A DNA stretch of 64,000 bases from Roseibium aggregatum (GTDB taxonomy: Bacteria; Pseudomonadota; Alphaproteobacteria; Rhizobiales; Stappiaceae), in NCBI RefSeq assembly GCF_014692675.1, contig NZ_JABFCZ010000002.1:62001-126000 (forward strand), in the 5' to 3' direction. The notes beneath the pieces are model-generated. The model was not told the DNA's origin. It saw only the letters and a program-made list of their open reading frames with translations, and did no database searches. This document shows, piece by piece, positions 1 through 64,000 of this stretch (position 1 is the stretch's first letter; every line of letters starts with the position of its first letter). Both the position numbers and the translations under genes were made by a program.

Positions 1-2
1 CT

Positions 3-3000
3 CAGATCGATGACTGTCCGAGCGGTGATTTTTCACGAACGCCGTCGTGCTGGAATTTCGCCGATTTCCGCCGCCGCGTCTGGGGTGTCGGTGTGCGCCA
101 GGATGTGGCCACGGGCGAGGTGCGTCTTTACTACGCCGTCTGGAGCAGCCAGGGGTTCGGTAGTCCCGACTATGCTGCCGCCGGCGAGAATGAAAAGAGA
201 AATTCGGTCTGGTCGGTGGGACTCGATCAGGCGGGGAACTTCAATCCCGGTTCCGTGCGCCGCGAGTTCTTCCTGCCCGATTTCTTCCGCTCGCCTGATG
301 CCATAGCGCGCGCCGGGCGCAGCCATCCTGTCGCGGATATCGCGTTCCCGGCTGTGAGCGAACAGAACGTGATGCTGGTCGCCGAACGCGGCGGTGTCCG
401 CAATCTCGGCCTGGCTGCGGAAAATGCCTTTTCCTATCCCGATGAGTCCCGGGTTCTGCGCTATGAGCTGGGCGAAACCGGTTCCTGGCAGGGAGTGGGG
501 CGCTATGACGTCGGTTATTACGACCGCGGTGAATCCGGTCCGCCCTACATCAGGGCCGGAGCCGCCGGCGGTGTTTCGTTCGGCATGGGGTACAGGGAAA
601 ACGGCGACGCCGATCCGGAACAACCGGACGGGTTTGTCTGGATGAGCGGTGACGGGCTTTGCTCGCCACGGGGAGAATGTTTCGATTCCAGTGCCAACGC
701 GCACGATGATGGCTCTGAGGTTTCCGGCCTGCAGGGGCAGGCTGCACGGCCCTATGAGGCGTTCGAGCCGCTCACCGCGTTCCAGCCCTATCCTGCACCC
801 GGACCCGTGACCCCTTCAACCGGGCCGGACAGCGCTTTCATGGTCGACGTGGACGTCAATACCGACGCCAACGGAGACTATTCTGAGGAAAGCCGGACCA
901 GGAACGACGCCACCCGTGTGGGCGATGTCGCCGTGTTCCAGCCGCTCCCGGCGGATGGGGAACTGATGCCCGTGGATGAAGGCCCGGTCGTTGCCGAGTG
1001 GCCGGAAGGCCTGCCCGAGGAAGGCTGGATCCCTGCGCCGCCACCCGACGACGGCTGGTTCCTGCCGCCGCCGTTCCCGCTCGATACAGACCTTGCGATC
1101 CGCAAGACCGGCCCGGCGCAATGCCAGGAAGGGGTGGAGTGCACCTATGTGATCCGGATCCGTAACGTGGGGTCCGTTGCCTATACAGGTCCCCTGGCGA
1201 TCACCGACACGATGCCGGCCGGGGCAACCCTTGCCTCGACATCCCCCGGCTGGCACTGCGTGCCCGGCGGGGCGACCTTCAGTTGCATCACCAACGCGCC
1301 TGCGCTTCTGGTGCCGGGCGCAACCGCGGCGATCGAGGTCAACATTCTGCTTCCTGCCGATGTTCCCGGGCCGAGCGTTCAGAACTGCACGAATATCGAC
1401 TGGTTCGAAATGGGAACCGACGACGGACCCGGCGACGGCAACGACGATGACTGCGTCACGACGCCGGTAACGCAAGGGTTTGACCTTGGAATTGCGAAAA
1501 CCGGACCTGCTCAATGTGCGGAAAACGCCGATTGCACGTTCCAGATCGTCGTTCAGAACTTCGGCCCCGGAGAGTTCAACGGGGTTCTGGCCATTCGCGA
1601 CACGCTTCCCGCAGGTGCAACTTTCGTGGCTGCGGTCGGTGCGGGAACCTGTTCACCGTCCGGCGGGGATGTGAACTGCCTGACCGGGAATATCACCTTG
1701 CCATCGGGAGGGACCGCCGGTCTGATCTTCCGGCTTCATCTCCCTGACGGAATTGCTGGCGGAACGATCACGAACTGCGCGGAAATCAACTGGGCCGCCA
1801 TGACGTCCAATGACGGGGCGGCAGATGTCCATGCCGATTCCGATTGTCATACGGTCAATGTCATCAACAAGGCGGGCTTCTTCGATCTGGCGATCGCAAA
1901 GCGCGGTCCGGCCCATTGCAATGCCGGTGGTGACTGCGAATACGAGATCACCATCGCCAATATTGGGCCTGACGACTATACCGGCGAACTGCATATCCAG
2001 GATAATCCGGTGACACCGGGTCTCAGCTATGTCGGTGTTGCCGGGCCAGGATGGGGCTGCGGCGCGGCCGTTCCGGTCAACTGCAACCAGGCTGGCGGAC
2101 CCCATACCCTGCACCCGGGCGATACCAGGACGATGCACGTCACGCTGCATTTTCCCAATCCGGTCGCGACAAATCCGGTGATCAACTGCATGGAATTCCG
2201 CTGGGGGGCGCCAGGCATGCCGCTGGATGACAATCCGGCGCCTGGAGCCGGGGATTCCAGCGATCAGAACTGCACCGCGACGTTTGTCGATACCGGCTTC
2301 GATGCGGAGATCGCAAAAACCGGTCCGGCGGACTGCTATGAAGGTGCCGCTTGCGACTTCACGGTCAGCGTGACGAACAACGGGCCGGCTGTGATCGACG
2401 GTATTCTGGCCGTGACCGATACTTTGCCGGCCGGTTCGACGCTCGAAGGCGTAGATGGCGCAGCTTTCTGCAACAGCGCGGCTCCGGGGACAACCACCTG
2501 CTTCGTGACCGGACCCATTGCTTCCGGAGCGACACATGACATCACGGTTCACACGCGTCTGCCCGATCCGGTTGCCGGCAATACGGTGGAGAACTGCGCG
2601 TCGATGGAATGGGGCGCAACGCCGCCTGCCTGGATTATCGGTTCGCCTTATTCTGGCGACGATAATGCCGCAACCGACGGGCCGGCCTGTGCCACGGTGC
2701 ATGTGCTGGCCGCCGATCTGGCGCCCTGGGGGGCGACCACCTGTCAGCTCGGCTCTTCCTGTCCCATCGAGGTTCAGGTGGACAATCGTGGCGGGCGCCG
2801 ATTCCAGGGGGCTGCGGGCCTGCACGGCATGCTCGATCCCGGCGTGACCATCAGCAGCATCGAGAGCCAGACACCCGGCTTTGATTGCAAGGTGACCGGC
2901 ACCGGGCAGTATGAGTGTGAGGGCTCCAACCTCACGCTGAAACCCGGAGCGTCGGCCAAGATCCGAATGGTTCTGGAAATTCCGGCGGACTTCCCCCACA

Positions 3001-4637
3001 GGCGGATCATTCACCGCAAGGAAATGATCTGGCCGGATCAGAAGGTCAAGGATCCGAAGCCGGAGAACGATCGCCATACCAGCACGATCATGATCGTGCA
3101 GCCTGAACAGCCGCAGGAAGCGCGTCAGCCGGAAGAGCCGCAGGAGGAGACACCCCCGCCGGCCGAGCCGACGCCTCCGCCGGTGTCGACGGCGGAAGCC
3201 CCGGATCTGTCGGTCGACAAGAGCGCGGCGCAGGGCCGTTGCGACGCGGGCCGGCCATGCGACTTCCGGGTGCGGATCACCAACGACGGTTCTGCCTCCT
3301 ACGTCGGGCCGCTGCGGGTAAGCGACGAGACCGATCCTCCCGGTCGGCTGACGTCGTCGGGACCCAGACCCTGGCGTTGCGATGCCACAGGCGGCGGGTA
3401 TGACTGTACTCATCCCGCAATGACGCTTGCGCCCGGCGAATCTGTTGACCTGTTCCTGACCATGGCCGTCGGCCGCGGCAGCGGTGCCCGGAGCGTCCGG
3501 AATTGCGCGAGCCTGGTCTGGAACGATGCGGACCAGGTGAGAGCGGTCCAGATTGCTCTGAACCGTCTCGGCTTTCCGGCCGGGCGGCCGGACGGCCAGG
3601 TCGGTCCGAACACCCGCGGTGCCGTGCGCGATTTCCAGGAAAATGCCGGTCTGCCGGTCACTGGGCGGATAGACGAAGCGTTGCTGCGCCGTCTGTTCGG
3701 CTCCTGGGGAGCCGGTGACGGCAATGCCGCGAACGACAACAGCTGCGTCACGATCGGTCTCGATCAGGCTGCGGAACCGGCGCCGGTCTGCGGACCGGGG
3801 CAGGAAACCATCCGGCCGTCACAGGTTCAGCGGCTGAGGGCGCAAGGTTGGCGCATCGATCGTTTGACAAGCGGCGGGCAGACCATTTTCTGCGGGTCAC
3901 CGCCTGTCGTCGTCGAGCCGCCGCTTGCCTGTCCTCCCGGTTATGAGGCCTACCGCAACAAGAACCGGATCCCGCGCAATTCGGACGTGCTGCGTCGCAC
4001 GCGCGGCAACGAGGTCCTGTTTTGCGCCCGGCCCAGGCCGCAGGCGGAGACATGTCCTCCCGGCTACCGGCAGGTCAGCCGCCAGCGGGCCAAGGACCTT
4101 GTCCGGCAGGGCTGGGACATCCGCCAGGTCGGCAACCTGATGTGCGCCCGGCCGGTTGAGCGTCCTGCGCTGCAGTGCCCTGGCGGTTACAAGCCGTATC
4201 CGAGCCGGAACCGGATTCCGCGCGGCTATGAAGTGCGGACCCTGCGCAGCGGTGGCCAGGTTCTCTACTGCGCCCGGCCGAGGCCGCAGGCGGAGACGTG
4301 TCCGCCCGGCTTCCGGCAGGTCAGCCGTCAGCGGGCCAAGGACCTTGTCCGGCAGGGCTGGGAAATCCGGCAGGTCGGCAGTCTGATGTGCGCTCGCCCC
4401 GGCAGGCAGGTCACGCCGACCCAGCCGACCAGGCCAAACTGCACCGGAGGCCGGGTCTGGGATGCGCGCCGCAATTCCTGCGTCTGTCCCGGGAACACCC
4501 GTTGGGATCCGAAGCGGAACCGCTGCCTCCAGCCCCAGGTGCTTCGGCCCCAGGTGCAGCCGCAGGTGCAGCAGCCGCAAAGACAGCCGCAGATCATCAC
4601 ACCCCCGCTGCAGTTGATCGTGCCCCGGGTGCAGTAG
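3..4637 (+). CDS. Large DUF11-repeat surface/envelope protein with peptidoglycan-binding module (5' end outside window)
   Basis: The frame is open to the left edge and reads coherent protein before the first internal GTG (position 93), so the gene starts upstream. About 350 residues of non-repetitive sequence come first, resembling the end of a surface beta-propeller-like domain. Six DUF11-type beta-sandwich repeats follow, starting near 1087, 1482, 1884, 2301, 2715 and 3204. Most open with a D-L-A-I-x-K-x-G-P type motif and carry conserved Cys pairs. A Pro/Glu-rich linker lies before the sixth. A peptidoglycan-binding fold (about 3525-3708) is nested inside the sixth repeat. The C-terminus has two near-identical about 75-residue Cys-rich units (about 3929-4151 and 4175-4398) and a Gln/Pro-rich tail. 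Role is inferred to be extracellular or cell-wall associated; no enzymatic motif is seen. It is convergent with the qhp operon. The DUF11 assignment is firm, the function is not. Confidence 0.8.
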   Translation, partial: QIDDCPSGDFSRTPSCWNFADFRRRVWGVGVRQDVATGEVRLYYAVWSSQGFGSPDYAAAGENEKRNSVWSVGLDQAGNFNPGSVRREFFLPDFFRSPDAIARAGRSHPVADIAFPAVSEQNVMLVAERGGVRNLGLAAENAFSYPDESRVLRYELGETGSWQGVGRYDVGYYDRGESGPPYIRAGAAGGVSFGMGYRENGDADPEQPDGFVWMSGDGLCSPRGECFDSSANAHDDGSEVSGLQGQAARPYEAFEPLTAFQPYPAPGPVTPSTGPDSAFMVDVDVNTDANGDYSEESRTRNDATRVGDVAVFQPLPADGELMPVDEGPVVAEWPEGLPEEGWIPAPPPDDGWFLPPPFPLDTDLAIRKTGPAQCQEGVECTYVIRIRNVGSVAYTGPLAITDTMPAGATLASTSPGWHCVPGGATFSCITNAPALLVPGATAAIEVNILLPADVPGPSVQNCTNIDWFEMGTDDGPGDGNDDDCVTTPVTQGFDLGIAKTGPAQCAENADCTFQIVVQNFGPGEFNGVLAIRDTLPAGATFVAAVGAGTCSPSGGDVNCLTGNITLPSGGTAGLIFRLHLPDGIAGGTITNCAEINWAAMTSNDGAADVHADSDCHTVNVINKAGFFDLAIAKRGPAHCNAGGDCEYEITIANIGPDDYTGELHIQDNPVTPGLSYVGVAGPGWGCGAAVPVNCNQAGGPHTLHPGDTRTMHVTLHFPNPVATNPVINCMEFRWGAPGMPLDDNPAPGAGDSSDQNCTATFVDTGFDAEIAKTGPADCYEGAACDFTVSVTNNGPAVIDGILAVTDTLPAGSTLEGVDGAAFCNSAAPGTTTCFVTGPIASGATHDITVHTRLPDPVAGNTVENCASMEWGATPPAWIIGSPYSGDDNAATDGPACATVHVLAADLAPWGATTCQLGSSCPIEVQVDNRGGRRFQGAAGLHGMLDPGVTISSIESQTPGFDCKVTGTGQYECEGSNLTLKPGASAKIRMVLEIPADFPHRRIIHRKEMIWPDQKVKDPKPENDRHTSTIMIVQPEQPQEARQPEEPQEETPPPAEPTPPPVSTAEAPDLSVDKSAAQGRCDAGRPCDFRVRITNDGSASYVGPLRVSDETDPPGRLTSSGPRPWRCDATGGGYDCTHPAMTLAPGESVDLFLTMAVGRGSGARSVRNCASLVWNDADQVRAVQIALNRLGFPAGRPDGQVGPNTRGAVRDFQENAGLPVTGRIDEALLRRLFGSWGAGDGNAANDNSCVTIGLDQAAEPAPVCGPGQETIRPSQVQRLRAQGWRIDRLTSGGQTIFCGSPPVVVEPPLACPPGYEAYRNKNRIPRNSDVLRRTRGNEVLFCARPRPQAETCPPGYRQVSRQRAKDLVRQGWDIRQVGNLMCARPVERPALQCPGGYKPYPSRNRIPRGYEVRTLRSGGQVLYCARPRPQAETCPPGFRQVSRQRAKDLVRQGWEIRQVGSLMCARPGRQVTPTQPTRPNCTGGRVWDARRNSCVCPGNTRWDPKRNRCLQPQVLRPQVQPQVQQPQRQPQIITPPLQLIVPRVQ

Positions 4638-4651
4638 TGGATGAGTGAGAA

Positions 4652-4681
4652 GGGCTTGCGGGCATTAGACCCCGCAAGCCC
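4652..4681. terminator. Hairpin between convergent genes
   Basis: A perfect 11-bp inverted repeat (GGGCTTGCGGG / CCCGCAAGCCC) with an 8-nt loop sits in the 57-bp gap between the convergent DUF11 gene and qhpE. No T-tract is present on either side, so it is only a probable bidirectional terminator. Confidence 0.55.
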
Positions 4682-4694
4682 AAACCGTTTCGGG

Positions 4695-5327
4695 TTAAGC
4701 GCTGCGCCGTTCGCGGCCGCGATAGCGGAAGGCGGTTTTCAGCGCGTCCTGGGTGTCTGCCGCCGATCCCTGCCAGTTTTTCGCCAGAAGTCCGGCCATA
4801 TGGGCGGCTGCCGCACTTGCGCCACGGATGTCAGGATGATCTGTGGCGATCGGACAGGCACCGAAGGTGGCTTGGGGCAGGTCGAGGCGGGAGAGGTCGC
4901 CCGGTTGGCAGCGGGCATCGCCCTGGACGGAGAGGACCCCGCCGATGGCGGCCGGGAAAACCGGATCGCCGCGCGCGGGCGCCGAGGCGACGACCAGGCT
5001 TCCGGCTTGCAAGAGTGCTTTCGTCCTGGCGGTCAGTTCCACCGATGAACGGGCCATGCCGAAGGAACAGAGCACGATCTCCGGCGGGTCTTCGGCCAGC
5101 CATTCCAGGGCGTCGCAGACGGTTTGAGCAGATGTCGAAAGACGTCCGGGAAACACCACTGCGTTGACGAAATGAACCTCGCCGGCCTGAGCTCGGATCG
5201 TTGCGGCCATGGCTCCGGCATGATGTTCGGCGGCGGGGGATCCATCCGGATCAAAGAGCCGGGCCTGTGCGATCAGCCCCGGAAAATCTGCGGGAAGGGC
5301 GCCGTCGATCAGGCCGATGCGGATCAT
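4695..5327 (-). CDS. qhpE: QhpE, subtilisin-like leader peptidase for QHNDH gamma subunit
   Basis: 210 aa, short for a subtilase and without a signal peptide, as expected for the cytoplasmic QhpE that removes the N-terminal leader of the cross-linked gamma subunit QhpC. The catalytic triad can be read as Asp8 in LIDG, His36 (or His35) in EHHAG, and Ser171 in GASAAAAHMAG, which corresponds to the GTSMAAPHVAG motif of subtilases. The start codon overlaps the qhpF stop in an ATGA, so it is translationally coupled and is the last gene of the qhp operon. Identification rests on the triad plus operon context; the substrate assignment follows from the Paracoccus denitrificans system. Confidence 0.85.
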   Translation of the reverse strand: MIRIGLIDGALPADFPGLIAQARLFDPDGSPAAEHHAGAMAATIRAQAGEVHFVNAVVFPGRLSTSAQTVCDALEWLAEDPPEIVLCSFGMARSSVELTARTKALLQAGSLVVASAPARGDPVFPAAIGGVLSVQGDARCQPGDLSRLDLPQATFGACPIATDHPDIRGASAAAAHMAGLLAKNWQGSAADTQDALKTAFRYRGRERRSA

Positions 5328-7204
5328 GGCTTTGGCCTTTCGAAAGCGGCAAGATCGACTTCCTCGTCGAACGTACCGTAACGGTTCGCGTCGCCGTGGG
5401 TGACGACAATCCTGGTCCGGTCGGCAAAGCGCGTGTCGATGGCGGCCATGATCCGGGAAACGCGGCCGGCATCAACCTCCGACAGGCTTTCATCAAGGAT
5501 CAGCACCCTGAACGGCTGCAACAGGGCACGGGCTAGGCACAGCCTTTGGCGTTCGCCACCGGAGAGATTCAAGCCGCCCTCGCCGAGCGGGGTTTCGAGG
5601 CCGGCACCGGGTTCCTCATGGCTGGATGAATGCGGGACGGGAGCCCCTTGCTCCCGTCTCCCCCCTTGAAGGGGAGATGTCGGCGCAGCCGACAGAGGGG
5701 GGGATGCGGCGGTCGTCCGAACGTGTGGCTCACCCCCCTCTGTCACCCTTGGTGACATCTCCCCCTCAAGGGGGGAGAGGGGTGTATGCGGAGCGGCTTT
5801 GCCATGGATTCCGAACCGCTCGTCCAGCTCCACAAGGCGGAGAACGTCCAGCATCTCTTCTTCGCTCACCTCGGGTGATCCGAGGCGGAGGTTGTCGGCG
5901 AGGGTGCCGGAAAAGACATGACCCTTCTGCGGTATCAGGGCGACCGCGCTGCGGATGTTGGCAAGGCGGAGGCGGCGCAAATCTGTGCCATTGAGAAGGA
6001 TTGCGCCAGCATGCGGATCGTCGTGGCGTTGCAGCAGGCTCAGGAGTGAGGACTTGCCGATCCCGGAAGGACCGGACAAGCGGAGCTTGGTGCCGGCGGG
6101 GATGGTGAGGCTGACGTCCTCAAAGAGGGGCATCTGGCCAGCGGGCGAATAGGAGATGCCGGACAGGACAAGGTCGCCGTCGCCATCTGCGAGCGGCAGG
6201 GGATCGGCGGGATCGCGAACGTCGGGGGCGGCGCTCATGATTTCGTCGAGCCGGTCGAGAGCGGCCTTCATGCGTGCCTGACCGTGCCAGAGCGAAATCA
6301 GCGACTGCATCGGCCCGATTAGGAAGCCGAGATAGGCGGTGAAGGCGATCAGGGAGCCGAGCAGCATGGTGCCGTCGATAACGGCCAGGCCTCCAACCAG
6401 AAACACCGCGCCGCGGAGGACTGCGGTCAGCACCATGGGCACGGCGCGGGTGACCTCGTTCCAGACCTGTGCCGACAGGAGGGCCGAAATCAGGCCCTGC
6501 TGGCGAAACTCGATCTTTTCCGAAGCAGCCTTTGTTGCGTTGAGGGCGCGCAGTGCACCCAGGCCTGTGATGGTTTCAGCCAGACCCGAAGCAAGCTCGC
6601 CGCGCGCCTTGCGCACGCCGCGGGCCTTCTCGTGAGTGACCGGACGGGCCTTTGCGAAGAAGACCAGCTCTACCGGTGCCAGCACCAGCGCCAGCACGGC
6701 GAGCTTCGGCGCCAGAACGAACAACATGACGAGCCCGCCGATGAGCCTGAGCAGGCTGCCACCGCCGTTGACCAGGGCGGCAAAGGTGAACTGCTGCACC
6801 TCGCCGGCATCGCCGTCGAGCCGACTCATCAGCTCGCCGATCTTCTGCCGCGCCTGCCAGCGCGGCGATTGCGCCAGGATACGGGCAACGGCCGCCCGGC
6901 GCAGATCTGCCAGCAGCCTGGCGGAAAAGCGCAGGTGAAGCAGGGAATTGACCGCGCCGAGCGCAAGGGCCGCAAGCCCGACTACGAACAGGGCCAGAGC
7001 GAAGGTGATCAGGGCCTGCTTGTCATGGGCCATCAAGCCCCGGTCGATGACAAGCTTGGTCAGCCAGGGCGGGATCAGTGCGGTGCCAGCGGCGACCAGC
7101 GACAGACCAAACAGCGCCGCCAGCGGCCAGCGATATGGCAAAACGAGAGGCGCGAGCCACAAGGCCTCGCGCATGCCGAACAGGCGTTCCAGCACGACGC
7201 GCAT
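5324..7204 (-). CDS. qhpF: QhpF, ABC exporter (fused TMD-NBD) for QHNDH gamma subunit, with in-frame repeat insertion
   Basis: 626 aa from the ATG at 7204. The same frame extends to 7387 but that part is only translated palindromic repeat, so the inner start is preferred. The N-terminal half is an ABC exporter membrane domain with several hydrophobic segments. The C-terminal half is the ATPase: Walker A GPSGIGKSS (around residues 380-388), Q-loop ALIPQKG, signature LSGGERQ, Walker B VLILDES and an H-loop VVTHGD. Between the Q-loop region and the signature, about 60 residues (roughly 467-529) do not belong to the family; they are a translated palindromic element and include PLSPLEGEMSPRVTEGG. 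The frame stays open. The family role is export of QhpC to the periplasm. The gap to qhpB upstream is 463 bp and filled with repeats. Confidence 0.85.
   Translation of the reverse strand: MRVVLERLFGMREALWLAPLVLPYRWPLAALFGLSLVAAGTALIPPWLTKLVIDRGLMAHDKQALITFALALFVVGLAALALGAVNSLLHLRFSARLLADLRRAAVARILAQSPRWQARQKIGELMSRLDGDAGEVQQFTFAALVNGGGSLLRLIGGLVMLFVLAPKLAVLALVLAPVELVFFAKARPVTHEKARGVRKARGELASGLAETITGLGALRALNATKAASEKIEFRQQGLISALLSAQVWNEVTRAVPMVLTAVLRGAVFLVGGLAVIDGTMLLGSLIAFTAYLGFLIGPMQSLISLWHGQARMKAALDRLDEIMSAAPDVRDPADPLPLADGDGDLVLSGISYSPAGQMPLFEDVSLTIPAGTKLRLSGPSGIGKSSLLSLLQRHDDPHAGAILLNGTDLRRLRLANIRSAVALIPQKGHVFSGTLADNLRLGSPEVSEEEMLDVLRLVELDERFGIHGKAAPHTPLSPLEGEMSPRVTEGGEPHVRTTAASPPLSAAPTSPLQGGRREQGAPVPHSSSHEEPGAGLETPLGEGGLNLSGGERQRLCLARALLQPFRVLILDESLSEVDAGRVSRIMAAIDTRFADRTRIVVTHGDANRYGTFDEEVDLAAFERPKP
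5658..5777. repeat. Type A palindromic repeat pair inserted inside qhpF
   Basis: Two inverted copies of a 45-46 bp unit: 5658-5703 (CTCCCCCCTTGAAGGGG, then a GTCGGC/GCCGAC hairpin, then AGAGGGGGG) and 5733-5777 in reverse orientation. The pair spans 120 bp, exactly 40 codons, and is flanked by further GC-rich sequence (ACGGGAG...CTCCCGT, about 5634-5657) that recurs at the other type A site. It lies within the ATPase domain coding sequence and keeps the frame. Confidence 0.85.
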
Positions 7205-7234
7205 GAACGCATGCCGAGGTGAGGCCTGATCAGT

Positions 7235-7389
7235 CTCCCCCCTTGAGGGGGAGATGTCACCGAAGGTGACAGAGGGGGGTAGCGGCGTTTGCTTCATGCT
7301 CCGGTGTTGTTTCATGTTGTGAGGCCGGACACCCCCCTCTGTCCGCTGGTGCGGACATCTCCCCCTCAAGGGGGGAGACGGGAGCAAGG
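7235..7389. repeat. Type A palindromic repeat pair at the 5' end of qhpF
   Basis: The same inverted-pair architecture as the copy inside qhpF: unit 7235-7279 and the inverse unit 7332-7377, followed by GACGGGAGCAAGG. It sits immediately upstream of the chosen qhpF start and would be transcribed as strong hairpins between qhpB and qhpF. The frame is open through it, which creates a spurious N-terminal extension of qhpF. Confidence 0.8.
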
Positions 7390-7514
7390 CGTAGGGCCTC
7401 GTATCTCACGCGGTCATTCCCGATATTCAGGCCTTTCGCGGCGTCGCGGCTTTCGTTTCCGCAGGAGCTGCAGTCGCGGCCTGCCTCATTCTGGTTCCTT
7501 TTGCCTCACGAAAT

Positions 7515-7624
7515 GTGAGGTGGATTGGATCACCCGGACTGCGCCGGGTGATGACGGTGTTTGAGGGAAAGCGTTGCCACATTTCCCAGAGTCATTGCCC
7601 GGCGTAGCCCGGGCAATCTACTCG
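7515..7624. repeat. Type B palindromic repeat in the qhpB-qhpF gap
   Basis: Two short palindromes: CACCCGG-actg-CGCCGGGTG within 7515-7559, and GCCCGGCGTAGCCCGGGC within 7591-7624. The same pair, in the same order, occurs at 44128-44237. Together with the type A pair it fills the 7205-7667 gap, in which no gene is seen. Confidence 0.75.
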
Positions 7625-7667
7625 CGTGTCCTTTGATCAGGACCGTGCCACGGAAAGGTCGGTTCCC

Positions 7668-8756
7668 CTAGCTCCCCGTGCTGATCACGTGGAGGGTGCC
7701 GGCGGCCATGTCGCCGCCGGACGGCAGGATGATTTCGCCGATGCGCTCCAGCGTGTCCGCATCGTAGACGCCGATGTCGTCGTTGGTGCCGCCCACATAA
7801 AGTTCCTTCCCGTCGGACGAGATGTTGATGCAGTAGTAGGTGTGCGGCAGGTCGACCCGCTTGACCAGTTCCTTCGTGGCAAGGTCATGCTTGGAAAGCT
7901 GGGTGTAGACCCCGTAGAGCTTGGTCTTGTCGTTCGGATCGCGCACGGCGGAGAACATGATCACCTCGAAGCTGGCGAAGTCCTCGATCTTGCTCTCGCC
8001 CGTGGTCAGGTCGACGGTCTCGTAGCCCCAGACGAAATCGGCCAGTTCGTTCTGGGTTTCGTCGGTGAATTTCGCTGCCGAATAGAGCAGCAGGAATTCG
8101 TCTGCCTGGGTGCCGATCGGCCAGAAGGCGAGCACGTCCGGCGGCGAGTAGGTCGGCCGGTCCCAGGAGGCATTGGGGATCTTGACCGTGGTTTCCCCGG
8201 TCTTCGGGTCGATGGCGTAGATGTCATGGCCGGCGGCATAGAGCGTGCCCTTGCGGTCGGTCGCCATCACCGTCATCCGGCGCGGCGCCGGAAAGGTACG
8301 CACCGGCTTGGCTTCCATGCCGGCGGAGGTATCGTAGACCGCCATTTCCGGCTCCATGACCTCATAACGGTCGGCCAGGATCTTCACCGGGTTGCGGATG
8401 GTGTAAAGCTCCTTGCCGTCCTTGGAGACGGCGAGCGAGCCAATGGTCTTGCGCTTGATATCGCCTTCCGACTGATGGGCCGCGAACACCGTCTTGCAGC
8501 TGGCAAGCTCGATGCCGTAGACGTTTTCCCAGCGGTCGGCGAGCACATAGGCGATGGTGTTGTCCGGCGACATGACGATGACGCCGGGGATCAGGTTGAA
8601 ATCGAGCTTGCAGTCGGTCTCGATGCTCCGGGCCTTGGCGTCGATGACATAGAGACGGTCCGGCTTGGCGACCGTGACGATGAGGTCCTTGGCGAGCGCG
8701 GGCAGGGCCGTCAGCCCCAGGCAAAGCGCCGCCGTGGTTGCGATCAGGTTTCGCAT
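7668..8756 (-). CDS. qhpB: Quinohemoprotein amine dehydrogenase beta subunit
   Basis: 362 aa from the ATG at 8756, chosen because GGAG lies 9 nt upstream and a signal peptide begins there (MRNLIATTAALCLG, cleavage near ALA-KD). The body shows YVTN-type beta-propeller repeats such as PDRLYVIDAKARS and SSDGKELYVGGTNDD. The family subunit is a seven-bladed propeller that packs against the gamma subunit carrying the quinone cofactor in the periplasm. It lies 32 bp downstream of qhpC in the same operon. Identification is supported by order and by the neighbours with cofactor-specific motifs. Confidence 0.9.
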   Translation of the reverse strand: MRNLIATTAALCLGLTALPALAKDLIVTVAKPDRLYVIDAKARSIETDCKLDFNLIPGVIVMSPDNTIAYVLADRWENVYGIELASCKTVFAAHQSEGDIKRKTIGSLAVSKDGKELYTIRNPVKILADRYEVMEPEMAVYDTSAGMEAKPVRTFPAPRRMTVMATDRKGTLYAAGHDIYAIDPKTGETTVKIPNASWDRPTYSPPDVLAFWPIGTQADEFLLLYSAAKFTDETQNELADFVWGYETVDLTTGESKIEDFASFEVIMFSAVRDPNDKTKLYGVYTQLSKHDLATKELVKRVDLPHTYYCINISSDGKELYVGGTNDDIGVYDADTLERIGEIILPSGGDMAAGTLHVISTGS

Positions 8757-8788
8757 CAGGGTTCTCCGAATATTCAGGCTCGCGCCAA

Positions 8789-9121
8789 TCAGGTTTCGCT
8801 GTCGGACGGAAAGACCGTGCCGAGGTTGCGCCAGTCTGCAGGCGCGCCGTCGGCGTTCGCGTTCCAGTCCGGATAGGAGTTGATCGTGTCCGGCACCTGG
8901 GCCGGCCACCAGCACGGGTCGGAGCAGCCGTAAAGGTCTGCTTCCATCGGCTGGCAGAGGGCGGCGACGCCGCCGAAGGGATCGACCTCCCAGCCCGGGT
9001 CCAGCGTCGAGGCGCAGCCGGCCACGATGGTCTGCATGGCCCGGACCTCGTCCATTTTGTCGGTTTCGGCCGCCTTGACGACCCGTTCGGCTTTCTGGTT
9101 CAGGGGCTTCAAGTTTTTCAT
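8789..9121 (-). CDS. qhpC: Quinohemoprotein amine dehydrogenase gamma subunit (CTQ-containing, thioether cross-linked)
   Basis: 110 aa, equal to the known leader of about 28 residues plus the about 82-residue mature subunit. There is no Sec signal; the leader is hydrophilic. All residues of the cross-linking pattern can be placed with a single offset from the published numbering: thioether pairs Cys36-Glu45, Cys56-Asp62 and Cys70-Asp78, and the cysteine tryptophylquinone pair Cys66-Trp72. Asp62 would also be the catalytic base. Known family role: redox subunit of the periplasmic amine dehydrogenase. The start codon overlaps the qhpD stop (ATGA), coupling the substrate peptide to its modifying enzyme. 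Confidence 0.95.
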
Positions 9122-10554
9122 TTGCCGTATGCCCTCCGCGGCATGATGTGATCGGTGAAAAATACCGGCGCGCCGGCGATCAGGTCGCCGTAGACGCCGA
9201 TGCCGAAGTCGACCCAGTCGCGCATGAGATCGCAGTAGTGGTAGGTCGGCTTCAGCGGATCGGAAAAGTGGGCGTAGCTCTCGTGGTAGCAGCCGCCCGC
9301 GCAGATGTTGCGGATGCGGCAGGTGGAGCAGCCCTTGTCGGTGCGGTCCGCCCGGTCCTCGATGAATCGGGCGAGCTTCTGCTTTTCGATGCCGTCGTCC
9401 ACGGTGCCGTAGGTGTCCATGTCGGACCCGGTGAACCGGTGGCAGAGGTTGAGACTGCCTTCGTGGTCAACCGCCAGCATGCCCAGTCCCGCCCCGCAGG
9501 GCAGGGCCTTCGACCGGCCTTCGTAAAGGTCAGTCATCAGCTGGTGCATGTTGGAAAAGCCGATGTTGCGGCCTTTCAGCGCCTCGTCGCGGTAATGCCG
9601 GCCGAGCCGCTTCATTTCGTCAAACACGGTCACCAGTTCGTCGCCGGTCAGGTTGAACGGTGCGACCGGACCGGAGGTCACCGGCGAGAAGCCGACTTCG
9701 TGGAAGCCGATCTCGTTCTTCAGGTGATCCCAGATCTCGTAGACCTGCGTGACGCCCCGGGTCAGCGTCACCCGTCCGCCGACGGGGCGGGACGTGTAGC
9801 GTTCCAGAAGCATTCGCGTCTTCGCGGCGACGACCTCATAGGTGCCCTTGCCGCCGACGGTCTTGCGGTTGAGATCATGGAGAGCCTTCGGGCCGTCCAT
9901 GGAGACCGTCAGGCCGAAACGGTGGGCGTTCAGCCAGTCGACGATCTCCTCGGTGAGCAGGGTCGCATTGGTGGTCAGCGTGAAGTCGACCCGCTTGCCA
10001 AGGGTGCCGAAACGGTCCTCGGCATAGGCGACCACGTCGCGGATCAGCGCGATGTTGCTCAAGGGCTCGCCGCCGAAGAACACAACGTTGTAGCTGTCCC
10101 GGTCCGGGCTTTCGGCAAGCAGAAGCTCGATGGAGCGTTTCGCCGTCTCCAGTCCCATGCGTCGGCCCTTGGAGGGCGTGTCCAGGTCCTCCTTGTAGCA
10201 GTAGGTACAGGACAGGTTGCAGCCCGTGTTGACGTTGAGAACAATCGTCGTCAGCGGGAAGTTTTCGATATGGACCGGCGGCCGTTCCGCTCGGGGCGGG
10301 CGGCCGTCGGTGACGATGTCGAGGTCGAGCAGGGAGCGGATGCGCTCGGTGACGAGATCCGGGTCGGCCCGGCCCTCGAAACGTTCGCGTACATCCTGTT
10401 CGCTCACCCTTGCGCGGTCGGCGAAGAGGTCGATCACGTCGTTGTCGAGACGGTCGATCTCGAACAGCGAGGTGGTCGGAATGTGGAACAGCAGGTGCCG
10501 TCCGTCGACTTCGACCCGATGCGCGTTTTGCGGCTGGTAGAAGAGATAACCCAT
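9118..10554 (-). CDS. qhpD: QhpD, radical SAM/SPASM enzyme forming thioether cross-links in QhpC
   Basis: 478 aa. An N-terminal domain of about 90 residues resembles a peptide-recognition element. The radical-SAM motif CNLSCTYC (Cys112, 116, 119) and a GGEP motif (about 161-164) follow. The C-terminal SPASM-type cysteines lie around residues 352-440 ([23 protein letters not shown]) and should bind two auxiliary [4Fe-4S] clusters. The established role is formation of the three Cys-to-Asp/Glu thioether bonds in the gamma subunit before export. It sits 15 bp after qhpA and overlaps qhpC. Confidence 0.95.
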
Positions 10555-10569
10555 GATGCAGTCCCTCCC

Positions 10570-12135
10570 TTAGCGGATCGGCGGATCGTTCCAGCGCTGG
10601 ACCGTGACGATGAGCTGTCCTTCGCCGGACGCATCACCGCTCTTGGCCAGAACCTTCAGATTGCCGGCGTTGTTGGTGGAGAAGGGACGTTTCGGGTTGG
10701 GACCGGCGACGGCCGGCATGAAGATGCCGAGGCTTTCGTCCATCTTGCCCGCAAATTCCACGTCCTTCAGGGCTTCGGCTTCCTCGTTGAAGGGAGCGAC
10801 CGACCAGGAGGCGGGAACCACGCCGATGCGCACATCGTCGTCCGTGCCCGGCTGGCCGTCCGCGCCGTTCCAGTAGCCGACCGCATCGAAGCGGGCCGGG
10901 ACCTTGCCGGCAGAGCCGCCGCCGCCGCCGACGCGGGCGACCGCGAAGGCCGGTTCGACCTTGAGGCTGTCGATGTGGCTGTAGACGGCAAGGGCATCGT
11001 CTGCCGTCGCGTCACTGGAGGTGACGGAGATCGCACCGTCGGTGCCCGCAGCCGGGCTGACGTCGACGGCCGCGCCATAGGCGTTGACCGTGCCGCCGGA
11101 GGCATCGAGCGCGCCGGTTAGAGCGACACTGCCGAGCCCGGTGCCGACCACCTGGACCGTGCCGCTGGCGCCTGCCGGGAGTGTGGAGGGCACCACGCCG
11201 GCAATCGCCGGTTTGCCGCCGACCTTCACGGCCTTGAAGGCACCGCCGAGGCTGTCTTCGGCATGCAGGAACTGGCGGCCGGAGAGGCTTGCGCCGTCTT
11301 CGGAAATCGCGAGCACCTGGCGGTAGGCGGTGTCGCCGATTGTCAGGTTGGCGCGCCATTCATAGCCGGTATAGACGTTGAGCTTGCCGGAAACGGCTAA
11401 CTCATCGCCGCTTGCAGTCTTGAGCGTGCCGGAAACCGAATAGGGCTGGGTGTCGCCGGAGACCTCGAGCGCGCCATAGGCCTCGCCCTTGGCAGGCAGG
11501 CTCGTTGTGAACACCCAGGACCCGGTCGCAGACGGCTTGTCCGCCTTTTCCCAGGCGGTCCAGGCATCGGTTTCAAACGGATATTTTTCCGCCAGCAACG
11601 GCACGACTTCCTCGCGGGCGATCTTCAGCCATTCCCGGTCGCGCGCTAGCGCCTGGTATTCCAGGGTCGGCCATTGGCCGACATGGAAGTCGATGTGCAT
11701 GTTCCATTCGTCTTTCGTGCGCCGCTGCAGGGCGACGCGGGCGGCGGAATGACAGCGGGCGCACATTTCGGCGAGCGGTGCTTCGGGCGCTTCCACCACG
11801 TTCGGCCGGCGTTCCAGAATATAGCGGAAATCCTCCGCTTCCGACGGGGCGAGCCCCTGCGTGTCGGCGAGATAATGGACCAGTTCGCTCTGGACACCCG
11901 GCTCCAGTTCCATGCCGTGGAACAGGCGCATGCGCACGATGGTCATCAGCCAGCCTTCCGGCGTCTTGCGCTGGTGCTTGATGCGGCTCAGCGCACCACT
12001 GTCGTCGGCGGCATGGCAGCCGCTGCAATTTTCCGCCAGCAGCGTGGCGCCGTCCTGCGCCTGTGCCGGGGTCGACATCAGAAGCAGCACGCCGGCCAGG
12101 CCGGCGATATGCCCCTTTCGCAGTCGTTTCATCAT
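10570..12135 (-). CDS. qhpA: Quinohemoprotein amine dehydrogenase alpha subunit (diheme)
   Basis: 521 aa. A signal peptide (cleavage near AQA-QD, residue 26) directs it to the periplasm. Two c-type heme sites, CSGCH (37-41) and CARCH (125-129), lie in the N-terminal domain; beta-sandwich domains follow, as in the known alpha subunit. It takes electrons from the CTQ cofactor of the gamma subunit and passes them to a soluble cytochrome or cupredoxin. The start codon overlaps the stop of qhpG (ATGA). Confidence 0.95.
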   Translation of the reverse strand: MMKRLRKGHIAGLAGVLLLMSTPAQAQDGATLLAENCSGCHAADDSGALSRIKHQRKTPEGWLMTIVRMRLFHGMELEPGVQSELVHYLADTQGLAPSEAEDFRYILERRPNVVEAPEAPLAEMCARCHSAARVALQRRTKDEWNMHIDFHVGQWPTLEYQALARDREWLKIAREEVVPLLAEKYPFETDAWTAWEKADKPSATGSWVFTTSLPAKGEAYGALEVSGDTQPYSVSGTLKTASGDELAVSGKLNVYTGYEWRANLTIGDTAYRQVLAISEDGASLSGRQFLHAEDSLGGAFKAVKVGGKPAIAGVVPSTLPAGASGTVQVVGTGLGSVALTGALDASGGTVNAYGAAVDVSPAAGTDGAISVTSSDATADDALAVYSHIDSLKVEPAFAVARVGGGGGSAGKVPARFDAVGYWNGADGQPGTDDDVRIGVVPASWSVAPFNEEAEALKDVEFAGKMDESLGIFMPAVAGPNPKRPFSTNNAGNLKVLAKSGDASGEGQLIVTVQRWNDPPIR

Positions 12136-13460
12136 GCTGTTTCCCTCATTCTGGTGTGTGTTTCGGTTGCTTTTTGTGGTTGGTCCGGCAGGCCGGACAG
12201 AAGACCGCGGCTTTCAAGCCAGCGAAGGGCCTCGGCCGGGCCCGTTGCCCTGGCCTCGGTCCGGGAAAGTTCGAGAAGTTCGCGAACGGGCAATCCGCAC
12301 ACGAAGGCGACGCCTTCCGGATCCTGCGGCGTGATCAGCACCTCGCGTTCCTTCAACCGGTTGCCGTCCACGACCACGCGCCGGTCCAGGCGGGTCGCGT
12401 CGGCCACGGCATGGGCCGGCTCGTTGTCGGGCCAGGCGGCACGGGCGGCCCAGAAGGGATGAGCCGCAAGGTCCGTCTCCAACCGGTAGAAATCGCGGCC
12501 GATGCGCGCTTGACGCCAGAAGGTGCCGACCACCCGATGGCGGTAGAACCGGGCGGCGAGATCCGGGTCTTCGCCCTCGAGAAGCGTCAGCACACTTGGA
12601 ACGGCAGCGAGCGCGGAGGAGATTGCCCAGAACAGGCCGTGGCCGGACAGCGGATCGATGGCAACGGCGGCGTCACCGATCGACAGGACGGGTAAGGACA
12701 GCTTCGGCGCCGACAGGACCAGGCCGGCAGGGCGGGCGAGGAGGTCTCCCTCGAAGCCATAGGTTTCAAACCGGCCGTCAAACTGAGGTTGGGCGAGGAA
12801 AGCCCGCATGCGCTCCGCAAGCGCTGCCTGACCGGAACCGGGCAGATCGTCCGCATCGATGCAGATCTGCAGCCAGGGACCGAAGCCAGGCTCCACTGCC
12901 GACCAGACCCAGCCCTGGGGAGTCGCTTCTACATGGGTGCCGGAGTGGGGGGTGGGTCTCGAAAAAAGACCAGCAATCGCAAGTGTTTGTGGGCCTTTTT
13001 GACGATTGGTGGAAGGAGCCTGGCGGCCGCGGGCATCGATCATCAGCCGGGCGGTGACCGTCTCGCCATCGGCAAGGCTCAAGGTAACGCCGGTTTCCGG
13101 ATCATCCTGTTCGATCCGGCGCAGGCGGGCCTTGCGGACCGTCACGCCGGCTTCGATTGCCGCATGGCGTAGCGCGGCGTCGAAATCGTGCCGGCGGACA
13201 AGGCGTTCGCCGTTGGCGGTGTCGTTGAGACCGGCCCAGCGAACCGAACGGCGCATGGGCGCGCTTGCGGCCTGCAGGGCGTCTTCAAGTCCCTTCTGTC
13301 TCAGGATAAGGGCGACCCGTTCGCCCAGGCCTTCAAGGCGCGGACGGGTGGTGTCCGGGTCGATCAGAACGACATCGACCCCGGTGCGCGCCAGTTCACG
13401 CGCTGCGAACGCACCGGCAGGTCCTCCGCCGGCAACTGCCACATCGAAGCAGGCTGCCAA
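12132..13460 (-). CDS. qhpG: QhpG, FAD-dependent monooxygenase that hydroxylates the QhpC tryptophan
   Basis: 442 aa. The N-terminal dinucleotide-binding motif GGGPAG (residues 11-16) with the following FAD beta-alpha-beta unit, and a GDAAVAIDPLSGHG motif around the second FAD site, identify a PHBH/tryptophan-halogenase-like flavin monooxygenase. In the QHNDH system QhpG adds both oxygens to the Trp that becomes CTQ. Here it is the first gene of the operon, directly downstream of the promoter region shared with qhpR, and is coupled to qhpA by an ATGA overlap. Confidence 0.9.
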   Translation of the reverse strand: MAACFDVAVAGGGPAGAFAARELARTGVDVVLIDPDTTRPRLEGLGERVALILRQKGLEDALQAASAPMRRSVRWAGLNDTANGERLVRRHDFDAALRHAAIEAGVTVRKARLRRIEQDDPETGVTLSLADGETVTARLMIDARGRQAPSTNRQKGPQTLAIAGLFSRPTPHSGTHVEATPQGWVWSAVEPGFGPWLQICIDADDLPGSGQAALAERMRAFLAQPQFDGRFETYGFEGDLLARPAGLVLSAPKLSLPVLSIGDAAVAIDPLSGHGLFWAISSALAAVPSVLTLLEGEDPDLAARFYRHRVVGTFWRQARIGRDFYRLETDLAAHPFWAARAAWPDNEPAHAVADATRLDRRVVVDGNRLKEREVLITPQDPEGVAFVCGLPVRELLELSRTEARATGPAEALRWLESRGLLSGLPDQPQKATETHTRMRETA

Positions 13461-13573
13461 AATTTTCCCCTCGTCCGGGTCCCCATGTTTTCACGGTGTG
13501 ATCCCGGATCTCTCTGCAATGCCATTAAGAGGGGGTGTTTCGGACCGTTCTCGACAATTTCGGCCAAATTTCA

Positions 13574-13608
13574 GTGCAACCCCCAAAACAGGGGATGGCC
13601 GATTGCAC
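13574..13608. promoter_or_regulatory. Candidate operator in the qhpG-qhpR divergent promoter region
   Basis: The 238-bp divergent gap (13461-13698) has no gene. It holds an inverted repeat GTGCAA-N23-TTGCAC (13574-13579 and 13603-13608), which encloses CCCC-N6-GGGG (13581-13594). A lower-GC stretch with likely promoters follows (13609-13650). The position suits an AraC-type activator site for QhpR, but this is inference from symmetry only. Confidence 0.35.
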
Positions 13609-13698
13609 GCCTGATAAAGATTTGATCTACTCATTCTTTAGGCATGAACTTTTCTTCGGCAGGCCGGAGAAATCGGGATTTCGGGGTGGACGGAAGCC

Positions 13699-14721
13699 AT
13701 GTCTACGGATGCGACCATTATATCCGGAGCCCTTCGCGGGCTTCAGAACATGCTGGTGGAAAAAGGGCTTGAACCGGCCGTTTTGGGCCGTCAGTACGGC
13801 GTTCCGGCCGGTGCCTGGAACAGCCCCCAGGTCGAAATTCCGCTCACCGCCTTCGTCCGGATCTACGAGCAGGGAGCCTCGGCACTGGGCGTGCCCGGCA
13901 TCGGCTGGCAGTCGGGACCGCTTCTGGATCTGGCCGATCTTGGCGAACTCGGCAATGCGATCCTGTCGGCACCGACTGTCGGCAGTGCTCTGCGTACCTT
14001 CGAGCGCTTCCTGCGCGTGATCCAGAGCGAGACCGACCTGCGGTTGACGGTGGAAGACGGCGTTGTGACGCTGACCTATCGCATTCTCAATCCGGACATC
14101 TGGCCGCGCCGGCAGGACGCGGAATTCACCCTGTCGGTGCTGACCCAGCTTATCCGCCGGGGGGCGGGGGACGACTGGAGCCCGGACCTTATCTGCTTCG
14201 AGCACGAGGCCGCGCGCAGCCTGTCGAGCTGGGGCGAGGTGACGGGGAGTGCCTGCCAGTTCGATTGCGAAACCAACGCGCTGAGTTTCCCCGAGGCAAT
14301 CCTGAACCTGCCGATGCCGCGCGACGACGCCTCGCGCCACCGCCGAGCGCTGGACACCCTGACCCGGTGGCTGGCGGAAGCCTATCGGTCCAATTCCCTG
14401 GTCGACCGGACCCGGACCGCCATTTACACCGGACTGGAGACCGGTATCGTCGACCAGGAGACGATTGCCCGCGACCTCGGCCTGTCCCGGCGCAGCTTGC
14501 GCCGGCACCTGAGCGAGGAGGGCGTGCGTTTCTCCACCCTTCTGGACGATTGCCGCTTCCGGGTTGCCCGCCATGCGCTCGCCGACACGTCGCATCCGCT
14601 AGCTCAGATCGCTTTCGAGCTCAGCTATTCCGACCAGACCGCGTTCGAACGCGCCTTCAAACGGCGCACCGGCATGACACCGAGGCAATACCGCCAGGCG
14701 TTTCGCTTTGGCCACAGTTAG
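13699..14721 (+). CDS. qhpR: QhpR, AraC-family transcriptional activator of the qhp operon
   Basis: 340 aa. The N-terminal about 220 residues match the arabinose-binding-like/OruR-type ligand domain seen in long AraC regulators. The C-terminal about 100 residues contain the double helix-turn-helix (ARDLGLSRRSLRRHL, then QIAFELSYSDQTAFERAFKR and the closing TGMTPRQYRQ). It is divergent from qhpG, as expected for the amine-responsive QhpR of Paracoccus. It is convergent with the next gene and overlaps it by 4 bp. Confidence 0.85.
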   Translation: MSTDATIISGALRGLQNMLVEKGLEPAVLGRQYGVPAGAWNSPQVEIPLTAFVRIYEQGASALGVPGIGWQSGPLLDLADLGELGNAILSAPTVGSALRTFERFLRVIQSETDLRLTVEDGVVTLTYRILNPDIWPRRQDAEFTLSVLTQLIRRGAGDDWSPDLICFEHEAARSLSSWGEVTGSACQFDCETNALSFPEAILNLPMPRDDASRHRRALDTLTRWLAEAYRSNSLVDRTRTAIYTGLETGIVDQETIARDLGLSRRSLRRHLSEEGVRFSTLLDDCRFRVARHALADTSHPLAQIAFELSYSDQTAFERAFKRRTGMTPRQYRQAFRFGHS

Positions 14722-16145
14722 CCGATCGCTTCACTGAGCACCTGCGTGAAGCGGGCAATACGGTCCGGCGTGGCATCTGCGAAGCCGACAATCAGGCCGC
14801 TCAGCGGTTCCGCCAGGCAATAGGCCGACAGACGAGCGGGTCGGAAACCGGCTTCGGCAAGTGCGGTGAGGGCCAGGGTCTCGTCTCGGCCGCCGCGAAA
14901 GCGGACCGTCAGCTGTACGCCGCCGTCGGGCGGGTAGACGTCAATGCCATCGATCTGGCCGAGAGCCGCGGCAAGCGCATTGCCGCGGGTCTCGTAGGCG
15001 CGGGCGATGCGGCGCAGGTGGGCGCGGTAGCGGCCGGAGCGCATCATCTCCGCCAGGGCGAGCTGGGCGTGGAGATTGGCCATGAGGCCGAGGTTGCGGT
15101 GGGCCGCGCGCATGGGATCGATCAGGGCTTCGGGCACCACCATCCAGCCGATCCTGAGGGCGGGCATCAGCACCTTTGCCGCCGTTCCCAGATAGACGAC
15201 CCCGCCACCTTCACCATGAGCGGCAAGGGCCGCGATTTCCCGGCCGCGCCACAGAAACTCACTGTCGTAGTCATCCTCGATCACCAGCGCGTCCTGCGCC
15301 CGCGCGCGTTCCAGAAGCTCCAGCCGCCGGGGCAGGGACAGGCGGTAGCCGAGGGGATACTGGTTCGACGGGGTGACGTAGATCAGGCGCGCATTTCCGG
15401 GCACAAGGCGCGGTTTGAGGCCATGCTCGTCCATGGGAACCGGGGCGATCTCAAGTCCGGCGCCGAGGAAGGCCGCACGTGCGCCCATGAAGCCGGGATC
15501 TTCCATGGCGACCGTCTCGCCCGGGTCGGTCATCACCTGGGCGACCAGCGCGAGCGAGCCTTGCGTGCCGGTGGTAATCAGGATCTGCTCCGGATCGACC
15601 CAAAGCCCCCGGTCGGATGCCAGCCGCTCGGCCAAAACCTCGCGCAAAGCGGGCAGACCGAAGGGGGCATTGTAATTGGCGAGGTCGCCATGGCGCTGCC
15701 GGGCGGCACGGCGCAGCGCCTGTGCCCATTCGTCGGCGGGAAACAGGCTTTCCGCCGGTGCGCCAGGGTGCATCACGCCACGCTCGGCGACGTAACTTGC
15801 CGCGCGCGGGTCGGCGGACAGGTTCCGGCCGCGTTCCGAAAGGGCCGGAGGAGATGCGGGCTGAGGTCGGGCGCTAAGCACCTGCGGGGCGATCACCTCG
15901 GGCGCGGCACCGGGGCGGATTGCCAGCACGCCTTCCGACCGCAGCAGGTCGTAGGCCGTGTTCACCGTGGCGCGCGACACCCCGAGCCCTTCCGCGGCGG
16001 CGCGGCTCGAAGGCAGGCGCACGCCCTCCGGAAGCCGGCCGTCGCGGATCGCGGTGAGCAGGTCGCGGTGGATCTGCACCGGCATGGGATCGGGCCGGGC
16101 CGGATCGGGCGAGGTGAGGGCGGCAAGTGTAACTGGTTTGTTCAT
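14718..16145 (-). CDS. MocR-type transcriptional regulator (GntR HTH fused to aminotransferase domain)
   Basis: 475 aa. An N-terminal winged helix (LPSSRAAAEGLGVSRATVNTAY, about residues 44-65) is followed by a class I aminotransferase fold with YVTPSNQYPLG, EDDYDSEF and the PLP-lysine motif GTAAKVLMPALRIGW. Such regulators sense PLP or a PLP adduct and often control vitamin B6 or amino-acid genes. It is divergent from a PPOX-fold flavoprotein across 76 bp, so that gene is the probable target. It does not match a canonical PdxR partner (pdxST), so no gene symbol is given. Confidence 0.85.
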   Translation of the reverse strand: MNKPVTLAALTSPDPARPDPMPVQIHRDLLTAIRDGRLPEGVRLPSSRAAAEGLGVSRATVNTAYDLLRSEGVLAIRPGAAPEVIAPQVLSARPQPASPPALSERGRNLSADPRAASYVAERGVMHPGAPAESLFPADEWAQALRRAARQRHGDLANYNAPFGLPALREVLAERLASDRGLWVDPEQILITTGTQGSLALVAQVMTDPGETVAMEDPGFMGARAAFLGAGLEIAPVPMDEHGLKPRLVPGNARLIYVTPSNQYPLGYRLSLPRRLELLERARAQDALVIEDDYDSEFLWRGREIAALAAHGEGGGVVYLGTAAKVLMPALRIGWMVVPEALIDPMRAAHRNLGLMANLHAQLALAEMMRSGRYRAHLRRIARAYETRGNALAAALGQIDGIDVYPPDGGVQLTVRFRGGRDETLALTALAEAGFRPARLSAYCLAEPLSGLIVGFADATPDRIARFTQVLSEAIG

Positions 16146-16221
16146 TTTTCAATAAACTAGATATCGGAGCGGACCAGTAAGCCGGTTATCAGGGGCGAAA
16201 GTCAACCCGATGGAGCTCTCC
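16146..16221. promoter_or_regulatory. Divergent promoter region of the MocR regulator and PPOX protein
   Basis: A short AT-richer spacer. An ACTGGT (16130-16135, at the start of the regulator gene) and a GACCAG (16169-16174) are inversely related and about 40 bp apart. This spacing fits looping by a dimeric MocR protein, but the assignment is weak. Confidence 0.3.
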
Positions 16222-16881
16222 ATGTCGCCTGAATCCGAGACCAAGACACTTCCCGCCTATGCCCGTGCGCGGCAGCCGAAGCGTGCCCGCTATGACGAGG
16301 AGACGATCCACGGCATCCTCGATACCGGGCTTGTCGGCCATGTAGGCTTTGTCGCCGACGGCCGTCCGATGGTGATCCCGATGGCCTATGCGAGGGTGGG
16401 CGGCACGCTCTATCTGCACGGCGCTTCCAAGACCCGGATCGCGCGGCTGGACGGCATCCCGATGTGCATGACCGCCACGCAACTCACCGGCATTGTCGCC
16501 GCACGGTCCGGGTTCCACCACTCGGTCAACTACCGCTCCGCCGTGGTTCACGGCACCGCGCGCCATGTGGATGGAGAGGAACTGGATGCGGCGCTGGAAG
16601 CGATCACCGATCACCTGCTGCCGGGCCGCACGGCGGAAATCCGTCCGATGACCGCCCAGGAACGCAAGGCGACCGGCGTCGTGGCGCTCGACATCGACCA
16701 CGCCAGCGCCAAGGTGCGCACCGGACCGCCGGTCGACGACGAGGAAGACCATGCGCTTGGCCTGTGGGCCGGTGTCGTCCCGGTCACAACGGCGCTCAGC
16801 ACCGGTGTCCAGGATGCCTACACGCCGGAGGGCGCGGCAGAACCCGCATCGATCGCGGCCGCGCGCCGGAAATTCGCCTGA
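16222..16881 (+). CDS. Pyridoxamine 5'-phosphate oxidase-fold FMN-binding protein
   Basis: 219 aa from the ATG at 16222, preferred because GGAG lies 6 nt before it; the in-frame ATG at 16210 would add four residues. The sequence (TGLVGHVGFVADGRPMVIPMAYARVGG start, then TLYLHGASKTR) is typical of the split-barrel flavoprotein family PF12900, including NimA-like proteins. The reaction is unknown. The divergent MocR regulator suggests a link to PLP or amine metabolism; this is inference. Confidence 0.75.
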   Translation: MSPESETKTLPAYARARQPKRARYDEETIHGILDTGLVGHVGFVADGRPMVIPMAYARVGGTLYLHGASKTRIARLDGIPMCMTATQLTGIVAARSGFHHSVNYRSAVVHGTARHVDGEELDAALEAITDHLLPGRTAEIRPMTAQERKATGVVALDIDHASAKVRTGPPVDDEEDHALGLWAGVVPVTTALSTGVQDAYTPEGAAEPASIAAARRKFA

Positions 16882-16911
16882 TCGGAACGCTGATTTGTGG
16901 GTTAAGTTGTC

Positions 16912-17622
16912 TCAGCCTCCAGCCAGGGACCGCTCAATCCCACCGGCGCAGAAGTCGACCAGCACAGCACGGTAATCGAGCGGGGTGGCCGGGATCTCCT
17001 CATGGGAGAGGCCGCTGATACGCTCCCGGCTGGCGACGATGGAGAGCAGGCTGGAGACGGTCAGGGTCAGGAGCGTCGCCAGGTCCTTCTTCGAGGCGTT
17101 CGGATAGAGCGTTTCGAAGGCGTCCATGTATTCCAGGGCGACCGGATCGTAAAGGTCGCGGACCTCGCGGTAGTAGCGGTCGTCGGAGACGATCCGGGCA
17201 ATCAGCTCCGCATAGGCCCGCCATTGCGGATCGCCGCCGGAGGCATATTCCAGATAGGGGGTGAGGTAGGCATCCACCAGGCCGTGAACCGTCAGGCCGT
17301 CTCCGGACGCTTGCAGGGCTGCGAGCCGTTCCCTTCGGGCGATGTTCAAGGGCTCTACCCGGCGCGCCAGCACCGTGCGGAACAGTTCCCGCTTGGATTT
17401 GCTGTGGAAGCCGACGACGCCGAGGGTGACCCCGGCCTCGGCCGCAATCTGACGGATGGAGACCGCGTCGAAGCCGTCGGCGGCAAAGCAGCGCTCGGCG
17501 GCATCCAGCACCCGGTCGCGGGTCGCTTCGCCGCGCAGGATGCGCTTGTCGGTAACAGTTCGGTCCGTCTCGTCGCTCTCTGGCGATGTTGCAGGTTTCG
17601 ATTGGGTCGGCACTCTTGACAT
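16912..17622 (-). CDS. TetR-family transcriptional regulator of the TRAP/cyclase/FAH operon
   Basis: 236 aa from the ATG at 17622; an upstream in-frame extension to 17691 would run into the promoter of the divergent operon. The HTH is ATRDRVLDAAERCFAADGF followed by SIRQIAAEAGVTLGVVGFHS (about residues 35-75). The C-terminal ligand domain is alpha-helical. It is 84 bp from the divergent dctP gene and is inferred to repress that operon in response to its substrate. Confidence 0.8.
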   Translation of the reverse strand: MSRVPTQSKPATSPESDETDRTVTDKRILRGEATRDRVLDAAERCFAADGFDAVSIRQIAAEAGVTLGVVGFHSKSKRELFRTVLARRVEPLNIARRERLAALQASGDGLTVHGLVDAYLTPYLEYASGGDPQWRAYAELIARIVSDDRYYREVRDLYDPVALEYMDAFETLYPNASKKDLATLLTLTVSSLLSIVASRERISGLSHEEIPATPLDYRAVLVDFCAGGIERSLAGG

Positions 17623-17627
17623 TTTAT

Positions 17628-17635
17628 ACGAACGT
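17628..17635. promoter_or_regulatory. Candidate TetR operator core in the divergent promoter
   Basis: A small palindrome ACG-AA-CGT lies within TATACGAACGTCCAAATA in the 84-bp gap between the TetR gene and dctP, where such regulators usually bind. It is short, so support is weak. Confidence 0.3.
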
Positions 17636-17706
17636 CCAAATAGTTTCTTATGGCTTTGGAGGAGCCTGCCGGAAGTTTGCCTTCCGCGCAATGGAGGAGT
17701 TTAAAA

Positions 17707-18774
17707 ATGAATTTGAAAACCATGCTGCGCGGCGGTCTGGCCGCGCTGGTCCTGTCCGCGTTGCCGTTTGGCGCGCGCGCCGAGACCATCGACGTGACCG
17801 CCGTCGCCGGCCACCCGCCGGTATTCCTGTGGGTCAAGACCTTGTCGGAAAGCTATATCCCGGCGGTCAACAAGGCCCTGGAAGGCACCGATTACAAGAT
17901 CAACTGGACCGAAGCCTATGGCGGTACGCTCGCCAAGGTGGGGGGAGAGGCGGAGGTCATCGAGGACGGCCTGGCCCAGGTCGGTATCGTGGCAAGCCTG
18001 TTCGAGCCGTCGCTCCTGTCGCTTCAGAACATCACCTATGTCACGCCCTTCGGCGCCGACAATGTGGACCTGGTGCTGTCCACCGTAGACCGGATGCACG
18101 AGGACATCCCGGCGATGCGCAAGCTCTGGGAGAACCTGAATCTTGAATATCTCGGCGGCGGCTTCGGTCTGGAAGACTACCTGCTGATGACCACGTTCCC
18201 GGTCGAGAGCCTCGCCGATCTCAAGGGCCGCAAGATCAATGCCCCCGGACCGGCCGTGAACTGGCTGGAAAACACCGGCGCCGTGGGTGTCGCCGGCAAT
18301 CTGACCACCTATTACAACGACATCCAGACCGGCGTTGCCGAAGGGGTGATCGTGTTCCCGACGGCGGCGGCTGCGGCCAAGCTGCAGGAAGTGGCGCCCT
18401 ATGTCACTCGCACCCATTTCGGTGCGCAATATGCCGGCGGACTGGTGGCGAAGAAAAGCTGGTTCGACGACCAGCCTAGGCAAGTTCAGGACGCGCTGAA
18501 GGCCGGGGTGCAGGCATTTGCCACCGCCTATCGCAGCGGTCTGGAGCAGCGGGTCGCGGGCGCGTTCAAAAAGATGGAAGAGGGCGGGGCGAAGATCTCC
18601 GAACTGCCGGCATCTGAGCGTGACGCCTGGGCCAAGGCCTTGCCGCCGATTGCGGCAAACTGGGCCAAGGATCTGGACGCCAAGGGCCTTCCGGGCACCG
18701 AAGTGGTCAAGACCTACATGACCCGGCTGCATGAGGCCGGCGTGAAACTGCCGCGCGACTGGGCCGCCGAGTAA
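17707..18774 (+). CDS. TRAP transporter substrate-binding protein (DctP family)
   Basis: 355 aa from the ATG at 17707, with GGAGG about 10 nt upstream and a clear signal peptide (MNLKTMLRGGLAALVLSALP, cleavage near ARA-ET). The periplasmic DctP fold is recognised by the segment GRKINAPGPAVNWLENTGA and the following TTYYNDIQTGVAEGVI region. It delivers the solute to the DctQM pair encoded next. The substrate is unknown; the downstream hydrolases suggest a ring-derived acid. Confidence 0.88.
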   Translation: MNLKTMLRGGLAALVLSALPFGARAETIDVTAVAGHPPVFLWVKTLSESYIPAVNKALEGTDYKINWTEAYGGTLAKVGGEAEVIEDGLAQVGIVASLFEPSLLSLQNITYVTPFGADNVDLVLSTVDRMHEDIPAMRKLWENLNLEYLGGGFGLEDYLLMTTFPVESLADLKGRKINAPGPAVNWLENTGAVGVAGNLTTYYNDIQTGVAEGVIVFPTAAAAAKLQEVAPYVTRTHFGAQYAGGLVAKKSWFDDQPRQVQDALKAGVQAFATAYRSGLEQRVAGAFKKMEEGGAKISELPASERDAWAKALPPIAANWAKDLDAKGLPGTEVVKTYMTRLHEAGVKLPRDWAAE

Positions 18775-19328
18775 TGGCCGGAAGGGTCCCAACTGAAGAA
18801 ACGGCCGGGCAGGACAAGCCCGGCCGGCTGGCCCGGCTTGCGGACGGGGTGATGGCGGCGGCAAATGTCACCGCCACCGCCTGGATCCTGGTGATCATGG
18901 TGCTGATCCTGGCCGACGTGCTCGGCCGCAACCTGTTCCTGCATCCGATTGCAGGCGTTCCCGAGATGGTGAAATTCTCCATCGTCGGTATCGTTTTTCT
19001 GCAGATTTCCCACACCCACCGGCGCGGCGAGATGATCCGCTCCGACGGTATTCTCGGACTTGTGTCCGGACGCCGCCCGAGGCTGGGCGCGGCCATGGAC
19101 CTCGGCGCCCAGCTTTGCGGAGTCGCCATGAGCCTGGCGCTGGCCTGGGCGGTCTGGCCGAAGGCCACCCGCGCGTTCCGGCGCGACGAGATGGAAGGCA
19201 TCGCCGGGCATTTCCAGATGCCGGTCTGGCCCTTCCTGGTGATCGTTACCTTCGGCTCCCTGCTGCTGGCTCTGTCTTTCGCGCTGGAAGCAGCAAGAGC
19301 CGCGAAACGCATGCATCGGGGGCACTGA
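18774..19328 (+). CDS. TRAP transporter small permease (DctQ family)
   Basis: 184 aa with four hydrophobic segments, as in the DctQ family (for example ATAWILVIMVLILADVLGR). The start overlaps the dctP stop by one base (TAATG), and its stop overlaps the start of dctM, so the three genes are translationally coupled. It links the binding protein to the large permease. Confidence 0.85.
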   Translation: MAGRVPTEETAGQDKPGRLARLADGVMAAANVTATAWILVIMVLILADVLGRNLFLHPIAGVPEMVKFSIVGIVFLQISHTHRRGEMIRSDGILGLVSGRRPRLGAAMDLGAQLCGVAMSLALAWAVWPKATRAFRRDEMEGIAGHFQMPVWPFLVIVTFGSLLLALSFALEAARAAKRMHRGH

Positions 19329-20635
19329 TGGATCCGATCTACGTCGGGCTTTTGTCCCTTGTCGGCATTGCCGTCACCATCTACAGCGGCGTTCACGTTG
19401 CCATTGCCCTTGCCGGTATTTCGCTGCTCGGTGTCTGGGCCATTACCGGCAAGCTGGTGCTCGCCTTCAATTTCGTGGCGCTCGCCGCTACCGACAGCAT
19501 CGCCGATTACACCTTCGGTGTCGTGCCGCTGTTCGTTCTCATGGGGCTGGCGGTGGCCGAAGCCGGCCTTGGCCGGGACACGTTCACCATCGTCGCTCGC
19601 GGACTTCGCCGCTGGCGCGGCGGGCTCGGTGTCGCCACGGTGATTTCCAACGCAATGTTCGCCGCGATCACCGGGATCTCGATTGCGTCTGCCGCCGTCT
19701 TCAGCCGGGTGGCCGTGCCGGAAATGGTGCGGGCGGGAACCAATCGCTCCGTGGCCGTCGGCGTCGTCGCCGGATCGTCCGTGCTCGGCATGCTGATCCC
19801 GCCGTCGCTGCTTCTGATCCTGTTCGCCATCCTGACCGACAGCTCTGTCGGCGACCTGTTCCTCGGCGGGATCGGCCCGGGCCTGCTGCTGACGCTTGCC
19901 TATATCGTCTATCTGTCCGTTCTCGGCTGGCTCCGCCCGGATCTGTTCGGCTCGCAGGAGGTGGAAGAGAGCCGGGAAGAGGAACACACGCCCACATGGC
20001 TGATCCTTCCGGTGGCGGCTCTGGCCTTCGTCGTTCTGGCCGGTATTTATATGGGGGTCTTCACGCCCACCGAGGCTGGTGCCGTCGGGGCTGCCGCAGC
20101 CCTCGTCATCGGTATGGGCATGCGCCGGATCGGGATGAAATCCAGCTGGAAGATCGCCCAGCAGACCGGTCATGTGACGGCGGCCGTCTGCTTTCTCATC
20201 ATCGGCGCCTCGATCTATGGCCGCATGCTCGGCTTTTCCGGGCTGCCGGCGGCGATCACCAACTGGGCGGTTTCCACCGGCGTCGGCCCGACCGGCTTCC
20301 TGTTTGCCTTCGCCGTGCTGCTGACGGCCATGGGAACGGTGCTCGACAGCTCGTCGATCATGCTGATCACCGTGCCGCTCGCCTATCCGATCACCCAACA
20401 GCTCGGCATCGACCCGGTGCATTTCGGGCTGGTGACCGTGATCTCGGTGGAGATCGGGCTTTTGACGCCGCCGCTCGGCCTGTCGGTCTTTGTCGTGCAA
20501 TCCACCTTGCGCGACACCGGAGTGACGCTGGCCGAAGTCTTCAAGGGGGCAGCCCCTTTCGCCGCGATCATGGCCACGGTCCTGACCCTGGTGATCCTGT
20601 TTCCCGAAATCGTGCTGGCCATTGTTGGCCGATAA
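19328..20635 (+). CDS. TRAP transporter large permease (DctM family)
   Basis: 435 aa, many membrane segments. The start is the ATG at 19328 overlapping the dctQ stop (TGATG). Family hallmarks are the internally repeated gating regions, for example GSSVLGMLIPPSLLLI and the C-terminal SVEIGLLTPPLGLSVFVVQ. It drives Na+-dependent solute import together with the preceding two proteins. Confidence 0.9.
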   Translation: MDPIYVGLLSLVGIAVTIYSGVHVAIALAGISLLGVWAITGKLVLAFNFVALAATDSIADYTFGVVPLFVLMGLAVAEAGLGRDTFTIVARGLRRWRGGLGVATVISNAMFAAITGISIASAAVFSRVAVPEMVRAGTNRSVAVGVVAGSSVLGMLIPPSLLLILFAILTDSSVGDLFLGGIGPGLLLTLAYIVYLSVLGWLRPDLFGSQEVEESREEEHTPTWLILPVAALAFVVLAGIYMGVFTPTEAGAVGAAAALVIGMGMRRIGMKSSWKIAQQTGHVTAAVCFLIIGASIYGRMLGFSGLPAAITNWAVSTGVGPTGFLFAFAVLLTAMGTVLDSSSIMLITVPLAYPITQQLGIDPVHFGLVTVISVEIGLLTPPLGLSVFVVQSTLRDTGVTLAEVFKGAAPFAAIMATVLTLVILFPEIVLAIVGR

Positions 20636-20652
20636 TCTGAAAGGTTCATGAA

Positions 20653-21423
20653 ATGCGGTTGATAGATCTCGCCCGTCCGCTCGAAAACACCACCTACGCC
20701 GATCCGCCCGGGCTGGCGCCGAGCATCGAATATTTCGGCCACAAGGATACCGCCGAGGAGATGCTGAAGTTCTTTCCCGGCGTGACGCCCGACCGGCTGC
20801 CGGGCGGGGAGGGTTGGGCCGTGGAGCGGGTCACCATCAGCACTCACAACGGCACCCATCTGGACGCGCCCTATCACTATCATTCCACCATGGACGGCGG
20901 AAAACGGGCGATCACCATCGACGAAGTACCGCTGGAATGGTGCATGGGGCCGGGGGTGAAGCTCGATTTCCGCGACCGGCCCGACGGTCATGTGGTCAGC
21001 GCCGAGGAGGTGGCTGCAGAACTCGACCGCATCGGCCACGACCTGAAACCCGGCGATATCGTCCTGGTCAACACGTCTGCCTCTGCCGTCTACGGCACGC
21101 CGGACTATGTGCCGAGCGGCTGCGGTATGGGCCGGGAGGCGACGCTCTACCTGACGGAGCGCGGTGTCCGGGTGACCGGGACCGACGCCTGGAGCTGGGA
21201 CGCGCCGTTCGTCTACACGGCAAAGAAGGTTGCCGAGACCGGTGATGCCGACCTGATCTGGGAAGGCCACCGGGCAGGTATGGTGCGCGGCTACTGCCAT
21301 ATCGAGAAGCTTGCCAACCTGGAGCAGCTTCCCGGATCCGGCTTCGAGGTCATGTGCTTTCCGGTGAAGATCAAGGCGGCCTCCGCCGGCTGGTGCCGCC
21401 CCGTGGCGCTCATTCGCGATTGA
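20653..21423 (+). CDS. Cyclase/kynurenine-formamidase-like metal-dependent hydrolase
   Basis: 256 aa. The family motif HNGTHLDAPYHY (about residues 64-75), with its metal-binding His and Asp, marks the cyclase superfamily PF04199, which includes KynB and isatin hydrolase. It is 17 bp after dctM and 10 bp before an FAH-family gene, so it probably hydrolyses the imported compound or a product of it. KynB itself is shorter and no other kynurenine gene is present, so no symbol is assigned. Confidence 0.8.
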   Translation: MRLIDLARPLENTTYADPPGLAPSIEYFGHKDTAEEMLKFFPGVTPDRLPGGEGWAVERVTISTHNGTHLDAPYHYHSTMDGGKRAITIDEVPLEWCMGPGVKLDFRDRPDGHVVSAEEVAAELDRIGHDLKPGDIVLVNTSASAVYGTPDYVPSGCGMGREATLYLTERGVRVTGTDAWSWDAPFVYTAKKVAETGDADLIWEGHRAGMVRGYCHIEKLANLEQLPGSGFEVMCFPVKIKAASAGWCRPVALIRD

Positions 21424-21433
21424 GGGCATCCAG

Positions 21434-22366
21434 ATGAAACTTGCGACATTCACCGCCGGCGATGGCTCGCGTCTCGGCGCCGTCACGGTTAATGGGATCG
21501 CCGACCTGACGGCCTCCGGCGATCCGAGGCTTGTCTCCATGCAGGCACTGATCGAGGCGGGCGAGGCGGGGCTTGAAGCGGCCCGCACCGCGGAACAGGC
21601 CGCTGCGGTCATGGCGCCGGAAAATGCGCGACTGCTGGCACCCCTGCCATGCCCGGCGCAAATCCGCGATGCCTCGACCTTTCCGCGTCATATCGCCAAT
21701 GCGCCCCAGGGTATGCAGCGCCTGCTCGCCGAACTGGCGGGTGAGCCCGATCCGGGCCCGGCGGAAGGAGAAGTTGCGGAGATCTATCGCAAGCAGCCGA
21801 TCTTCTACATCACCAACCGGTTCTCCGTCGCGGGGCCGGACGACGAGGTTCTGTGGCCGCGCTATTCCCGTTACATGGACTACGAGCTTGAGGTTGCCGC
21901 CGTTATCGGCAAGGGCGGCAAGAACATTGCGCGTGAGGACGCCTTCGATCACGTCTTCGGCTACACGATCTTCAACGATTTCTCCGCCCGCGACGCGCAG
22001 ATCCGGGAAATGGCCGGCTGGCTCGGTCCGGCCAAGGGCAAGAGTTTTGATGCCGGCAATGCCTTCGGCCCGGTCATCGTCACCCGCGACGAAATCCCCG
22101 ATCCCCGGGCCCTGAAAACGGTGGCGCGGATCAACGGCCGGGTGGTGACCGACACCACCATGGCGCCGATGATCCACGGCTTCGATGACATGATCGCCTT
22201 TATCTCCGAGGACGAAACGCTCCATCCGGGCGAGATCATCGGTTCCGGCACGGTCAACGATGGTTGCGGCCTGGAGCGGTTCGAATTCCTGAAGGATGGC
22301 GATGTGGTCGAACTGGAAGTCGAGGGCATCGGCCTCCTGCGCAACCGGGTCCGGGTGCAGGCCTGA
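21434..22366 (+). CDS. Fumarylacetoacetate hydrolase family protein
   Basis: 310 aa. The FAH catalytic domain is seen from about residue 110: DYELEVAAVIGKGGK, GYTIFNDFSARDAQ, KSFDAGNAFGPVIV and the C-terminal LHPGEIIGSGTVNDGCG. The family cleaves C-C bonds of acylpyruvates or hydrates or decarboxylates ring-cleavage products. It is the last gene of the TRAP operon; a rho-independent terminator follows at 22420. Confidence 0.85.
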   Translation: MKLATFTAGDGSRLGAVTVNGIADLTASGDPRLVSMQALIEAGEAGLEAARTAEQAAAVMAPENARLLAPLPCPAQIRDASTFPRHIANAPQGMQRLLAELAGEPDPGPAEGEVAEIYRKQPIFYITNRFSVAGPDDEVLWPRYSRYMDYELEVAAVIGKGGKNIAREDAFDHVFGYTIFNDFSARDAQIREMAGWLGPAKGKSFDAGNAFGPVIVTRDEIPDPRALKTVARINGRVVTDTTMAPMIHGFDDMIAFISEDETLHPGEIIGSGTVNDGCGLERFEFLKDGDVVELEVEGIGLLRNRVRVQA

Positions 22367-22419
22367 GCAAGCCGGGACCGAATGCGCCGTTCGGATCTGA
22401 TTAATGAGACGCATTTGAC

Positions 22420-22461
22420 AACATCCGGGTGGTGAGAACTATCCGGATGTTTTCTGTTTTT
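22420..22461 (+). terminator. Rho-independent terminator after the TRAP/cyclase/FAH operon
   Basis: A perfect 9-bp stem AACATCCGG / CCGGATGTT (22420-22428, 22443-22451) is followed by TTCTGTTTTT. It lies 53 bp after the FAH stop codon. Confidence 0.85.
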
Positions 22462-22467
22462 AGCACC

Positions 22468-22520
22468 AATAATGATGTATGAAACATCACTTATTGACCT
22501 ATATCCTTTTATAAGGATAT
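22468..22520. promoter_or_regulatory. Two adjacent palindromes, candidate operators of the XRE regulator
   Basis: AATAATGATGT-ATGAA-ACATCA(c)TTATT (22468-22495) and ATATCCTT-TTAT-AAGGATAT (22501-22520) stand side by side in an AT-rich stretch 48-100 bp before the XRE gene. They lie in the only sizable upstream gap of the Ehr operon, so they are the likely autoregulatory and operon control sites. Confidence 0.55.
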
Positions 22521-22567
22521 CATCAGCCTCAATAGTCAGGTTTCAGAACCGATTCAGGGGCAAACAG

Positions 22568-22888
22568 GTGATCACGTCTTCACAATTGCGTGCCGCACGG
22601 GCGCTGCTCGGTATCGATCAGCGCACGCTTGCCGAATTGTCCAGTCTGTCGGTTCCGACCATTCAGCGCATGGAAGCAAGCGAGTCGGTCATTCGCGGCA
22701 ACGTGGATTCGCTGATGAAGCTGATCGCAGGTCTTGAAAAGGCCGGTATCGAATTGATCGCCGAAGGGGCGGTCAGCGACAAGGGCGGACGCGGAGTACG
22801 GCTGAAGCCGGATTTCGATCCGGCGAGGAACTCAACAACGGGCTCCGGGGAGGGAGCCAATCCGGGAGAAGGACATGGCGACGATTGA
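22568..22888 (+). CDS. Small XRE-family regulator at the head of the Ehr operon
   Basis: 106 aa from the GTG at 22568, which has AGGGG at a good distance; translating from the upstream ATG at 22472 would place the two operator palindromes inside the gene. The HTH is ITSSQLRAARALLGIDQRTLAELSSLSVPTIQRME split over the first 35 residues. The 3' end overlaps the next gene by 14 nt, so regulator and membrane complex are co-transcribed. Probable role: repressor of its own operon, signal unknown. Confidence 0.75.
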   Translation: MITSSQLRAARALLGIDQRTLAELSSLSVPTIQRMEASESVIRGNVDSLMKLIAGLEKAGIELIAEGAVSDKGGRGVRLKPDFDPARNSTTGSGEGANPGEGHGDD

Positions 22889-24896
22889 CGTCTCCTTCTT
22901 TCTGTGGGGTGTCGCCGGCCTCCTGATCGTGGCGGTCGCAGCCGTCGCGCTGGGCCGCTCCGCGGCTGCAAGCAATCTGGTTTATACGGCGACGTTTGTT
23001 CTTTCCGCTGCCATGCTGGTGATGTTGGGGCTCCACCTCATCTCTGCGCCCGGCACAGTTCTGAAAACGACCCTGCCGATCGGGCTGCCGTGGATCGGTG
23101 CCAGTTTCAAGCTCGATAGCCTGTCGGCGCTATTCCTGGGCGTGGTGAATTTCGGCGGCGCGATGGCCAGTCTCTACGGCCTCGGCTACGGCCGGCACGA
23201 GGAGGCACCGCACCGGGTGCTGCCGTTCTTCGCCGCCTTCCTCGCCTGCATGAACCTGGTCGTGCTGGCCGACGACGCCTTCGCCTTCCTGCTTTCCTGG
23301 GAGTTCATGTCGCTTGCCTCCTGGGCGCTGGTGGTGTCACATCACCGGTCGCAAGCCAGCCTGCGCGCCGGTTTCATCTATCTGGTGATGGCAAGCTTCG
23401 GCACCCTGTCCCTGTTGCTGGCCTTCGGCCTGCTGGCGGGTCCTGCGGGCGGCTACGGTTTCGACACGATTCGGGATATGCCGCACGGGCCAATGGTGGT
23501 CGCCATCGTCTTCGTCCTGATGCTGCTGGGTGCGGGGTCCAAGGCCGGGCTGGTGCCGCTGCATGTCTGGCTGCCTCTCGCTCATCCGGCAGCACCCAGT
23601 CACGTCTCCGCGCTGATGAGCGGCGTCATGACCAAGGTCGCGATCTACGGCTTCATCCGCGTGGTGTTCGACCTTCTGGGCGAACCCGCCTGGTGGTCGA
23701 GCGCGGTGCTGATCATGCTTGGCGGCATCACCGCGGCCCTCGGTATCCTCTACGCGCTGATGGAAACGGACCTGAAGCGGCTGCTTGCCTGTTCGACCAT
23801 CGAGAATATCGGCGTCATCTTCGTCAGCCTCGGGCTGGCGCTTGCCTTCCGGTCCGGCGGTATGGGTCTGGCGGCAGCACTCGCCTTTACCGCGGCCCTG
23901 TTCCACATCCTCAATCACTCGGTCTTCAAGAGCCTGCTGTTCTTCGGGGCAGGGGCGGTGATCAATGCCACCGGTGAGCGCGACATGGAAAAGCTCGGCG
24001 GACTGATCCACCGCATGCCTTATACGAGCTTCGCCTTCCTGATCGGCTGCGTGGCGATTTCGGCCCTGCCGCCGCTCAACGGCTTCGTATCGGAATGGCT
24101 GACCTTCCAGGCGATCCTGCAAAGCCCGGAACTGCCCCAGTGGGGGCTGAAGATCATCGTTCCCGCCGTTGGCGGTCTGCTCGCCCTGTCGGCGGCGCTC
24201 GCTGCGGCCTGTTTCGTCCGCGCCTTCGGTATCACCTTCCTGGGCCGGGCTCGCTCCGATGTGGCCGCGAAGGCTGGTGAGGTTGACCGGTTCTCGCTGT
24301 TGGCAATGTTCGTGCTCGCCGCCCTGTGCCTTGCCGCCGGCATCCTGCCGGGTTTCGTCATCGACGGACTTGCACCGGTCACGCATGCCTTCGTGGGCGG
24401 TAGCCTTCCGTCCCAGGCGCATCTGCCTTGGCTGACGATCGCGCCGATCGCGGAAACGCGCAGCTCCTATAACGGCTTGCTCGTCTTCCTGTTCATCGCC
24501 ATTGCCGGGTGGGGTGCGGCCTTCGCCGTCCATAATTTCGCATCCCGCCGGGTCCGGCGCAGTGCCGCCTGGGATTGCGGGTTCCCCGATCCCCGGCCGC
24601 AGACGCAATATTCGGCAAGCAGCTTCGCCCAGCCGGTTCGCCGCGTGTTCGGCTCGCTGGTGTTCCGGGCGCGGGAAACCGTCGACATGCCGCCACCCGG
24701 AGATCTGCGCGCCGCGCGGCTGACCATTGAGGTGCGCGATCTGGCCTGGGACTGGATCTACACGCCGATCTCAGTCGGGATCGCCTTCGCCGCCGTACGG
24801 CTCAACCGCCTGCAGTTCCTCACCATCCGGCAGTATCTGAGCCTCGTCTTCCTCGCCCTCGTCACCCTTCTTCTGGTGCTTGCCCTATGGACCTGA
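22875..24896 (+). CDS. Ehr/Hyf complex antiporter-like subunit (HyfB/NuoL family)
   Basis: 673 aa, about 14-16 hydrophobic segments. The Mrp/NuoL/M/N proton-pumping core is seen in VPLHVWLPLAHPAAPSHVSA and the neighbouring charged KAGLVP segment. The C-terminal part (about residues 530-673) matches the extra domain of HyfB/HycC proteins. It would be a proton or sodium pumping module of a complex-I-related membrane complex. Its end overlaps the next gene by 10 nt. No symbol is given because the complex is not a true hydrogenase 4. Confidence 0.85.
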   Translation: MATIDVSFFLWGVAGLLIVAVAAVALGRSAAASNLVYTATFVLSAAMLVMLGLHLISAPGTVLKTTLPIGLPWIGASFKLDSLSALFLGVVNFGGAMASLYGLGYGRHEEAPHRVLPFFAAFLACMNLVVLADDAFAFLLSWEFMSLASWALVVSHHRSQASLRAGFIYLVMASFGTLSLLLAFGLLAGPAGGYGFDTIRDMPHGPMVVAIVFVLMLLGAGSKAGLVPLHVWLPLAHPAAPSHVSALMSGVMTKVAIYGFIRVVFDLLGEPAWWSSAVLIMLGGITAALGILYALMETDLKRLLACSTIENIGVIFVSLGLALAFRSGGMGLAAALAFTAALFHILNHSVFKSLLFFGAGAVINATGERDMEKLGGLIHRMPYTSFAFLIGCVAISALPPLNGFVSEWLTFQAILQSPELPQWGLKIIVPAVGGLLALSAALAAACFVRAFGITFLGRARSDVAAKAGEVDRFSLLAMFVLAALCLAAGILPGFVIDGLAPVTHAFVGGSLPSQAHLPWLTIAPIAETRSSYNGLLVFLFIAIAGWGAAFAVHNFASRRVRRSAAWDCGFPDPRPQTQYSASSFAQPVRRVFGSLVFRARETVDMPPPGDLRAARLTIEVRDLAWDWIYTPISVGIAFAAVRLNRLQFLTIRQYLSLVFLALVTLLLVLALWT

Positions 24897-25843
24897 TCCG
24901 CGCGCTCCTCATTCAGGGTCTCCAGATGGCCGTGGTGCTCTTGCTGGCGCCGCTGCTTACGGGCTTCGTGCGCAAGATCAAGGCACGTTTGACCCGCCGC
25001 CAGGGTGCGTCCGTCATCCAGCCCTACCGGGACCTGATCCGGCTCCTGCGCAAGGAGGCGGTGCTGGCCGACAACGCCTCGTGGCTGTTCCGGGTCGTGC
25101 CCTATCTGGTCTTTGCCTCCACCTGGGTTGCGGCGGCGCTTGTGCCGACCTTCGGCGGTGGTCTCCTGTTCAGCTGGACCGCTGATCTCATTGCCATTAT
25201 CGCGCTGCTCGGCTTCGGCCGGTTCTTTCTTGCGCTCGCCGGCATGGATATCGGCACCAGCTTCGGCGGCATCGGTTCCAGCCGGGAAATGATGATCGCC
25301 TCGCTGGCCGAGCCCGCCATGCTGCTGACGGTCTTCTCCCTGGCGCTCGTCGCAGGGTCGACCCAGCTTTCCACCGTTGCCGCGCTGATGAGTTCGCCGG
25401 AGGTGGGTCTGCGGGTGTCGCTCGGTATGGCGCTGGTGGCGCTGATCATGGTGGCGATCGCCGAAAACGCCCGCATCCCGGTCGACAATCCGGCGACCCA
25501 CCTGGAACTGACCATGGTGCACGAGGCGATGGTGCTGGAATACTCCGGCCGTCACCTCGCCATGATCGAGTTCGCGTCTTCCCTGAAACTGGTGCTCTAC
25601 CTGTCGCTGATCGGCTGCATCTTCATCCCCTGGGGCATTGCTGCACCCGGAGCGGGCCTTGTGGACTATCTGATCGGTGCGGTCGCCTATGTCGCCAAGA
25701 TTGCAGTCGGTGCGGTGCTCTTGGCCGTGTTCGAAACCAGCATCGCCAAGATGCGCGTTTTCCGCGTGCCGGATTTCCTTGGTGCTGCGCTCATGCTCGG
25801 TCTGCTGGGCACGCTGCTGCTGTTCGTTTCGAGGAGCCTCTGA
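24887..25843 (+). CDS. Ehr/Hyf complex NuoH-like membrane anchor subunit (HyfC family)
   Basis: 318 aa, about 8 membrane segments. Typical NuoH/HyfC features are QPYRDLIRLLRKEAV near the N-terminus and the acidic loops AENARIPVDNPATHLELTMVHEAMVLEYSG split about residues 188-217. This subunit joins the soluble arm to the pumping subunits. It overlaps the HyfB-like gene. Confidence 0.88.
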   Translation: MDLIRALLIQGLQMAVVLLLAPLLTGFVRKIKARLTRRQGASVIQPYRDLIRLLRKEAVLADNASWLFRVVPYLVFASTWVAAALVPTFGGGLLFSWTADLIAIIALLGFGRFFLALAGMDIGTSFGGIGSSREMMIASLAEPAMLLTVFSLALVAGSTQLSTVAALMSSPEVGLRVSLGMALVALIMVAIAENARIPVDNPATHLELTMVHEAMVLEYSGRHLAMIEFASSLKLVLYLSLIGCIFIPWGIAAPGAGLVDYLIGAVAYVAKIAVGAVLLAVFETSIAKMRVFRVPDFLGAALMLGLLGTLLLFVSRSL

Positions 25844-26506
25844 ATGACCAGTCTCAGCTTTGACATTGCACATCTTCTCGCCGGCGGACTGGTGCTGGTC
25901 AGTTTCATGATGCTCTACCAGGACCGGCTCTCCGCCCTGATCAACGTCTATGCGCTGCATGCGCTGGTTCTCACCCTGTCGGTCGCCTGGCAGGCGCAGG
26001 TCCAGCATGCGCCGCATCTTTATGTCACCGCGGCAATCGCGCTCGGGTTCAAGGCGGTGGTCATTCCGCTGGTGCTGCACCGGATCGTGCGCCGGCTCGG
26101 CATTCACCGGGATATCGAGACCGTCGTCGGCATCGGTCCGACCATGCTCGCCGGCATGGGGCTCGTCGCGCTGTCCATGGTGGTGATCCTGCGGATCACG
26201 CCGGAGGCCGATCCGCTGGCGCGGGAAGATCTCTCCTTCGCCCTGTCGGTGCTGCTGCTCGGCCTTCTGGTCATGGTCACGCGCCGCAACGCGGTCAGTC
26301 AGGTGATCGGCTTCATGTCCCTTGAAAACGGCCTCATCCTGGCGGCGACCGGCGCGCGCGGCATGCCGCTGGTCGTCGAGATCAGCGTCGCCTTTTCCAT
26401 CGTCATCGCCTTTATCGTCATCGGCATCTTCCTGTTCCGCATCCGAGAGCGGTTCGACACGGTGGATGTCGGCGCGCTGGACAGTTTCAGGGGAGAGCGC
26501 CGATGA
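25844..26506 (+). CDS. Ehr/Hyf complex HyfE-like membrane subunit
   Basis: 220 aa with about 6 membrane helices; the C-terminal part (SVLLLGLLVMVTRRNAVSQ, then IGFMSLENGLILAA) is NuoK-like, as in HyfE. It starts on the base after the HyfC-like stop codon and overlaps the HyfF-like gene by 4 nt, so stoichiometric co-translation is likely. Confidence 0.85.
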   Translation: MTSLSFDIAHLLAGGLVLVSFMMLYQDRLSALINVYALHALVLTLSVAWQAQVQHAPHLYVTAAIALGFKAVVIPLVLHRIVRRLGIHRDIETVVGIGPTMLAGMGLVALSMVVILRITPEADPLAREDLSFALSVLLLGLLVMVTRRNAVSQVIGFMSLENGLILAATGARGMPLVVEISVAFSIVIAFIVIGIFLFRIRERFDTVDVGALDSFRGERR

Positions 26507-27954
26507 TCGCCATTCCGTTCCAGCCGGAGATCGCCGTTCTCGTCATTCCGGTCGTTGCCGCCGCGGTTCTTGCCGCGCTGCCGGGCTACCGGATAGCGGC
26601 GCGGCTCAACGTGCTTGCCAGCCTGCTGACGCTGCTCGCGGCCCTGTCGCTGTTCGTAACGAAACGGCCGGAAACCGGGACTTATCTGTTCGTCGACGAT
26701 CTCAACATCGTCTTTATCGTGCTGAACACCTTCGTCGGCTTCACCGCCAGCCTGTTCAGCGCCAGCTACATCGCCCACGAACTGGAGACCGGGCGGCTGA
26801 CGCCGGCCAATCTGCGCTTCTACCACGCCATGTACCAGATCATGATGTTCGGCATGAACCTGGCGTTCGTGGCCAACAACATCGGCCTGATGTGGGTGGC
26901 GGTGGAACTTGCCACGCTAACTACGGTGATGATGGTCGGCATCTACCGCACCCATGAGGCGCTGGAAGCGGCGTGGAAGTATTTCCTGCTCGGCAGCGTC
27001 GGCATCGCCTTCGCCCTGTTTGGCACGATCCTCGTCTATCTTGCCGCGCGCCCACATATCGGCGAGGGCGACGACGCCATGATTTGGACGCTGCTGGTGG
27101 AACATGCCGCCGTCTTCGATCCGGCGCTGCTCAATCTCGCATTCATCTTCCTGATGCTCGGCTACGGCACCAAGGTCGGCCTCGCGCCGCTCCATGCCTG
27201 GCTGCCCGATGCCCATGCCGAAGGTCCGACACCGATCTCTGCGGTGCTCTCCGGCCTGCTCCTGAACGTCGCGCTTTATGCGGTCCTGCGGTTCAAGATC
27301 CTGCTGGCAGCCAATCCGGACGCCATCGGTCCCGGTCCGCTGATGATGACCCTGGGGCTGTTGTCGCTGATCTTCGCCGCCTTCATGCTTTACCGGAGGC
27401 GCGACATCAAACGGCTGTTCGCCTATTCCTCCATCGAGCACATGGGCATCATCGTCTTCGCGTTCGGTCTTGGCGGGCCGCTCGCCAATTTTGCCGGGCT
27501 TCTGCACATGGTGATGCACAGCCTGACCAAGTCGGCGATCTTCTACGCAGTCGGTCATGTGGCGCAGGTCAAGGGTACCCAGCGGATATCCGAGCTTCGC
27601 GGCCTGACGGAGAGCCATCCGGCGCTCGGCTGGGGGCTGCTGGTCGGGGTGGTCGCCATTGCCGGCCTGCCGCCGATGGGCATCTTCATGAGCGAATTCC
27701 TGATCGTGAGCTCGACCTTCGCGGTCCAGCCGCTCCTGGCCATTCCGCTGGTCTTCGGCCTTCTGGTCGCCTTCGGTGCGCTGCTCCTGCGCGTCACCGG
27801 CATCGCCTTCGGCGAGCCGACGGGCAGCACAGCGCCGGCCCAGGCGTCCTACGTGCCGCTGTTTGCGCATCTGGCGCTGGTGCTGGCCGCCGGCCTCTAT
27901 CTGCCGTCGGCGCTGGTGGGCTGGTTCCAGCACATTGCCGGTATACTCGGGTGA
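26503..27954 (+). CDS. Ehr/Hyf complex antiporter-like subunit (HyfF/NuoN family)
   Basis: 483 aa, about 14 membrane segments, with the pump motif KVGLAPLHAWLPDAHAEGPT and a preceding conserved Glu in MWVAVELATLT. It is the second antiporter-like subunit of the operon. Having two such subunits plus HyfC- and HyfE-like proteins is the hallmark of the Hyf/Ehr branch rather than of a six-subunit Ech hydrogenase. Confidence 0.87.
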   Translation: MIAIPFQPEIAVLVIPVVAAAVLAALPGYRIAARLNVLASLLTLLAALSLFVTKRPETGTYLFVDDLNIVFIVLNTFVGFTASLFSASYIAHELETGRLTPANLRFYHAMYQIMMFGMNLAFVANNIGLMWVAVELATLTTVMMVGIYRTHEALEAAWKYFLLGSVGIAFALFGTILVYLAARPHIGEGDDAMIWTLLVEHAAVFDPALLNLAFIFLMLGYGTKVGLAPLHAWLPDAHAEGPTPISAVLSGLLLNVALYAVLRFKILLAANPDAIGPGPLMMTLGLLSLIFAAFMLYRRRDIKRLFAYSSIEHMGIIVFAFGLGGPLANFAGLLHMVMHSLTKSAIFYAVGHVAQVKGTQRISELRGLTESHPALGWGLLVGVVAIAGLPPMGIFMSEFLIVSSTFAVQPLLAIPLVFGLLVAFGALLLRVTGIAFGEPTGSTAPAQASYVPLFAHLALVLAAGLYLPSALVGWFQHIAGILG

Positions 27955-27973
27955 GGGAGGGGAGAAGCCGATC

Positions 27974-29488
27974 ATGACAGTCTTCTGGACCTCGATCCTG
28001 AAACCGACTGAAGCCGGCACCGAACACGCCTGGCAGAGCCATGAGGTCGACGAGGCCGAATGGACGCAGGTGGCCGAGGCGCTTGGCGGCGAAACGGCGG
28101 TCCTGCTCGGCCTTTGGGGCGACACGGGCACGATCCGCATGGCGGTGCTTGACGAGGCGACGAACGAGATCGCCGTCCTCGCACTTGCCTGTCCGAATGG
28201 CAGCTATCCCTCGGTCGGCCAGCACCATGCCGCCGCACAGCGGCTGGAGCGGGCGGCGCGGGACCTGTTCGGTCTGACGCCACGCGACTGTCCCGACGAA
28301 CGGCCCTGGCTCGACCATGGCCGCTGGAGCCTGCGCCGGCCGCTCGGTGCGGCCACGCCGGACGCGGGCGAGGGGGATGCCTACGGTTTCCTGCCGGTCG
28401 AGGGTGAGGGGTTGCATCAGGTTCCGGTCGGCCCGGTCCACGCAGGCATCATCGAACCGGGCCATTTCCGCTTCACCGGTAACGGCGAGGCGGTGGTTCG
28501 TCTCGAAGAACGGCTCGGCTACGTGCACAAGGGGATCGAGGGGCTGATGGCCGGCAAGAACCTCGGCGAAGCAGCTCGCCTTGCCGCCAGAACCTCCGGC
28601 GACAGCACGGTCGCCTATGGGCTTGCCTTGGCGCGCGCTGCCGAAGACGCGCTGGGGGCGGACGTGCCGGAACGCGCGGTCTGGCAGCGGGCGCTGATGG
28701 CCGAACTGGAACGGCTGGCCAATCATCTGGGCGACTTCGGCGCGGTCTGCAACGATGCCGCCTTTGCGCTGATGCATGCCCATTGCGGCGTTCTCAGGGA
28801 GCGGGTCCTGCGGGCTTCTGATGCCGCCTTCGGTCACCGGCTGATGCGCGACCTGATCGTTCCCGGCGGCGTCGCCGTTGATCTGAGCGGTGAGGGGATC
28901 GCCGCGATCCAGAGCATGCTCGCCGAAATCCGCCAGCGCTTTCCGGCTCTGGTCAACCTTTACGACAACACGGCTTCCCTCCAGGACCGGACCGTTTCCA
29001 CCGGCCGGCTGGATCCCGCTCTTGCCAAACGCTTCGGTGCCGGCGGGTTCGTTGGACGGGCGTCGGGACGGAGCTTCGACGCCCGGCACGCGCTGGGCTA
29101 CCCGCCCTATGACCGGCTTTCCTTCGAGGTGCCGGTTCTGGATGCGGGTGATGTGGATGCCCGTGTCTGGATCCGGATCCGGGAAGCGGAGCAGAGCCTG
29201 TCTCTGATCGAGCAGATCCTGAGCAAAATGCCGCAAGGTGCTGTTTTTACAGAGCTGAAGGCGGTTTCAAGCCCCTGCGACGGCCTGGCGCTCGTGGAAG
29301 GCTTCCGCGGAGATATCCTGGTCTGGCTCAGGATCGGCAGCGACGGACTGATCGAGCGCTGTCACATGCGCGATCCGTCCTGGTTCCAGTGGCCGCTGCT
29401 GGAAGCAGTGATCGAGGGCAACATCATTGCCGACTTCCCGTTGTGCAACAAGTCGTTCAACTGCTCCTATTCCGGTCACGATCTGTAG
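27974..29488 (+). CDS. Ehr complex large subunit (HyfG/NuoCD-like) lacking Ni-binding cysteines
   Basis: 504 aa from the ATG at 27974 (GGAGG/GGAG just upstream). A NuoC-like domain (about 1-120) is fused to a NuoD/hydrogenase-large-subunit-like domain (about 140-504), as in HyfG and HycE. The first Ni-binding CxxC of hydrogenases is replaced by Ser208-Gly-Asp-Ser211, and the C-terminal DPCxxC by LCNKSFNCSYSGHDL, where the cysteines (491, 497) have the wrong spacing. H2 chemistry at a NiFe site is therefore not expected. It should form the soluble arm with the small subunit encoded 7 bp downstream. Confidence 0.85.
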   Translation: MTVFWTSILKPTEAGTEHAWQSHEVDEAEWTQVAEALGGETAVLLGLWGDTGTIRMAVLDEATNEIAVLALACPNGSYPSVGQHHAAAQRLERAARDLFGLTPRDCPDERPWLDHGRWSLRRPLGAATPDAGEGDAYGFLPVEGEGLHQVPVGPVHAGIIEPGHFRFTGNGEAVVRLEERLGYVHKGIEGLMAGKNLGEAARLAARTSGDSTVAYGLALARAAEDALGADVPERAVWQRALMAELERLANHLGDFGAVCNDAAFALMHAHCGVLRERVLRASDAAFGHRLMRDLIVPGGVAVDLSGEGIAAIQSMLAEIRQRFPALVNLYDNTASLQDRTVSTGRLDPALAKRFGAGGFVGRASGRSFDARHALGYPPYDRLSFEVPVLDAGDVDARVWIRIREAEQSLSLIEQILSKMPQGAVFTELKAVSSPCDGLALVEGFRGDILVWLRIGSDGLIERCHMRDPSWFQWPLLEAVIEGNIIADFPLCNKSFNCSYSGHDL

Positions 29489-29495
29489 GTTCACC

Positions 29496-30020
29496 ATGCG
29501 CAAGCTCCTGCTCGAAAGCCTGATCACACCGACCCTGACCGAAGCGCCGCCGACGGTGGATGAGGCGGCGATGATCGAACTGGCCGAGACGCTCGGGAAA
29601 CAGGCGCGGCAGAGCCTCGGGCGCAGCCTGTCGATCCGCGAGGTCGACGCCGGCTCCTGCAACGGCTGCGAATTGGAAATCCACGCGCTCAACAACGCCT
29701 TTTACGACATCGACCGCTTCGGCCTTCGCTTCGTCGCCTCGCCGCGTCATGCGGATGTGCTGATGGTCACTGGTCCGGTGACGAAGAACATGCGCGAGGC
29801 GCTGAAGCGGACCTATGACGCCACGCCAGCGCCCAAATGGGTCGTCGCCGTCGGCGACTGCGCCCTCGACGGCGGCTGCTTTGCCGGTAGCTATGCCGTG
29901 GTCGGCGGCGTCTCGGAGGTCATTCCCGTCGACCTGCACATCCCCGGCTGCCCGCCACCACCGGTGAAGATCCTCGCCGGCATGCTGGCCCTGCTGCAGG
30001 GCGGAAAAGCGGCGTCCTGA
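29496..30020 (+). CDS. Ehr complex small subunit (HyfI/NuoB-like), one [4Fe-4S] cluster
   Basis: 174 aa from the ATG at 29496. The NuoB-type cluster ligands are intact: Cys55 and Cys58 in SCNGCE, Cys122 in GDCALDGG and Cys152 in PGCPPPP. It is the last gene of the operon. No HyfH/NuoI-like ferredoxin, HyfA or formate dehydrogenase is encoded nearby, so the electron donor or acceptor is unknown. Confidence 0.87.
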   Translation: MRKLLLESLITPTLTEAPPTVDEAAMIELAETLGKQARQSLGRSLSIREVDAGSCNGCELEIHALNNAFYDIDRFGLRFVASPRHADVLMVTGPVTKNMREALKRTYDATPAPKWVVAVGDCALDGGCFAGSYAVVGGVSEVIPVDLHIPGCPPPPVKILAGMLALLQGGKAAS

Positions 30021-30049
30021 CGGGCCGCCGCCTAGCCCCACACACAATC

Positions 30050-30205
30050 CGTCATCCCGGACAAAGCGCAGCGGAGATCCGGGACCCACTCGCTTGTCCA
30101 CGCTTCAAAGAAGCAAGAATGGTTCGGGCGCTGCCGCAAGTCCGGCAAGCCGATTTCTTAGCTCTGGAAATGGGTAGGCCCCGGCTCAGGGCCGGGGTGA
30201 CGGCG
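30050..30205. repeat. Type C palindromic repeat; rest of the 473-bp gap has no evident gene
   Basis: A left arm GTCATCCCGG...ATCCGGGA (30051-30089) and a right arm CCCCGGCTCAGGGCCGGGG (30179-30197) frame a spacer. The remaining gap up to 30493 holds no recognisable gene; two small open frames there (around 30211-30506) lack family features. The promoter of the downstream acyl-CoA ligase should lie here. Confidence 0.65.
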
Positions 30206-30493
30206 TTGGTATGGGCCGGCATTTTGCCAAGGAAGCTGCGCATGTTTGGCCACTAAATATGGGCGGGAGACAGAGCGGTGCCTTACGCGGATTTCGCGTC
30301 GTCCCTATCCCGTTGATGTTTCTGCACGAAGTGCTTGCAGGAACGCGCGAAGCCTTGGCACTATGCATCTGCCGTCCGGAAGGAAAGACAGGCTCCAAAG
30401 AGAGCCGCGGGCGGCACGAATGAGGAGGAACAGCCGCCGGAGGGCGCTCAGGTGTCACGACCGGGCGCGGGCGGCAGGGAGTGAGACAAAAAC

Positions 30494-32128
30494 ATGCAAG
30501 GCATGATGATGAACCGTCCGCTCAGGATCGCCGATATCCTGACCTTCGCGGAGGACGTGCACGGCAGCGCGGAAATCGTTTCGGCCACGGTTGAGGGGGG
30601 CATTCATCGGTATACCTACAAGGACGCGGCTCTACGGTCCCGCAAGCTGGCGCAGGCGCTGTTGCGCCTCGGCGTGACGCCGGGCCAACGCATCGCAACC
30701 CTTGGCTGGAACGGCTACCGCCATTTCGAACTCTACTATGCGATTTCCGGCATCGGCGCCGTCTGCCACACGATCAATCCGCGGCTTTCGGTGGAGCAGA
30801 TGAGCTACATCGTCTCCCATGCGGAAGACAGGATCTTATGCCTGGACCTGACCTTTGTGCCGCTGGTGGAGGCGATCCTGGATCATCTGCCGAAGGGTCT
30901 GCGCTTCATCATCATGACCGACCGGGCGCACATGCCCGAGACGAAACTGCCGGGGGCGCTCTGCTACGAGGACCTCGTTGAGCCGGAAACCGGTGACTAC
31001 GAGTGGCCCGAGTTTCCCGAGGAGACCGCGTCGAGCCTCTGTTATACCTCCGGTACGACGGGCCATCCTAAAGGCGCGCTCTATACCCACCGCTCCACGG
31101 TGATGCATGCCCTGATGGCCGGTGTCTCGTTCCTCGAATGCCTGCGCCCGGGCCGGAGAATTCTTCCCGTCGTGCCCCTGTTCCACGTCAACGCCTGGGG
31201 ATTGCCCTACGCGGCTCCGCTCACCGGGGCGTCGATCGTGTTTCCCGGCCCCCAATTGGACGGGGCAAGCCTGTTCAAGCTGATGGACGAGCAGAAGGTG
31301 TTCTCCGCCTGGGGCGTGCCCACGGTCTGGCTCGGCCTGCTTGCCGAAATCCGGAAGCACGGTCGTATTCCCGAAGGGTTCGGCGAGGTGATCATCGGTG
31401 GATCGGCCGCGCCGCGCAGCATGATCGAGGCGTTCGAGGACCTGAACGTCTCCGTCTGCCATGCCTGGGGCATGACCGAAATGAGCCCGATCGGGACGCA
31501 AGGCTCGCTCGCGCCGCCGTTGACCGATCTGCCGAAGGAAAAGCAGATCGACCTGAAGTCGACCCAGGGGCGGCGCACCTTCGGCGTCGAACTGAAAATC
31601 GTCGATGCAAATGGCCAGCGCCAGCCCCATGACGGAGTTGCGACCGGCGAGCTCTTCGTGCGCGGCAACACAATCGTTTCCGGCTATTTCAACAATCAGG
31701 AGGCTTCGGAAGCCGCGTTCGACGCGGAAGGCTGGTTCCGCACTGGCGATGTCGCCTCCATCAGCCCGGACGGGTTCCTGACCATCACCGACCGGGCGAA
31801 AGACCTGATCAAGTCGGGTGGCGAATGGATCAGTTCCATCGATCTGGAAAACATGGCGATCGCTCATCCCGATGTGGCCAATTGCGCCGTGATCGCGGTG
31901 CCTCATCCGAAGTGGGACGAGCGGCCGCTGCTGATCGTCGTGCCCGCCGAAGGGGCGAAGCCGGACAAGGAGGAGATCCTGGCCCATCTGGCCAAGGGCC
32001 TCGCCAAGTGGCAGGTGCCCGACGACGTGATTTTCGTCGACACGCTGCCGCTGACGGCGACCGGCAAGGTCTCGAAGCTGACGTTGAGGCAGATCTACGC
32101 CGATCACTCATTACCTGAGGCAGGTTGA
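30494..32128 (+). CDS. Acyl-CoA synthetase (medium/long-chain fatty-acid-CoA ligase family)
   Basis: 544 aa. ANL-superfamily AMP-binding signature [16 protein letters not shown] (about residues 179-194), then [33 protein letters not shown] and the C-terminal catalytic Lys in TATGKVSKL. It activates a carboxylic acid to its CoA thioester via the adenylate. The first Met is chosen; three more Met follow within six codons, so the exact start is uncertain. The overall pattern resembles AlkK/DmdB-type ligases, but the substrate cannot be read. Confidence 0.85.
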
Positions 32129-32165
32129 TCGGAATCGGTCGACTTTCTACCCTGTAGACGTGTTT

Positions 32166-32187
32166 CGGCCGGCCTTCGGGCCGGCCG
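32166..32187. terminator. Strong UUCG-loop hairpin between the two acyl-CoA ligase genes
   Basis: A perfect 9-bp GC stem CGGCCGGCC / GGCCGGCCG is closed by a TTCG tetraloop, 37 bp after the stop codon. No long T-run follows, so it may terminate or only stabilise the mRNA end. Confidence 0.6.
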
Positions 32188-32238
32188 TCTGTTGACACGC
32201 TTGCCCAGGTTCATATCGTTCCAATCAGGAGTTTTCCC

Positions 32239-33858
32239 ATGCGTTTACCGTCCACAGTCGAGCCGAATGCGGCCAATGGCGTGCCGCTGTCGCCGCTTTC
32301 ACTGCTGGACCGGTCGATCATCGTTTATGCGGACAAGCTCGCCGTTGCCCATGGCGAACGCCGCTGGACCTATCGGGAATTCGGCGATCTCGTCCGGCGC
32401 ATGGCGGGCGCCCTGGAAGAGCGCGGCATCGGGCCGGGCGATACGGTGTCGATCGTTTCCGCCAACCGGCCGGAAATGCTCGCCGCCCATTTCGCCGTGC
32501 CCATGCTGGGCGCTGTCCTCAACACCATCAACACCCGTCTCGACGTGGAGACGATCCGCTACATTCTCGACCACTGCAGTGCACAGGCGGTGATCGCCGA
32601 CAAGGCGTGTGTGGATCAGGTTGCCGAAGCCTGCGGCGATGTTCCGCTCTACTGCCTGCGCCCGGAGGACGAGGAAGGACCGGGTGAGGCCCTCGATCTG
32701 CTGGACGGGAAAGGGATGGTCGCCGACTGGCCGTTCATGGAGCGGGTGAAGAGCGAGTGGCAGCCGATCGCCATCAACTATACGTCCGGCACCACCGGTT
32801 CACCGAAGGGCGTGATCTATCACCACCGCGGCGCCTACATCAACGCACTCAACAACAACCTGGCGCTCGGCTTCGACCGTACGGTGACGTATCTCTGGAC
32901 CCTGCCCATGTTCCACTGCAACGGCTGGTGCCACACATGGGCGGTGACGGCGGCGGGCGGCACCCATGTGTGCCTGGAAGGGGTCGATCCGGGCGAGATC
33001 GTCGCAGCCCTCAAGGACTTCGGCGTCACCAATATGGCCTGTGCACCGGTTGTTCTCTACATGATGCTGGAACGGCTTGAGAAACAGGCTGATTTCCGCC
33101 CGGAGCGCCCGGTGCGCGTGGCCACGGGCGGGGCGGCTCCGACCTCGGCCCTGATCGAGCGCATGGATGCGCTCGGCTTCAGTCTCGTTCATCTTTACGG
33201 CCTGACGGAAAGTTACGGTCCGGCGACCGGCATGCTGCCCGACCCGGTGATCGAACAGGAATCGGCCGCGGTCCGGGCGGCCTTTTCCGCGCGCCAGGGG
33301 CACGGTCTGCCCTCAGGCATCCGTGTCGAGGTCAAACGCTCCGACGGGACGCCGGTCACCCAGGACGGGATCGACATGGGCGAGATCATGCTGGCCGGAC
33401 CGTCGATCATGGGCGGCTATCACGCGGACCCGGTGGCGACCTCGATTGCGTTCGAGGGCGGCATGTTCCACACCGGCGATTTGGCCGTCGTTCATCCAGA
33501 CGGGGCCATGGAAATCCGCGACCGGGCCAAGGACATCATCATCACCGGCGGCGAGAACGTCTCCAGCCTGGAGGTGGAAAGCGTCCTGCATCGGCATCCG
33601 CGTGTGCTGCTGGCGGCCGTGGTGGCAGCTCCCCATCCCAAATGGGGCGAGACGCCCTGGGCCTTCATCCAGCTGAACGATGCGGAAGGGGACGCTCCGT
33701 CCGAAGAGGACATCATCGCCTTCTGCCGGGACCACCTGGCCGGCTTCAAGCTGCCGCGCCGGATCATCTTCCGGGAACTGCCGCGCACGGCCACCGGCAA
33801 GGTGCAGAAATTCGCCCTGCGCCAGCAGGCCGTGGAGATGCAGAAAGAGGATGCGTGA
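32239..33858 (+). CDS. Acyl-CoA synthetase, second paralogue
   Basis: 539 aa with an AGGAG site 7 nt before the start. The AMP-binding motif NYTSGTTGSPKGVIYHH (about residues 175-191), LYGLTESYGP, MFHTGDLAV, KDIIITGGENVSSLE and the final TATGKVQKF are all intact. It belongs to a different ANL subgroup from the preceding ligase, the one including short/medium-chain and 3-methylmercaptopropionyl-CoA-type ligases. No beta-oxidation gene is adjacent. Confidence 0.85.
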   Translation: MRLPSTVEPNAANGVPLSPLSLLDRSIIVYADKLAVAHGERRWTYREFGDLVRRMAGALEERGIGPGDTVSIVSANRPEMLAAHFAVPMLGAVLNTINTRLDVETIRYILDHCSAQAVIADKACVDQVAEACGDVPLYCLRPEDEEGPGEALDLLDGKGMVADWPFMERVKSEWQPIAINYTSGTTGSPKGVIYHHRGAYINALNNNLALGFDRTVTYLWTLPMFHCNGWCHTWAVTAAGGTHVCLEGVDPGEIVAALKDFGVTNMACAPVVLYMMLERLEKQADFRPERPVRVATGGAAPTSALIERMDALGFSLVHLYGLTESYGPATGMLPDPVIEQESAAVRAAFSARQGHGLPSGIRVEVKRSDGTPVTQDGIDMGEIMLAGPSIMGGYHADPVATSIAFEGGMFHTGDLAVVHPDGAMEIRDRAKDIIITGGENVSSLEVESVLHRHPRVLLAAVVAAPHPKWGETPWAFIQLNDAEGDAPSEEDIIAFCRDHLAGFKLPRRIIFRELPRTATGKVQKFALRQQAVEMQKEDA

Positions 33859-33978
33859 GGGAGGACCGCGACAGGTCCGGGTTTATCCCTATGCGGCCGA
33901 TTGTCTGCCCGGATTGACCGGGCGGCTTTCAGAGGCGACTTTCAATTTAATGAAAGTTCGCTGGAGGAAAGCGCGGGA

Positions 33979-34902
33979 ATGAAGCTGTCGAAGATGTTTG
34001 CCGCCGCTGTCGGCGCTCTGCTTATCGTTCTGTCGGGGCCGGCTCTGGCCGGTCTGAAAACGGTCAGGGTGACCGATACCGTCTATGCGCTGGTCGGCGA
34101 CAAGGGCCAGCGCTCGCCGGAAAATTTCGCCAACAACGCCACTTTCGGCGTGATCGTGACCGAGGACGGGGTCGTGCTCGTGGATGCCGGCGGTAGCTAC
34201 AAGGGCGCGGAGGAAATCGAAGCGGCGGTCGAGGCCATAACCGATCAGCCGGTGAAGGTGGTGATCAACACCGGCGGCCAGGATCACCGCTGGCTCGGCA
34301 ACAGCTACTGGGCCGCCCAAGGCGCGCGCCTGATCGCCTCCGAAGCAGCGGTTGAGGACCAGAAGGCGCGGGCCTCCCTGGAACAGACCATGCTGTCGCA
34401 ACTGATCGGCGACAGCCTGAAGGGCACCGAGCCGGTCTACGCACTGGAGACCTTCGCTGAAGATCTGACCATTTTCGTCGGCGGCCGGGAGATCCGGATC
34501 GTCCATGCGGGGCCTGCCCACACGCCGGGCGACAGTTTCGTCTGGCTACCGGACGACGGGGTCGCCTTTGCCGGAGATATCGTCTTCACCGAGCGCCTGC
34601 TCGGCGTGCTGGAAATGTCGAATTCGGCCGGCTGGATGGCCTCTTTCGAAGCCATGGAAGCGCTGGATCCGAAACACGTCGTGCCGGGGCACGGCGATCC
34701 GACGACGCTGGCGAGGGCCAAGGCCGATACCTATGACTATCTCGCCAATCTGCGCGAGAAGATCCGCGCCCATATCGATGACGGCGGTGACATCATCGGC
34801 TCGGTCGATGTCGACCAGTCGGCCTTTTCCCACCTGGAGAATTTCGACACGCTTGCCAAGCGCAACGCCCAGCAGGTGTTCACTGAAATGGAATGGGAGT
34901 AG
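33979..34902 (+). CDS. Periplasmic MBL-fold protein with incomplete zinc site
   Basis: 307 aa from the ATG at 33979, with GGAGG at 33963 and a signal peptide (cleavage near ALA-GL, residue 24). The metallo-beta-lactamase fold is evident (VIVTEDGVVLVDAGG, HTPGD, AGDIVF, VPGHGD). In the usual HxHxDH motif the two first histidines are replaced (Thr98-Gly-Gly-Gln-Asp102-His103). A mononuclear or non-zinc function is possible. The gene ends 4 bp from the convergent DMT gene. Confidence 0.75.
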   Translation: MKLSKMFAAAVGALLIVLSGPALAGLKTVRVTDTVYALVGDKGQRSPENFANNATFGVIVTEDGVVLVDAGGSYKGAEEIEAAVEAITDQPVKVVINTGGQDHRWLGNSYWAAQGARLIASEAAVEDQKARASLEQTMLSQLIGDSLKGTEPVYALETFAEDLTIFVGGREIRIVHAGPAHTPGDSFVWLPDDGVAFAGDIVFTERLLGVLEMSNSAGWMASFEAMEALDPKHVVPGHGDPTTLARAKADTYDYLANLREKIRAHIDDGGDIIGSVDVDQSAFSHLENFDTLAKRNAQQVFTEMEWE

Positions 34903-34906
34903 GCGT

Positions 34907-35842
34907 CTAGCCTGCAATCCTGGTCTTGAGGCGGCGCAGGAGATCGATTGGCGCCGTCGCCAGGATCAGGCCGCCCATGACCAGGAAGAAGCCCGCGAAA
35001 TGATAGGGTTGCAAGTCTTCGCCCAGGAAGACCACGGCCATCAGCACGCCATAGGGCGGCAGCAGGTACATGAACAGGCCGGTTACCGACGGGCCGACGG
35101 TCTTGATGCCGTACTGGAACAGCGAGAAGGCCGCCAGTGAGGCGAAGAGGACGATGCCGGCGATCGACCGCCACGCCTCGAAACTTGTCGGAAAGGCCTC
35201 ACGGACCGCGACTTCCCAGACCATGAAGGGAAGCAGGGTGAGGGCGCCGGCACCCGCAACGACGGCAAAAAGCGTGAGCGTCGGCACTTCCGCAAAGACA
35301 CTGCGCTTCAGAAGCACCGAATAGCCTGCCCAGCTCAGGGCGCAGAAGCCGATAATCAGGTCGCCCGCGTTGAAGGAAAGGCCTAAGAGAACCGCCAGGC
35401 TGCCCTTGACGATGATCAGCACGACCCCGGCCATGGCGAAGCACACGCCGATGCTTTCCCTCAGCCCCATGCGCCGGCCGCGGAAGATCCATTCCATCAG
35501 CAGGATCAGGATCGGCGACGAGGTGTAGATCAGCGTCGCGTTGGTCGCCGTGGTGAAATGCAGCGCGTAATAGACCAGCGCCCCGCAGATCCACATGCCG
35601 AGCAGCCCGAGCAGGGTGACGGTCTTCCACTGGGCCTTGAGCAGCTTCGCATGGCGCAGGATGTCCATGCCGGTAAAGGGCAGGAGCAGCAGGAAGGCGA
35701 ACGTCCAGCGCAGAAAGGCCAGCGTCCAGGGCTCTACCGCGGAAGTCGCCGCCCGGCCGAAGATCAGGTTTGACGTAAAAAACAGCGGCATGAAGAGCAG
35801 GGCGACATAGGGCTTCCAGTCGGCGGAGGTCTTGCCGTTCAT
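34907..35842 (-). CDS. DMT-superfamily (EamA) transporter
   Basis: 311 aa with ten hydrophobic segments in two repeated EamA halves, the first ending near the NATLIYTSSPILILLMEW region. Such proteins export amino acids or other metabolites; the substrate is not predictable. It is a single gene, convergent with the MBL-fold gene; its promoter lies in the repeat-bearing gap beyond 35842. Confidence 0.8.
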   Translation of the reverse strand: MNGKTSADWKPYVALLFMPLFFTSNLIFGRAATSAVEPWTLAFLRWTFAFLLLLPFTGMDILRHAKLLKAQWKTVTLLGLLGMWICGALVYYALHFTTATNATLIYTSSPILILLMEWIFRGRRMGLRESIGVCFAMAGVVLIIVKGSLAVLLGLSFNAGDLIIGFCALSWAGYSVLLKRSVFAEVPTLTLFAVVAGAGALTLLPFMVWEVAVREAFPTSFEAWRSIAGIVLFASLAAFSLFQYGIKTVGPSVTGLFMYLLPPYGVLMAVVFLGEDLQPYHFAGFFLVMGGLILATAPIDLLRRLKTRIAG

Positions 35843-36021
35843 TCCGTCTCTGTCTCCGGATATCCGCCCGCCGCCGGAGCAACAAGGGCGGGATGGGGAT
35901 TAGGGCTGCCTAGGAGGCGTCTGGTCTGATTATCGGGGAAGAGGAACCTTGTACAGGCGCGGAACGGCGGAAACGGTACGGTTGGTGGTGAATGGTTTGG
36001 CAGTACACTGCCTACGCACCC

Positions 36022-36140
36022 GGTTGTCATCCCGGCCGGAGCGCAAGCGGAGAGCCGGGATCCAGTACGCCGAGACCTTTCGGTTCAAGCAACCAGCCTC
36101 ACGGAGTACTGGGTCCCTACCTTCGCAGGGACGACACTGA
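36022..36140. repeat. Type C palindromic repeat with inverted 51-bp core
   Basis: Left arm GTCATCCCGGCCGG...GAGAGCCGGGAT (36026-36061), core bounded by CCAGTA (36062) and TACTGG (36112), and a right arm GTCCCTACCTTCGCAGGGAC (36113-36132). The remainder of the 35843-36164 gap has no gene. The core is in the opposite orientation to the one at 60173-60223. Confidence 0.75.
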
Positions 36141-36164
36141 GGGTAGGGCAAGGCGGTGTCACCC

Positions 36165-37694
36165 TCACATCACCGCACCGACCTGCCAGGGGACGAATTC
36201 ATGGTCGCCGAGGCCGAGGAGTTCGGACTTGCTCTTCTCGCCGGAGGCAAGGGCCAGGAGCCGGTCGAGGATTTCGGCGCCCTTGTCGGCAACGGGCACG
36301 CCCCTGGTGAGAATATCGCCGCAGTTGATGTCCATGTCGTCGGGCATGGCGTTGAACAGGGCCTCGTTGGTGGCGAGCTTGAGGGTCGGGGCGGGCTTGG
36401 AGCCGAAGGCGGAGCCCCGGCCGGTGGTGAAGACGGTGACCTGGGCCCCGCCGGCGATCTGGCCGGTGACGGAAACGGGGTCGTATCCGGGCGTGTCCAT
36501 GAACACGAAGCCGGGCGCGTTCACCTGTTCGGCATAGTCGTAGACGGCGGCAAGCGGCGTCGCGCCGCCCTTGGCAGCGGCCCCCAGCGACTTTTCCAGG
36601 ATGGTGGTCAACCCGCCGGCCTTGTTGCCGGGGCTCGGGTTGTTGTCCATGCTGCCGTCGTTCATTTCCGTGTAGCGCTCCCACCAGCGGATCTGGCCGA
36701 TAAGCTTCTGCGCGACGTCGTCGTTCACCGCCCGGCGCAGGAGCAGCTGTTCCGCACCGTAGATCTCCGGCGTTTCAGCGAGAATGGCCGTGCCGCCAAG
36801 GGCGACCAGAAGATCCGAAGCGGCCCCAAGCGCCGGATTGGCGGTGATCCCTGAATAGCCGTCCGAGCCGCCGCATTGCAGGGCGACCTTGAGATCGGAG
36901 GCCGGGCAGGGGGTGCGGCTGATCCGGTTCACCTCCGGCAAAAGTTCCAGCACCAAGGCCTTGATCGCCTCGATGGTGGCGCGGGTGCCGCCGGTGTCCT
37001 GGATGGTCAGCCCGTGGAAGCGGTCGGCCCGGTCGTCACCGTAGACCGCCTTCATGCGGGCGACCTGCATGGTCTCGCAGCCGAGACCGACGAAGACGGC
37101 GGCGCCCACGTTCGGATGGGTGGCATGGCCCCAGAGCACGCGCTGGAGCATTTCGAAACCGCGGCCGCTCGCCGCCATGCCGCAGCCGGTGCCGTGGGCG
37201 AAGGCGACGACGCCGTCGACATTTTCATAAGGCTCGAGCGCGCCGGAATTCTCCAGCTCGAAGGCGGCCCGGCGGATGACGGTCGCCGAGCAGTTCACCG
37301 TGGCGCAGAGCGCGATGTAGTTGCGGGTGCCGACCTGGCCGTTCTCCCGACGGTAGCCCATGAAGGTTCGCGGGGCGGCTTGCGGGATCGCGGCGCGGGC
37401 GGCGTCCAGATCCACGCCGATCTGATAGTCCTGGTCATGGGCGGAAAACGCGCAATTGTGGGTATGGACATGATCGCCGGGGGCTATGGCCTGCGTCGCC
37501 GTACCGATGATCTGGCCGTATTTGACGATGCTGTCGCCGACCCGATGGGCCGCGCGGGCAATCTTGTGGCCGCCGGCGACCGCCACGGGCAACGGGTTGC
37601 CTGTGTTCAGCGGATCGCTGCCCTTCGCCACTTTCGACGGCAGGATGGCAACGGTATCGGAAGGGTGAAGCGTAATCGGTCCGGCTTCGGTCAT
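36165..37694 (-). CDS. uxaA: UxaA-family altronate dehydratase
   Basis: 509 aa. An N-terminal SAF-like domain (about 1-90, including HPSDTVAI and DHVHTHN) precedes the altronate/galactarate dehydratase catalytic domain with TRNYIALCATVNCSAT, FAHGTGCG and LKVALQCGGSDGYSG. It dehydrates D-altronate to 2-keto-3-deoxygluconate in galacturonate catabolism. It is the last gene of the minus-strand uronate operon, overlapping uxuA by one base (TGATG). No uxaB reductase gene is present; the UxuB-like enzyme may cover that step. Confidence 0.87.
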   Translation of the reverse strand: MTEAGPITLHPSDTVAILPSKVAKGSDPLNTGNPLPVAVAGGHKIARAAHRVGDSIVKYGQIIGTATQAIAPGDHVHTHNCAFSAHDQDYQIGVDLDAARAAIPQAAPRTFMGYRRENGQVGTRNYIALCATVNCSATVIRRAAFELENSGALEPYENVDGVVAFAHGTGCGMAASGRGFEMLQRVLWGHATHPNVGAAVFVGLGCETMQVARMKAVYGDDRADRFHGLTIQDTGGTRATIEAIKALVLELLPEVNRISRTPCPASDLKVALQCGGSDGYSGITANPALGAASDLLVALGGTAILAETPEIYGAEQLLLRRAVNDDVAQKLIGQIRWWERYTEMNDGSMDNNPSPGNKAGGLTTILEKSLGAAAKGGATPLAAVYDYAEQVNAPGFVFMDTPGYDPVSVTGQIAGGAQVTVFTTGRGSAFGSKPAPTLKLATNEALFNAMPDDMDINCGDILTRGVPVADKGAEILDRLLALASGEKSKSELLGLGDHEFVPWQVGAVM

Positions 37695-38875
37695 CAGGCA
37701 ACTCGTTTGTAGGTCAGGCCCGCGATCACGCCGCGCAGCTCGGCCAGCCCGCGCATGCGGCCGATCAGGGGGTAACCGGGGTGGGTTCCGCGTTCGCCGT
37801 CTCCCAGAAGCTCGTGGCCGTGATCCGGGCGGAAGGGGATTTCCCGATCGGGGCGTCCCGCTTCGCGGCGGCGGCCTTCCTCCTCCAGAAGGGCGGCGAC
37901 AAGATCCACCATATCCGTATCGCCGGCAAGGTGGGCGGCTTCCTCGAAGGACCCGTCCGCGTCCTTTTTCACATTTCGCAGGTGCGCGAAATGGATCCGG
38001 TCGGCGAACCGGCGGGCAATGGCCGGAACGTCGTTTGCCGGATTGGCGCCGAGAGAGCCGGCGCAGAGCGTCAGGCCGTTCGCCGGACTGTCGTGCGCCT
38101 CCAGGATCCAGCCGATGTCGTCGGCATCGGAAACGATACGGGGCAGGCCGAGAATATCGCGGGGCGGGTCGTCCGGATGAATGCAGAACCGCATCCCGAG
38201 ATCTTCCGCGGCCGGAATGACCTCGTCCAGGAAGCGTTTCAGATGGCCGCGCAACTCCAACTGACCGATATCCTCATAGAGCTTCAGCGCGGTCTTCAGG
38301 CCCTCAACGTCGTAGCGGTCATAGGCGCCGGGCAGGCCCGCCATCACCGCATGCATCAGCTCCGCCCGGTCTGCTTCCGATGAGGTATCGAACCAGCGTT
38401 TCGCCTCATGGACGACGCAGTCGGGATAGTCGTTCACCGCTTCCTCCCGCTCCACCATGAAGAGTTCGAGGGCGGCCATCTTGGTGGCCGAGAAGCGCAG
38501 GCAGGTGCCGCCGCGCGCGACCGGCGCGGCAAGGTCCGTGCGCGTCCAGTCGAGCAGCGGCATGAAGTTGTAGCAGATGGTAGTCATGCCCTCGGCGGCC
38601 AGATTGGCCATCGACTGGCGGTAATTGGCAAAAAGCTCCGACAGGTCGCCGTCGCTACGCTTGATGCGCTCGTGGATCGGCAGGCTTTCCACCACGGTCC
38701 ATTCGAACCCGGCCTCGATGACCGCCGCCTTGCGCGCGGCAATCGCTTCCCGGGTCCAGACTTCGCCGTAGGGAATTTCATGCAGGGCGGTGACGATGCC
38801 GCCCGCTCCGGTCTGGGCGATTTCGCTCAGTTCAATCCTGTCCAGGGGGCCGTACCAGCGCCAGCTTTCCTTCAT
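37694..38875 (-). CDS. uxuA: Mannonate dehydratase
   Basis: 393 aa, the usual UxuA length. Recognised by the N-terminal MKESWRWYGPLDRIEL region and by the metal-site segment FCIHPDDPPRDILGLPRIVS. It converts D-mannonate to 2-keto-3-deoxygluconate. It is coupled to uxuB (4-nt overlap) and to uxaA. Confidence 0.93.
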   Translation of the reverse strand: MKESWRWYGPLDRIELSEIAQTGAGGIVTALHEIPYGEVWTREAIAARKAAVIEAGFEWTVVESLPIHERIKRSDGDLSELFANYRQSMANLAAEGMTTICYNFMPLLDWTRTDLAAPVARGGTCLRFSATKMAALELFMVEREEAVNDYPDCVVHEAKRWFDTSSEADRAELMHAVMAGLPGAYDRYDVEGLKTALKLYEDIGQLELRGHLKRFLDEVIPAAEDLGMRFCIHPDDPPRDILGLPRIVSDADDIGWILEAHDSPANGLTLCAGSLGANPANDVPAIARRFADRIHFAHLRNVKKDADGSFEEAAHLAGDTDMVDLVAALLEEEGRRREAGRPDREIPFRPDHGHELLGDGERGTHPGYPLIGRMRGLAELRGVIAGLTYKRVA

Positions 38876-40347
38876 GCAAGTGTCTCCAGCGCCTTGCGGG
38901 TTCCAAGCTCCAGCAGGGTGCGATAGGCCCGGGTGACCGGGCCGGCAAGGTGTTCAGCCAGGTCGGCATCGAAGATTTCGCGGACCGAAAGCAGGGCCGC
39001 CACCTTTGCCTCCGGTGTATACGCGCCGACGGACAGCGCGCGCAGGCGCTCTGCCAGGGGATCCCTGACCTCGATCGCCTGGCCTTTCTCGTCGATGCCG
39101 CCGACATAGCGCATCCAGGCCGCGACGGCGAGGATCAGGCCGGGGCAGGGACGTGTTGCTCTGAGATCATCGGCAATCGTCCCCAGAATGCGCTGAGGCA
39201 GTTTCTGGCTGCCGTCCATGGCGATCTGCCAGGTGCGGTGCCGGATCGCCGGATTGGCGTAGCGATCGAACAGCGCTTTCGCGTAGTCGCCGAGATCGAT
39301 GCCCGCCGGCGGGGCGAAGGAGGGCATGATCTCCTCCCGCCACAACCGGTTGACGAAGATGGCAAAGACCGGGTCGGCGACCGTTTCGGCTATGGTTTCG
39401 TGGCCGGCCAGATAGCCCAGATAGGCAAGCGAGGAATGGGTGCCGTTCAGCATCCTGAGCTTCATGTGCTCGTAGGGCGTGACATCCTCGACCATCTCCA
39501 CGCCGGATGCAGCCAGATCAGGCCTTGCGTTGTCGCCGTAACCGGGCACGAAGTCGTCTTCCACGACCCATTGGCGGAAGGGCTCGTGAAGCACCGGCGC
39601 TTCGTCGAGGACACCGGTTGTTTCCGCAAGCCGGTCGATGTCTTCAGGCTTGGTCGCAGGCGTGATCCGGTCGACCATGGTGGAGGGAAACCGCCCTTCC
39701 GTCTCGATCCAGTCGGCGAGCGCCGGATCGAGCTTCCTTGCGAAGTCGAGCACGATGCCGCGGACCAGCATGCCGTTCCCAGGGAGGTTGTCGCATGTCA
39801 GGACCGTAAACGGGAGCTGGCCCGCGGCGCGCCGCCGCTGAAGAGCCCGGACCAGAAACCCGGGAGCGGAGACGGGAAGGGGATTTTCCAGATCGTGCAG
39901 GATGTCGGGATGGGTCGGATTGAGCTTACCCGTTGCCGGATCGTGGCAGTAGCCCTTTTCGGTGACGGTGAGGCTGACAATCCGGATCGCCGGGTCGGAC
40001 ATCCGGTCAAGGACCGCTTGCGGGTCCTCCGGGGCAACCAGAACCTCGCGGACAATTTCCACCTGGCGCAGCTTTTCGCCCTCAGACCCAAGTTCGACGG
40101 AGGTATAAGCCCAGTCCTGGGGCGCGAGCCGGTCGCGGGTGTCAGGGCTTCGCAGGCTGACACCGATGATGCCCCAATCGCCGCCGGAGGTTTTCACCGC
40201 GTCCTCGATATAGATGGCGCCGAAGGCGCGGAAGAAGGCGCCGAGCCCCAGATGCACGATGCCGGGTTCCGGCTTCGGTGCGGAAGATCGATGAAGTCTG
40301 GGCAGGACTTTTTGCAGTTCAGCGGGCAAGCCAGCCTCCGTCCACAT
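38872..40347 (-). CDS. uxuB: Mannitol dehydrogenase family protein, probable fructuronate reductase
   Basis: 491 aa. The N-terminal nucleotide-binding motif GIVHLGLGAFFRAFGAIY and the catalytic LRMLNGTHSSLAYLG segment identify the polyol/uronate reductase family. Between mannonate dehydratase and uronate genes it is the expected NAD(H)-dependent fructuronate reductase. The family also contains tagaturonate and mannitol enzymes, so specificity is inferred from context. The start overlaps the end of the upstream kduD by 29 nt. Confidence 0.85.
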   Translation of the reverse strand: MWTEAGLPAELQKVLPRLHRSSAPKPEPGIVHLGLGAFFRAFGAIYIEDAVKTSGGDWGIIGVSLRSPDTRDRLAPQDWAYTSVELGSEGEKLRQVEIVREVLVAPEDPQAVLDRMSDPAIRIVSLTVTEKGYCHDPATGKLNPTHPDILHDLENPLPVSAPGFLVRALQRRRAAGQLPFTVLTCDNLPGNGMLVRGIVLDFARKLDPALADWIETEGRFPSTMVDRITPATKPEDIDRLAETTGVLDEAPVLHEPFRQWVVEDDFVPGYGDNARPDLAASGVEMVEDVTPYEHMKLRMLNGTHSSLAYLGYLAGHETIAETVADPVFAIFVNRLWREEIMPSFAPPAGIDLGDYAKALFDRYANPAIRHRTWQIAMDGSQKLPQRILGTIADDLRATRPCPGLILAVAAWMRYVGGIDEKGQAIEVRDPLAERLRALSVGAYTPEAKVAALLSVREIFDADLAEHLAGPVTRAYRTLLELGTRKALETLA

Positions 40348-41047
40348 TGAGGATGGTGCCGTGAATGTATTTTGCGGCAGGCGAAGCGAGGAAGACGGCC
40401 GCCTCGCCGATGTCGCCAGGCTCGCCCCAGCGGCCTGCCGGAATGCGGTCGAGGATCGCCTGGTTGCGGTCGGGATCGTTGCGCAGGGCCTCGGTGTTGT
40501 TGGTGGCGATATAGCCCGGCGCGATGGCGTTCACGTTGATGCCCTTCGCTGCCCATTCGTTGGCGAGAAGCTTGGTGAGGCCCGCAAGCCCGTGTTTGGC
40601 GGCGGTGTAGGAAGGCACGCGGATGCCGCCCTGGAAGGAGAGCACGGAGGCGATGTTGACGATCTTGCCCGAGCCGCCACGGTCCAGGACGGCCTTGCCG
40701 AAGGCTTGGCAGGTGAAGAAGGCGGCCTTCAGGTTGACGTCCATGACCGCATCCCAGTCGGCCTCGGTGAAGTCGACCGCATCCGCCCGACGGATGATCC
40801 CGGCGTTGTTGACCAGGATGTCGACCGGTTCCGCGGAAAAGACGTCTTTCGCCGCCATCGGGTCCGACAGGTCGAGGATGAGTTCCTTCGCGGTCCGGAT
40901 CTGGCTCACGGTTTCCGCACAGGACCGGCGACCGGCGCAGATGACGGCTGCTCCGGCCCGTCCGAGTGCCACGGCGATCGCCTGACCGATACCGGTATTG
41001 GCGCCCGTGACGAGCGCGGTCTTTCCTTCCAGAGAAAACGGGTTCAA
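40319..41047 (-). CDS. kduD: SDR oxidoreductase, probable 2-dehydro-3-deoxy-D-gluconate 5-dehydrogenase
   Basis: 242 aa classical SDR: TGANTGIG cofactor motif (about residues 14-21), NNAG, catalytic Ser in NIASVLSFQGG and the YTAAKHG motif. The segment LANEWAAKGINVNAIAPGYIATNNT is characteristic of KduD. It lies directly after kduI (4-nt overlap), which supports the role: reduction of 2,5-diketo-3-deoxygluconate to KDG in unsaturated uronate catabolism. Confidence 0.88.
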   Translation of the reverse strand: MNPFSLEGKTALVTGANTGIGQAIAVALGRAGAAVICAGRRSCAETVSQIRTAKELILDLSDPMAAKDVFSAEPVDILVNNAGIIRRADAVDFTEADWDAVMDVNLKAAFFTCQAFGKAVLDRGGSGKIVNIASVLSFQGGIRVPSYTAAKHGLAGLTKLLANEWAAKGINVNAIAPGYIATNNTEALRNDPDRNQAILDRIPAGRWGEPGDIGEAAVFLASPAAKYIHGTILNVDGGWLAR

Positions 41048-41868
41048 CGCAAATCCTCCATCGCAACCATATCCATGTCCCGGTAGTCGATATTGTCACC
41101 GGCCATGGCCCAGATGAAGGTATAGCTGCCGGTTCCCGCTCCGCAATGGATCGACCAGGGCGGGGAGACCACCGCTTCCTCGTTTTTCATGACGATGTGG
41201 CGGGTTTCATCCGGCTTGCCCATGAAGTGGAAGACCCGGGTGTCGGGCGCCATGTCGAAATAGCAATAGGCTTCCATGCGCCGGTCATGCACGTGGGCGG
41301 GCATGGTGTTCCAGACCGAGCCGCCGTGGAATTGGGTGTAGCCGAGCACGAGCTGGCAGGACTCCATCACTTCCGGGTGGACGAACTGGTTGATGGTGCG
41401 TTCGTTCGCCGTTTCCGACGCGCCCAGGCGCATCTTCTTGGCATCCTCTAGCCGGATCAGGCGGGCGGGGAAGGCCCGGTGCGCCGGGGCCGAGGTGATA
41501 TAATAGCGGCCCTTGCCTGAGAAGGTGACCGGGCCGGAGCCCATGGGAACATAAAGTACATCCCCATGGCCGAGGCTGTAGGTCTCGCCGCCGGCGCCGA
41601 CGGTGCCGTCCTCACCGATGTTGACGACCGCCATTTCTCGCCGGTCGAGAATGGTTTTCGTGCCGCATTCCTTCACCTCATCGAGGACGAGATCCTTGCC
41701 GTCCGGGACGGCGGCGCCGACGATCATGCGGTCGTAATGGGTGTAGGTCAGGCGGATTTCACCGGACTTGAACAGGCCCTCGACTAGAAAATGTGAGCGC
41801 AGCCCATCGGTATCGAGCGCCTTCGTGCTGTTCGGGTCGATAGCGTGACGGGTTTCGACGGTCAGCAT
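41044..41868 (-). CDS. kduI: 5-dehydro-4-deoxy-D-glucuronate isomerase
   Basis: 274 aa from the ATG at 41868, which has AGAGG 8 nt upstream; an upstream TTG at 41886 is not preferred. The KduI family is evident from METRHAIDP-like N-terminal residues (VETRHAIDPNS), the bicupin body, and the metal-binding TMPAHVHDRRMEAYCYFD segment. It isomerises the 4-deoxy-5-keto-uronate produced by KdgF to 2,5-diketo-3-deoxygluconate. Confidence 0.93.
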   Translation of the reverse strand: MLTVETRHAIDPNSTKALDTDGLRSHFLVEGLFKSGEIRLTYTHYDRMIVGAAVPDGKDLVLDEVKECGTKTILDRREMAVVNIGEDGTVGAGGETYSLGHGDVLYVPMGSGPVTFSGKGRYYITSAPAHRAFPARLIRLEDAKKMRLGASETANERTINQFVHPEVMESCQLVLGYTQFHGGSVWNTMPAHVHDRRMEAYCYFDMAPDTRVFHFMGKPDETRHIVMKNEEAVVSPPWSIHCGAGTGSYTFIWAMAGDNIDYRDMDMVAMEDLR

Positions 41869-41892
41869 GTTCGAGCCTCTTTTCAAGTTGGG

Positions 41893-42222
41893 TTACAGGA
41901 AATCGTCACGCCGGGGCGTGAACGTATCGATCAGGGTGCCCGGTTCCAGGCAGCGGCAGCCGTGCATCGCGTTCGACGGAATGACGAAGCTGTCCCCCGG
42001 TCCGACCTCGATGTCCTCGCCGGCCACGGTGAAGGCAAAGCGGCCCGACTGCACGTAGGTCGATTGCACATGAGGGTGGTTGTGCAGCCTGCCTTCAGCG
42101 CCTTCTTCAAAGCGGAAGGAGACGACCATCAGCTCCGGGCTTTCGCTCAGGACCTGGCGGAGGACGCCCGGATCCGCGGCGACTTCCGGGTAGGTTTTCA
42201 GGCGGCTGGCATCTGTCTTCAT
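41893..42222 (-). CDS. kdgF: KdgF-like cupin, unsaturated uronate linearisation
   Basis: 109 aa single cupin. The metal-ligand set expected for KdgF can be placed at His47, His49, Gln53 and His87, with a candidate catalytic Asp99 in LIDTF. KdgF opens 4,5-unsaturated monouronates to the linear keto form used by KduI, encoded 24 bp downstream. Other small cupins share this layout, so the context carries much of the call. Confidence 0.78.
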   Translation of the reverse strand: MKTDASRLKTYPEVAADPGVLRQVLSESPELMVVSFRFEEGAEGRLHNHPHVQSTYVQSGRFAFTVAGEDIEVGPGDSFVIPSNAMHGCRCLEPGTLIDTFTPRRDDFL

Positions 42223-42231
42223 CGGAAAACC

Positions 42232-43512
42232 TCAGTGGAACAGGGATGGCAGCCAGAGGGACAGGAAGGGTATGTAAGTCACCAACAGCAGGGTGAAGAC
42301 GGCTGCGCCGTAGAAGGGCCAGATCGTGCGGATTGCCTGCCAGTCGGAGATCCGGCCGACCGCGCAGCCGACGAAGAGCACCGTGCCGACAGGTGGCGTA
42401 CAAAGACCGATCCCCAGGTTCAGCACCAGGATCACGCCGAAATGGATCGGGTCGACGCCGAAGGCGGTGGCAACCGGCAGGAAGATCGGCGTGGTGATCA
42501 CGATCAGCGGCGACATGTCCATGAAGGTGCCGAGGATCAGGAGCACGATGTTGAGCATCAGCAGGATCACCAGCGGGTTGTCCGACACGTGCTTCAGGAA
42601 GTTCACAAGCTCGGCTGGAATGCGCAGGAAGGCCAGCAGCCAGCCGAACGAGGCCGCGCAGCCGATTACCAGCAGCACCATGGCCGTCGTCCGCACGGCG
42701 GCCTTGGTCGCCTCCACGAAACCTTGCCAGTTCATGGTGCGGTAGGCGAGGACGGTGACAGCCAGCGCATAGACCGCGGCGATGCAAGAGCTTTCGGATG
42801 CGGTGAAAATGCCGGAGCGGACGCCGCCGAAGATGATCGCGATCAGCAGGATGCCCGGAATGGCATTGACGAACATCGCGCCGACCATCGCCCAACCGGG
42901 GAAGGACTCGGTCGGGTAGCCCGCCTTCTTGGCGACGAACCAGGCGGTCACCATCAGGGAAATTGCCAGAATGATGCCCGGCAGGATACCGGCGGTGAAC
43001 AGGTCTGCGATGGAGAGCCGCCCGCCGGCGGAGATCGAATAGATGATCATGTTGTGGGACGGCGGGATCATCAGCGCGATGATGGCCGAGGTCACGGTGA
43101 TGTTGACGCCGTATTCGACGCTGTAGCCCTTCTTTTCCATCTGCGGGATCATCAGCCCGCCGATCGCGGTTGCATCCGCCGCTGCGGAGCCGGAAATACC
43201 GCCGAAGAGCAGGGAGGCGGCGATGTTCACCTGGCCGAGGCCGCCGCGCATGTTGCCGACCAGGGCGCCGGCAAGCGCCACGAGGCGCCGCGCGATGTCG
43301 CCGCGCACCATGAGTTCCCCGGCAAAGATGAAGAACGGGATGGCCATCAGCGCGAACACCGAGACACCGGAATTCAGGCGCTGGAAGACGACGACCGGAG
43401 GCAGGCCGATATAGAGAACCGTGGCGAAGGAAGCGACCCCGAGGCAGAAGGCGACGGGTGTTCCGATCAGGAGCAGGAATGCGAAGGTTCCGAACAGGAC
43501 GAAGGTTTCCAT
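42232..43512 (-). CDS. TRAP transporter large permease (DctM family), uronate cluster
   Basis: 426 aa with many membrane segments; typical DctM motifs are FGGISGSAAADATAIGG, LMIPPSHNMII and GIGLCTPPVGTVLFVG. It lies in the uronate operon with its own DctQ and DctP partners, so it probably imports uronates or unsaturated uronates. This is a different transporter from the one at 17707-20635. Confidence 0.9.
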   Translation of the reverse strand: METFVLFGTFAFLLLIGTPVAFCLGVASFATVLYIGLPPVVVFQRLNSGVSVFALMAIPFFIFAGELMVRGDIARRLVALAGALVGNMRGGLGQVNIAASLLFGGISGSAAADATAIGGLMIPQMEKKGYSVEYGVNITVTSAIIALMIPPSHNMIIYSISAGGRLSIADLFTAGILPGIILAISLMVTAWFVAKKAGYPTESFPGWAMVGAMFVNAIPGILLIAIIFGGVRSGIFTASESSCIAAVYALAVTVLAYRTMNWQGFVEATKAAVRTTAMVLLVIGCAASFGWLLAFLRIPAELVNFLKHVSDNPLVILLMLNIVLLILGTFMDMSPLIVITTPIFLPVATAFGVDPIHFGVILVLNLGIGLCTPPVGTVLFVGCAVGRISDWQAIRTIWPFYGAAVFTLLLVTYIPFLSLWLPSLFH

Positions 43513-43523
43513 GTTATTCCCTG

Positions 43524-44036
43524 TTACTCTTCCACGAGATCGGTTTCGCCGAAGCGGGCGGTGGGCAGGCCGGCCAGACGCCGGGCCAGGCGTTCGACGG
43601 AAAACAGCACGACCAGGACACCGCCGCCGACGAGCGGCAGGAAGTCGACGGCACCGGAAACGCCCAGGGACGGCAACTTGACGTCCCAGGCGGAGCGGGC
43701 GAGTTCAGAGCCGAACCAGACCATGCCGGTACCGAAGGCGATCACGACAAGGTCGGAAATGCTATAGAGCCAGAGCTTGATGTTTTCGGGCAGGAAATAG
43801 AGCAGCACATCGAAGCTCAGATGATAGCCTTCGCGAATGCCCACGGCGGCACCGAGAAAAATGAACCAGCCCATCAGGATGACGGCCGCCGGCTCGCTCC
43901 AGACGATGGAGTCATTCAGCACGTAGCGGAAGAAGACCTGCGCCGAGATGAAGGCGGTCATCAGGATCAGGCCCGCTCCGGCCAGCCACAAGGCGAGACG
44001 CGCGATCCGGCCGGTGATCCGCGCGATGAATTTCAT
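43524..44036 (-). CDS. TRAP transporter small permease (DctQ family), uronate cluster
   Basis: 170 aa from the ATG at 44036; a longer frame to 44234 is translated repeat DNA. Four membrane segments and the family motif DSIVWSEPAAVILMGWFIFLG split around residue 45 support DctQ. It ends 11 bp before dctM. The 294-bp gap to the upstream dctP contains a type B repeat. Confidence 0.85.
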   Translation of the reverse strand: MKFIARITGRIARLALWLAGAGLILMTAFISAQVFFRYVLNDSIVWSEPAAVILMGWFIFLGAAVGIREGYHLSFDVLLYFLPENIKLWLYSISDLVVIAFGTGMVWFGSELARSAWDVKLPSLGVSGAVDFLPLVGGGVLVVLFSVERLARRLAGLPTARFGETDLVEE

Positions 44037-44127
44037 ACTGTCCTGCACGATCGTCTCCGAAAATGGGGCCCGCGGCGAATAGGCCGCCGCGGGAGTGGGT
44101 ACCCTCATTCCGCCTTTCCGGTTTGCT

Positions 44128-44237
44128 GCGAGGTGGATTGGATCACCCGGACTGCGCCGGGTGATGACGGTGGCTGGGGAGATCCTGTCATTCCCCCTCC
44201 GGGGCCATTGCCCGGCGAAGTCCGGGCAATCCACTCG
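44128..44237. repeat. Type B palindromic repeat in the dctP-dctQ gap
   Basis: GATCACCCGGACTGCGCCGG (44150-ff) and GCCCGGCGAAGTCCGGGC (about 44210-44227) form two hairpins in the same arrangement as at 7515-7624. It occupies most of the 44037-44330 gap; no gene is seen there. Confidence 0.75.
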
Positions 44238-44330
44238 CTACGGCTGACCGGCAAGGCGGTCGGTGATGTGCAAACCCCGCGATTCCGGTGAAGGGAAGTT
44301 TGGTGGAGCACATGACACCAGGGCCTGCCG

Positions 44331-45311
44331 TCAGTCGGTCGCGCGGATGCGGGCGACCAGGTCTTTCAGCTTGTCGGAGGTCACGTGCTTTTCGTAGACC
44401 GAATCCATGGCTGCCATGAACGGCTCCTTGTCGATCTGGGTGATGACCTCGACACCGGCTGCAAGCACCTTGTCTTCGGACGCCTTTTCACGAGCGACCC
44501 ACATCTTGCGCATTTCCGGCACGGATTCCCGGGCTGCCTGACGGACGGTCGCCTGGTCTTCCGGTGACAGCTTGTCCCAGGAGATCTTGGACATGACCAG
44601 CACTTCCGGAACGATCAGGTGTTCGTCGAGGGTGTAGTAGCCGGCGACTTCGTAGTGACCGGAGGACTCGAAGGACGGCCAGTTGTTTTCCGCACCGTCG
44701 ATGACGCCGGTCTGGATCGCCGAATAGACCTCGCCATAGGGCATGGGCGTGGCGTTGGCGCCAAGGGCGGACATCATGTCGACGAAGATGTCGGACTGCA
44801 TGACGCGCACCTTCATGCCCTTCAGGTCGTCGATCGATTTGATCGGCTTGACCTTGTTGTAGAAGCTGCGCGAGCCGCCGTCATAGAAGGCAAGACCCAC
44901 ATAGCCGTGCGGTTCAAAGGCCGCCAGGATCTCGTCGCCGATCGGGCCGTCCATGACGTGGTGCATGTGCTCGACCGACTTGAAGATATAGGGCAGAGAG
45001 ACGACCTTGGTTTCTTCCACCAGGTTGTTGAACGGTCCCATGGAGACGCGGTTCAGGTCGATGACGCCGAACTTGGTCTGTTCGATGGTGTCCTTTTCCT
45101 CGCCGAGCTGTGCGGAATGGAACACCTCGACGCAAATGCGGCCGTCGGTGCGCTCTTCCACGAGCTTGCCCATGTATTTGACGGCCTCGACCGTCGGATA
45201 GCCGTCCGGATGGGTATCCGAAGACCGAAGGGTTATTTCGCAGGCCATCGCCGTCGTTGCAAAGGCCACGCTCGCCAGGAGCGCTGCGGCCAGGGTTTTT
45301 ACCGGTTTCAT
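44331..45311 (-). CDS. TRAP transporter substrate-binding protein (DctP family), uronate cluster
   Basis: 326 aa from the ATG at 45311, with GGGAGGA 6 nt upstream and a signal peptide (cleavage near AMA-CE). DctP features: [17 protein letters not shown], the ligand Arg region [15 protein letters not shown] and [20 protein letters not shown]. Related binding proteins recognise galacturonate and glucuronate, which fits the surrounding operon. It lies 26 bp downstream of uxaC. Confidence 0.9.
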
Positions 45312-45337
45312 GACTTTCCTCCCATGAAATTGGCTCA

Positions 45338-46744
45338 TCAGAGCCGGTAGGCTTGCTTGGCAAGCCGGTAAGCGAGGTCTGTGGCGACCTCATATGCCTC
45401 GTCTTCCGCGAGCCGCCCCGTGGCGACCAGGGTTGCGAGATAGGCGCAGTCCACCCGGCGGGCCACGTCGTGGCGGGCAGGGATGGAGCAGAAGGCGCGG
45501 GTGTCGTCGTTGAAGCCGACGGTGTTGTAGAACCCGGCCGTTTCGGTGGTCATTTCCCGGAACCGGCGCATGCCTTCCGGGCTGTCGTAGAACCACCAGG
45601 CGGGACCGAGCTTCAGCGCTGGATAAACGCCGGCAAGGGGCGCCAGTTCGCGGGCGTAACTGGTTTCGTCCAGGGTGAAGAGAATGATGGTGAGGTCCCG
45701 TTCCAGCCCAACGGCGTCCAGAAGCGGCTTCAGCGCGCGGACATAATCGGTGCGGGTCGGAATATCGAAGCCCTTGTCGCGGCCGAAGGCGGCAGAGATC
45801 GGGCCGGAGTGATTGCGGTAGCTGCCCGGATGGATCTGCAGGACCAGTCCGTCCTCCAGGCTCATGCGGGCCATTTCGGTGAGCATGTGGCCGCGGAAGG
45901 CATCCGCCTCCTCAGGCGTGCAGGTGCCCTTGAGCGCCTTGTCGAACAGGGCGGCAGCGTCCGCTGCGGGCAGATCTTCGGTGCGCGCTGTGGCGTGGCC
46001 GTGGTCGGAGGAGGTCGCGCCGAATTCCTTGAAATAGGCGCGGCGGATACGGTGGGCCTGAAGGTAGCCCTGCCAGCTGGTGGTGTTCTCGCCGGTGAGG
46101 GCGCCGAGCCGTTCGACGTTTTCGGCAAAGCCGGCAAATTCCGGATCGACGACAGGGTCCGGCCGGTAGGCGGTGACAACACGTCCGTCCCAGCCGCTGT
46201 CGCGGATCATCCTGTGCCAGCGCAAGTCGTCGAGCGGGCTTTCGGTCGTCGCGATTGCCTCAATATTAAATCGATTGAATAATGCTCGAGGCGTAAACTC
46301 CGGCCGGGTCAGGCAGTCGGCGATGTGATCGTAGGTTTCGTCCGCCGTTTCCGCGGAAATCGGCGTGGTCATCCCGAACACGTCCTGGAAGGCGTGATCA
46401 AGCCACATGCGCGAGGGGGTGGCGCGGAAAAGGTAATAATTCTCGGCGAACACGCGCCAGATCTTGCGACCATCGGTCTCCGTCCAGCCGCCGTCGGCGC
46501 GCGGGACTCCGAGGCTTTCAAGGCTTACGCCCTGGGAGAACAGCATGCGGAAGACATAGTGGTCTGGAGTAATGAACAGCTGTGCGGGATCGGCAAACGG
46601 CTGGTTTTCCGCATACCAGCGCGGATCCGTGTGGCCGTGGGGGCTGATAATCGGCTTTTCCGCGACCGACTGGTAGAGTGAACGCGCGATATCGCGTGTC
46701 ATCGGATCTGTCGGAAACAACCTGTCTGAGGCCAACAATGCCAC
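45338..46744 (-). CDS. uxaC: Glucuronate isomerase
   Basis: 468 aa from a GTG at 46744 with GGGGAGG about 7 nt upstream. UxaC hallmarks: [11 protein letters not shown] (metal-site histidines, residues about 33-43), [10 protein letters not shown], and the C-terminal [18 protein letters not shown]. It isomerises glucuronate to fructuronate and galacturonate to tagaturonate. First gene of the minus-strand uronate operon. Confidence 0.94.
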
Positions 46745-46862
46745 AATAATCCTCCCCGTTGCCGATTCCCGCTTGCCGTTTTCGGCAATTTTCCCAAGGG
46801 TCTTTCAATCGGCGTAGTTTAGTAATATGCTAGTATTCAGATCGAGTCAACGGAGCGAACGT
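46745..46862. promoter_or_regulatory. Divergent promoter region of the uronate operon and gntR-kdgK
   Basis: The 118-bp gap contains a perfect palindrome TTGCCG-TTTT-CGGCAA (46773-46788) and a direct repeat TAGTA-N6-TAGTA (46820-46835) within an AT-rich stretch. Either could be bound by the adjacent GntR/FCD regulator; the direct evidence is symmetry and position only. Confidence 0.45.
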
Positions 46863-47573
46863 ATGACCGGAACGAGCCCCTTGCGGGTCCTGGAGCCACT
46901 GAACCGACCGTCGGTTGCCGATACGGTTTTCGACGAATTGCACCGGCAGATCCTGTCGCTGGAACTGCCGCCGGGAACCAAGATGTCTGAAGTGGAAGTG
47001 GCCAAGGCGCTGGGCGTGTCGCGCCAGCCGGTGAGGGATGCCTTCTACCGGCTGTCGAAGCTCGGCTTCCTGTCGATCCGGCCGCAACGGGCGACCACCG
47101 TGTCGCAGATTTCCGAAAAGGCGGTGCATCAGGCGAGATTCGTCCGCAGCGCCATCGAGGCGGAAACGGTGCGGACCGCCTGCGAGCGGCTGACCGACGA
47201 CGATATCAAGGCGCTCGACGAAATCCTGGAAGGGCAGCGGCGGGCGATCGAGGCGAAAGACGCGGAGACCTTCCACGATCTGGACGACCGGTTTCACAAG
47301 GAAATCTGCGAGCGTTCCGGCCTTGGCTTTGCCTGGGACCTCATCCGCGAGAACAAGGCCCATATGGACCGGGTGCGGTTCCTGTCGCTGTCCTTCGGCT
47401 CGCGCCATGCGTATGACGATCATGTGGAGGTCATGGAGGCCATCCGGAACCGCGATACGCAAAGCGCCGTCAAGCTGATGCGCAAGCACCTGTCCCGGAT
47501 CCTGGAGCAGCTTCCGCGGATCAGGGACGAACATTCCCAGTTCTTTGCCGGAGACCCGGACGTTGACGCGTAA
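46863..47573 (+). CDS. GntR/FCD-family regulator of uronate catabolism
   Basis: 236 aa from the ATG at 46863 with GGAG 8 nt upstream. The winged helix is at residues about 25-85 (MSEVEVAKALGVSRQPVRDAFYRLSKLGF split), followed by an FCD ligand-binding domain with DLDDRFHKEICERSG and the His-bearing YDDHVEVMEAI. Divergent from uxaC and overlapping kdgK, it is likely the local repressor responding to a uronate intermediate, comparable to UxuR/ExuR. Confidence 0.85.
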   Translation: MTGTSPLRVLEPLNRPSVADTVFDELHRQILSLELPPGTKMSEVEVAKALGVSRQPVRDAFYRLSKLGFLSIRPQRATTVSQISEKAVHQARFVRSAIEAETVRTACERLTDDDIKALDEILEGQRRAIEAKDAETFHDLDDRFHKEICERSGLGFAWDLIRENKAHMDRVRFLSLSFGSRHAYDDHVEVMEAIRNRDTQSAVKLMRKHLSRILEQLPRIRDEHSQFFAGDPDVDA

Positions 47574-48471
47574 TTTTCTCGCCATCGGCGAATGCATGGT
47601 CGAAATGGCGCCGACGGGCGAGGGGACCTACCGGCTGGGCTTTGCCGGTGATACCCTGAACACGGCCTGGTACGCGCGCCGTCTTCTGTCGGAGGGATGG
47701 GACGTCTCCTATCTGACCGGCGTGGGCCGGGATTCCGTTTCCGAGGAGATGCTGGCCTTCTTCGAAGATGCCGGGATCCGCACGGACTATGTCCAGCGCG
47801 ATAATGACCGGACGGTCGGGCTCTACATCATCCAGCTCAATGACGGCGAGCGCAGCTTTTCCTACTGGCGTTCCGATTCCGCAGCCCGGCAGCTTGCCCG
47901 CGACCGGGCAAGGCTCGATGCGGCCCTGGCGGCAGCGGATGTGCTCTATTTTTCCGGCATCACGCTCGCAATCCTGCCCAAGGAGCAGCGCGGCGGATTC
48001 CTGGAGGCCGTGCGGGCGGCCCGGAACAAGGGGGCGACTGTCGCCTTCGACCCGAACCTGCGTCCCAGGCTGTGGGAGACAGGTGAAGCCATGTGCGCCA
48101 CGGTCATGGCGGCCGCTGCCGTCAGCGACATCGTCCTGCCGTCCTTCGAGGACGAGGCGACGTATTTCGGTGACGCCGGCCCGACCGAGACCGTGAACCG
48201 GTATACCCAAGCCGGGGTGCCGCTGGTGATCGTCAAGAACGGGCCGGGTGAGGTCTTGTGGCAGTCCGATGGCGCAACCTGGACCTTCCAGGTGCCGCCG
48301 GTGACCGAGGTCGTCGACACGACGGCTGCCGGTGACAGTTTCAACGCCGCCTTCCTCGCCAGCCATCTTCAGGGTACGGACCTTGAAACGTCAGTCGCAG
48401 CCGGTTCCCGGCTTGCCGCCCGGGTCATCGGCCGGCGTGGTGCGCTGGTGGATATTTCGCAGGCGGTCTAG
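47563..48471 (+). CDS. kdgK: 2-dehydro-3-deoxygluconokinase
   Basis: 302 aa if translation starts at the TTG at 47563, which has GGAG 8-9 nt upstream; an in-frame TTG at 47545 is the alternative and no ATG fits. PfkB-family sugar kinase: NFLAIGECMVEMAP start, FAGDTLNTAWYARRL substrate loop, and the catalytic DTTAAGDSFNAAF. It phosphorylates KDG to KDPG, the common end of all uronate branches here. It overlaps the regulator gene by 11 nt. The KDPG aldolase gene is not in the window. Confidence 0.88.
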   Translation: MTRNFLAIGECMVEMAPTGEGTYRLGFAGDTLNTAWYARRLLSEGWDVSYLTGVGRDSVSEEMLAFFEDAGIRTDYVQRDNDRTVGLYIIQLNDGERSFSYWRSDSAARQLARDRARLDAALAAADVLYFSGITLAILPKEQRGGFLEAVRAARNKGATVAFDPNLRPRLWETGEAMCATVMAAAAVSDIVLPSFEDEATYFGDAGPTETVNRYTQAGVPLVIVKNGPGEVLWQSDGATWTFQVPPVTEVVDTTAAGDSFNAAFLASHLQGTDLETSVAAGSRLAARVIGRRGALVDISQAV

Positions 48472-48503
48472 GTCGTTACTGTAATGCTTTGCCTCCCGCT
48501 CAG

Positions 48504-48541
48504 CGTCATCACCCGGCGAACTGCGCGGGGTAATGACGCCG
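48504..48541. repeat. Type B half-repeat before paaX
   Basis: GTCATCACCCGGCGAACTGC followed by GCGGGGTAATGACGC matches the first palindrome of the type B repeat. It lies in the 166-bp gap between kdgK and the chosen paaX start. Confidence 0.6.
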
Positions 48542-48637
48542 AATGTGGGGGCGGTTCCGTTCCTTGCTCTTGCAAGCGGCGCTGCAAAAGTGTCTTTTGG
48601 GGCCTTTCCGTCACACCGCTCCAGGAGACGCAGGAAT

Positions 48638-49543
48638 TTGAGGAATAAGGAACGGGCCGCCGCGGACACGGTGCCGGCGGTCCTGAAGCAGCTTTGGCCT
48701 GAGCCGCCGCGTGCGGCCGGTTTCATCGTCACCATCTATGGCGACATTGTCGAACCGCGCGGCGGCGTGCTGTGGATGGGCAACCTGATCGAGGTTTGCG
48801 GAACTATCGGGATCAGCGAAAGTCTGGTGCGGACGGCCGTTTCCCGTCTCGTTTCGGCGGGCCAGCTGTCCGGCGAGCGCGACGGGCGGCGCAGCTTCTA
48901 CCGGCTGACGGACCGGGCCCGGGTGGAATTCCTTCAGGCTGCAAGAATTCTCTTCGATCCCGAACCGGCGCCGGAAGCCTTCCTCATCGCGCCGCGTCCT
49001 CCGGCGGAACAGGAAGCGGGCTTCCTGCGCCAGGGCTTTGCCGTTGCCGGCGCCTTTCTGATCGGGCCGGACCGGGCCCCGAGCACGGTTCCCGCGAGGA
49101 GCGGGCTGCCGGGGCCGGTGTTTCGGGCGGAAACCGTTGCCGGGGCTGAAGAGCTTCCGGCTTTCGCCTCCAGATATTGGGATCTCGAGTCGTTGGCCGA
49201 TGCCTATAGCGTATTCCTCGAGCGTTACGGCCGGCTCTCGAGCTATCTTGCTTCCGGCGAGCCGCTTCACGGCGCCGATGCGATGACCGCCCGGCTGATG
49301 CTCGTCCACGACTACCGTTTCGTGCTCCTGCGCGATCCGCGCCTTCCGGTCGACGCCCTGCCTGAGAATTGGCCCGGATATGAAGCGCGGACCCTGTTCG
49401 CCGAACTCTACCGGCGGCTGGCGCCGGAGACCGACCGGCATACGGGCATGCATCTTCAAAGCGTTTCCGGTATACTGCCGGCCAGTACCGAGGCGACCGA
49501 AAAGCGGTTGCGGACGATCGCCGGAAATACCATCGAAGCTTGA
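48638..49543 (+). CDS. paaX: PaaX-family transcriptional repressor
   Basis: 301 aa from the TTG at 48638 (AGGAG and AGGA upstream); a longer frame to 48533 begins in repeat DNA and reads low-complexity sequence. PaaX features: GFIVTIYGDIVEPRGGVLW near the N-terminus, the winged helix GISESLVRTAVSRLVSAGQL, and the C-terminal PaaX domain with VHDYRFVLLRDPRLP and LPENWPGYEA. PaaX binds phenylacetyl-CoA and represses paa genes. It lies 191 bp upstream of paaA on the same strand. Confidence 0.88.
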   Translation: MRNKERAAADTVPAVLKQLWPEPPRAAGFIVTIYGDIVEPRGGVLWMGNLIEVCGTIGISESLVRTAVSRLVSAGQLSGERDGRRSFYRLTDRARVEFLQAARILFDPEPAPEAFLIAPRPPAEQEAGFLRQGFAVAGAFLIGPDRAPSTVPARSGLPGPVFRAETVAGAEELPAFASRYWDLESLADAYSVFLERYGRLSSYLASGEPLHGADAMTARLMLVHDYRFVLLRDPRLPVDALPENWPGYEARTLFAELYRRLAPETDRHTGMHLQSVSGILPASTEATEKRLRTIAGNTIEA

Positions 49544-49650
49544 GCCGTTTTCAAGAGGTTTCCGCCGCTTTCGGGCGTTTCGGACTGAAAGCATCACAGA
49601 ATTGATAAGAAAACTCTTTTTATGTGATGTTTTGTACGTTATATATTCAT

Positions 49651-49662
49651 GACCGATCGGTC
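49651..49662. promoter_or_regulatory. Candidate PaaR operator upstream of paaA
   Basis: A perfect 12-bp palindrome GACCGATCGGTC lies 73 bp before paaA, next to an AT-rich stretch (49600-49650) that probably holds the promoter. The same GACCG-N2-CGGTC form occurs before paaG (59919-59930). Confidence 0.65.
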
Positions 49663-49734
49663 GACGAATGGGTTTTGCCCGCTGAAAAGCAGCCCCTGAC
49701 CGGTCGTACGGATGCGAATTGAGGAGGAGGGCGC

Positions 49735-50739
49735 ATGTACGCGCAAATGGTCAAGACCGCTTCGGACGGCGTCAAATCCCGTGAGGACATGAGCCCCGAA
49801 GAAGCCGCCTTTCAGGCAAAGATCGATGCGGACATCAAGATCGAGCCGCGCGACTGGATGCCCGAAGACTACCGCCGCACCCTGATCCGCCAGATCGGCC
49901 AGCATGCCCATTCCGAAGTTGTCGGCCAGCTGCCGGAAGGCAACTGGATCACCCGTGCGCCGACACTGGAGCGCAAGATGATCCTGCTCGCCAAGGTGCA
50001 GGACGAAGCCGGCCACGGCCTCTATCTCTATTCCGCCGCCGAGACGCTCGGTGTGAGCCGCGACGAGATGGTCGAGATGCTCCACGCCGGGAAGATGAAA
50101 TATTCCTCGATCTTCAACTATCCGACGCTGAACTGGGCCGATATCGGTGCGGTCGGCTGGCTGGTGGATGGCGCCGCCATCATCAACCAGGTCGCCCTGC
50201 AGCGGACCTCCTATGGCCCCTACAGCCGCGCCATGATCCGGATTTGCAAGGAAGAAAGCTTCCATGCGCGCCAGGGCTACAGCGCGATCATGAAGATGGC
50301 CTTCGGCACGCCGGAGCAGAAGCGAATGGCGCAGCACGCGGTCAATCGCCTGTGGTTCCCGGCCCTGATGATGTTCGGCCCGTCGGACAAGGACTCTGTC
50401 CATTCCGAACAGTCCATGGCCTGGAAGATCAAGATCAAGACCAATGACGAGCTGCGCCAGCAGTTCGTGGACCAGACCGTGCCGCAGATCCTCTATCTCG
50501 GTCTGGAGCTACCCGACCCGAACATCAAGTGGAACGAGGAACGCGGCCACTACGACTTCAGCGATCCGGACTGGAGCGAGTTCTTCAACGTCCTCAAGGG
50601 CAACGGACCGTGCAATACGGACCGCATGAAGGACCGTGTCGGCGCCTGGGAAGACGGCGAATGGGTTCGCGACGGCCTGATGGCGCACGCCCGCAAGAAA
50701 CAGGCCCGCAAGGACGCGGCCAAGATCGCCGCTGAATAA
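49735..50739 (+). CDS. paaA: 1,2-phenylacetyl-CoA epoxidase catalytic subunit A
   Basis: 334 aa with a GAGGAGGAGG site just upstream. The ferritin-like diiron motifs are visible as ExxH pairs: [12 protein letters not shown] and [11 protein letters not shown]. Together with PaaC it forms the catalytic core that epoxidises the ring of phenylacetyl-CoA. First gene of paaABCDE. Confidence 0.96.
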
Positions 50740-50756
50740 TTAAGGAGGAGGCACCA

Positions 50757-51062
50757 ATGAGCAACGAAACAACACCGAGCCGCTCCGAATGGCCCCTGTG
50801 GGAAGTCTTCATCCGCGGCCAGCACGGCATGAGCCACCGTCACGTGGGCTCCCTGCATGCGCCGGATGCCGAGATGGCGATCAAGAACGCCCGTGATGTC
50901 TATACGCGCCGCAACGAAGGCGTCTCGATTTGGGTGGTCGAGGCCAAGCATATCGCGGCCACCGCGCCCGGCGAGAAGGGCCCGTTCTTCGAGCCGTCGG
51001 AAAGCAAGGTCTACCGTCACCCGACCTTCTTCGACATTCCCGATGAAGTGGGGCACATGTGA
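50757..51062 (+). CDS. paaB: 1,2-phenylacetyl-CoA epoxidase subunit B
   Basis: 101 aa. The pattern WPLWEVFIRGQHGMSHRHVG with an N-terminal EWPLWEVF and the central NARDVYTRRNEGVSIWVV is diagnostic for PaaB, which is needed for assembly of the epoxidase. The stop overlaps the paaC start (TGATG). Confidence 0.95.
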   Translation: MSNETTPSRSEWPLWEVFIRGQHGMSHRHVGSLHAPDAEMAIKNARDVYTRRNEGVSIWVVEAKHIAATAPGEKGPFFEPSESKVYRHPTFFDIPDEVGHM

Positions 51063-51829
51063 TGGCTGATGTCGACAACAAAGCTCTTTTCGAATTCCTG
51101 GTGCGGATGGGCGATAACACGCTGATCCTCGGACACCGGGTGTCCGAATGGTGCGGTCATTCGCCGATCCTGGAAGAAGACATCGCACTCGCCAACACCG
51201 CGCTCGACCTGCTCGGCCAGACGAAGATGTGGCTGGACTATGCCGGCAAGGTGCAGGGCGAGGGCAAGTCGGCCGACGATCTGGCCTTCCTGCGCGATGC
51301 CTGGGACCTGCGCAACGTGCTTCTCGTCGAATTGCCGAACGGCGACTTCGGCCAGACCCTGATGCGCCAGTTCCTGTTCGACGCTTATCACTCGATCATC
51401 CTCGGTCATCTGCTCAAGTCGAGCGATGACGAGGTCCGCGCGATCGCCCAGAAGGCATCGAAGGAAGTGGCCTATCACCTGGAACGCTCCGCCGACACGG
51501 TGGTGGGTCTGGGCGACGGCACGCCGGAAAGCCACAGGCGCATGCAGGCCGCTCTCGACTATCTGTGGCCCTATGTGGGCGAGATGTTCGAGACCGACGA
51601 CATCGACCGGGCCATGGCTTCCGCGGGTGTCGCGCCGGAGCCGTCAGGCCTCAGGGCCGACTACGATGCGCTGGTGGGCCGTGTGCTTGCCGATGCAACG
51701 CTGACCATTCCCGAGGGCAAGTTTGCCCACAAGGGCGGGCGGAACGGCTACATGCACACCGAGCATCTGGGACACCTCCTGTGCGAGATGCAGTGGCTGC
51801 AGCGGGCCTATCCGGGCTGCGAGTGGTGA
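51062..51829 (+). CDS. paaC: 1,2-phenylacetyl-CoA epoxidase structural subunit C
   Basis: 255 aa from the ATG at 51062; a GTG one codon earlier is not needed. PaaC features: ILGHRVSEWCGHSPILEED, LRNVLLVELPNGDF and EVAYHLERSADTVVGLGDG. It supports PaaA and helps bind the substrate; it does not carry a functional diiron site in the known enzymes. Confidence 0.95.
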   Translation: MADVDNKALFEFLVRMGDNTLILGHRVSEWCGHSPILEEDIALANTALDLLGQTKMWLDYAGKVQGEGKSADDLAFLRDAWDLRNVLLVELPNGDFGQTLMRQFLFDAYHSIILGHLLKSSDDEVRAIAQKASKEVAYHLERSADTVVGLGDGTPESHRRMQAALDYLWPYVGEMFETDDIDRAMASAGVAPEPSGLRADYDALVGRVLADATLTIPEGKFAHKGGRNGYMHTEHLGHLLCEMQWLQRAYPGCEW

Positions 51830-51862
51830 TCCAGGTATAACGCGCTCCAGGGAGCCAAAACG

Positions 51863-52324
51863 ATGGCACATCCTTCGACCGAACAGGTCTGGGAATGGCT
51901 GGAGGCTGTTCCAGACCCCGAGATTCCTGTCCTGACGCTGGCGGATCTCGGCATCATCCGGAACGTGGACTGGGAAGGCGACACCTGTGTGGTGACCGTG
52001 ACCCCGACCTATTCCGGCTGTCCGGCGACCAGCATCATCAATCTCGATATCGAAACGGCGCTTCGCGACAAGGGGCTGACGAAGATCGAATTACGCAACC
52101 AGCTCGATCCGGCCTGGACCACCGACTGGATGTCTGAAAAGGGCCGGGAAAAGCTGGAGAAATACGGCATCGCCCCGCCTCAGCCGGCGGGCGGTCCCGA
52201 ACGCTGCCCCCACTGCGGCAGTCCCAACGTGGAAAAACTGAGCCAGTTCGGTTCCACCCCGTGCAAGGCGCAATGGCGCTGCACGGACTGCCTGGAACCC
52301 TTCGAATATTTCAAGTGCATCTGA
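51863..52324 (+). CDS. paaD: PaaD, MIP18-type maturation protein of the phenylacetyl-CoA epoxidase
   Basis: 153 aa. An N-terminal MIP18/DUF59 domain (VPDPEIPVLTLADLGIIR, YSGCPAT) is followed by a Cys-rich tail CPHCGSPNVEKLSQFG then PCKAQWRCTDCLEPF. Such proteins act in Fe-S cluster delivery, here probably for PaaE. It follows paaC after 33 bp. Confidence 0.93.
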   Translation: MAHPSTEQVWEWLEAVPDPEIPVLTLADLGIIRNVDWEGDTCVVTVTPTYSGCPATSIINLDIETALRDKGLTKIELRNQLDPAWTTDWMSEKGREKLEKYGIAPPQPAGGPERCPHCGSPNVEKLSQFGSTPCKAQWRCTDCLEPFEYFKCI

Positions 52325-52356
52325 ATCCGGCTGAGACCGGTAAACGGGAGGAACCC

Positions 52357-53433
52357 ATGGCGCGCTTTCACGATCTTGAAGTTGTCGATGTCCGCAAGAC
52401 CATTCGCGATGCGGTGGTCGTCACGCTGCAGCCGGTCAATGGCGCGGCGGCGGAATTCGACTTCACGCAAGGCCAGTACCTGACCTTCCGCCGCGATTTC
52501 GACGGCGAGGAGTTGCGCCGGTCCTACTCGATCTGTTCGGGCAAGGACGAAGGTCTCCTCCAGGTCGGCATCAAGCGGGTGGATGGCGGCGCCTTTTCCA
52601 CCTGGGCCAACGAAGACCTCAAGATCGGCGACACGATCCAGGCCATGCCCCCCATGGGCGCGTTCCACACCGAGATCGATCCGTCCGCCGCGAAGCATTA
52701 TCTCGGCTTTGCCGGCGGCTCCGGCATCACCCCGGTGCTGTCGATCCTGAAGACCACGCTGGCGCGCGAGCCGAAGTCGGTGTTCACGCTGGTCTATGCC
52801 AACAAGGCGGTGAACACGATCATGTTCCGCGAGGAACTGGAAGACCTCAAGAACATGTATCTCGGCCGCTTCAACGTCATCCACGTGCTGGAGGCGGACG
52901 CGCAGGATATCGATCTCTTCACCGGCCTGGTGACAGAAGAAAAATGCGCCGAGCTCTTCAAGACCGGCTGGGTCGATATCGAGAGCGTCGACACCGCCTT
53001 CATCTGCGGTCCCGAGCCGATGATGCTCGGCATCGCCTCGGCCCTGCGCAAGGCCGGTCTCGACGACAGCCAGATCAAGTTCGAGCTGTTCGCCTCCGCC
53101 CAGCCCGGGCGGGCGAAGCGCAAGGTCGTCTCAAAGGAAGGTGCCAACGCGGATCACGAGACTACCACCGCGATCACGCTGGACGGCTCGACCCAGACGA
53201 TCAGGATGTCCAAGGACACCTCGATCCTGGACGCGGCGCTGCAGAACAACCTGGACGCGCCCTATGCCTGCAAGGCCGGGGTCTGCTCCACCTGCCGCTG
53301 CAAGGTGCTGGAGGGCGAGGTGGAGATGACCGCCAACCATGCGCTTGAGGACTACGAGGTGGAGAAGGGCTATGTGCTTTCCTGCCAGTCCTACCCGGTG
53401 ACGGACAAGGTCGTCGTCGACTACGATCAGTAA
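52357..53433 (+). CDS. paaE: 1,2-phenylacetyl-CoA epoxidase reductase subunit E
   Basis: 358 aa from the ATG at 52357 (GGGAGG upstream). An FAD-binding RRSYSIC motif, an NAD(P)-binding AGGSGITPVLS motif, and a C-terminal plant-type [2Fe-2S] domain CKAGVCSTCRCK with the fourth Cys in LSCQSYP. It feeds electrons from NADPH to the diiron centre of PaaA. Confidence 0.95.
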   Translation: MARFHDLEVVDVRKTIRDAVVVTLQPVNGAAAEFDFTQGQYLTFRRDFDGEELRRSYSICSGKDEGLLQVGIKRVDGGAFSTWANEDLKIGDTIQAMPPMGAFHTEIDPSAAKHYLGFAGGSGITPVLSILKTTLAREPKSVFTLVYANKAVNTIMFREELEDLKNMYLGRFNVIHVLEADAQDIDLFTGLVTEEKCAELFKTGWVDIESVDTAFICGPEPMMLGIASALRKAGLDDSQIKFELFASAQPGRAKRKVVSKEGANADHETTTAITLDGSTQTIRMSKDTSILDAALQNNLDAPYACKAGVCSTCRCKVLEGEVEMTANHALEDYEVEKGYVLSCQSYPVTDKVVVDYDQ

Positions 53434-53460
53434 CAAGCGGGGTCAAGGGAGGACACGGTC

Positions 53461-54213
53461 ATGGAAGACATGAGCATCGAGAGCTATCTCGAACAGGGCG
53501 GGGTTCTGACGAGCCCGTCCAACGCGCCGGCCCGCTATCGCGGCGAACTGATGCGCCTGATGGCCTCGTTCGTCGACAGCGAACTGGCCGGTTCCGCCGG
53601 CTTTGCCGATGTGATCAACACCGCACCCGGGATCAAGCAGCGCATCGCCGCTGCTCGGATCGTTCTGGAAAAGGCCGATCACGCCGAGCGGGTGCTCAAG
53701 ATCATGGGCGAATTCGGCGCCGATATGGGGCGCTATGCCGTCCACCAGCCCTGGGCGGAACGGCTTGACCGGGACGCGGACCTGGGGGCGGCCCGCCACG
53801 GCGGCGACATGCGCCTGTCGGTGTTCCACTATCCGTTTACCGGCTGGACCGATGCGGTGGTGATGAACGTGCTGATGGGGCTTGCCACCGGCGTCCAGCT
53901 GGAGGAACTCGTCAAGGTCTCCTACGGACCGCTTGCAACCGCCTTCCGTGAGATCGCGCCGCGGGAAAACCGTCATGCCGAACTGGGCCTTGAGGGTCTG
54001 GAACAGATCGCAGCCGACACGGCGGAAAAGGAAACGGCCAGGGCATCGATCGCCTATTGGCGGCCGCGGGTGGCGGTCACGTTCGGCGTTGCCGGCTCCG
54101 CCCGGTTCGACACGCTGAAACGCTTCGGGTTGCGTCACACACCGAATGAAGACTTGCTCGCCAGGTGGACGGACAAGGTCGACAGCAAACTGTCGGCTTT
54201 GGGTCTTGGCTGA
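53461..54213 (+). CDS. PaaA/PaaC-like phenylacetic acid catabolic family protein of unknown role
   Basis: 250 aa, or 247 from the Met at 53470. It shows the ferritin-like PaaA/PaaC fold (PF05138): a first helix with FVDSELAGSAGF, ADHAERVLKIMGEFG, and a second half with IAPRENRHAELGLEGL, retaining E-x-x-H-like pairs that could bind metal. It sits between paaE (27 bp) and paaZ (24 bp), so it belongs to the operon, but the classical PaaABCDE system has no such member. Confidence 0.75.
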   Translation: MEDMSIESYLEQGGVLTSPSNAPARYRGELMRLMASFVDSELAGSAGFADVINTAPGIKQRIAAARIVLEKADHAERVLKIMGEFGADMGRYAVHQPWAERLDRDADLGAARHGGDMRLSVFHYPFTGWTDAVVMNVLMGLATGVQLEELVKVSYGPLATAFREIAPRENRHAELGLEGLEQIAADTAEKETARASIAYWRPRVAVTFGVAGSARFDTLKRFGLRHTPNEDLLARWTDKVDSKLSALGLG

Positions 54214-54237
54214 GCGAAATCAAACGAGGGGAATTTC

Positions 54238-56307
54238 ATGACTGCACATGCAGGGACGCCGCGCCGCCTGGAGAGCTATGTCTGCGGGGGGTGGACCCCG
54301 GGCGCGGCTGAGGGCAAACCGCTGTTGAACGCGGCGACCGGGGAACCGGTCGCCTTCATCGATTCAAGCGGCATCGATTTCGCCGAGATGCTGGCCTTCG
54401 GTCGGGAGAAGGCTGGCGCGAGCCTGCGCGCCATGTCGTTCCACGAGCGCGCGCTGATGCTGAAGGCCATCGGCCTGGCGCTGATGGAAAAGAAGGAAGA
54501 GTTCTACGCCGAGAGCCTTGCGACCGGTGCGACCCGCGCGGACGGCTGGGTCGATATCGAGGGCGGCATCGTCACCCTGATGAATTATGCTTCGAAGGGG
54601 CGCCGGGAACTGCCGAATACCAAGGTGCTGGTCGATGGGCCGGTGGAGCCGCTGTCGAAGGATTCCAGCTTCTCCGCCCAGCACATCCTGACGCCGCTCC
54701 ATGGCGTTGCCGTCCACATCAACGCCTTCAATTTTCCCTGCTGGGGCATGCTGGAAAAGATCGCGCCGACGCTGCTCGCCGGTATGCCGGCGATCGTCAA
54801 GCCGGCCAGCCAGACCGCCTATCTGACCGAGCTGATGGTCCGCCGCATCGTGGAGACCGGCATCCTGCCGGAAGGCGCGCTGCAGCTCATCTGCGGCTCC
54901 ACCGGGGATCTGCTTAATCACGTCACCTGTCAGGACGTGGTCACCTTCACCGGGTCCGCCTCCACCGGGCGCATGCTCAAGGCGCAGCAGGCGATCATCG
55001 AGAATTCGGTCCGCTTCACCATGGAGGCCGACAGCCTGAACGCGGCGATCCTGGGCACCGATGCCGGTCCCGGTACGGAGGAGTTCGATCTCTTCGTCAA
55101 GGAAGTTGCCAGGGAAATGACGGTCAAGGCCGGGCAGAAATGCACCGCCATCCGCCGGGTGATCGCACCGCGCGCCCATGTGGATGCACTGGTCGCGGCC
55201 CTGACCGAACGCCTCGGCAAGACGGTCGTCGGAGATCCGGCCAACGAGGCAACCCGCATGGGCGCGCTCGCCAGCCTCGACCAGCGCGACGAGGTACGCG
55301 ACCGGATCAAGGACCTGACGTGCGACGCAGAAATCGTCGCCGGTGCGCCTGATGCCGTCCAGGTCGCCTCGGGCGATGCGGACAAGGGCGCGTTCCTCAA
55401 CCCGGTGCTGCTTTACTGCGCCAAGCCGTTCGAGGCGAAGGCCGTGCACGATGTCGAGGCCTTCGGTCCGGTATCGACCGTCATGCCTTACGACACGATC
55501 GAGGAAGCCGTAGACCTCACCCACAAGGGCAAGGGCTCTCTGGTCGCCTCCGTCTTTACCAACGATCCACACGTCGCAGAAGAGGTGGTGCTCGGCATGG
55601 CGCCGTTCCACGGCCGTGTCATGATCGGCAATCGCGCCAGCGCCAAAAGCTCCACAGGCCACGGATCTCCGCTGCCGATGCTGGTCCATGGCGGACCGGG
55701 CCGGGCAGGGGGCGGGGAGGAACTCGGCGGCATGCGCGGCGTCAAGCATTACATGCAGCGCACCGCCGTCCAGGGCGTGCCGCGGCTGCTGTCGGCCGTC
55801 ACCGGCCGCTGGATGGACGGCGCCGACGTCAACAAGGACGGCGTCCATCCGTTCCGCAAGTCTTTGGCGGAGCTCAGGATCGGCGATCAGCTCGTTACCG
55901 AGAGCCGTGAGGTCACGCTGGAGGACATCGAGCATTTCGCAGAGTTCACCGGCGACACCTTCTATGCCCATATGGACGAGGCGGCAGCTAAGGCGAACCC
56001 GTTCTTCGAAGGCCGGGTAGCCCATGGCTACCTGATCGTCTCCTTCGCGGCGGGCCTGTTCGTCGATCCGGCGCCGGGTCCTGTGCTTGCCAACTACGGC
56101 GTCGACAACCTGCGCTTTCTCACGCCTGTCAATCCGGGCGACACGCTGCAGGTTCAGCTGACCGCCAAGGAAATCAACCCGCGCGTCAACGCCGACTACG
56201 GCGAGGTACGCTGGGACTGCCAGGTCACCAACCAGAACGGCGACGCCGTCGCCCTCTACGACGTGCTGACGATGGTCGCCAAGACCTGGCCGCTGGCGGA
56301 GAGCTGA
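54238..56307 (+). CDS. paaZ: Bifunctional oxepin-CoA hydrolase / 3-oxo-5,6-dehydrosuberyl-CoA semialdehyde dehydrogenase
   Basis: 689 aa. The N-terminal aldehyde dehydrogenase domain (about 1-520) holds the catalytic Cys302 in [11 protein letters not shown] and the Glu in [12 protein letters not shown]. The C-terminal MaoC-like hydratase (about 540-689) has [19 protein letters not shown] and [11 protein letters not shown]. PaaZ opens the oxepin-CoA ring and oxidises the resulting aldehyde. Both active sites look intact. Confidence 0.95.
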
Positions 56308-56349
56308 GGCGAAGGCCGAGGAGCTTTCCTCTCTCTTGCCCCACTAACG

Positions 56350-56492
56350 ATAGTCATCCCGGACGAAGCGAAAGCGGAGATCCGGGATCGGCGAGCCGAG
56401 GTCTGTCGTTTGAGCTGTGATCCAAACCGAGAGCGACGTGGCTCCCCGGTCCCGGATAAAGCCTCGCGGCTTTTCCGGGATGACTGCGGTTA
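56350..56492. repeat. Type C palindromic repeat between paaZ and paaR
   Basis: GTCATCCCGGACGAAGCG...GAGATCCGGGAT (56353-56390) and CCCGGATAAAG...CTTTTCCGGGATGAC (56452-56484) are outward inverted arms around a spacer. They fill most of the 56308-56569 gap between the convergent paa arms; no gene is present. Confidence 0.7.
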
Positions 56493-56569
56493 GGGGAGGC
56501 GTAGCCGCACCTTGGACCACCCCTGGCGGGGTATCTGTCTCGCTTCACCATACCCGCTGCCACCCCCCC

Positions 56570-56599
56570 AAAAAAAATGACCGGGCAGGGCCCGGTCAT
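56570..56599 (-). terminator. Rho-independent terminator of the paaG-I-K-R operon
   Basis: On the minus strand a 10-bp stem ATGACCGGGC / GCCCGGTCAT with a 3-nt loop is followed by a run of eight T (the A-run at 56570-56577 on plus). It lies about 43 bp after the paaR stop codon. Confidence 0.9.
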
Positions 56600-56641
56600 G
56601 AGGTCGTGTGGGAGTTTATGGTTATTATCAACGGGTGACGG

Positions 56642-57241
56642 TCACCTGACCGCCTTGATGCCTTCCAGCACCAGGGTGGTGGCGATGTCGGCGTAGTCGT
56701 CGCGGGTGATCGGGCCGCCTTCGCGGAACCACATGTAGGCCCAGTTCATCATGCCGAAGAGCGACATGGTGACCGGCATCAGCAGCGGCCGTTCCGCGTT
56801 GTCGAGGGACGGATTGATCTCGCGCAGAATCAAGGAAAAGCGGCGGACGATACGCCGTTCGATGGCGCGGATTTCGTCGCGCTGGTCGTCGTTCAGCGCC
56901 ACGGAGGCATTGAGCTGGACCTTGTGCTCGTTGTCCGCGTCCCGGTAGTTCTCCAGCGTGATCCGCACCAGCGCATGCAGCCGGTCTTCCGGCGAAGCCT
57001 TCGGATCGTCGGCGGCCTCAACGGCGGCGTCCAGATCCTCCAGATGGCTCTGGATGATGGCGAAGATCAGGGCGTCCTTGGCCGGGTAGTAGTGGTAGAG
57101 CAGGGACTTGGACACGCCGGCGGAATTGGCGACCAGGGACATGGAGGCCTTCTCCATGCCCTGTTCGGCAAAGACGGCAGCCGCACTCTCCAGAATGCTG
57201 CGCTGCTTGTCTTCAAAATCGCTGGCGCGGGTCCGGGCCAT
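56642..57241 (-). CDS. paaR: TetR-family regulator, probable PaaR
   Basis: 199 aa. The N-terminal HTH is AAAVFAEQGMEKASMSLVAN followed by SAGVSKSLLYHYYPAKDALI; the C-terminal half is a helical ligand domain. It is the last gene of the operon paaG-paaI-paaK, which is the usual position of the phenylacetyl-CoA-responsive TetR repressor PaaR. A matching GACCG-N2-CGGTC palindrome before both paa operons supports this. Confidence 0.8.
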   Translation of the reverse strand: MARTRASDFEDKQRSILESAAAVFAEQGMEKASMSLVANSAGVSKSLLYHYYPAKDALIFAIIQSHLEDLDAAVEAADDPKASPEDRLHALVRITLENYRDADNEHKVQLNASVALNDDQRDEIRAIERRIVRRFSLILREINPSLDNAERPLLMPVTMSLFGMMNWAYMWFREGGPITRDDYADIATTLVLEGIKAVR

Positions 57242-57272
57242 GCCTTTGCTTCACCTATGCTCTTGATTTGGC

Positions 57273-57292
57273 AAGGAGGGAAGCCCCTCCTT
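57273..57292 (-). other. Hairpin at the paaK stop codon
   Basis: An inverted repeat AAGGAGGG / CCCTCCTT with a 4-nt loop spans the end of paaK and the 49-bp gap to paaR. It may reduce read-through into paaR or mask the AAGGAGG; no T-run follows. Confidence 0.45.
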
Positions 57293-58601
57293 ACCCCTTG
57301 GGCCGGTTGTCGACGACCCGCTTGGCCTTGCCCTGGGAGCGTTCCACGCCGCCCGGTTCGGTGACATCGATGCGGGTGGAGACGCCGATCACGCTCTTGA
57401 TGTGATGGGCGAGTTCCTTCGCTGAAGCGCCGCGGGCATCCGCGCTGGCGGCAGCCTCGGTCGATTCCACGTGGACGGTCATGTTGTCCATGCGGCCTTC
57501 GCGGCTGAGCTCGATCTGGAAATGAGGCGCAAGGCCTGCGCATTTCAGGATCTGTTCCTCGATCTGGGTCGGGAAGACGTTGACGCCGCGCAGGATGATC
57601 ATGTCGTCCGAACGGCCGGTGATCTTTTCCATCCGCCGCATGGAACGGGCCGTGCCCGGCAGCAGCCGTGTCAGGTCGCGGGTGCGATAGCGGATGATCG
57701 GCAGGGCTTCCTTGGAGAGCGAGGTGAACACCAGCTCGCCTTCCTCGCCGTCAGGCAGGACCTCGCCGGTCACCGGGTCGATCACTTCCGGATAGAAGTG
57801 GTCTTCCCAGATGTGCAGTCCGTCCTTGGTCTCCACGCATTCGTTGGCAACGCCCGGGCCCATGACCTCGGAGAGGCCATAAATGTCGACCGCATGCATG
57901 TCGAAGGCCTGCTCGATCTCCTGGCGCATGGCGTTGGTCCACGGTTCTGCGCCGAAGATGCCCACGGCGAGCGAGCTTTCACGCGGATCGAGGCCCTGGC
58001 GGCGGAACTCGTCGAGGATCGACAGCATGTAGGACGGCGTCACCATGATGATGCGCGGCTTGAAATCGTCGATCAGGGTCACCTGGCGTTCGGTCATGCC
58101 GCCCGACATGGGCACCACGGTGCAGCCGAGCTTCTCAGCACCGTAATGGGCGCCGAGGCCGCCGGTGAACAGGCCATAGCCGTAGGAGACATGGACGATG
58201 TCGCCCGGACGGCCGCCGGAGGCGCGGATGGAGCGGGCGACCATGGAGGCCCAGGTGTCGATGTCCTTGGCCGTATAGCCGACAACGGTCGGCTTGCCGG
58301 TGGTGCCGGAAGAGGCGTGGATGCGCACCACATCCTTCTGCGGCACGGCGAACATGCCGAAGGGATAGTTGTCGCGCAGGTCCGTCTTGACCGTGAAGGG
58401 GAATTTGGCGAGGTCCGCCAGGGTCTTCAGGTCGTCCGGATGAACGCCGTGGGCGTCGAATTTCTGCTTGTAGAACGGCGAATTGTTATAGGCGTGGGCA
58501 AGCGACCACTTCATCCGCTCAAGCTGAAGGGCTGAGATCTCGTCGCGCGAGGCGATTTCGATCGGCTCCAGATCGCCGGGACGAGGTGACAGATCCTCCA
58601 T
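57291..58601 (-). CDS. paaK: Phenylacetate-CoA ligase
   Basis: 436 aa. AMP-binding motif IHASSGTTGKPTVVGYT (about residues 93-109), then the PaaK-typical YGYGLFTGGLGAHYGAE, IYGLSEVMGPGVANEC and RSDDMIILRGVNVFPTQIEE. It converts phenylacetate, ATP and CoA to phenylacetyl-CoA, the entry step for PaaABCDE. It is preceded by paaI with a 42-bp gap. Confidence 0.95.
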   Translation of the reverse strand: MEDLSPRPGDLEPIEIASRDEISALQLERMKWSLAHAYNNSPFYKQKFDAHGVHPDDLKTLADLAKFPFTVKTDLRDNYPFGMFAVPQKDVVRIHASSGTTGKPTVVGYTAKDIDTWASMVARSIRASGGRPGDIVHVSYGYGLFTGGLGAHYGAEKLGCTVVPMSGGMTERQVTLIDDFKPRIIMVTPSYMLSILDEFRRQGLDPRESSLAVGIFGAEPWTNAMRQEIEQAFDMHAVDIYGLSEVMGPGVANECVETKDGLHIWEDHFYPEVIDPVTGEVLPDGEEGELVFTSLSKEALPIIRYRTRDLTRLLPGTARSMRRMEKITGRSDDMIILRGVNVFPTQIEEQILKCAGLAPHFQIELSREGRMDNMTVHVESTEAAASADARGASAKELAHHIKSVIGVSTRIDVTEPGGVERSQGKAKRVVDNRPKG

Positions 58602-58643
58602 GATTTCCTCCCTTTTTCGGGCAGTACCGGGCCTTGTCGCCGG

Positions 58644-59075
58644 TTACTCCGGTAGATGCGTACCTTTAACGGTGGCTGAATGGCCGGTGAACCGGGCAAT
58701 CATCTCGCCGTTCTGATTGGTGATGGTGATGTCGTAGAGCCCGGTGCGCTTCTTGCGGGAAACCTCCCGGGCAGCGGCGGTCAGCCTGTCGCCGATGCGG
58801 CCGGGCGCCAGGAAGGTGACCGAGCAGTGCTGGGCGACCGTGAGCTGGTTGTAGGTGTTGCAGGCAAACGCAAAGGCGCTGTCGCAAAGCGTGAAGATAT
58901 AGCCGCCATGACAGTTGCCCTGGCCGTTCGACATGGCCTCGGTGATGGTCATGGACATGGTCGCTTCGCCCGGCGCGATATGCTCCAGTTTCATGCCGAG
59001 TTTCTGGCTGGCGTGGTCATTGGCCCACATGGCCTTGGCACAGGCATCGGCCATTTCCTGAGGCGTCATCGTCAT
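58644..59075 (-). CDS. paaI: PaaI, hotdog-fold acyl-CoA thioesterase
   Basis: 143 aa. The PaaI subgroup motif GNCHGGYIFTLCDSAFAFA carries the catalytic Asp and substrate-loop residues. It hydrolyses stalled ring-hydroxylated phenylacetyl-CoA derivatives, which protects the pathway. The start overlaps the paaG stop by 4 nt. Confidence 0.92.
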   Translation of the reverse strand: MTMTPQEMADACAKAMWANDHASQKLGMKLEHIAPGEATMSMTITEAMSNGQGNCHGGYIFTLCDSAFAFACNTYNQLTVAQHCSVTFLAPGRIGDRLTAAAREVSRKKRTGLYDITITNQNGEMIARFTGHSATVKGTHLPE

Positions 59076-59866
59076 TTGCCGCGAAACTCCGGTGCGCGCT
59101 TTTCCAGAAAGGCGGTGACGCCTTCCGCGTAATCCTCGCTCTTGCCGGCCTCGCGCTGGAAGTCGCGCTCAAGGTCGATCTGGGCGTCGAAACCGTTAGT
59201 GGAGGCGGCCTGGATGAGCTTCTTGGTCAGGCCGAGGCCCAGGGTCGGACCATTGGCAAGCTTGCGGGCAAGAGCGGTGGCCTCGTCCATCAGCTTGTCG
59301 TCGTCGACGGCCTTCCAGATCATGCCCCAGTCGGCCGCGGTTTCCGCAGCTAGCGGTTCGGCGGTGAGCGCCAGCGCCTTGGCGCGGGCTTCGCCGAGCA
59401 GATGGGTCAGCGACCAGCTGCCGCCGGCGTCGGGCACCAGACCGATCTTGGAGAAAGCCTGGATGAATTTCGCCGATTTGGCGGCCAGCACGATGTCGCA
59501 GGCCAGCGCGATATTGGCGCCGGCGCCTGCCGCCACACCGTTGACGGCGCAGACGATCGGCTTTTCCATGGATTTCATGAGCCGCAGGGTCGGATTGTAG
59601 AGCGTCTCGAGGGTCACGCCGAGATCGGGCGCAGGGCCGCCGGCACGCGGATCGCGGTTGCCGAGATCCTGACCTGCGCAAAAGCCGCGTCCGGCTCCGG
59701 TCAGCAGCACCGCGCCGATATTGGCATCGTCACGGGCGCGCTCGAGACCGGCGCGCAGAGCGTAATGCATATCCTCGTTGAAGGAATTCAGTTTGTCCGG
59801 ACGGTTCAGCGTCAGTGTCAGGACGCGCTGGTCCTCGACAACCGTCACAGCGGTTGAATCGCTCAT
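59072..59866 (-). CDS. paaG: 1,2-epoxyphenylacetyl-CoA isomerase (enoyl-CoA hydratase family)
   Basis: 264 aa from the ATG at 59866, chosen for the GGGAGGAG upstream; the frame extends to 59932 but that part contains the operator. Crotonase fold: LTGAGRGFCAGQDLGNRD oxyanion-hole segment and AVNGVAAGAGANIALACDIV. PaaG isomerises the ring epoxide to the oxepin. The family also includes PaaF hydratases, but the FCAGQDL segment and place before paaI suit PaaG. Confidence 0.88.
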   Translation of the reverse strand: MSDSTAVTVVEDQRVLTLTLNRPDKLNSFNEDMHYALRAGLERARDDANIGAVLLTGAGRGFCAGQDLGNRDPRAGGPAPDLGVTLETLYNPTLRLMKSMEKPIVCAVNGVAAGAGANIALACDIVLAAKSAKFIQAFSKIGLVPDAGGSWSLTHLLGEARAKALALTAEPLAAETAADWGMIWKAVDDDKLMDEATALARKLANGPTLGLGLTKKLIQAASTNGFDAQIDLERDFQREAGKSEDYAEGVTAFLEKRAPEFRGK

Positions 59867-59918
59867 AAGTCTCCTCCCTGCAGGCCTCCAGCCTATTGGG
59901 CCTACTTTCCCATAGTCC

Positions 59919-59930
59919 GACCGGCCGGTC
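59919..59930. promoter_or_regulatory. Candidate PaaR operator upstream of paaG
   Basis: The perfect palindrome GACCGGCCGGTC, 53 bp before the paaG start and next to an AT-rich promoter-like stretch (59931-59980). It differs from the paaA site only in the central two bases. Confidence 0.65.
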
Positions 59931-60046
59931 AATTAATTTTGACAGTCATTTGGTCGCATTCTTCAGGTTTGAAATTATGGTCCGGGGAGGGAGGCGAGGT
60001 AAACGCAAATACCGGTGTTAAGGCAGGGCTTGGCGCCACACACAAA

Positions 60047-60262
60047 CCGTCACCCCGGCCTTGAGCCGGGGCCTAATCCACGTCGCCGCGACTTTGGATG
60101 TTGGAAAGAGGCAGGAAAAGGTGTCTACCCCACGGTGGTCATCCCGGCCGTAGCGAAGCGGAGAGCCGGGACCCAGTATTCCGTGAGGCCGGTTGTTTGA
60201 ACCGTGAGGGCACGGGTTACTGGGTCCCCGATCGCGCTGAGCTTGTAGGGGATGACAAGCGG
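60047..60262. repeat. Type C palindromic repeats between paaG and metG
   Basis: A short GTCACCCCGGCC...GGCCGGGG-like palindrome (60049-60073, CCCCGGCCTTGAGCCGGGG) is followed by a full unit: left arm GTCATCCCGGCCG...GAGAGCCGGGAC (60138-60172), the 51-bp core CCAGTA...TACTGG (60173-60223) and a right arm (60224-60260). No gene is present in the 59931-60293 gap. Confidence 0.75.
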
Positions 60263-60293
60263 GGAGTGGCTAAGCTGTGCCTGAAGCTTGGCT

Positions 60294-61817
60294 TTACTGT
60301 GCCCGGGGGAACAGGTTCTCGATCTCGCCGAGATCCGTTTCCTGTCCGAGGACGTCAAGCGCCGGTTTCCACGCTTTATCCTCGCTGACCGGCGCATTCA
60401 GCATGGCGAGCGCCCGGTCGGCGGAGGTGGGGATCACCTGGCGCAGGGCCTCGAACACCAGTCGGAGACAATCCAGGGTCACATAGATCACCGTCCGGCA
60501 GCGTTCTTCCGTCTCCGGGTTCTTGATCAGCTCCCACGGGGCCTGTTCCGCGAAATAGGTGTTCATGTCGTCGCAGACCGTGATCACCTTTTGCAGGTTA
60601 TGCGGAATGTCGGGCAGGTCGATCCAGGCGCCGAAACCCTTGACCGCTTCCGCGACGGCGGCGCGGATGGCCTCGTCTTCCGCCGACAGCGGACCGGCGG
60701 CCGGCACCTTGCCGTCGAAGCGGCTCTTGGAGAACTTCGCAGCACGCGACAAGAGGTTGCCGATCTTGTTGCCAAGCTCGCTGTTGTAGGTCTGCTTGAT
60801 GAAGTCGACCGAGATCTGGCTGTCGCTGTCTGAACGCATGTGGCGGGCGAGATACCAGCGCAGCGCGTCGGCGCCGAGCGTATCGACGATTTCGATCGGG
60901 TCGACCACGTTGCCGATCGACTTCGACATCTTGACGCCGCCGGCCCCCACCCAGTGGCTGTGCACCGACAGCTTCTTCGGCAGGGGGATGCCCGCCGCCA
61001 TCAGCATGATCGGCCAGTAGACGCCATGGGGCTTCAGGATGTCCTTGCCGATCAGATGTTCGCAGGTCGCCCACCAGTCGGCGTAGCCTTCGTCCGGCCA
61101 GCCGACGTTGGTCAGGTAGTTGGCGAGCGCATCGAACCAGACATAGGTGACGAAATCCGGGTCGAACGGCAGGTCCACACCCAGGGTCACACGGGTCTTG
61201 GGCCGGGAGATGCACAGATCCTCCAGCGGCTCGGCCAGCATCTGCTTCAGCTCGTTGCGGAAGGCCTGGGGCTGAACGAAGTCCGGATTGTCGGCAATGT
61301 GCTGCAACAGGCGTTCCCGGAACGGCTCCATCTTGAGGAAGTAGTTGGTCTCATCCGTCTGTTCGACCTTCATGGTCGGGTGCAGCGGACACTGGCCGTC
61401 CTCGGTGAGGTCGGACTCCCGCTTGAATTCCTCGCAGCCCTTGCAGTAGGTGCCGGTGTACTGCTTCTTGACGATCAGATCCTTGTCGAAAATCGTCTGC
61501 TCCATGCCGGCAACCGCGGTCTTGTGACCCTCGCGGCTGGTGCGGACGAAATAGTCGTAACTCACGTCGAGCATATCGAACACGGCGCGGAATTCCTTGC
61601 CGCGCATGTCCAGGTAGTCCTTGATCTCCATGCCGAGATCGGCAGCGGCTTCCTGGTTTTTCTGGCCGTGCTCGTCAACGCCGGTGGAGAGCAGGAGCTC
61701 GTATCCGATCGCCACGCGATTGCGCTTCAGGATGTCTGCCATCACGGAGGTGAAAGCATGTCCGATATGGGGCGACCCGTTGACGTAATAGATCGGAGTT
61801 GTGATGTAACTTTTCAT
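60294..61817 (-). CDS. metG: Methionine-tRNA ligase
   Basis: 507 aa, the short class of MetRS. Class I signatures HIGH (residues 17-20, in NGSPHIGHAF) and KMSKS (296-300, in GGVKMSKSIGN) are intact. A zinc-knuckle insertion CKGCEEFKRESDL...CPLHP is present. The C-terminal anticodon-binding helical domain is complete; no tRNA-binding extension is fused. A housekeeping gene unrelated to its neighbours. Confidence 0.96.
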   Translation of the reverse strand: MKSYITTPIYYVNGSPHIGHAFTSVMADILKRNRVAIGYELLLSTGVDEHGQKNQEAAADLGMEIKDYLDMRGKEFRAVFDMLDVSYDYFVRTSREGHKTAVAGMEQTIFDKDLIVKKQYTGTYCKGCEEFKRESDLTEDGQCPLHPTMKVEQTDETNYFLKMEPFRERLLQHIADNPDFVQPQAFRNELKQMLAEPLEDLCISRPKTRVTLGVDLPFDPDFVTYVWFDALANYLTNVGWPDEGYADWWATCEHLIGKDILKPHGVYWPIMLMAAGIPLPKKLSVHSHWVGAGGVKMSKSIGNVVDPIEIVDTLGADALRWYLARHMRSDSDSQISVDFIKQTYNSELGNKIGNLLSRAAKFSKSRFDGKVPAAGPLSAEDEAIRAAVAEAVKGFGAWIDLPDIPHNLQKVITVCDDMNTYFAEQAPWELIKNPETEERCRTVIYVTLDCLRLVFEALRQVIPTSADRALAMLNAPVSEDKAWKPALDVLGQETDLGEIENLFPRAQ

Positions 61818-62057
61818 CGGTTGCTTTCATTCTGGAGCGGCCGGAACCGCCAGCCCCGGGGACTGGCGTCAGAAACGGTCCAACGCGTTCGAAACGACTG
61901 GTCCCGCGGTATATTTCATACTCGCGAAGCGAAGAAAAGCCCCGCCGCCGGGAATTCCGGAGAGGGAGCCGTTTCCGCTATCCGGCCTGTATCAGGAGTG
62001 GTTGTCCTATAGATGGGAATGAAAGGGTCTTAGGAAAAGTGGGGCGGTTGCGACAGC
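61818..62057 (-). promoter_or_regulatory. metG leader/promoter region, no gene
   Basis: The 240 bp upstream of metG encode nothing recognisable. A GC-rich hairpin GCCAGCCCC / GGGGaCTGGC (61849-61867) lies 32 bp before the start codon. No known riboswitch or T-box pattern could be recognised. Confidence 0.45.
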
Positions 62058-62111
62058 AAAAAGCCCTCCGGAATCGATGAGGGCACGGGCGCGTGTTCGG
62101 CGCCCGTGCCC
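62058..62111 (-). terminator. Double hairpin terminator after soxD
   Basis: On the minus strand a perfect 12-bp stem GGGCACGGGCGC / GCGCCCGTGCCC (62081-62111) is followed by a second stem GCCCTC / GAGGGC (62063-62084) and five T (62058-62062). The two stems share bases and could be alternative folds. It ends the sox transcript 20 bp after the soxD stop. Confidence 0.75.
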
Positions 62112-62131
62112 CCTGCAGAAAGTTGCGGTTG

Positions 62132-63259
62132 TCAGTCGACAGAGCCTTTACCTGCGTTTTCGTCGTCATCACCGGAACCCGGCGTCACGTCCAGAATACG
62201 GGCGCGCATGGTGATCGTTACCGCATCGGCGGTGCAATCCTTCATGCACGGCTCCTTCTTCTCTGCATAGACCGGCTCGTCATAGCGGTCGTCGGCAATG
62301 AAGTTTTCTTCGTTCGGCAGGTGAATGTCGGTGAAGTTCTTGTCCGACAGCTCGAAGTCCTCGTCATCGACCAGATCGTTCAGGTAGAGCAGGTAGGCCG
62401 TGATTGCATAGACGTCGTCATTGGACAGCGAGCGGGCGTTGCCGAAGGGCATGGCGCGGCGGACGTAGTCGTAAACGGTCGACAGATACGGCCAGTAGGA
62501 GCCGATGGTCTTGACCGGCCGATCCGCCTTCAAGGTGCCCTGACCGCCGGCCAGAACCGGCCAACGGCCGACGCCCTCGCCGAAGTCGCCGTGGCAGACG
62601 GCGCAGTTGTCCGTAAACAGCACTTCGCCCTCGGCAACCGTGCCGGAGCCTTTCGGCAGACCCGTTCCGTCCGGACGGACGTCGATGTCCCAGGCTGCGA
62701 TTTCGTCCGGTGTCGCCACGCGGCCGATGCCGTAGACACCGCCTTCATGGGTGCCAGCAACCGGAGACGCAGCCGGAGTTTCCGCAGGAGCTGCGTCCGC
62801 GGCAGCCACTTCCGTGCCCTTGTCTTCCGCGGGAGCCGCGGATTCCTTGGCCGGGGCCGGAGCCGCCGCCGAGAAGGTTGCCAGATAGGCCAGGACGTTT
62901 TCAATGTCCTTTTCCTTCTTCAGGCCGGCAAAGGCCATCTTGGTGCCCTTGACCATGTCCTTCGGCTTGGTCAGGTAGGTGGCGAGGGTTTCCTCGTTCC
63001 AGACCAGGCCGCCGGCGCCGGCGTCCTTCATGCCGTTGGAATACTTGTAGTCTTCCAGGCTGCCGGCGGTGCGGCCGAACAGGTCGTTCAGCTCGGGACC
63101 GACCTTGTGCTTCGCGCCTTCGCCGACCGCATGGCAGGCGGCGCATTTCTTGAAGACTTTCTCACCCTTGTCCGCATCGCCGGAAGCGTGCGCGGGGGAG
63201 AGGGCGAGGGGCGAAAGGAGGGTCGCCGTCAGGGCAAGGGTTTTAAGAAACTTCGACAT
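62132..63259 (-). CDS. soxD: Sulfane/sulfur dehydrogenase diheme cytochrome c subunit SoxD
   Basis: 375 aa from the ATG at 63259 (longer open frame upstream is the shadow of soxC). Signal peptide with cleavage near AHA-SG. The first heme site CAACH (39-43) is in a class I cytochrome c domain; an Ala/Pro/Glu-rich linker (about 128-165) leads to a second cytochrome domain with CAVCH (about 217-221) and the C-terminal KKEPCMKDCTADAV. This two-domain layout is SoxD, the electron-accepting partner of SoxC. It overlaps soxC by 17 nt. Confidence 0.9.
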   Translation of the reverse strand: MSKFLKTLALTATLLSPLALSPAHASGDADKGEKVFKKCAACHAVGEGAKHKVGPELNDLFGRTAGSLEDYKYSNGMKDAGAGGLVWNEETLATYLTKPKDMVKGTKMAFAGLKKEKDIENVLAYLATFSAAAPAPAKESAAPAEDKGTEVAAADAAPAETPAASPVAGTHEGGVYGIGRVATPDEIAAWDIDVRPDGTGLPKGSGTVAEGEVLFTDNCAVCHGDFGEGVGRWPVLAGGQGTLKADRPVKTIGSYWPYLSTVYDYVRRAMPFGNARSLSNDDVYAITAYLLYLNDLVDDEDFELSDKNFTDIHLPNEENFIADDRYDEPVYAEKKEPCMKDCTADAVTITMRARILDVTPGSGDDDENAGKGSVD

Positions 63260-64000
63260 TTTCAACCGTCCCGTCTGCTTTGACATGCCAGGTCTGGATG
63301 CCGTTGTTGTGGTAGATCGAGTTCTCACCGCGTTCGGCACGCAGTTCGTTCTTGGTCGGCTGGTAGTATCCATGCTCGTCCATCGCCCGTGACTGGAGCA
63401 GAAGCGGGGATCCGTCCCAGTTGATGTCGAGATAGAAACGGTGCATCGACTTGGACAGGCTCGGGCCGTCGATACGGGCGGTCGTCCAGTTGCGGCCGCC
63501 GTCGATGGAGACATCGACGCGCTTGACCTTGCCGTTGCCGGACCAGGCGACGCCGGTGATGACCAACGGGCCCTTGCCGTGGGTGATCGGCGCCTGTGGG
63601 CTCGGAGAGGTGATCACCGACTTCGGGTCCATGACCCAGGTGAAGCGGCGCGCCTTGCCGTTGGCGAGAAGGTCCGTGTACTTCGAGGTTTCTTCGCGCT
63701 GCTGCCACGGTTCGTCACCGACTTCCAGGCGGCGGAGCCACTTGACCCACATGTTGCCTTCCCAGCCCGGAACGACGAGGCGCAGCGGATAGCCCTGTTC
63801 CGGACGCAGTGCTTCGCCGTTCATCTTGAAGGCGACAAGGCAGTCTTCCAGAGCCTTTTCCATCGGAATGGAGCGGGTCATCGCGGCGGCGTCAGCCCCT
63901 TCGGCGAGAACCCACTTGCCGTTGGTCTTGATGCCGGCTTCTTCGAGCAGCGTCTTGAGCGGGATGCCGGTGTACATGACGTTGTGGATCATGCCGTGAG
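63243..64000 (-). CDS. soxC: Sulfane dehydrogenase molybdenum subunit SoxC, C-terminal part (5' end outside window)
   Basis: The frame is open through the right edge; 249 residues are seen from an internal Met, and the residues before it (HG) continue the family motif HGMIHNVMYTG. Visible are the end of the sulfite-oxidase-type Mo domain (GYPLRLVVPGWEGNMWVKW) and the Mo-co dimerisation domain (VTGVAWSG-like VITGVAWSGNGKVKRVD, MHRFYLDINWDG). With SoxD it oxidises sulfane sulfur bound to SoxYZ. The Cys ligand of Mo lies outside the window. Confidence 0.9.
   Translation of the reverse strand, partial: HGMIHNVMYTGIPLKTLLEEAGIKTNGKWVLAEGADAAAMTRSIPMEKALEDCLVAFKMNGEALRPEQGYPLRLVVPGWEGNMWVKWLRRLEVGDEPWQQREETSKYTDLLANGKARRFTWVMDPKSVITSPSPQAPITHGKGPLVITGVAWSGNGKVKRVDVSIDGGRNWTTARIDGPSLSKSMHRFYLDINWDGSPLLLQSRAMDEHGYYQPTKNELRAERGENSIYHNNGIQTWHVKADGTVENVEVS

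Follow-up and report, generated by a model that had tools for sequence, protein, structure and literature searches.

Introduction

Interspersed palindromes of alphaproteobacteria include RIME and Bru-RS, and REPINs are reportedly inverted doublets that are dispersed in a genome together with single-unit fragments. The Rickettsia palindromic elements (RPEs), as described in the part of the source available to us, are palindromes of 105–146 bp that occur both as in-frame parts of protein genes and in intergenic DNA, and a guanylate kinase with an RPE insert was translated and active, with a changed substrate affinity (PMC2229807). REPs of the GTAG and CGTC superfamilies are short palindromes that often form head-to-head dimers and in some instances lie within a gene, which may even contain two of them; in the accessible portion of that survey, those of the CGTC type are mostly alphaproteobacterial and apparently have no dedicated transposase (Di Nocera et al, 2013, PMC3733652). 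According to the available text of PMC2817692, inverted REPs flank RAYT genes.

An earlier note, made from the letters alone, had reported a palindromic repeat in frame within the ATPase domain of the ABC exporter QhpF of Roseibium aggregatum. We followed up this claim in the window (the whole stretch of DNA that was analysed, 64,000 nucleotides) and in related genomes. Very probably, a dispersed non-coding palindromic doublet inserted into qhpF long ago and was tolerated, and a second copy later cut off the native start of the same gene.

Results

A palindromic element lies in frame in the QhpF ATPase domain

The window contains a minus-strand qhp operon encoding, by NCBIfam and Pfam, QhpE, QhpF, the beta and gamma subunits of QHNDH, the radical SAM maturase QhpD and the alpha subunit. 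The QhpE, alpha, beta, gamma and QhpD genes all score over their NCBIfam cut-offs, and the exporter was assigned to QhpF by its ABC membrane and ATPase domains inside the qhp operon. QhpF is the ABC exporter credited with delivering the crosslinked gamma subunit into the periplasm, as stated in the part of the source at hand (PMC7876137). The features of this region are as follows.

4695..5327, minus strand: qhpE, subtilisin-like protease (NCBIfam NF049966, score over the cut-off); overlaps the end of qhpF
5324..7405, minus strand: qhpF open frame, ABC exporter of the QhpF type (Pfam ABC_membrane and ABC_tran), counted from the last upstream stop
5603..5812, minus strand: insert of 70 codons replacing 3–4, placed by QhpF alignment between a helix end (..DERF) and GLETPLGEGG-LSGGERQ
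5657..5778: palindromic core of the element (arms 5657–5703 and 5732–5778, 28-nt middle)

The earliest start codon of the qhpF frame is TTG 7387, and the gene is 71–86% identical to 11 genes of the same genus and family. Elsewhere in the window, a 151-nt direct repeat (87% identical) lies at 4003–4399 within a long ORF (93–4637).

The repeat in qhpF is a palindrome of ~160 bp, in frame and shortly before the LSGGERQ signature. Its inverted pair has arms at 5644–5702 and 5733–5791 that are 78% complementary with 30 nt between them, and the RNA fold of 5600–5810 on the minus strand reaches -118 kcal/mol (z = -6.9), which was equalled by 0 of 200 shuffles. As the earlier note had said, the insert lies in frame between the Q-loop region and the signature, and the reading frame is uninterrupted, with the ATPase motifs in place.

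QhpF was detected in 13 of 101 genomes, our own included (E<=1e-100; one genome per species). The site is short in 10 of the 12 other genes, where 3–4 residues separate the end of the helix (..RF in most) from GLxT..GEGG, and the 70-residue insert is found only in our QhpF and in that of another species, G018. The alignment, one of the checks proposed in the earlier note, set the boundaries at 5603–5812 and revised its figure of about 60 added residues to a net gain of ~67 (70 codons against 3–4). QhpF of G048 (Breoghania) has an unrelated loop, 13 residues longer and without the repeat, which argues that this loop tolerates changes in length. A repeat-free homologue with a similar insert had been named as evidence against the note's reading; the G048 loop is such a case only weakly, and among the sequences read none has a repeat-free insert of ~67 residues. 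The length from Q-loop to signature was 40 in 13 loci, 41–42 in 3, 53 in 2 (Breoghania twice) and 107 in our own and G018, the motif pattern having matched 20 of 90 loci, several of which are the same genes from two collections. The open frame alone is weak evidence, because 20% of shuffles of 5601–5810 are also open in a given frame, while frame retention is above chance because G018 has the same insert with its frame kept.

In solved ABC exporters, the insert site corresponds to the linker before G-Y/F/L-D/E-T-x-x-GE-x-G-x-x-LSGG, a stretch that in QhpF is presumably the one called the X-loop. The best AlphaFold2 model of QhpF is modest (mean pLDDT 69, pTM 0.61, 13 sequences), and ABC exporters rank first in its Foldseek comparison with the PDB. 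Residues 501–560 have a mean pLDDT of 24–36 between blocks at 77–94, so that this second proposed check yields a predicted disordered loop between well-predicted flanks, probably at the surface of the protein.

The element is a dispersed inverted pair with one supported host gene

In our own genome (5.66 Mb, 130 contigs), 53 BLAST matches to 5635–5805 at E<=1 merge into 16 dispersed copies, one rearranged copy and fragments, which bears out the earlier description of the repeat in qhpF as a dispersed palindromic inverted pair. Each of the 16 aligned copies is an inverted pair, the second arm being truncated in three, and short single-unit fragments also exist. A copy consists of two inverted units of ~47 bp, each made up of TCTCCCCCCTTGAGGGGGAGA, a GTC..GAC hairpin and then GAGGGGGGT, with a variable middle between the units. 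The core measures 143–147 bp with a middle of 49–53 nt in seven other properly measured copies (L002, where an extra unit precedes the copy, was excluded), and 122 bp with a middle of 28 nt in qhpF. The stem of the unit is TCTCCCCC/GGGGGAGA, without an AT start or a CCA tail. It is preceded by CGTC (13) or CCTC (8) in 21 of the 26 pattern-matched arms, from a total of 32 arms in the 16 copies, and this tag overlaps the TCTC stem. No Rfam family was found anywhere in the window at the gathering threshold. Matches to the element occur in 22 of 45 genomes of the genus (E<=1e-8), and G018 has 23 copies.

Three of our own copies (L018, L022 and L024, on contigs C63, C40 and C108) share a breakpoint and are each fused, at CCCCCTTG, to one common foreign sequence, and each contig ends 113 bp past the match. 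The foreign sequence is probably an insertion sequence using the palindrome as its target; REPs are said to be known IS targets.

Several long frames cross the element in six-frame readings of the 16 own copies, 22 of the 23 G018 copies and 26 loci of other genomes. Ten of these frames were scanned in Pfam, with L009 (a 186-aa frame) and others outside the scan. Nine had no family and were taken as chance frames in GC-rich DNA, not as further in-gene copies; the tenth, from a relative, has a DUF559 domain downstream of the element within one open frame. Among the 16 own and 22 of 23 G018 copies, qhpF is the only supported gene that contains one. The genome search for other intragenic copies, also suggested in the note, thus returned the family and no additional supported host gene.

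The insert is shared with another species and behaves like copies elsewhere

The inserts of our genome and G018 are 89% identical over 210 nt, with no indels, no stops, the same ends and the same 28-nt middle, which is common to only these two among the copies measured. dN is 0.106 and dS 0.153 within the insert, and 0.082 and 0.676 in qhpF outside it (omega 0.12 over 578 codons); the N:S ratio of the insert differs from that of the rest of the gene (P = 0.002). Inside the insert, pN (0.098) and pS (0.139) show no difference (Fisher P = 0.46, with weak power at 23 changes), and these sequence comparisons thus give no detectable selection on its protein sequence.

The insert dS of 0.15, far below the 0.68 found elsewhere in the gene, sits awkwardly with an old insertion and could also mean a younger event, in which the insert arose after the species split and was copied between species or homogenised from other copies. 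We consider such a late origin improbable. Four-fold sites have diverged at 7/41 positions inside the insert, at 5/15 and 9/21 beside it and at 115/288 in the whole stretch before it; as the flanking sites show no drop relative to the preceding stretch, recent exchange reaching the flanks is argued against, and the 28-nt middle is unique to this pair among the copies measured. Moreover, other shared places look alike. The comparison of the two genomes covered nine pairs of copies, of which L009 and L014 have too little common flank to count as the same place and L002 was wrongly measured. At the shared places L003, L004, L005 and L008, where no gene is known, arms differ by 0–15% (the 15%, for L004, includes a misaligned end) and middles by 14–36%; in qhpF, arms differ by 2–6% and the middle by 18%. 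Because copies elsewhere show the same pattern, arm conservation appears to belong to the element itself. The two species carry the element in opposite orientations at one orthologous place (L026 and L170); this suggests inversion or replacement between the arms, and that such places can be rewritten.

The same pattern bears on whether the linker has been co-opted, for instance to modulate coupling near TPLGEGG or to bind another Qhp protein. The linker has been kept across a dS of 0.68, it is less diverged than the four-fold sites of qhpF, and it lies three residues before a conserved stretch, all of which would suit a function. Protein-level selection as the cause of the low divergence was nevertheless rejected, since copies elsewhere behave alike, with equally conserved arms. 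In addition, pN and pS do not differ at the power stated above, the linker is predicted to be disordered, and 10 of the 12 other QhpF genes lack it, so we hold co-option to be very improbable.

Taken with the sharing with G018, the omega of 0.12 elsewhere in the gene and the predicted disordered loop point to the insert being a tolerated passenger. The earlier note had left the choice between tolerance, altered coupling and a non-functional exporter; tolerance fits best, as G018 keeps both insert and frame, although omega between two insert-bearing genes says nothing about activity.

A second copy has separated qhpF from its native start

Considering damage to qhpF, the earlier note had dealt with the ATPase-domain insert and missed a second copy of the element at the 5′ end of the gene.

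7234..7378: second full copy of the element, at the 5′ end of qhpF; G018 has no copy at this site
7427..7489, minus strand: native start of qhpF, now cut off: MRQAATAAPAETKAATPRKA followed by TGA, corresponding to the N-terminus in G018, MRQAATAAPADAKAEASPRH
7526..7556, minus strand: short CGTC-type REP upstream of the native start, with CGTC, an AT-led 9-bp stem, a 6-nt loop and a CCA tail (criteria from the accessible part of PMC3733652)

The native ATG at 7489, with AAGGA upstream, is followed by an in-frame TGA at 7429–7427 and again at 7408–7406. In G018, the 5′ end of qhpF (MRQAATAAPADAKAEASPRHPLLRVVLERLFG) is uninterrupted and the start undisturbed. In what remains of our gene, the frame from TTG 7387 starts inside the inserted stretch; by eye, a strong ribosome site is lacking, with just GAGG 9 nt ahead of this TTG. 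Further in-frame starts are ATG 7315 and 7297 (in the middle of the element), 7204 and 7174. A target-site duplication was considered and set aside: AGGCCT on either side of the 5′ copy is a possible one, and the L006 place has no clean empty site in G018. The CGTC-type REP lies within a 53-nt repeat (7514–7566, repeat family D2) with a 92% identical copy at 44127–44179.

With its native start gone, our qhpF may not be made today, and the insert or the second copy could have inactivated the exporter, leaving qhpF a young pseudogene in this strain. The two in-frame TGA codons after the native ATG and the poor ribosome site favour this outcome. Against it, neither the motifs nor the remainder of the frame shows damage, omega is 0.12 between the insert-bearing species, the five other qhp genes score over their cut-offs, and G018 carries the ATPase-domain insert behind an undisturbed start. 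On balance we judge a pseudogene unlikely, though well within consideration; any loss of function is more probably due to the second copy than to the insert in the ATPase domain.

DUF559 genes accompany palindromic doublets

A RAYT (Y1 transposase, PF01797) was rejected as mobiliser, as none was found in our own genome (G000), G018, G153 or G243 by a search that was positive in 5 of 14 control genomes. A different gene recurs beside these palindromes. Within the genus, DUF559 is present in 22 of 45 genomes (E<=1e-5), and the same element family lies 24–67 nt upstream of the DUF559 domain in 14 of the 30 loci fetched (from 34 matches). These 14 loci are one ancestral place next to cysS, because their flanks are shared. 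In this unit the doublet is inside out compared with the dispersed copies, judging by three loci and the match order. L205 (G014) is a fifteenth locus with these flanks; its DUF559 is divergent, and the profile detects no element there. By eye, a palindromic doublet of different sequence (CCCCACCCCTAACCCCTCCCC.. type) occupies the same position (L205:1246–1500), as if gene and palindrome were changing together.

Downstream of cysS, viewed in 35 of the 45 genomes (the 30 loci most like the query and 5 chosen), the element and DUF559 occur together in 12, and a DUF559 of this kind is missing from 23. Among these 23, G019 has half a palindrome at the junction, in G001 a match lies 1.4 kb further along, and the profile finds none in 21; six of the loci were inspected, and G042 and G011 among them show eroded remains of the element. 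The element is present in 13 of 14 genomes with the cysS-linked DUF559 and in 9 of 31 without (P = 8e-5, ignoring relatedness), a count that is partly circular since in some genomes the copy counted is the one beside DUF559. This looks to be so for at least two of the three matches in G007 and both matches in G025; leaving these genomes out gives 11/14 (P = 0.003), and leaving out G009 and G016 too gives 9/14 (P = 0.047, relatedness again ignored). The weakening of this count and the addition of L205 pull the DUF559 reading in opposite directions, and our estimate is unchanged.

Across the order, DUF559 was detected in 73 of 199 genomes (E<=1e-20), and the 30 best loci were taken, 28 of them long enough for use. 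An inverted repeat (arm 25, 88%) lies within 600 bp of DUF559 in 16 of the 28, and at 600–1500 bp in one more, compared with 0 of 30 within 600 bp and one at 600–1500 bp for a control gene (HigB toxin, PF05015; P = 4e-7). A stricter setting (arm 35 at 83%) gave 11/28 against 0/30 (P = 9e-5); at the looser one, 12 of the 28 DUF559 loci had no inverted repeat within 600 bp. The palindrome beside DUF559 is dispersed in its own genome: that of G153 has 40 scored places there at 84–100% identity (126 candidates) and none in seven other genomes, and that of G243 has 19 places there, further matches in G129 and G095, and no match in G075, G000 or G018. Alphaproteobacterial plasmids gave a doublet beside DUF559 in 9 of 10 loci, chosen from 31 records (four from Azospirillum, two from one Sphingomonas strain), and by eye a single hairpin on either side in the tenth. 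DUF559 genes with doublets thus occur in several alphaproteobacterial families (L177–L236, L322–L331). On a Sphingomonas parapaucimobilis plasmid (L331), sufB and sufC are separated by the DUF559 gene, which has a hairpin on each side, as if it had been inserted in the suf operon.

In the samples taken, the sequence association between DUF559 and palindromes is clear; its meaning is a hypothesis, and DUF559 is a candidate partner enzyme. A Caulobacter DUF559 protein, VsrA, is predicted to be a Vsr-like mismatch endonuclease in the part of the source available (PMC12907096). Tentatively, and at rather less than even odds, DUF559 (Vsr-like) nucleases might be to a large class of alphaproteobacterial palindromic doublets what RAYT is to REPs: they would nick or resolve the hairpins of the doublets and thus spread or maintain them, and in-gene copies such as that in qhpF would be products from an ancestor that still had the enzyme. 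A present need for DUF559 is ruled out, as our own genome and G018 hold 16 and 23 copies with no DUF559 at E<=1e-5, which leaves at most a past role there. The inheritance of the unit in the genus as a single place and its inside-out doublet also speak against the proposal.

Discussion

On the history that we favour, a doublet of two ~47-bp two-hairpin units, head to head and REPIN-like, would have entered qhpF before this species and G018 diverged, in their common ancestor. Its target would have been a length-tolerant loop in the ATPase domain, three residues ahead of the conserved TPLGEGG stretch. The doublet either happened to have a length divisible by three and no stop codons, or came to that state later. 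The insert would be translated as a disordered linker rich in Pro, Glu, Ser and Gly, adding ~67 residues. Selection presumably kept the exporter working with no detectable action on the linker sequence, and the arms may stay alike through conservation or homogenisation of the element as DNA, wherever located. Later, in the lineage of this strain, the second copy would have hit the first ~20 codons and parted the gene from its native start, so that QhpF would now have to start inside or after the second copy, or is being lost.

Palindromes in frame within genes are a known kind, from RPEs in Rickettsia and intragenic REPs. The case in qhpF is, with good support, a new one, in the ATPase of an ABC exporter and with a second copy cutting the start of the same gene. 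Beyond Rickettsia, it offers a natural example in which a palindrome of selfish appearance is read within a conserved ATPase, and relatives with short and with filled sites are both on hand for comparison. The DUF559 neighbourhood may matter more, as a possible clue to how the elements spread and a concrete enzyme to test for CGTC-like repeats and their kin, although the elements here are not strict CGTC repeats. Searches by title and abstract start, with subscription papers and preprints outside their scope, did not find the link, and palindromic doublets flanking DUF559 genes are new as far as these searches reach.

Compared with known systems, the closest in behaviour is the RPE, likewise a palindrome in frame within a gene and also present outside supported genes, as the earlier note had proposed. 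We do not file the element as an RPE; the likeness is one of behaviour. The host also differs, being a GC-rich Roseibium, which we take to be free-living, and qhpF holds the only copy supported as in-gene among 16 own and 22 G018 copies. With RIME and Bru-RS the element shares interspersed palindromes, a likeness by description. Like the CGTC REP superfamily, it has the tag (CGTC, or TGTC/CCTC) at one end, but it lacks the AT-led stem of 8–9 bp and the CCA tail, and its unit differs from the REPs of Di Nocera in being ~47 bp long with two hairpins. As in REPINs, two inverted units form one doublet, dispersed and accompanied by single-unit fragments. Finally, as with RAYT, a gene stands beside the same palindromes here too, but it encodes a DUF559 nuclease (PD-(D/E)XK, Vsr-like) in place of a Y1 transposase.
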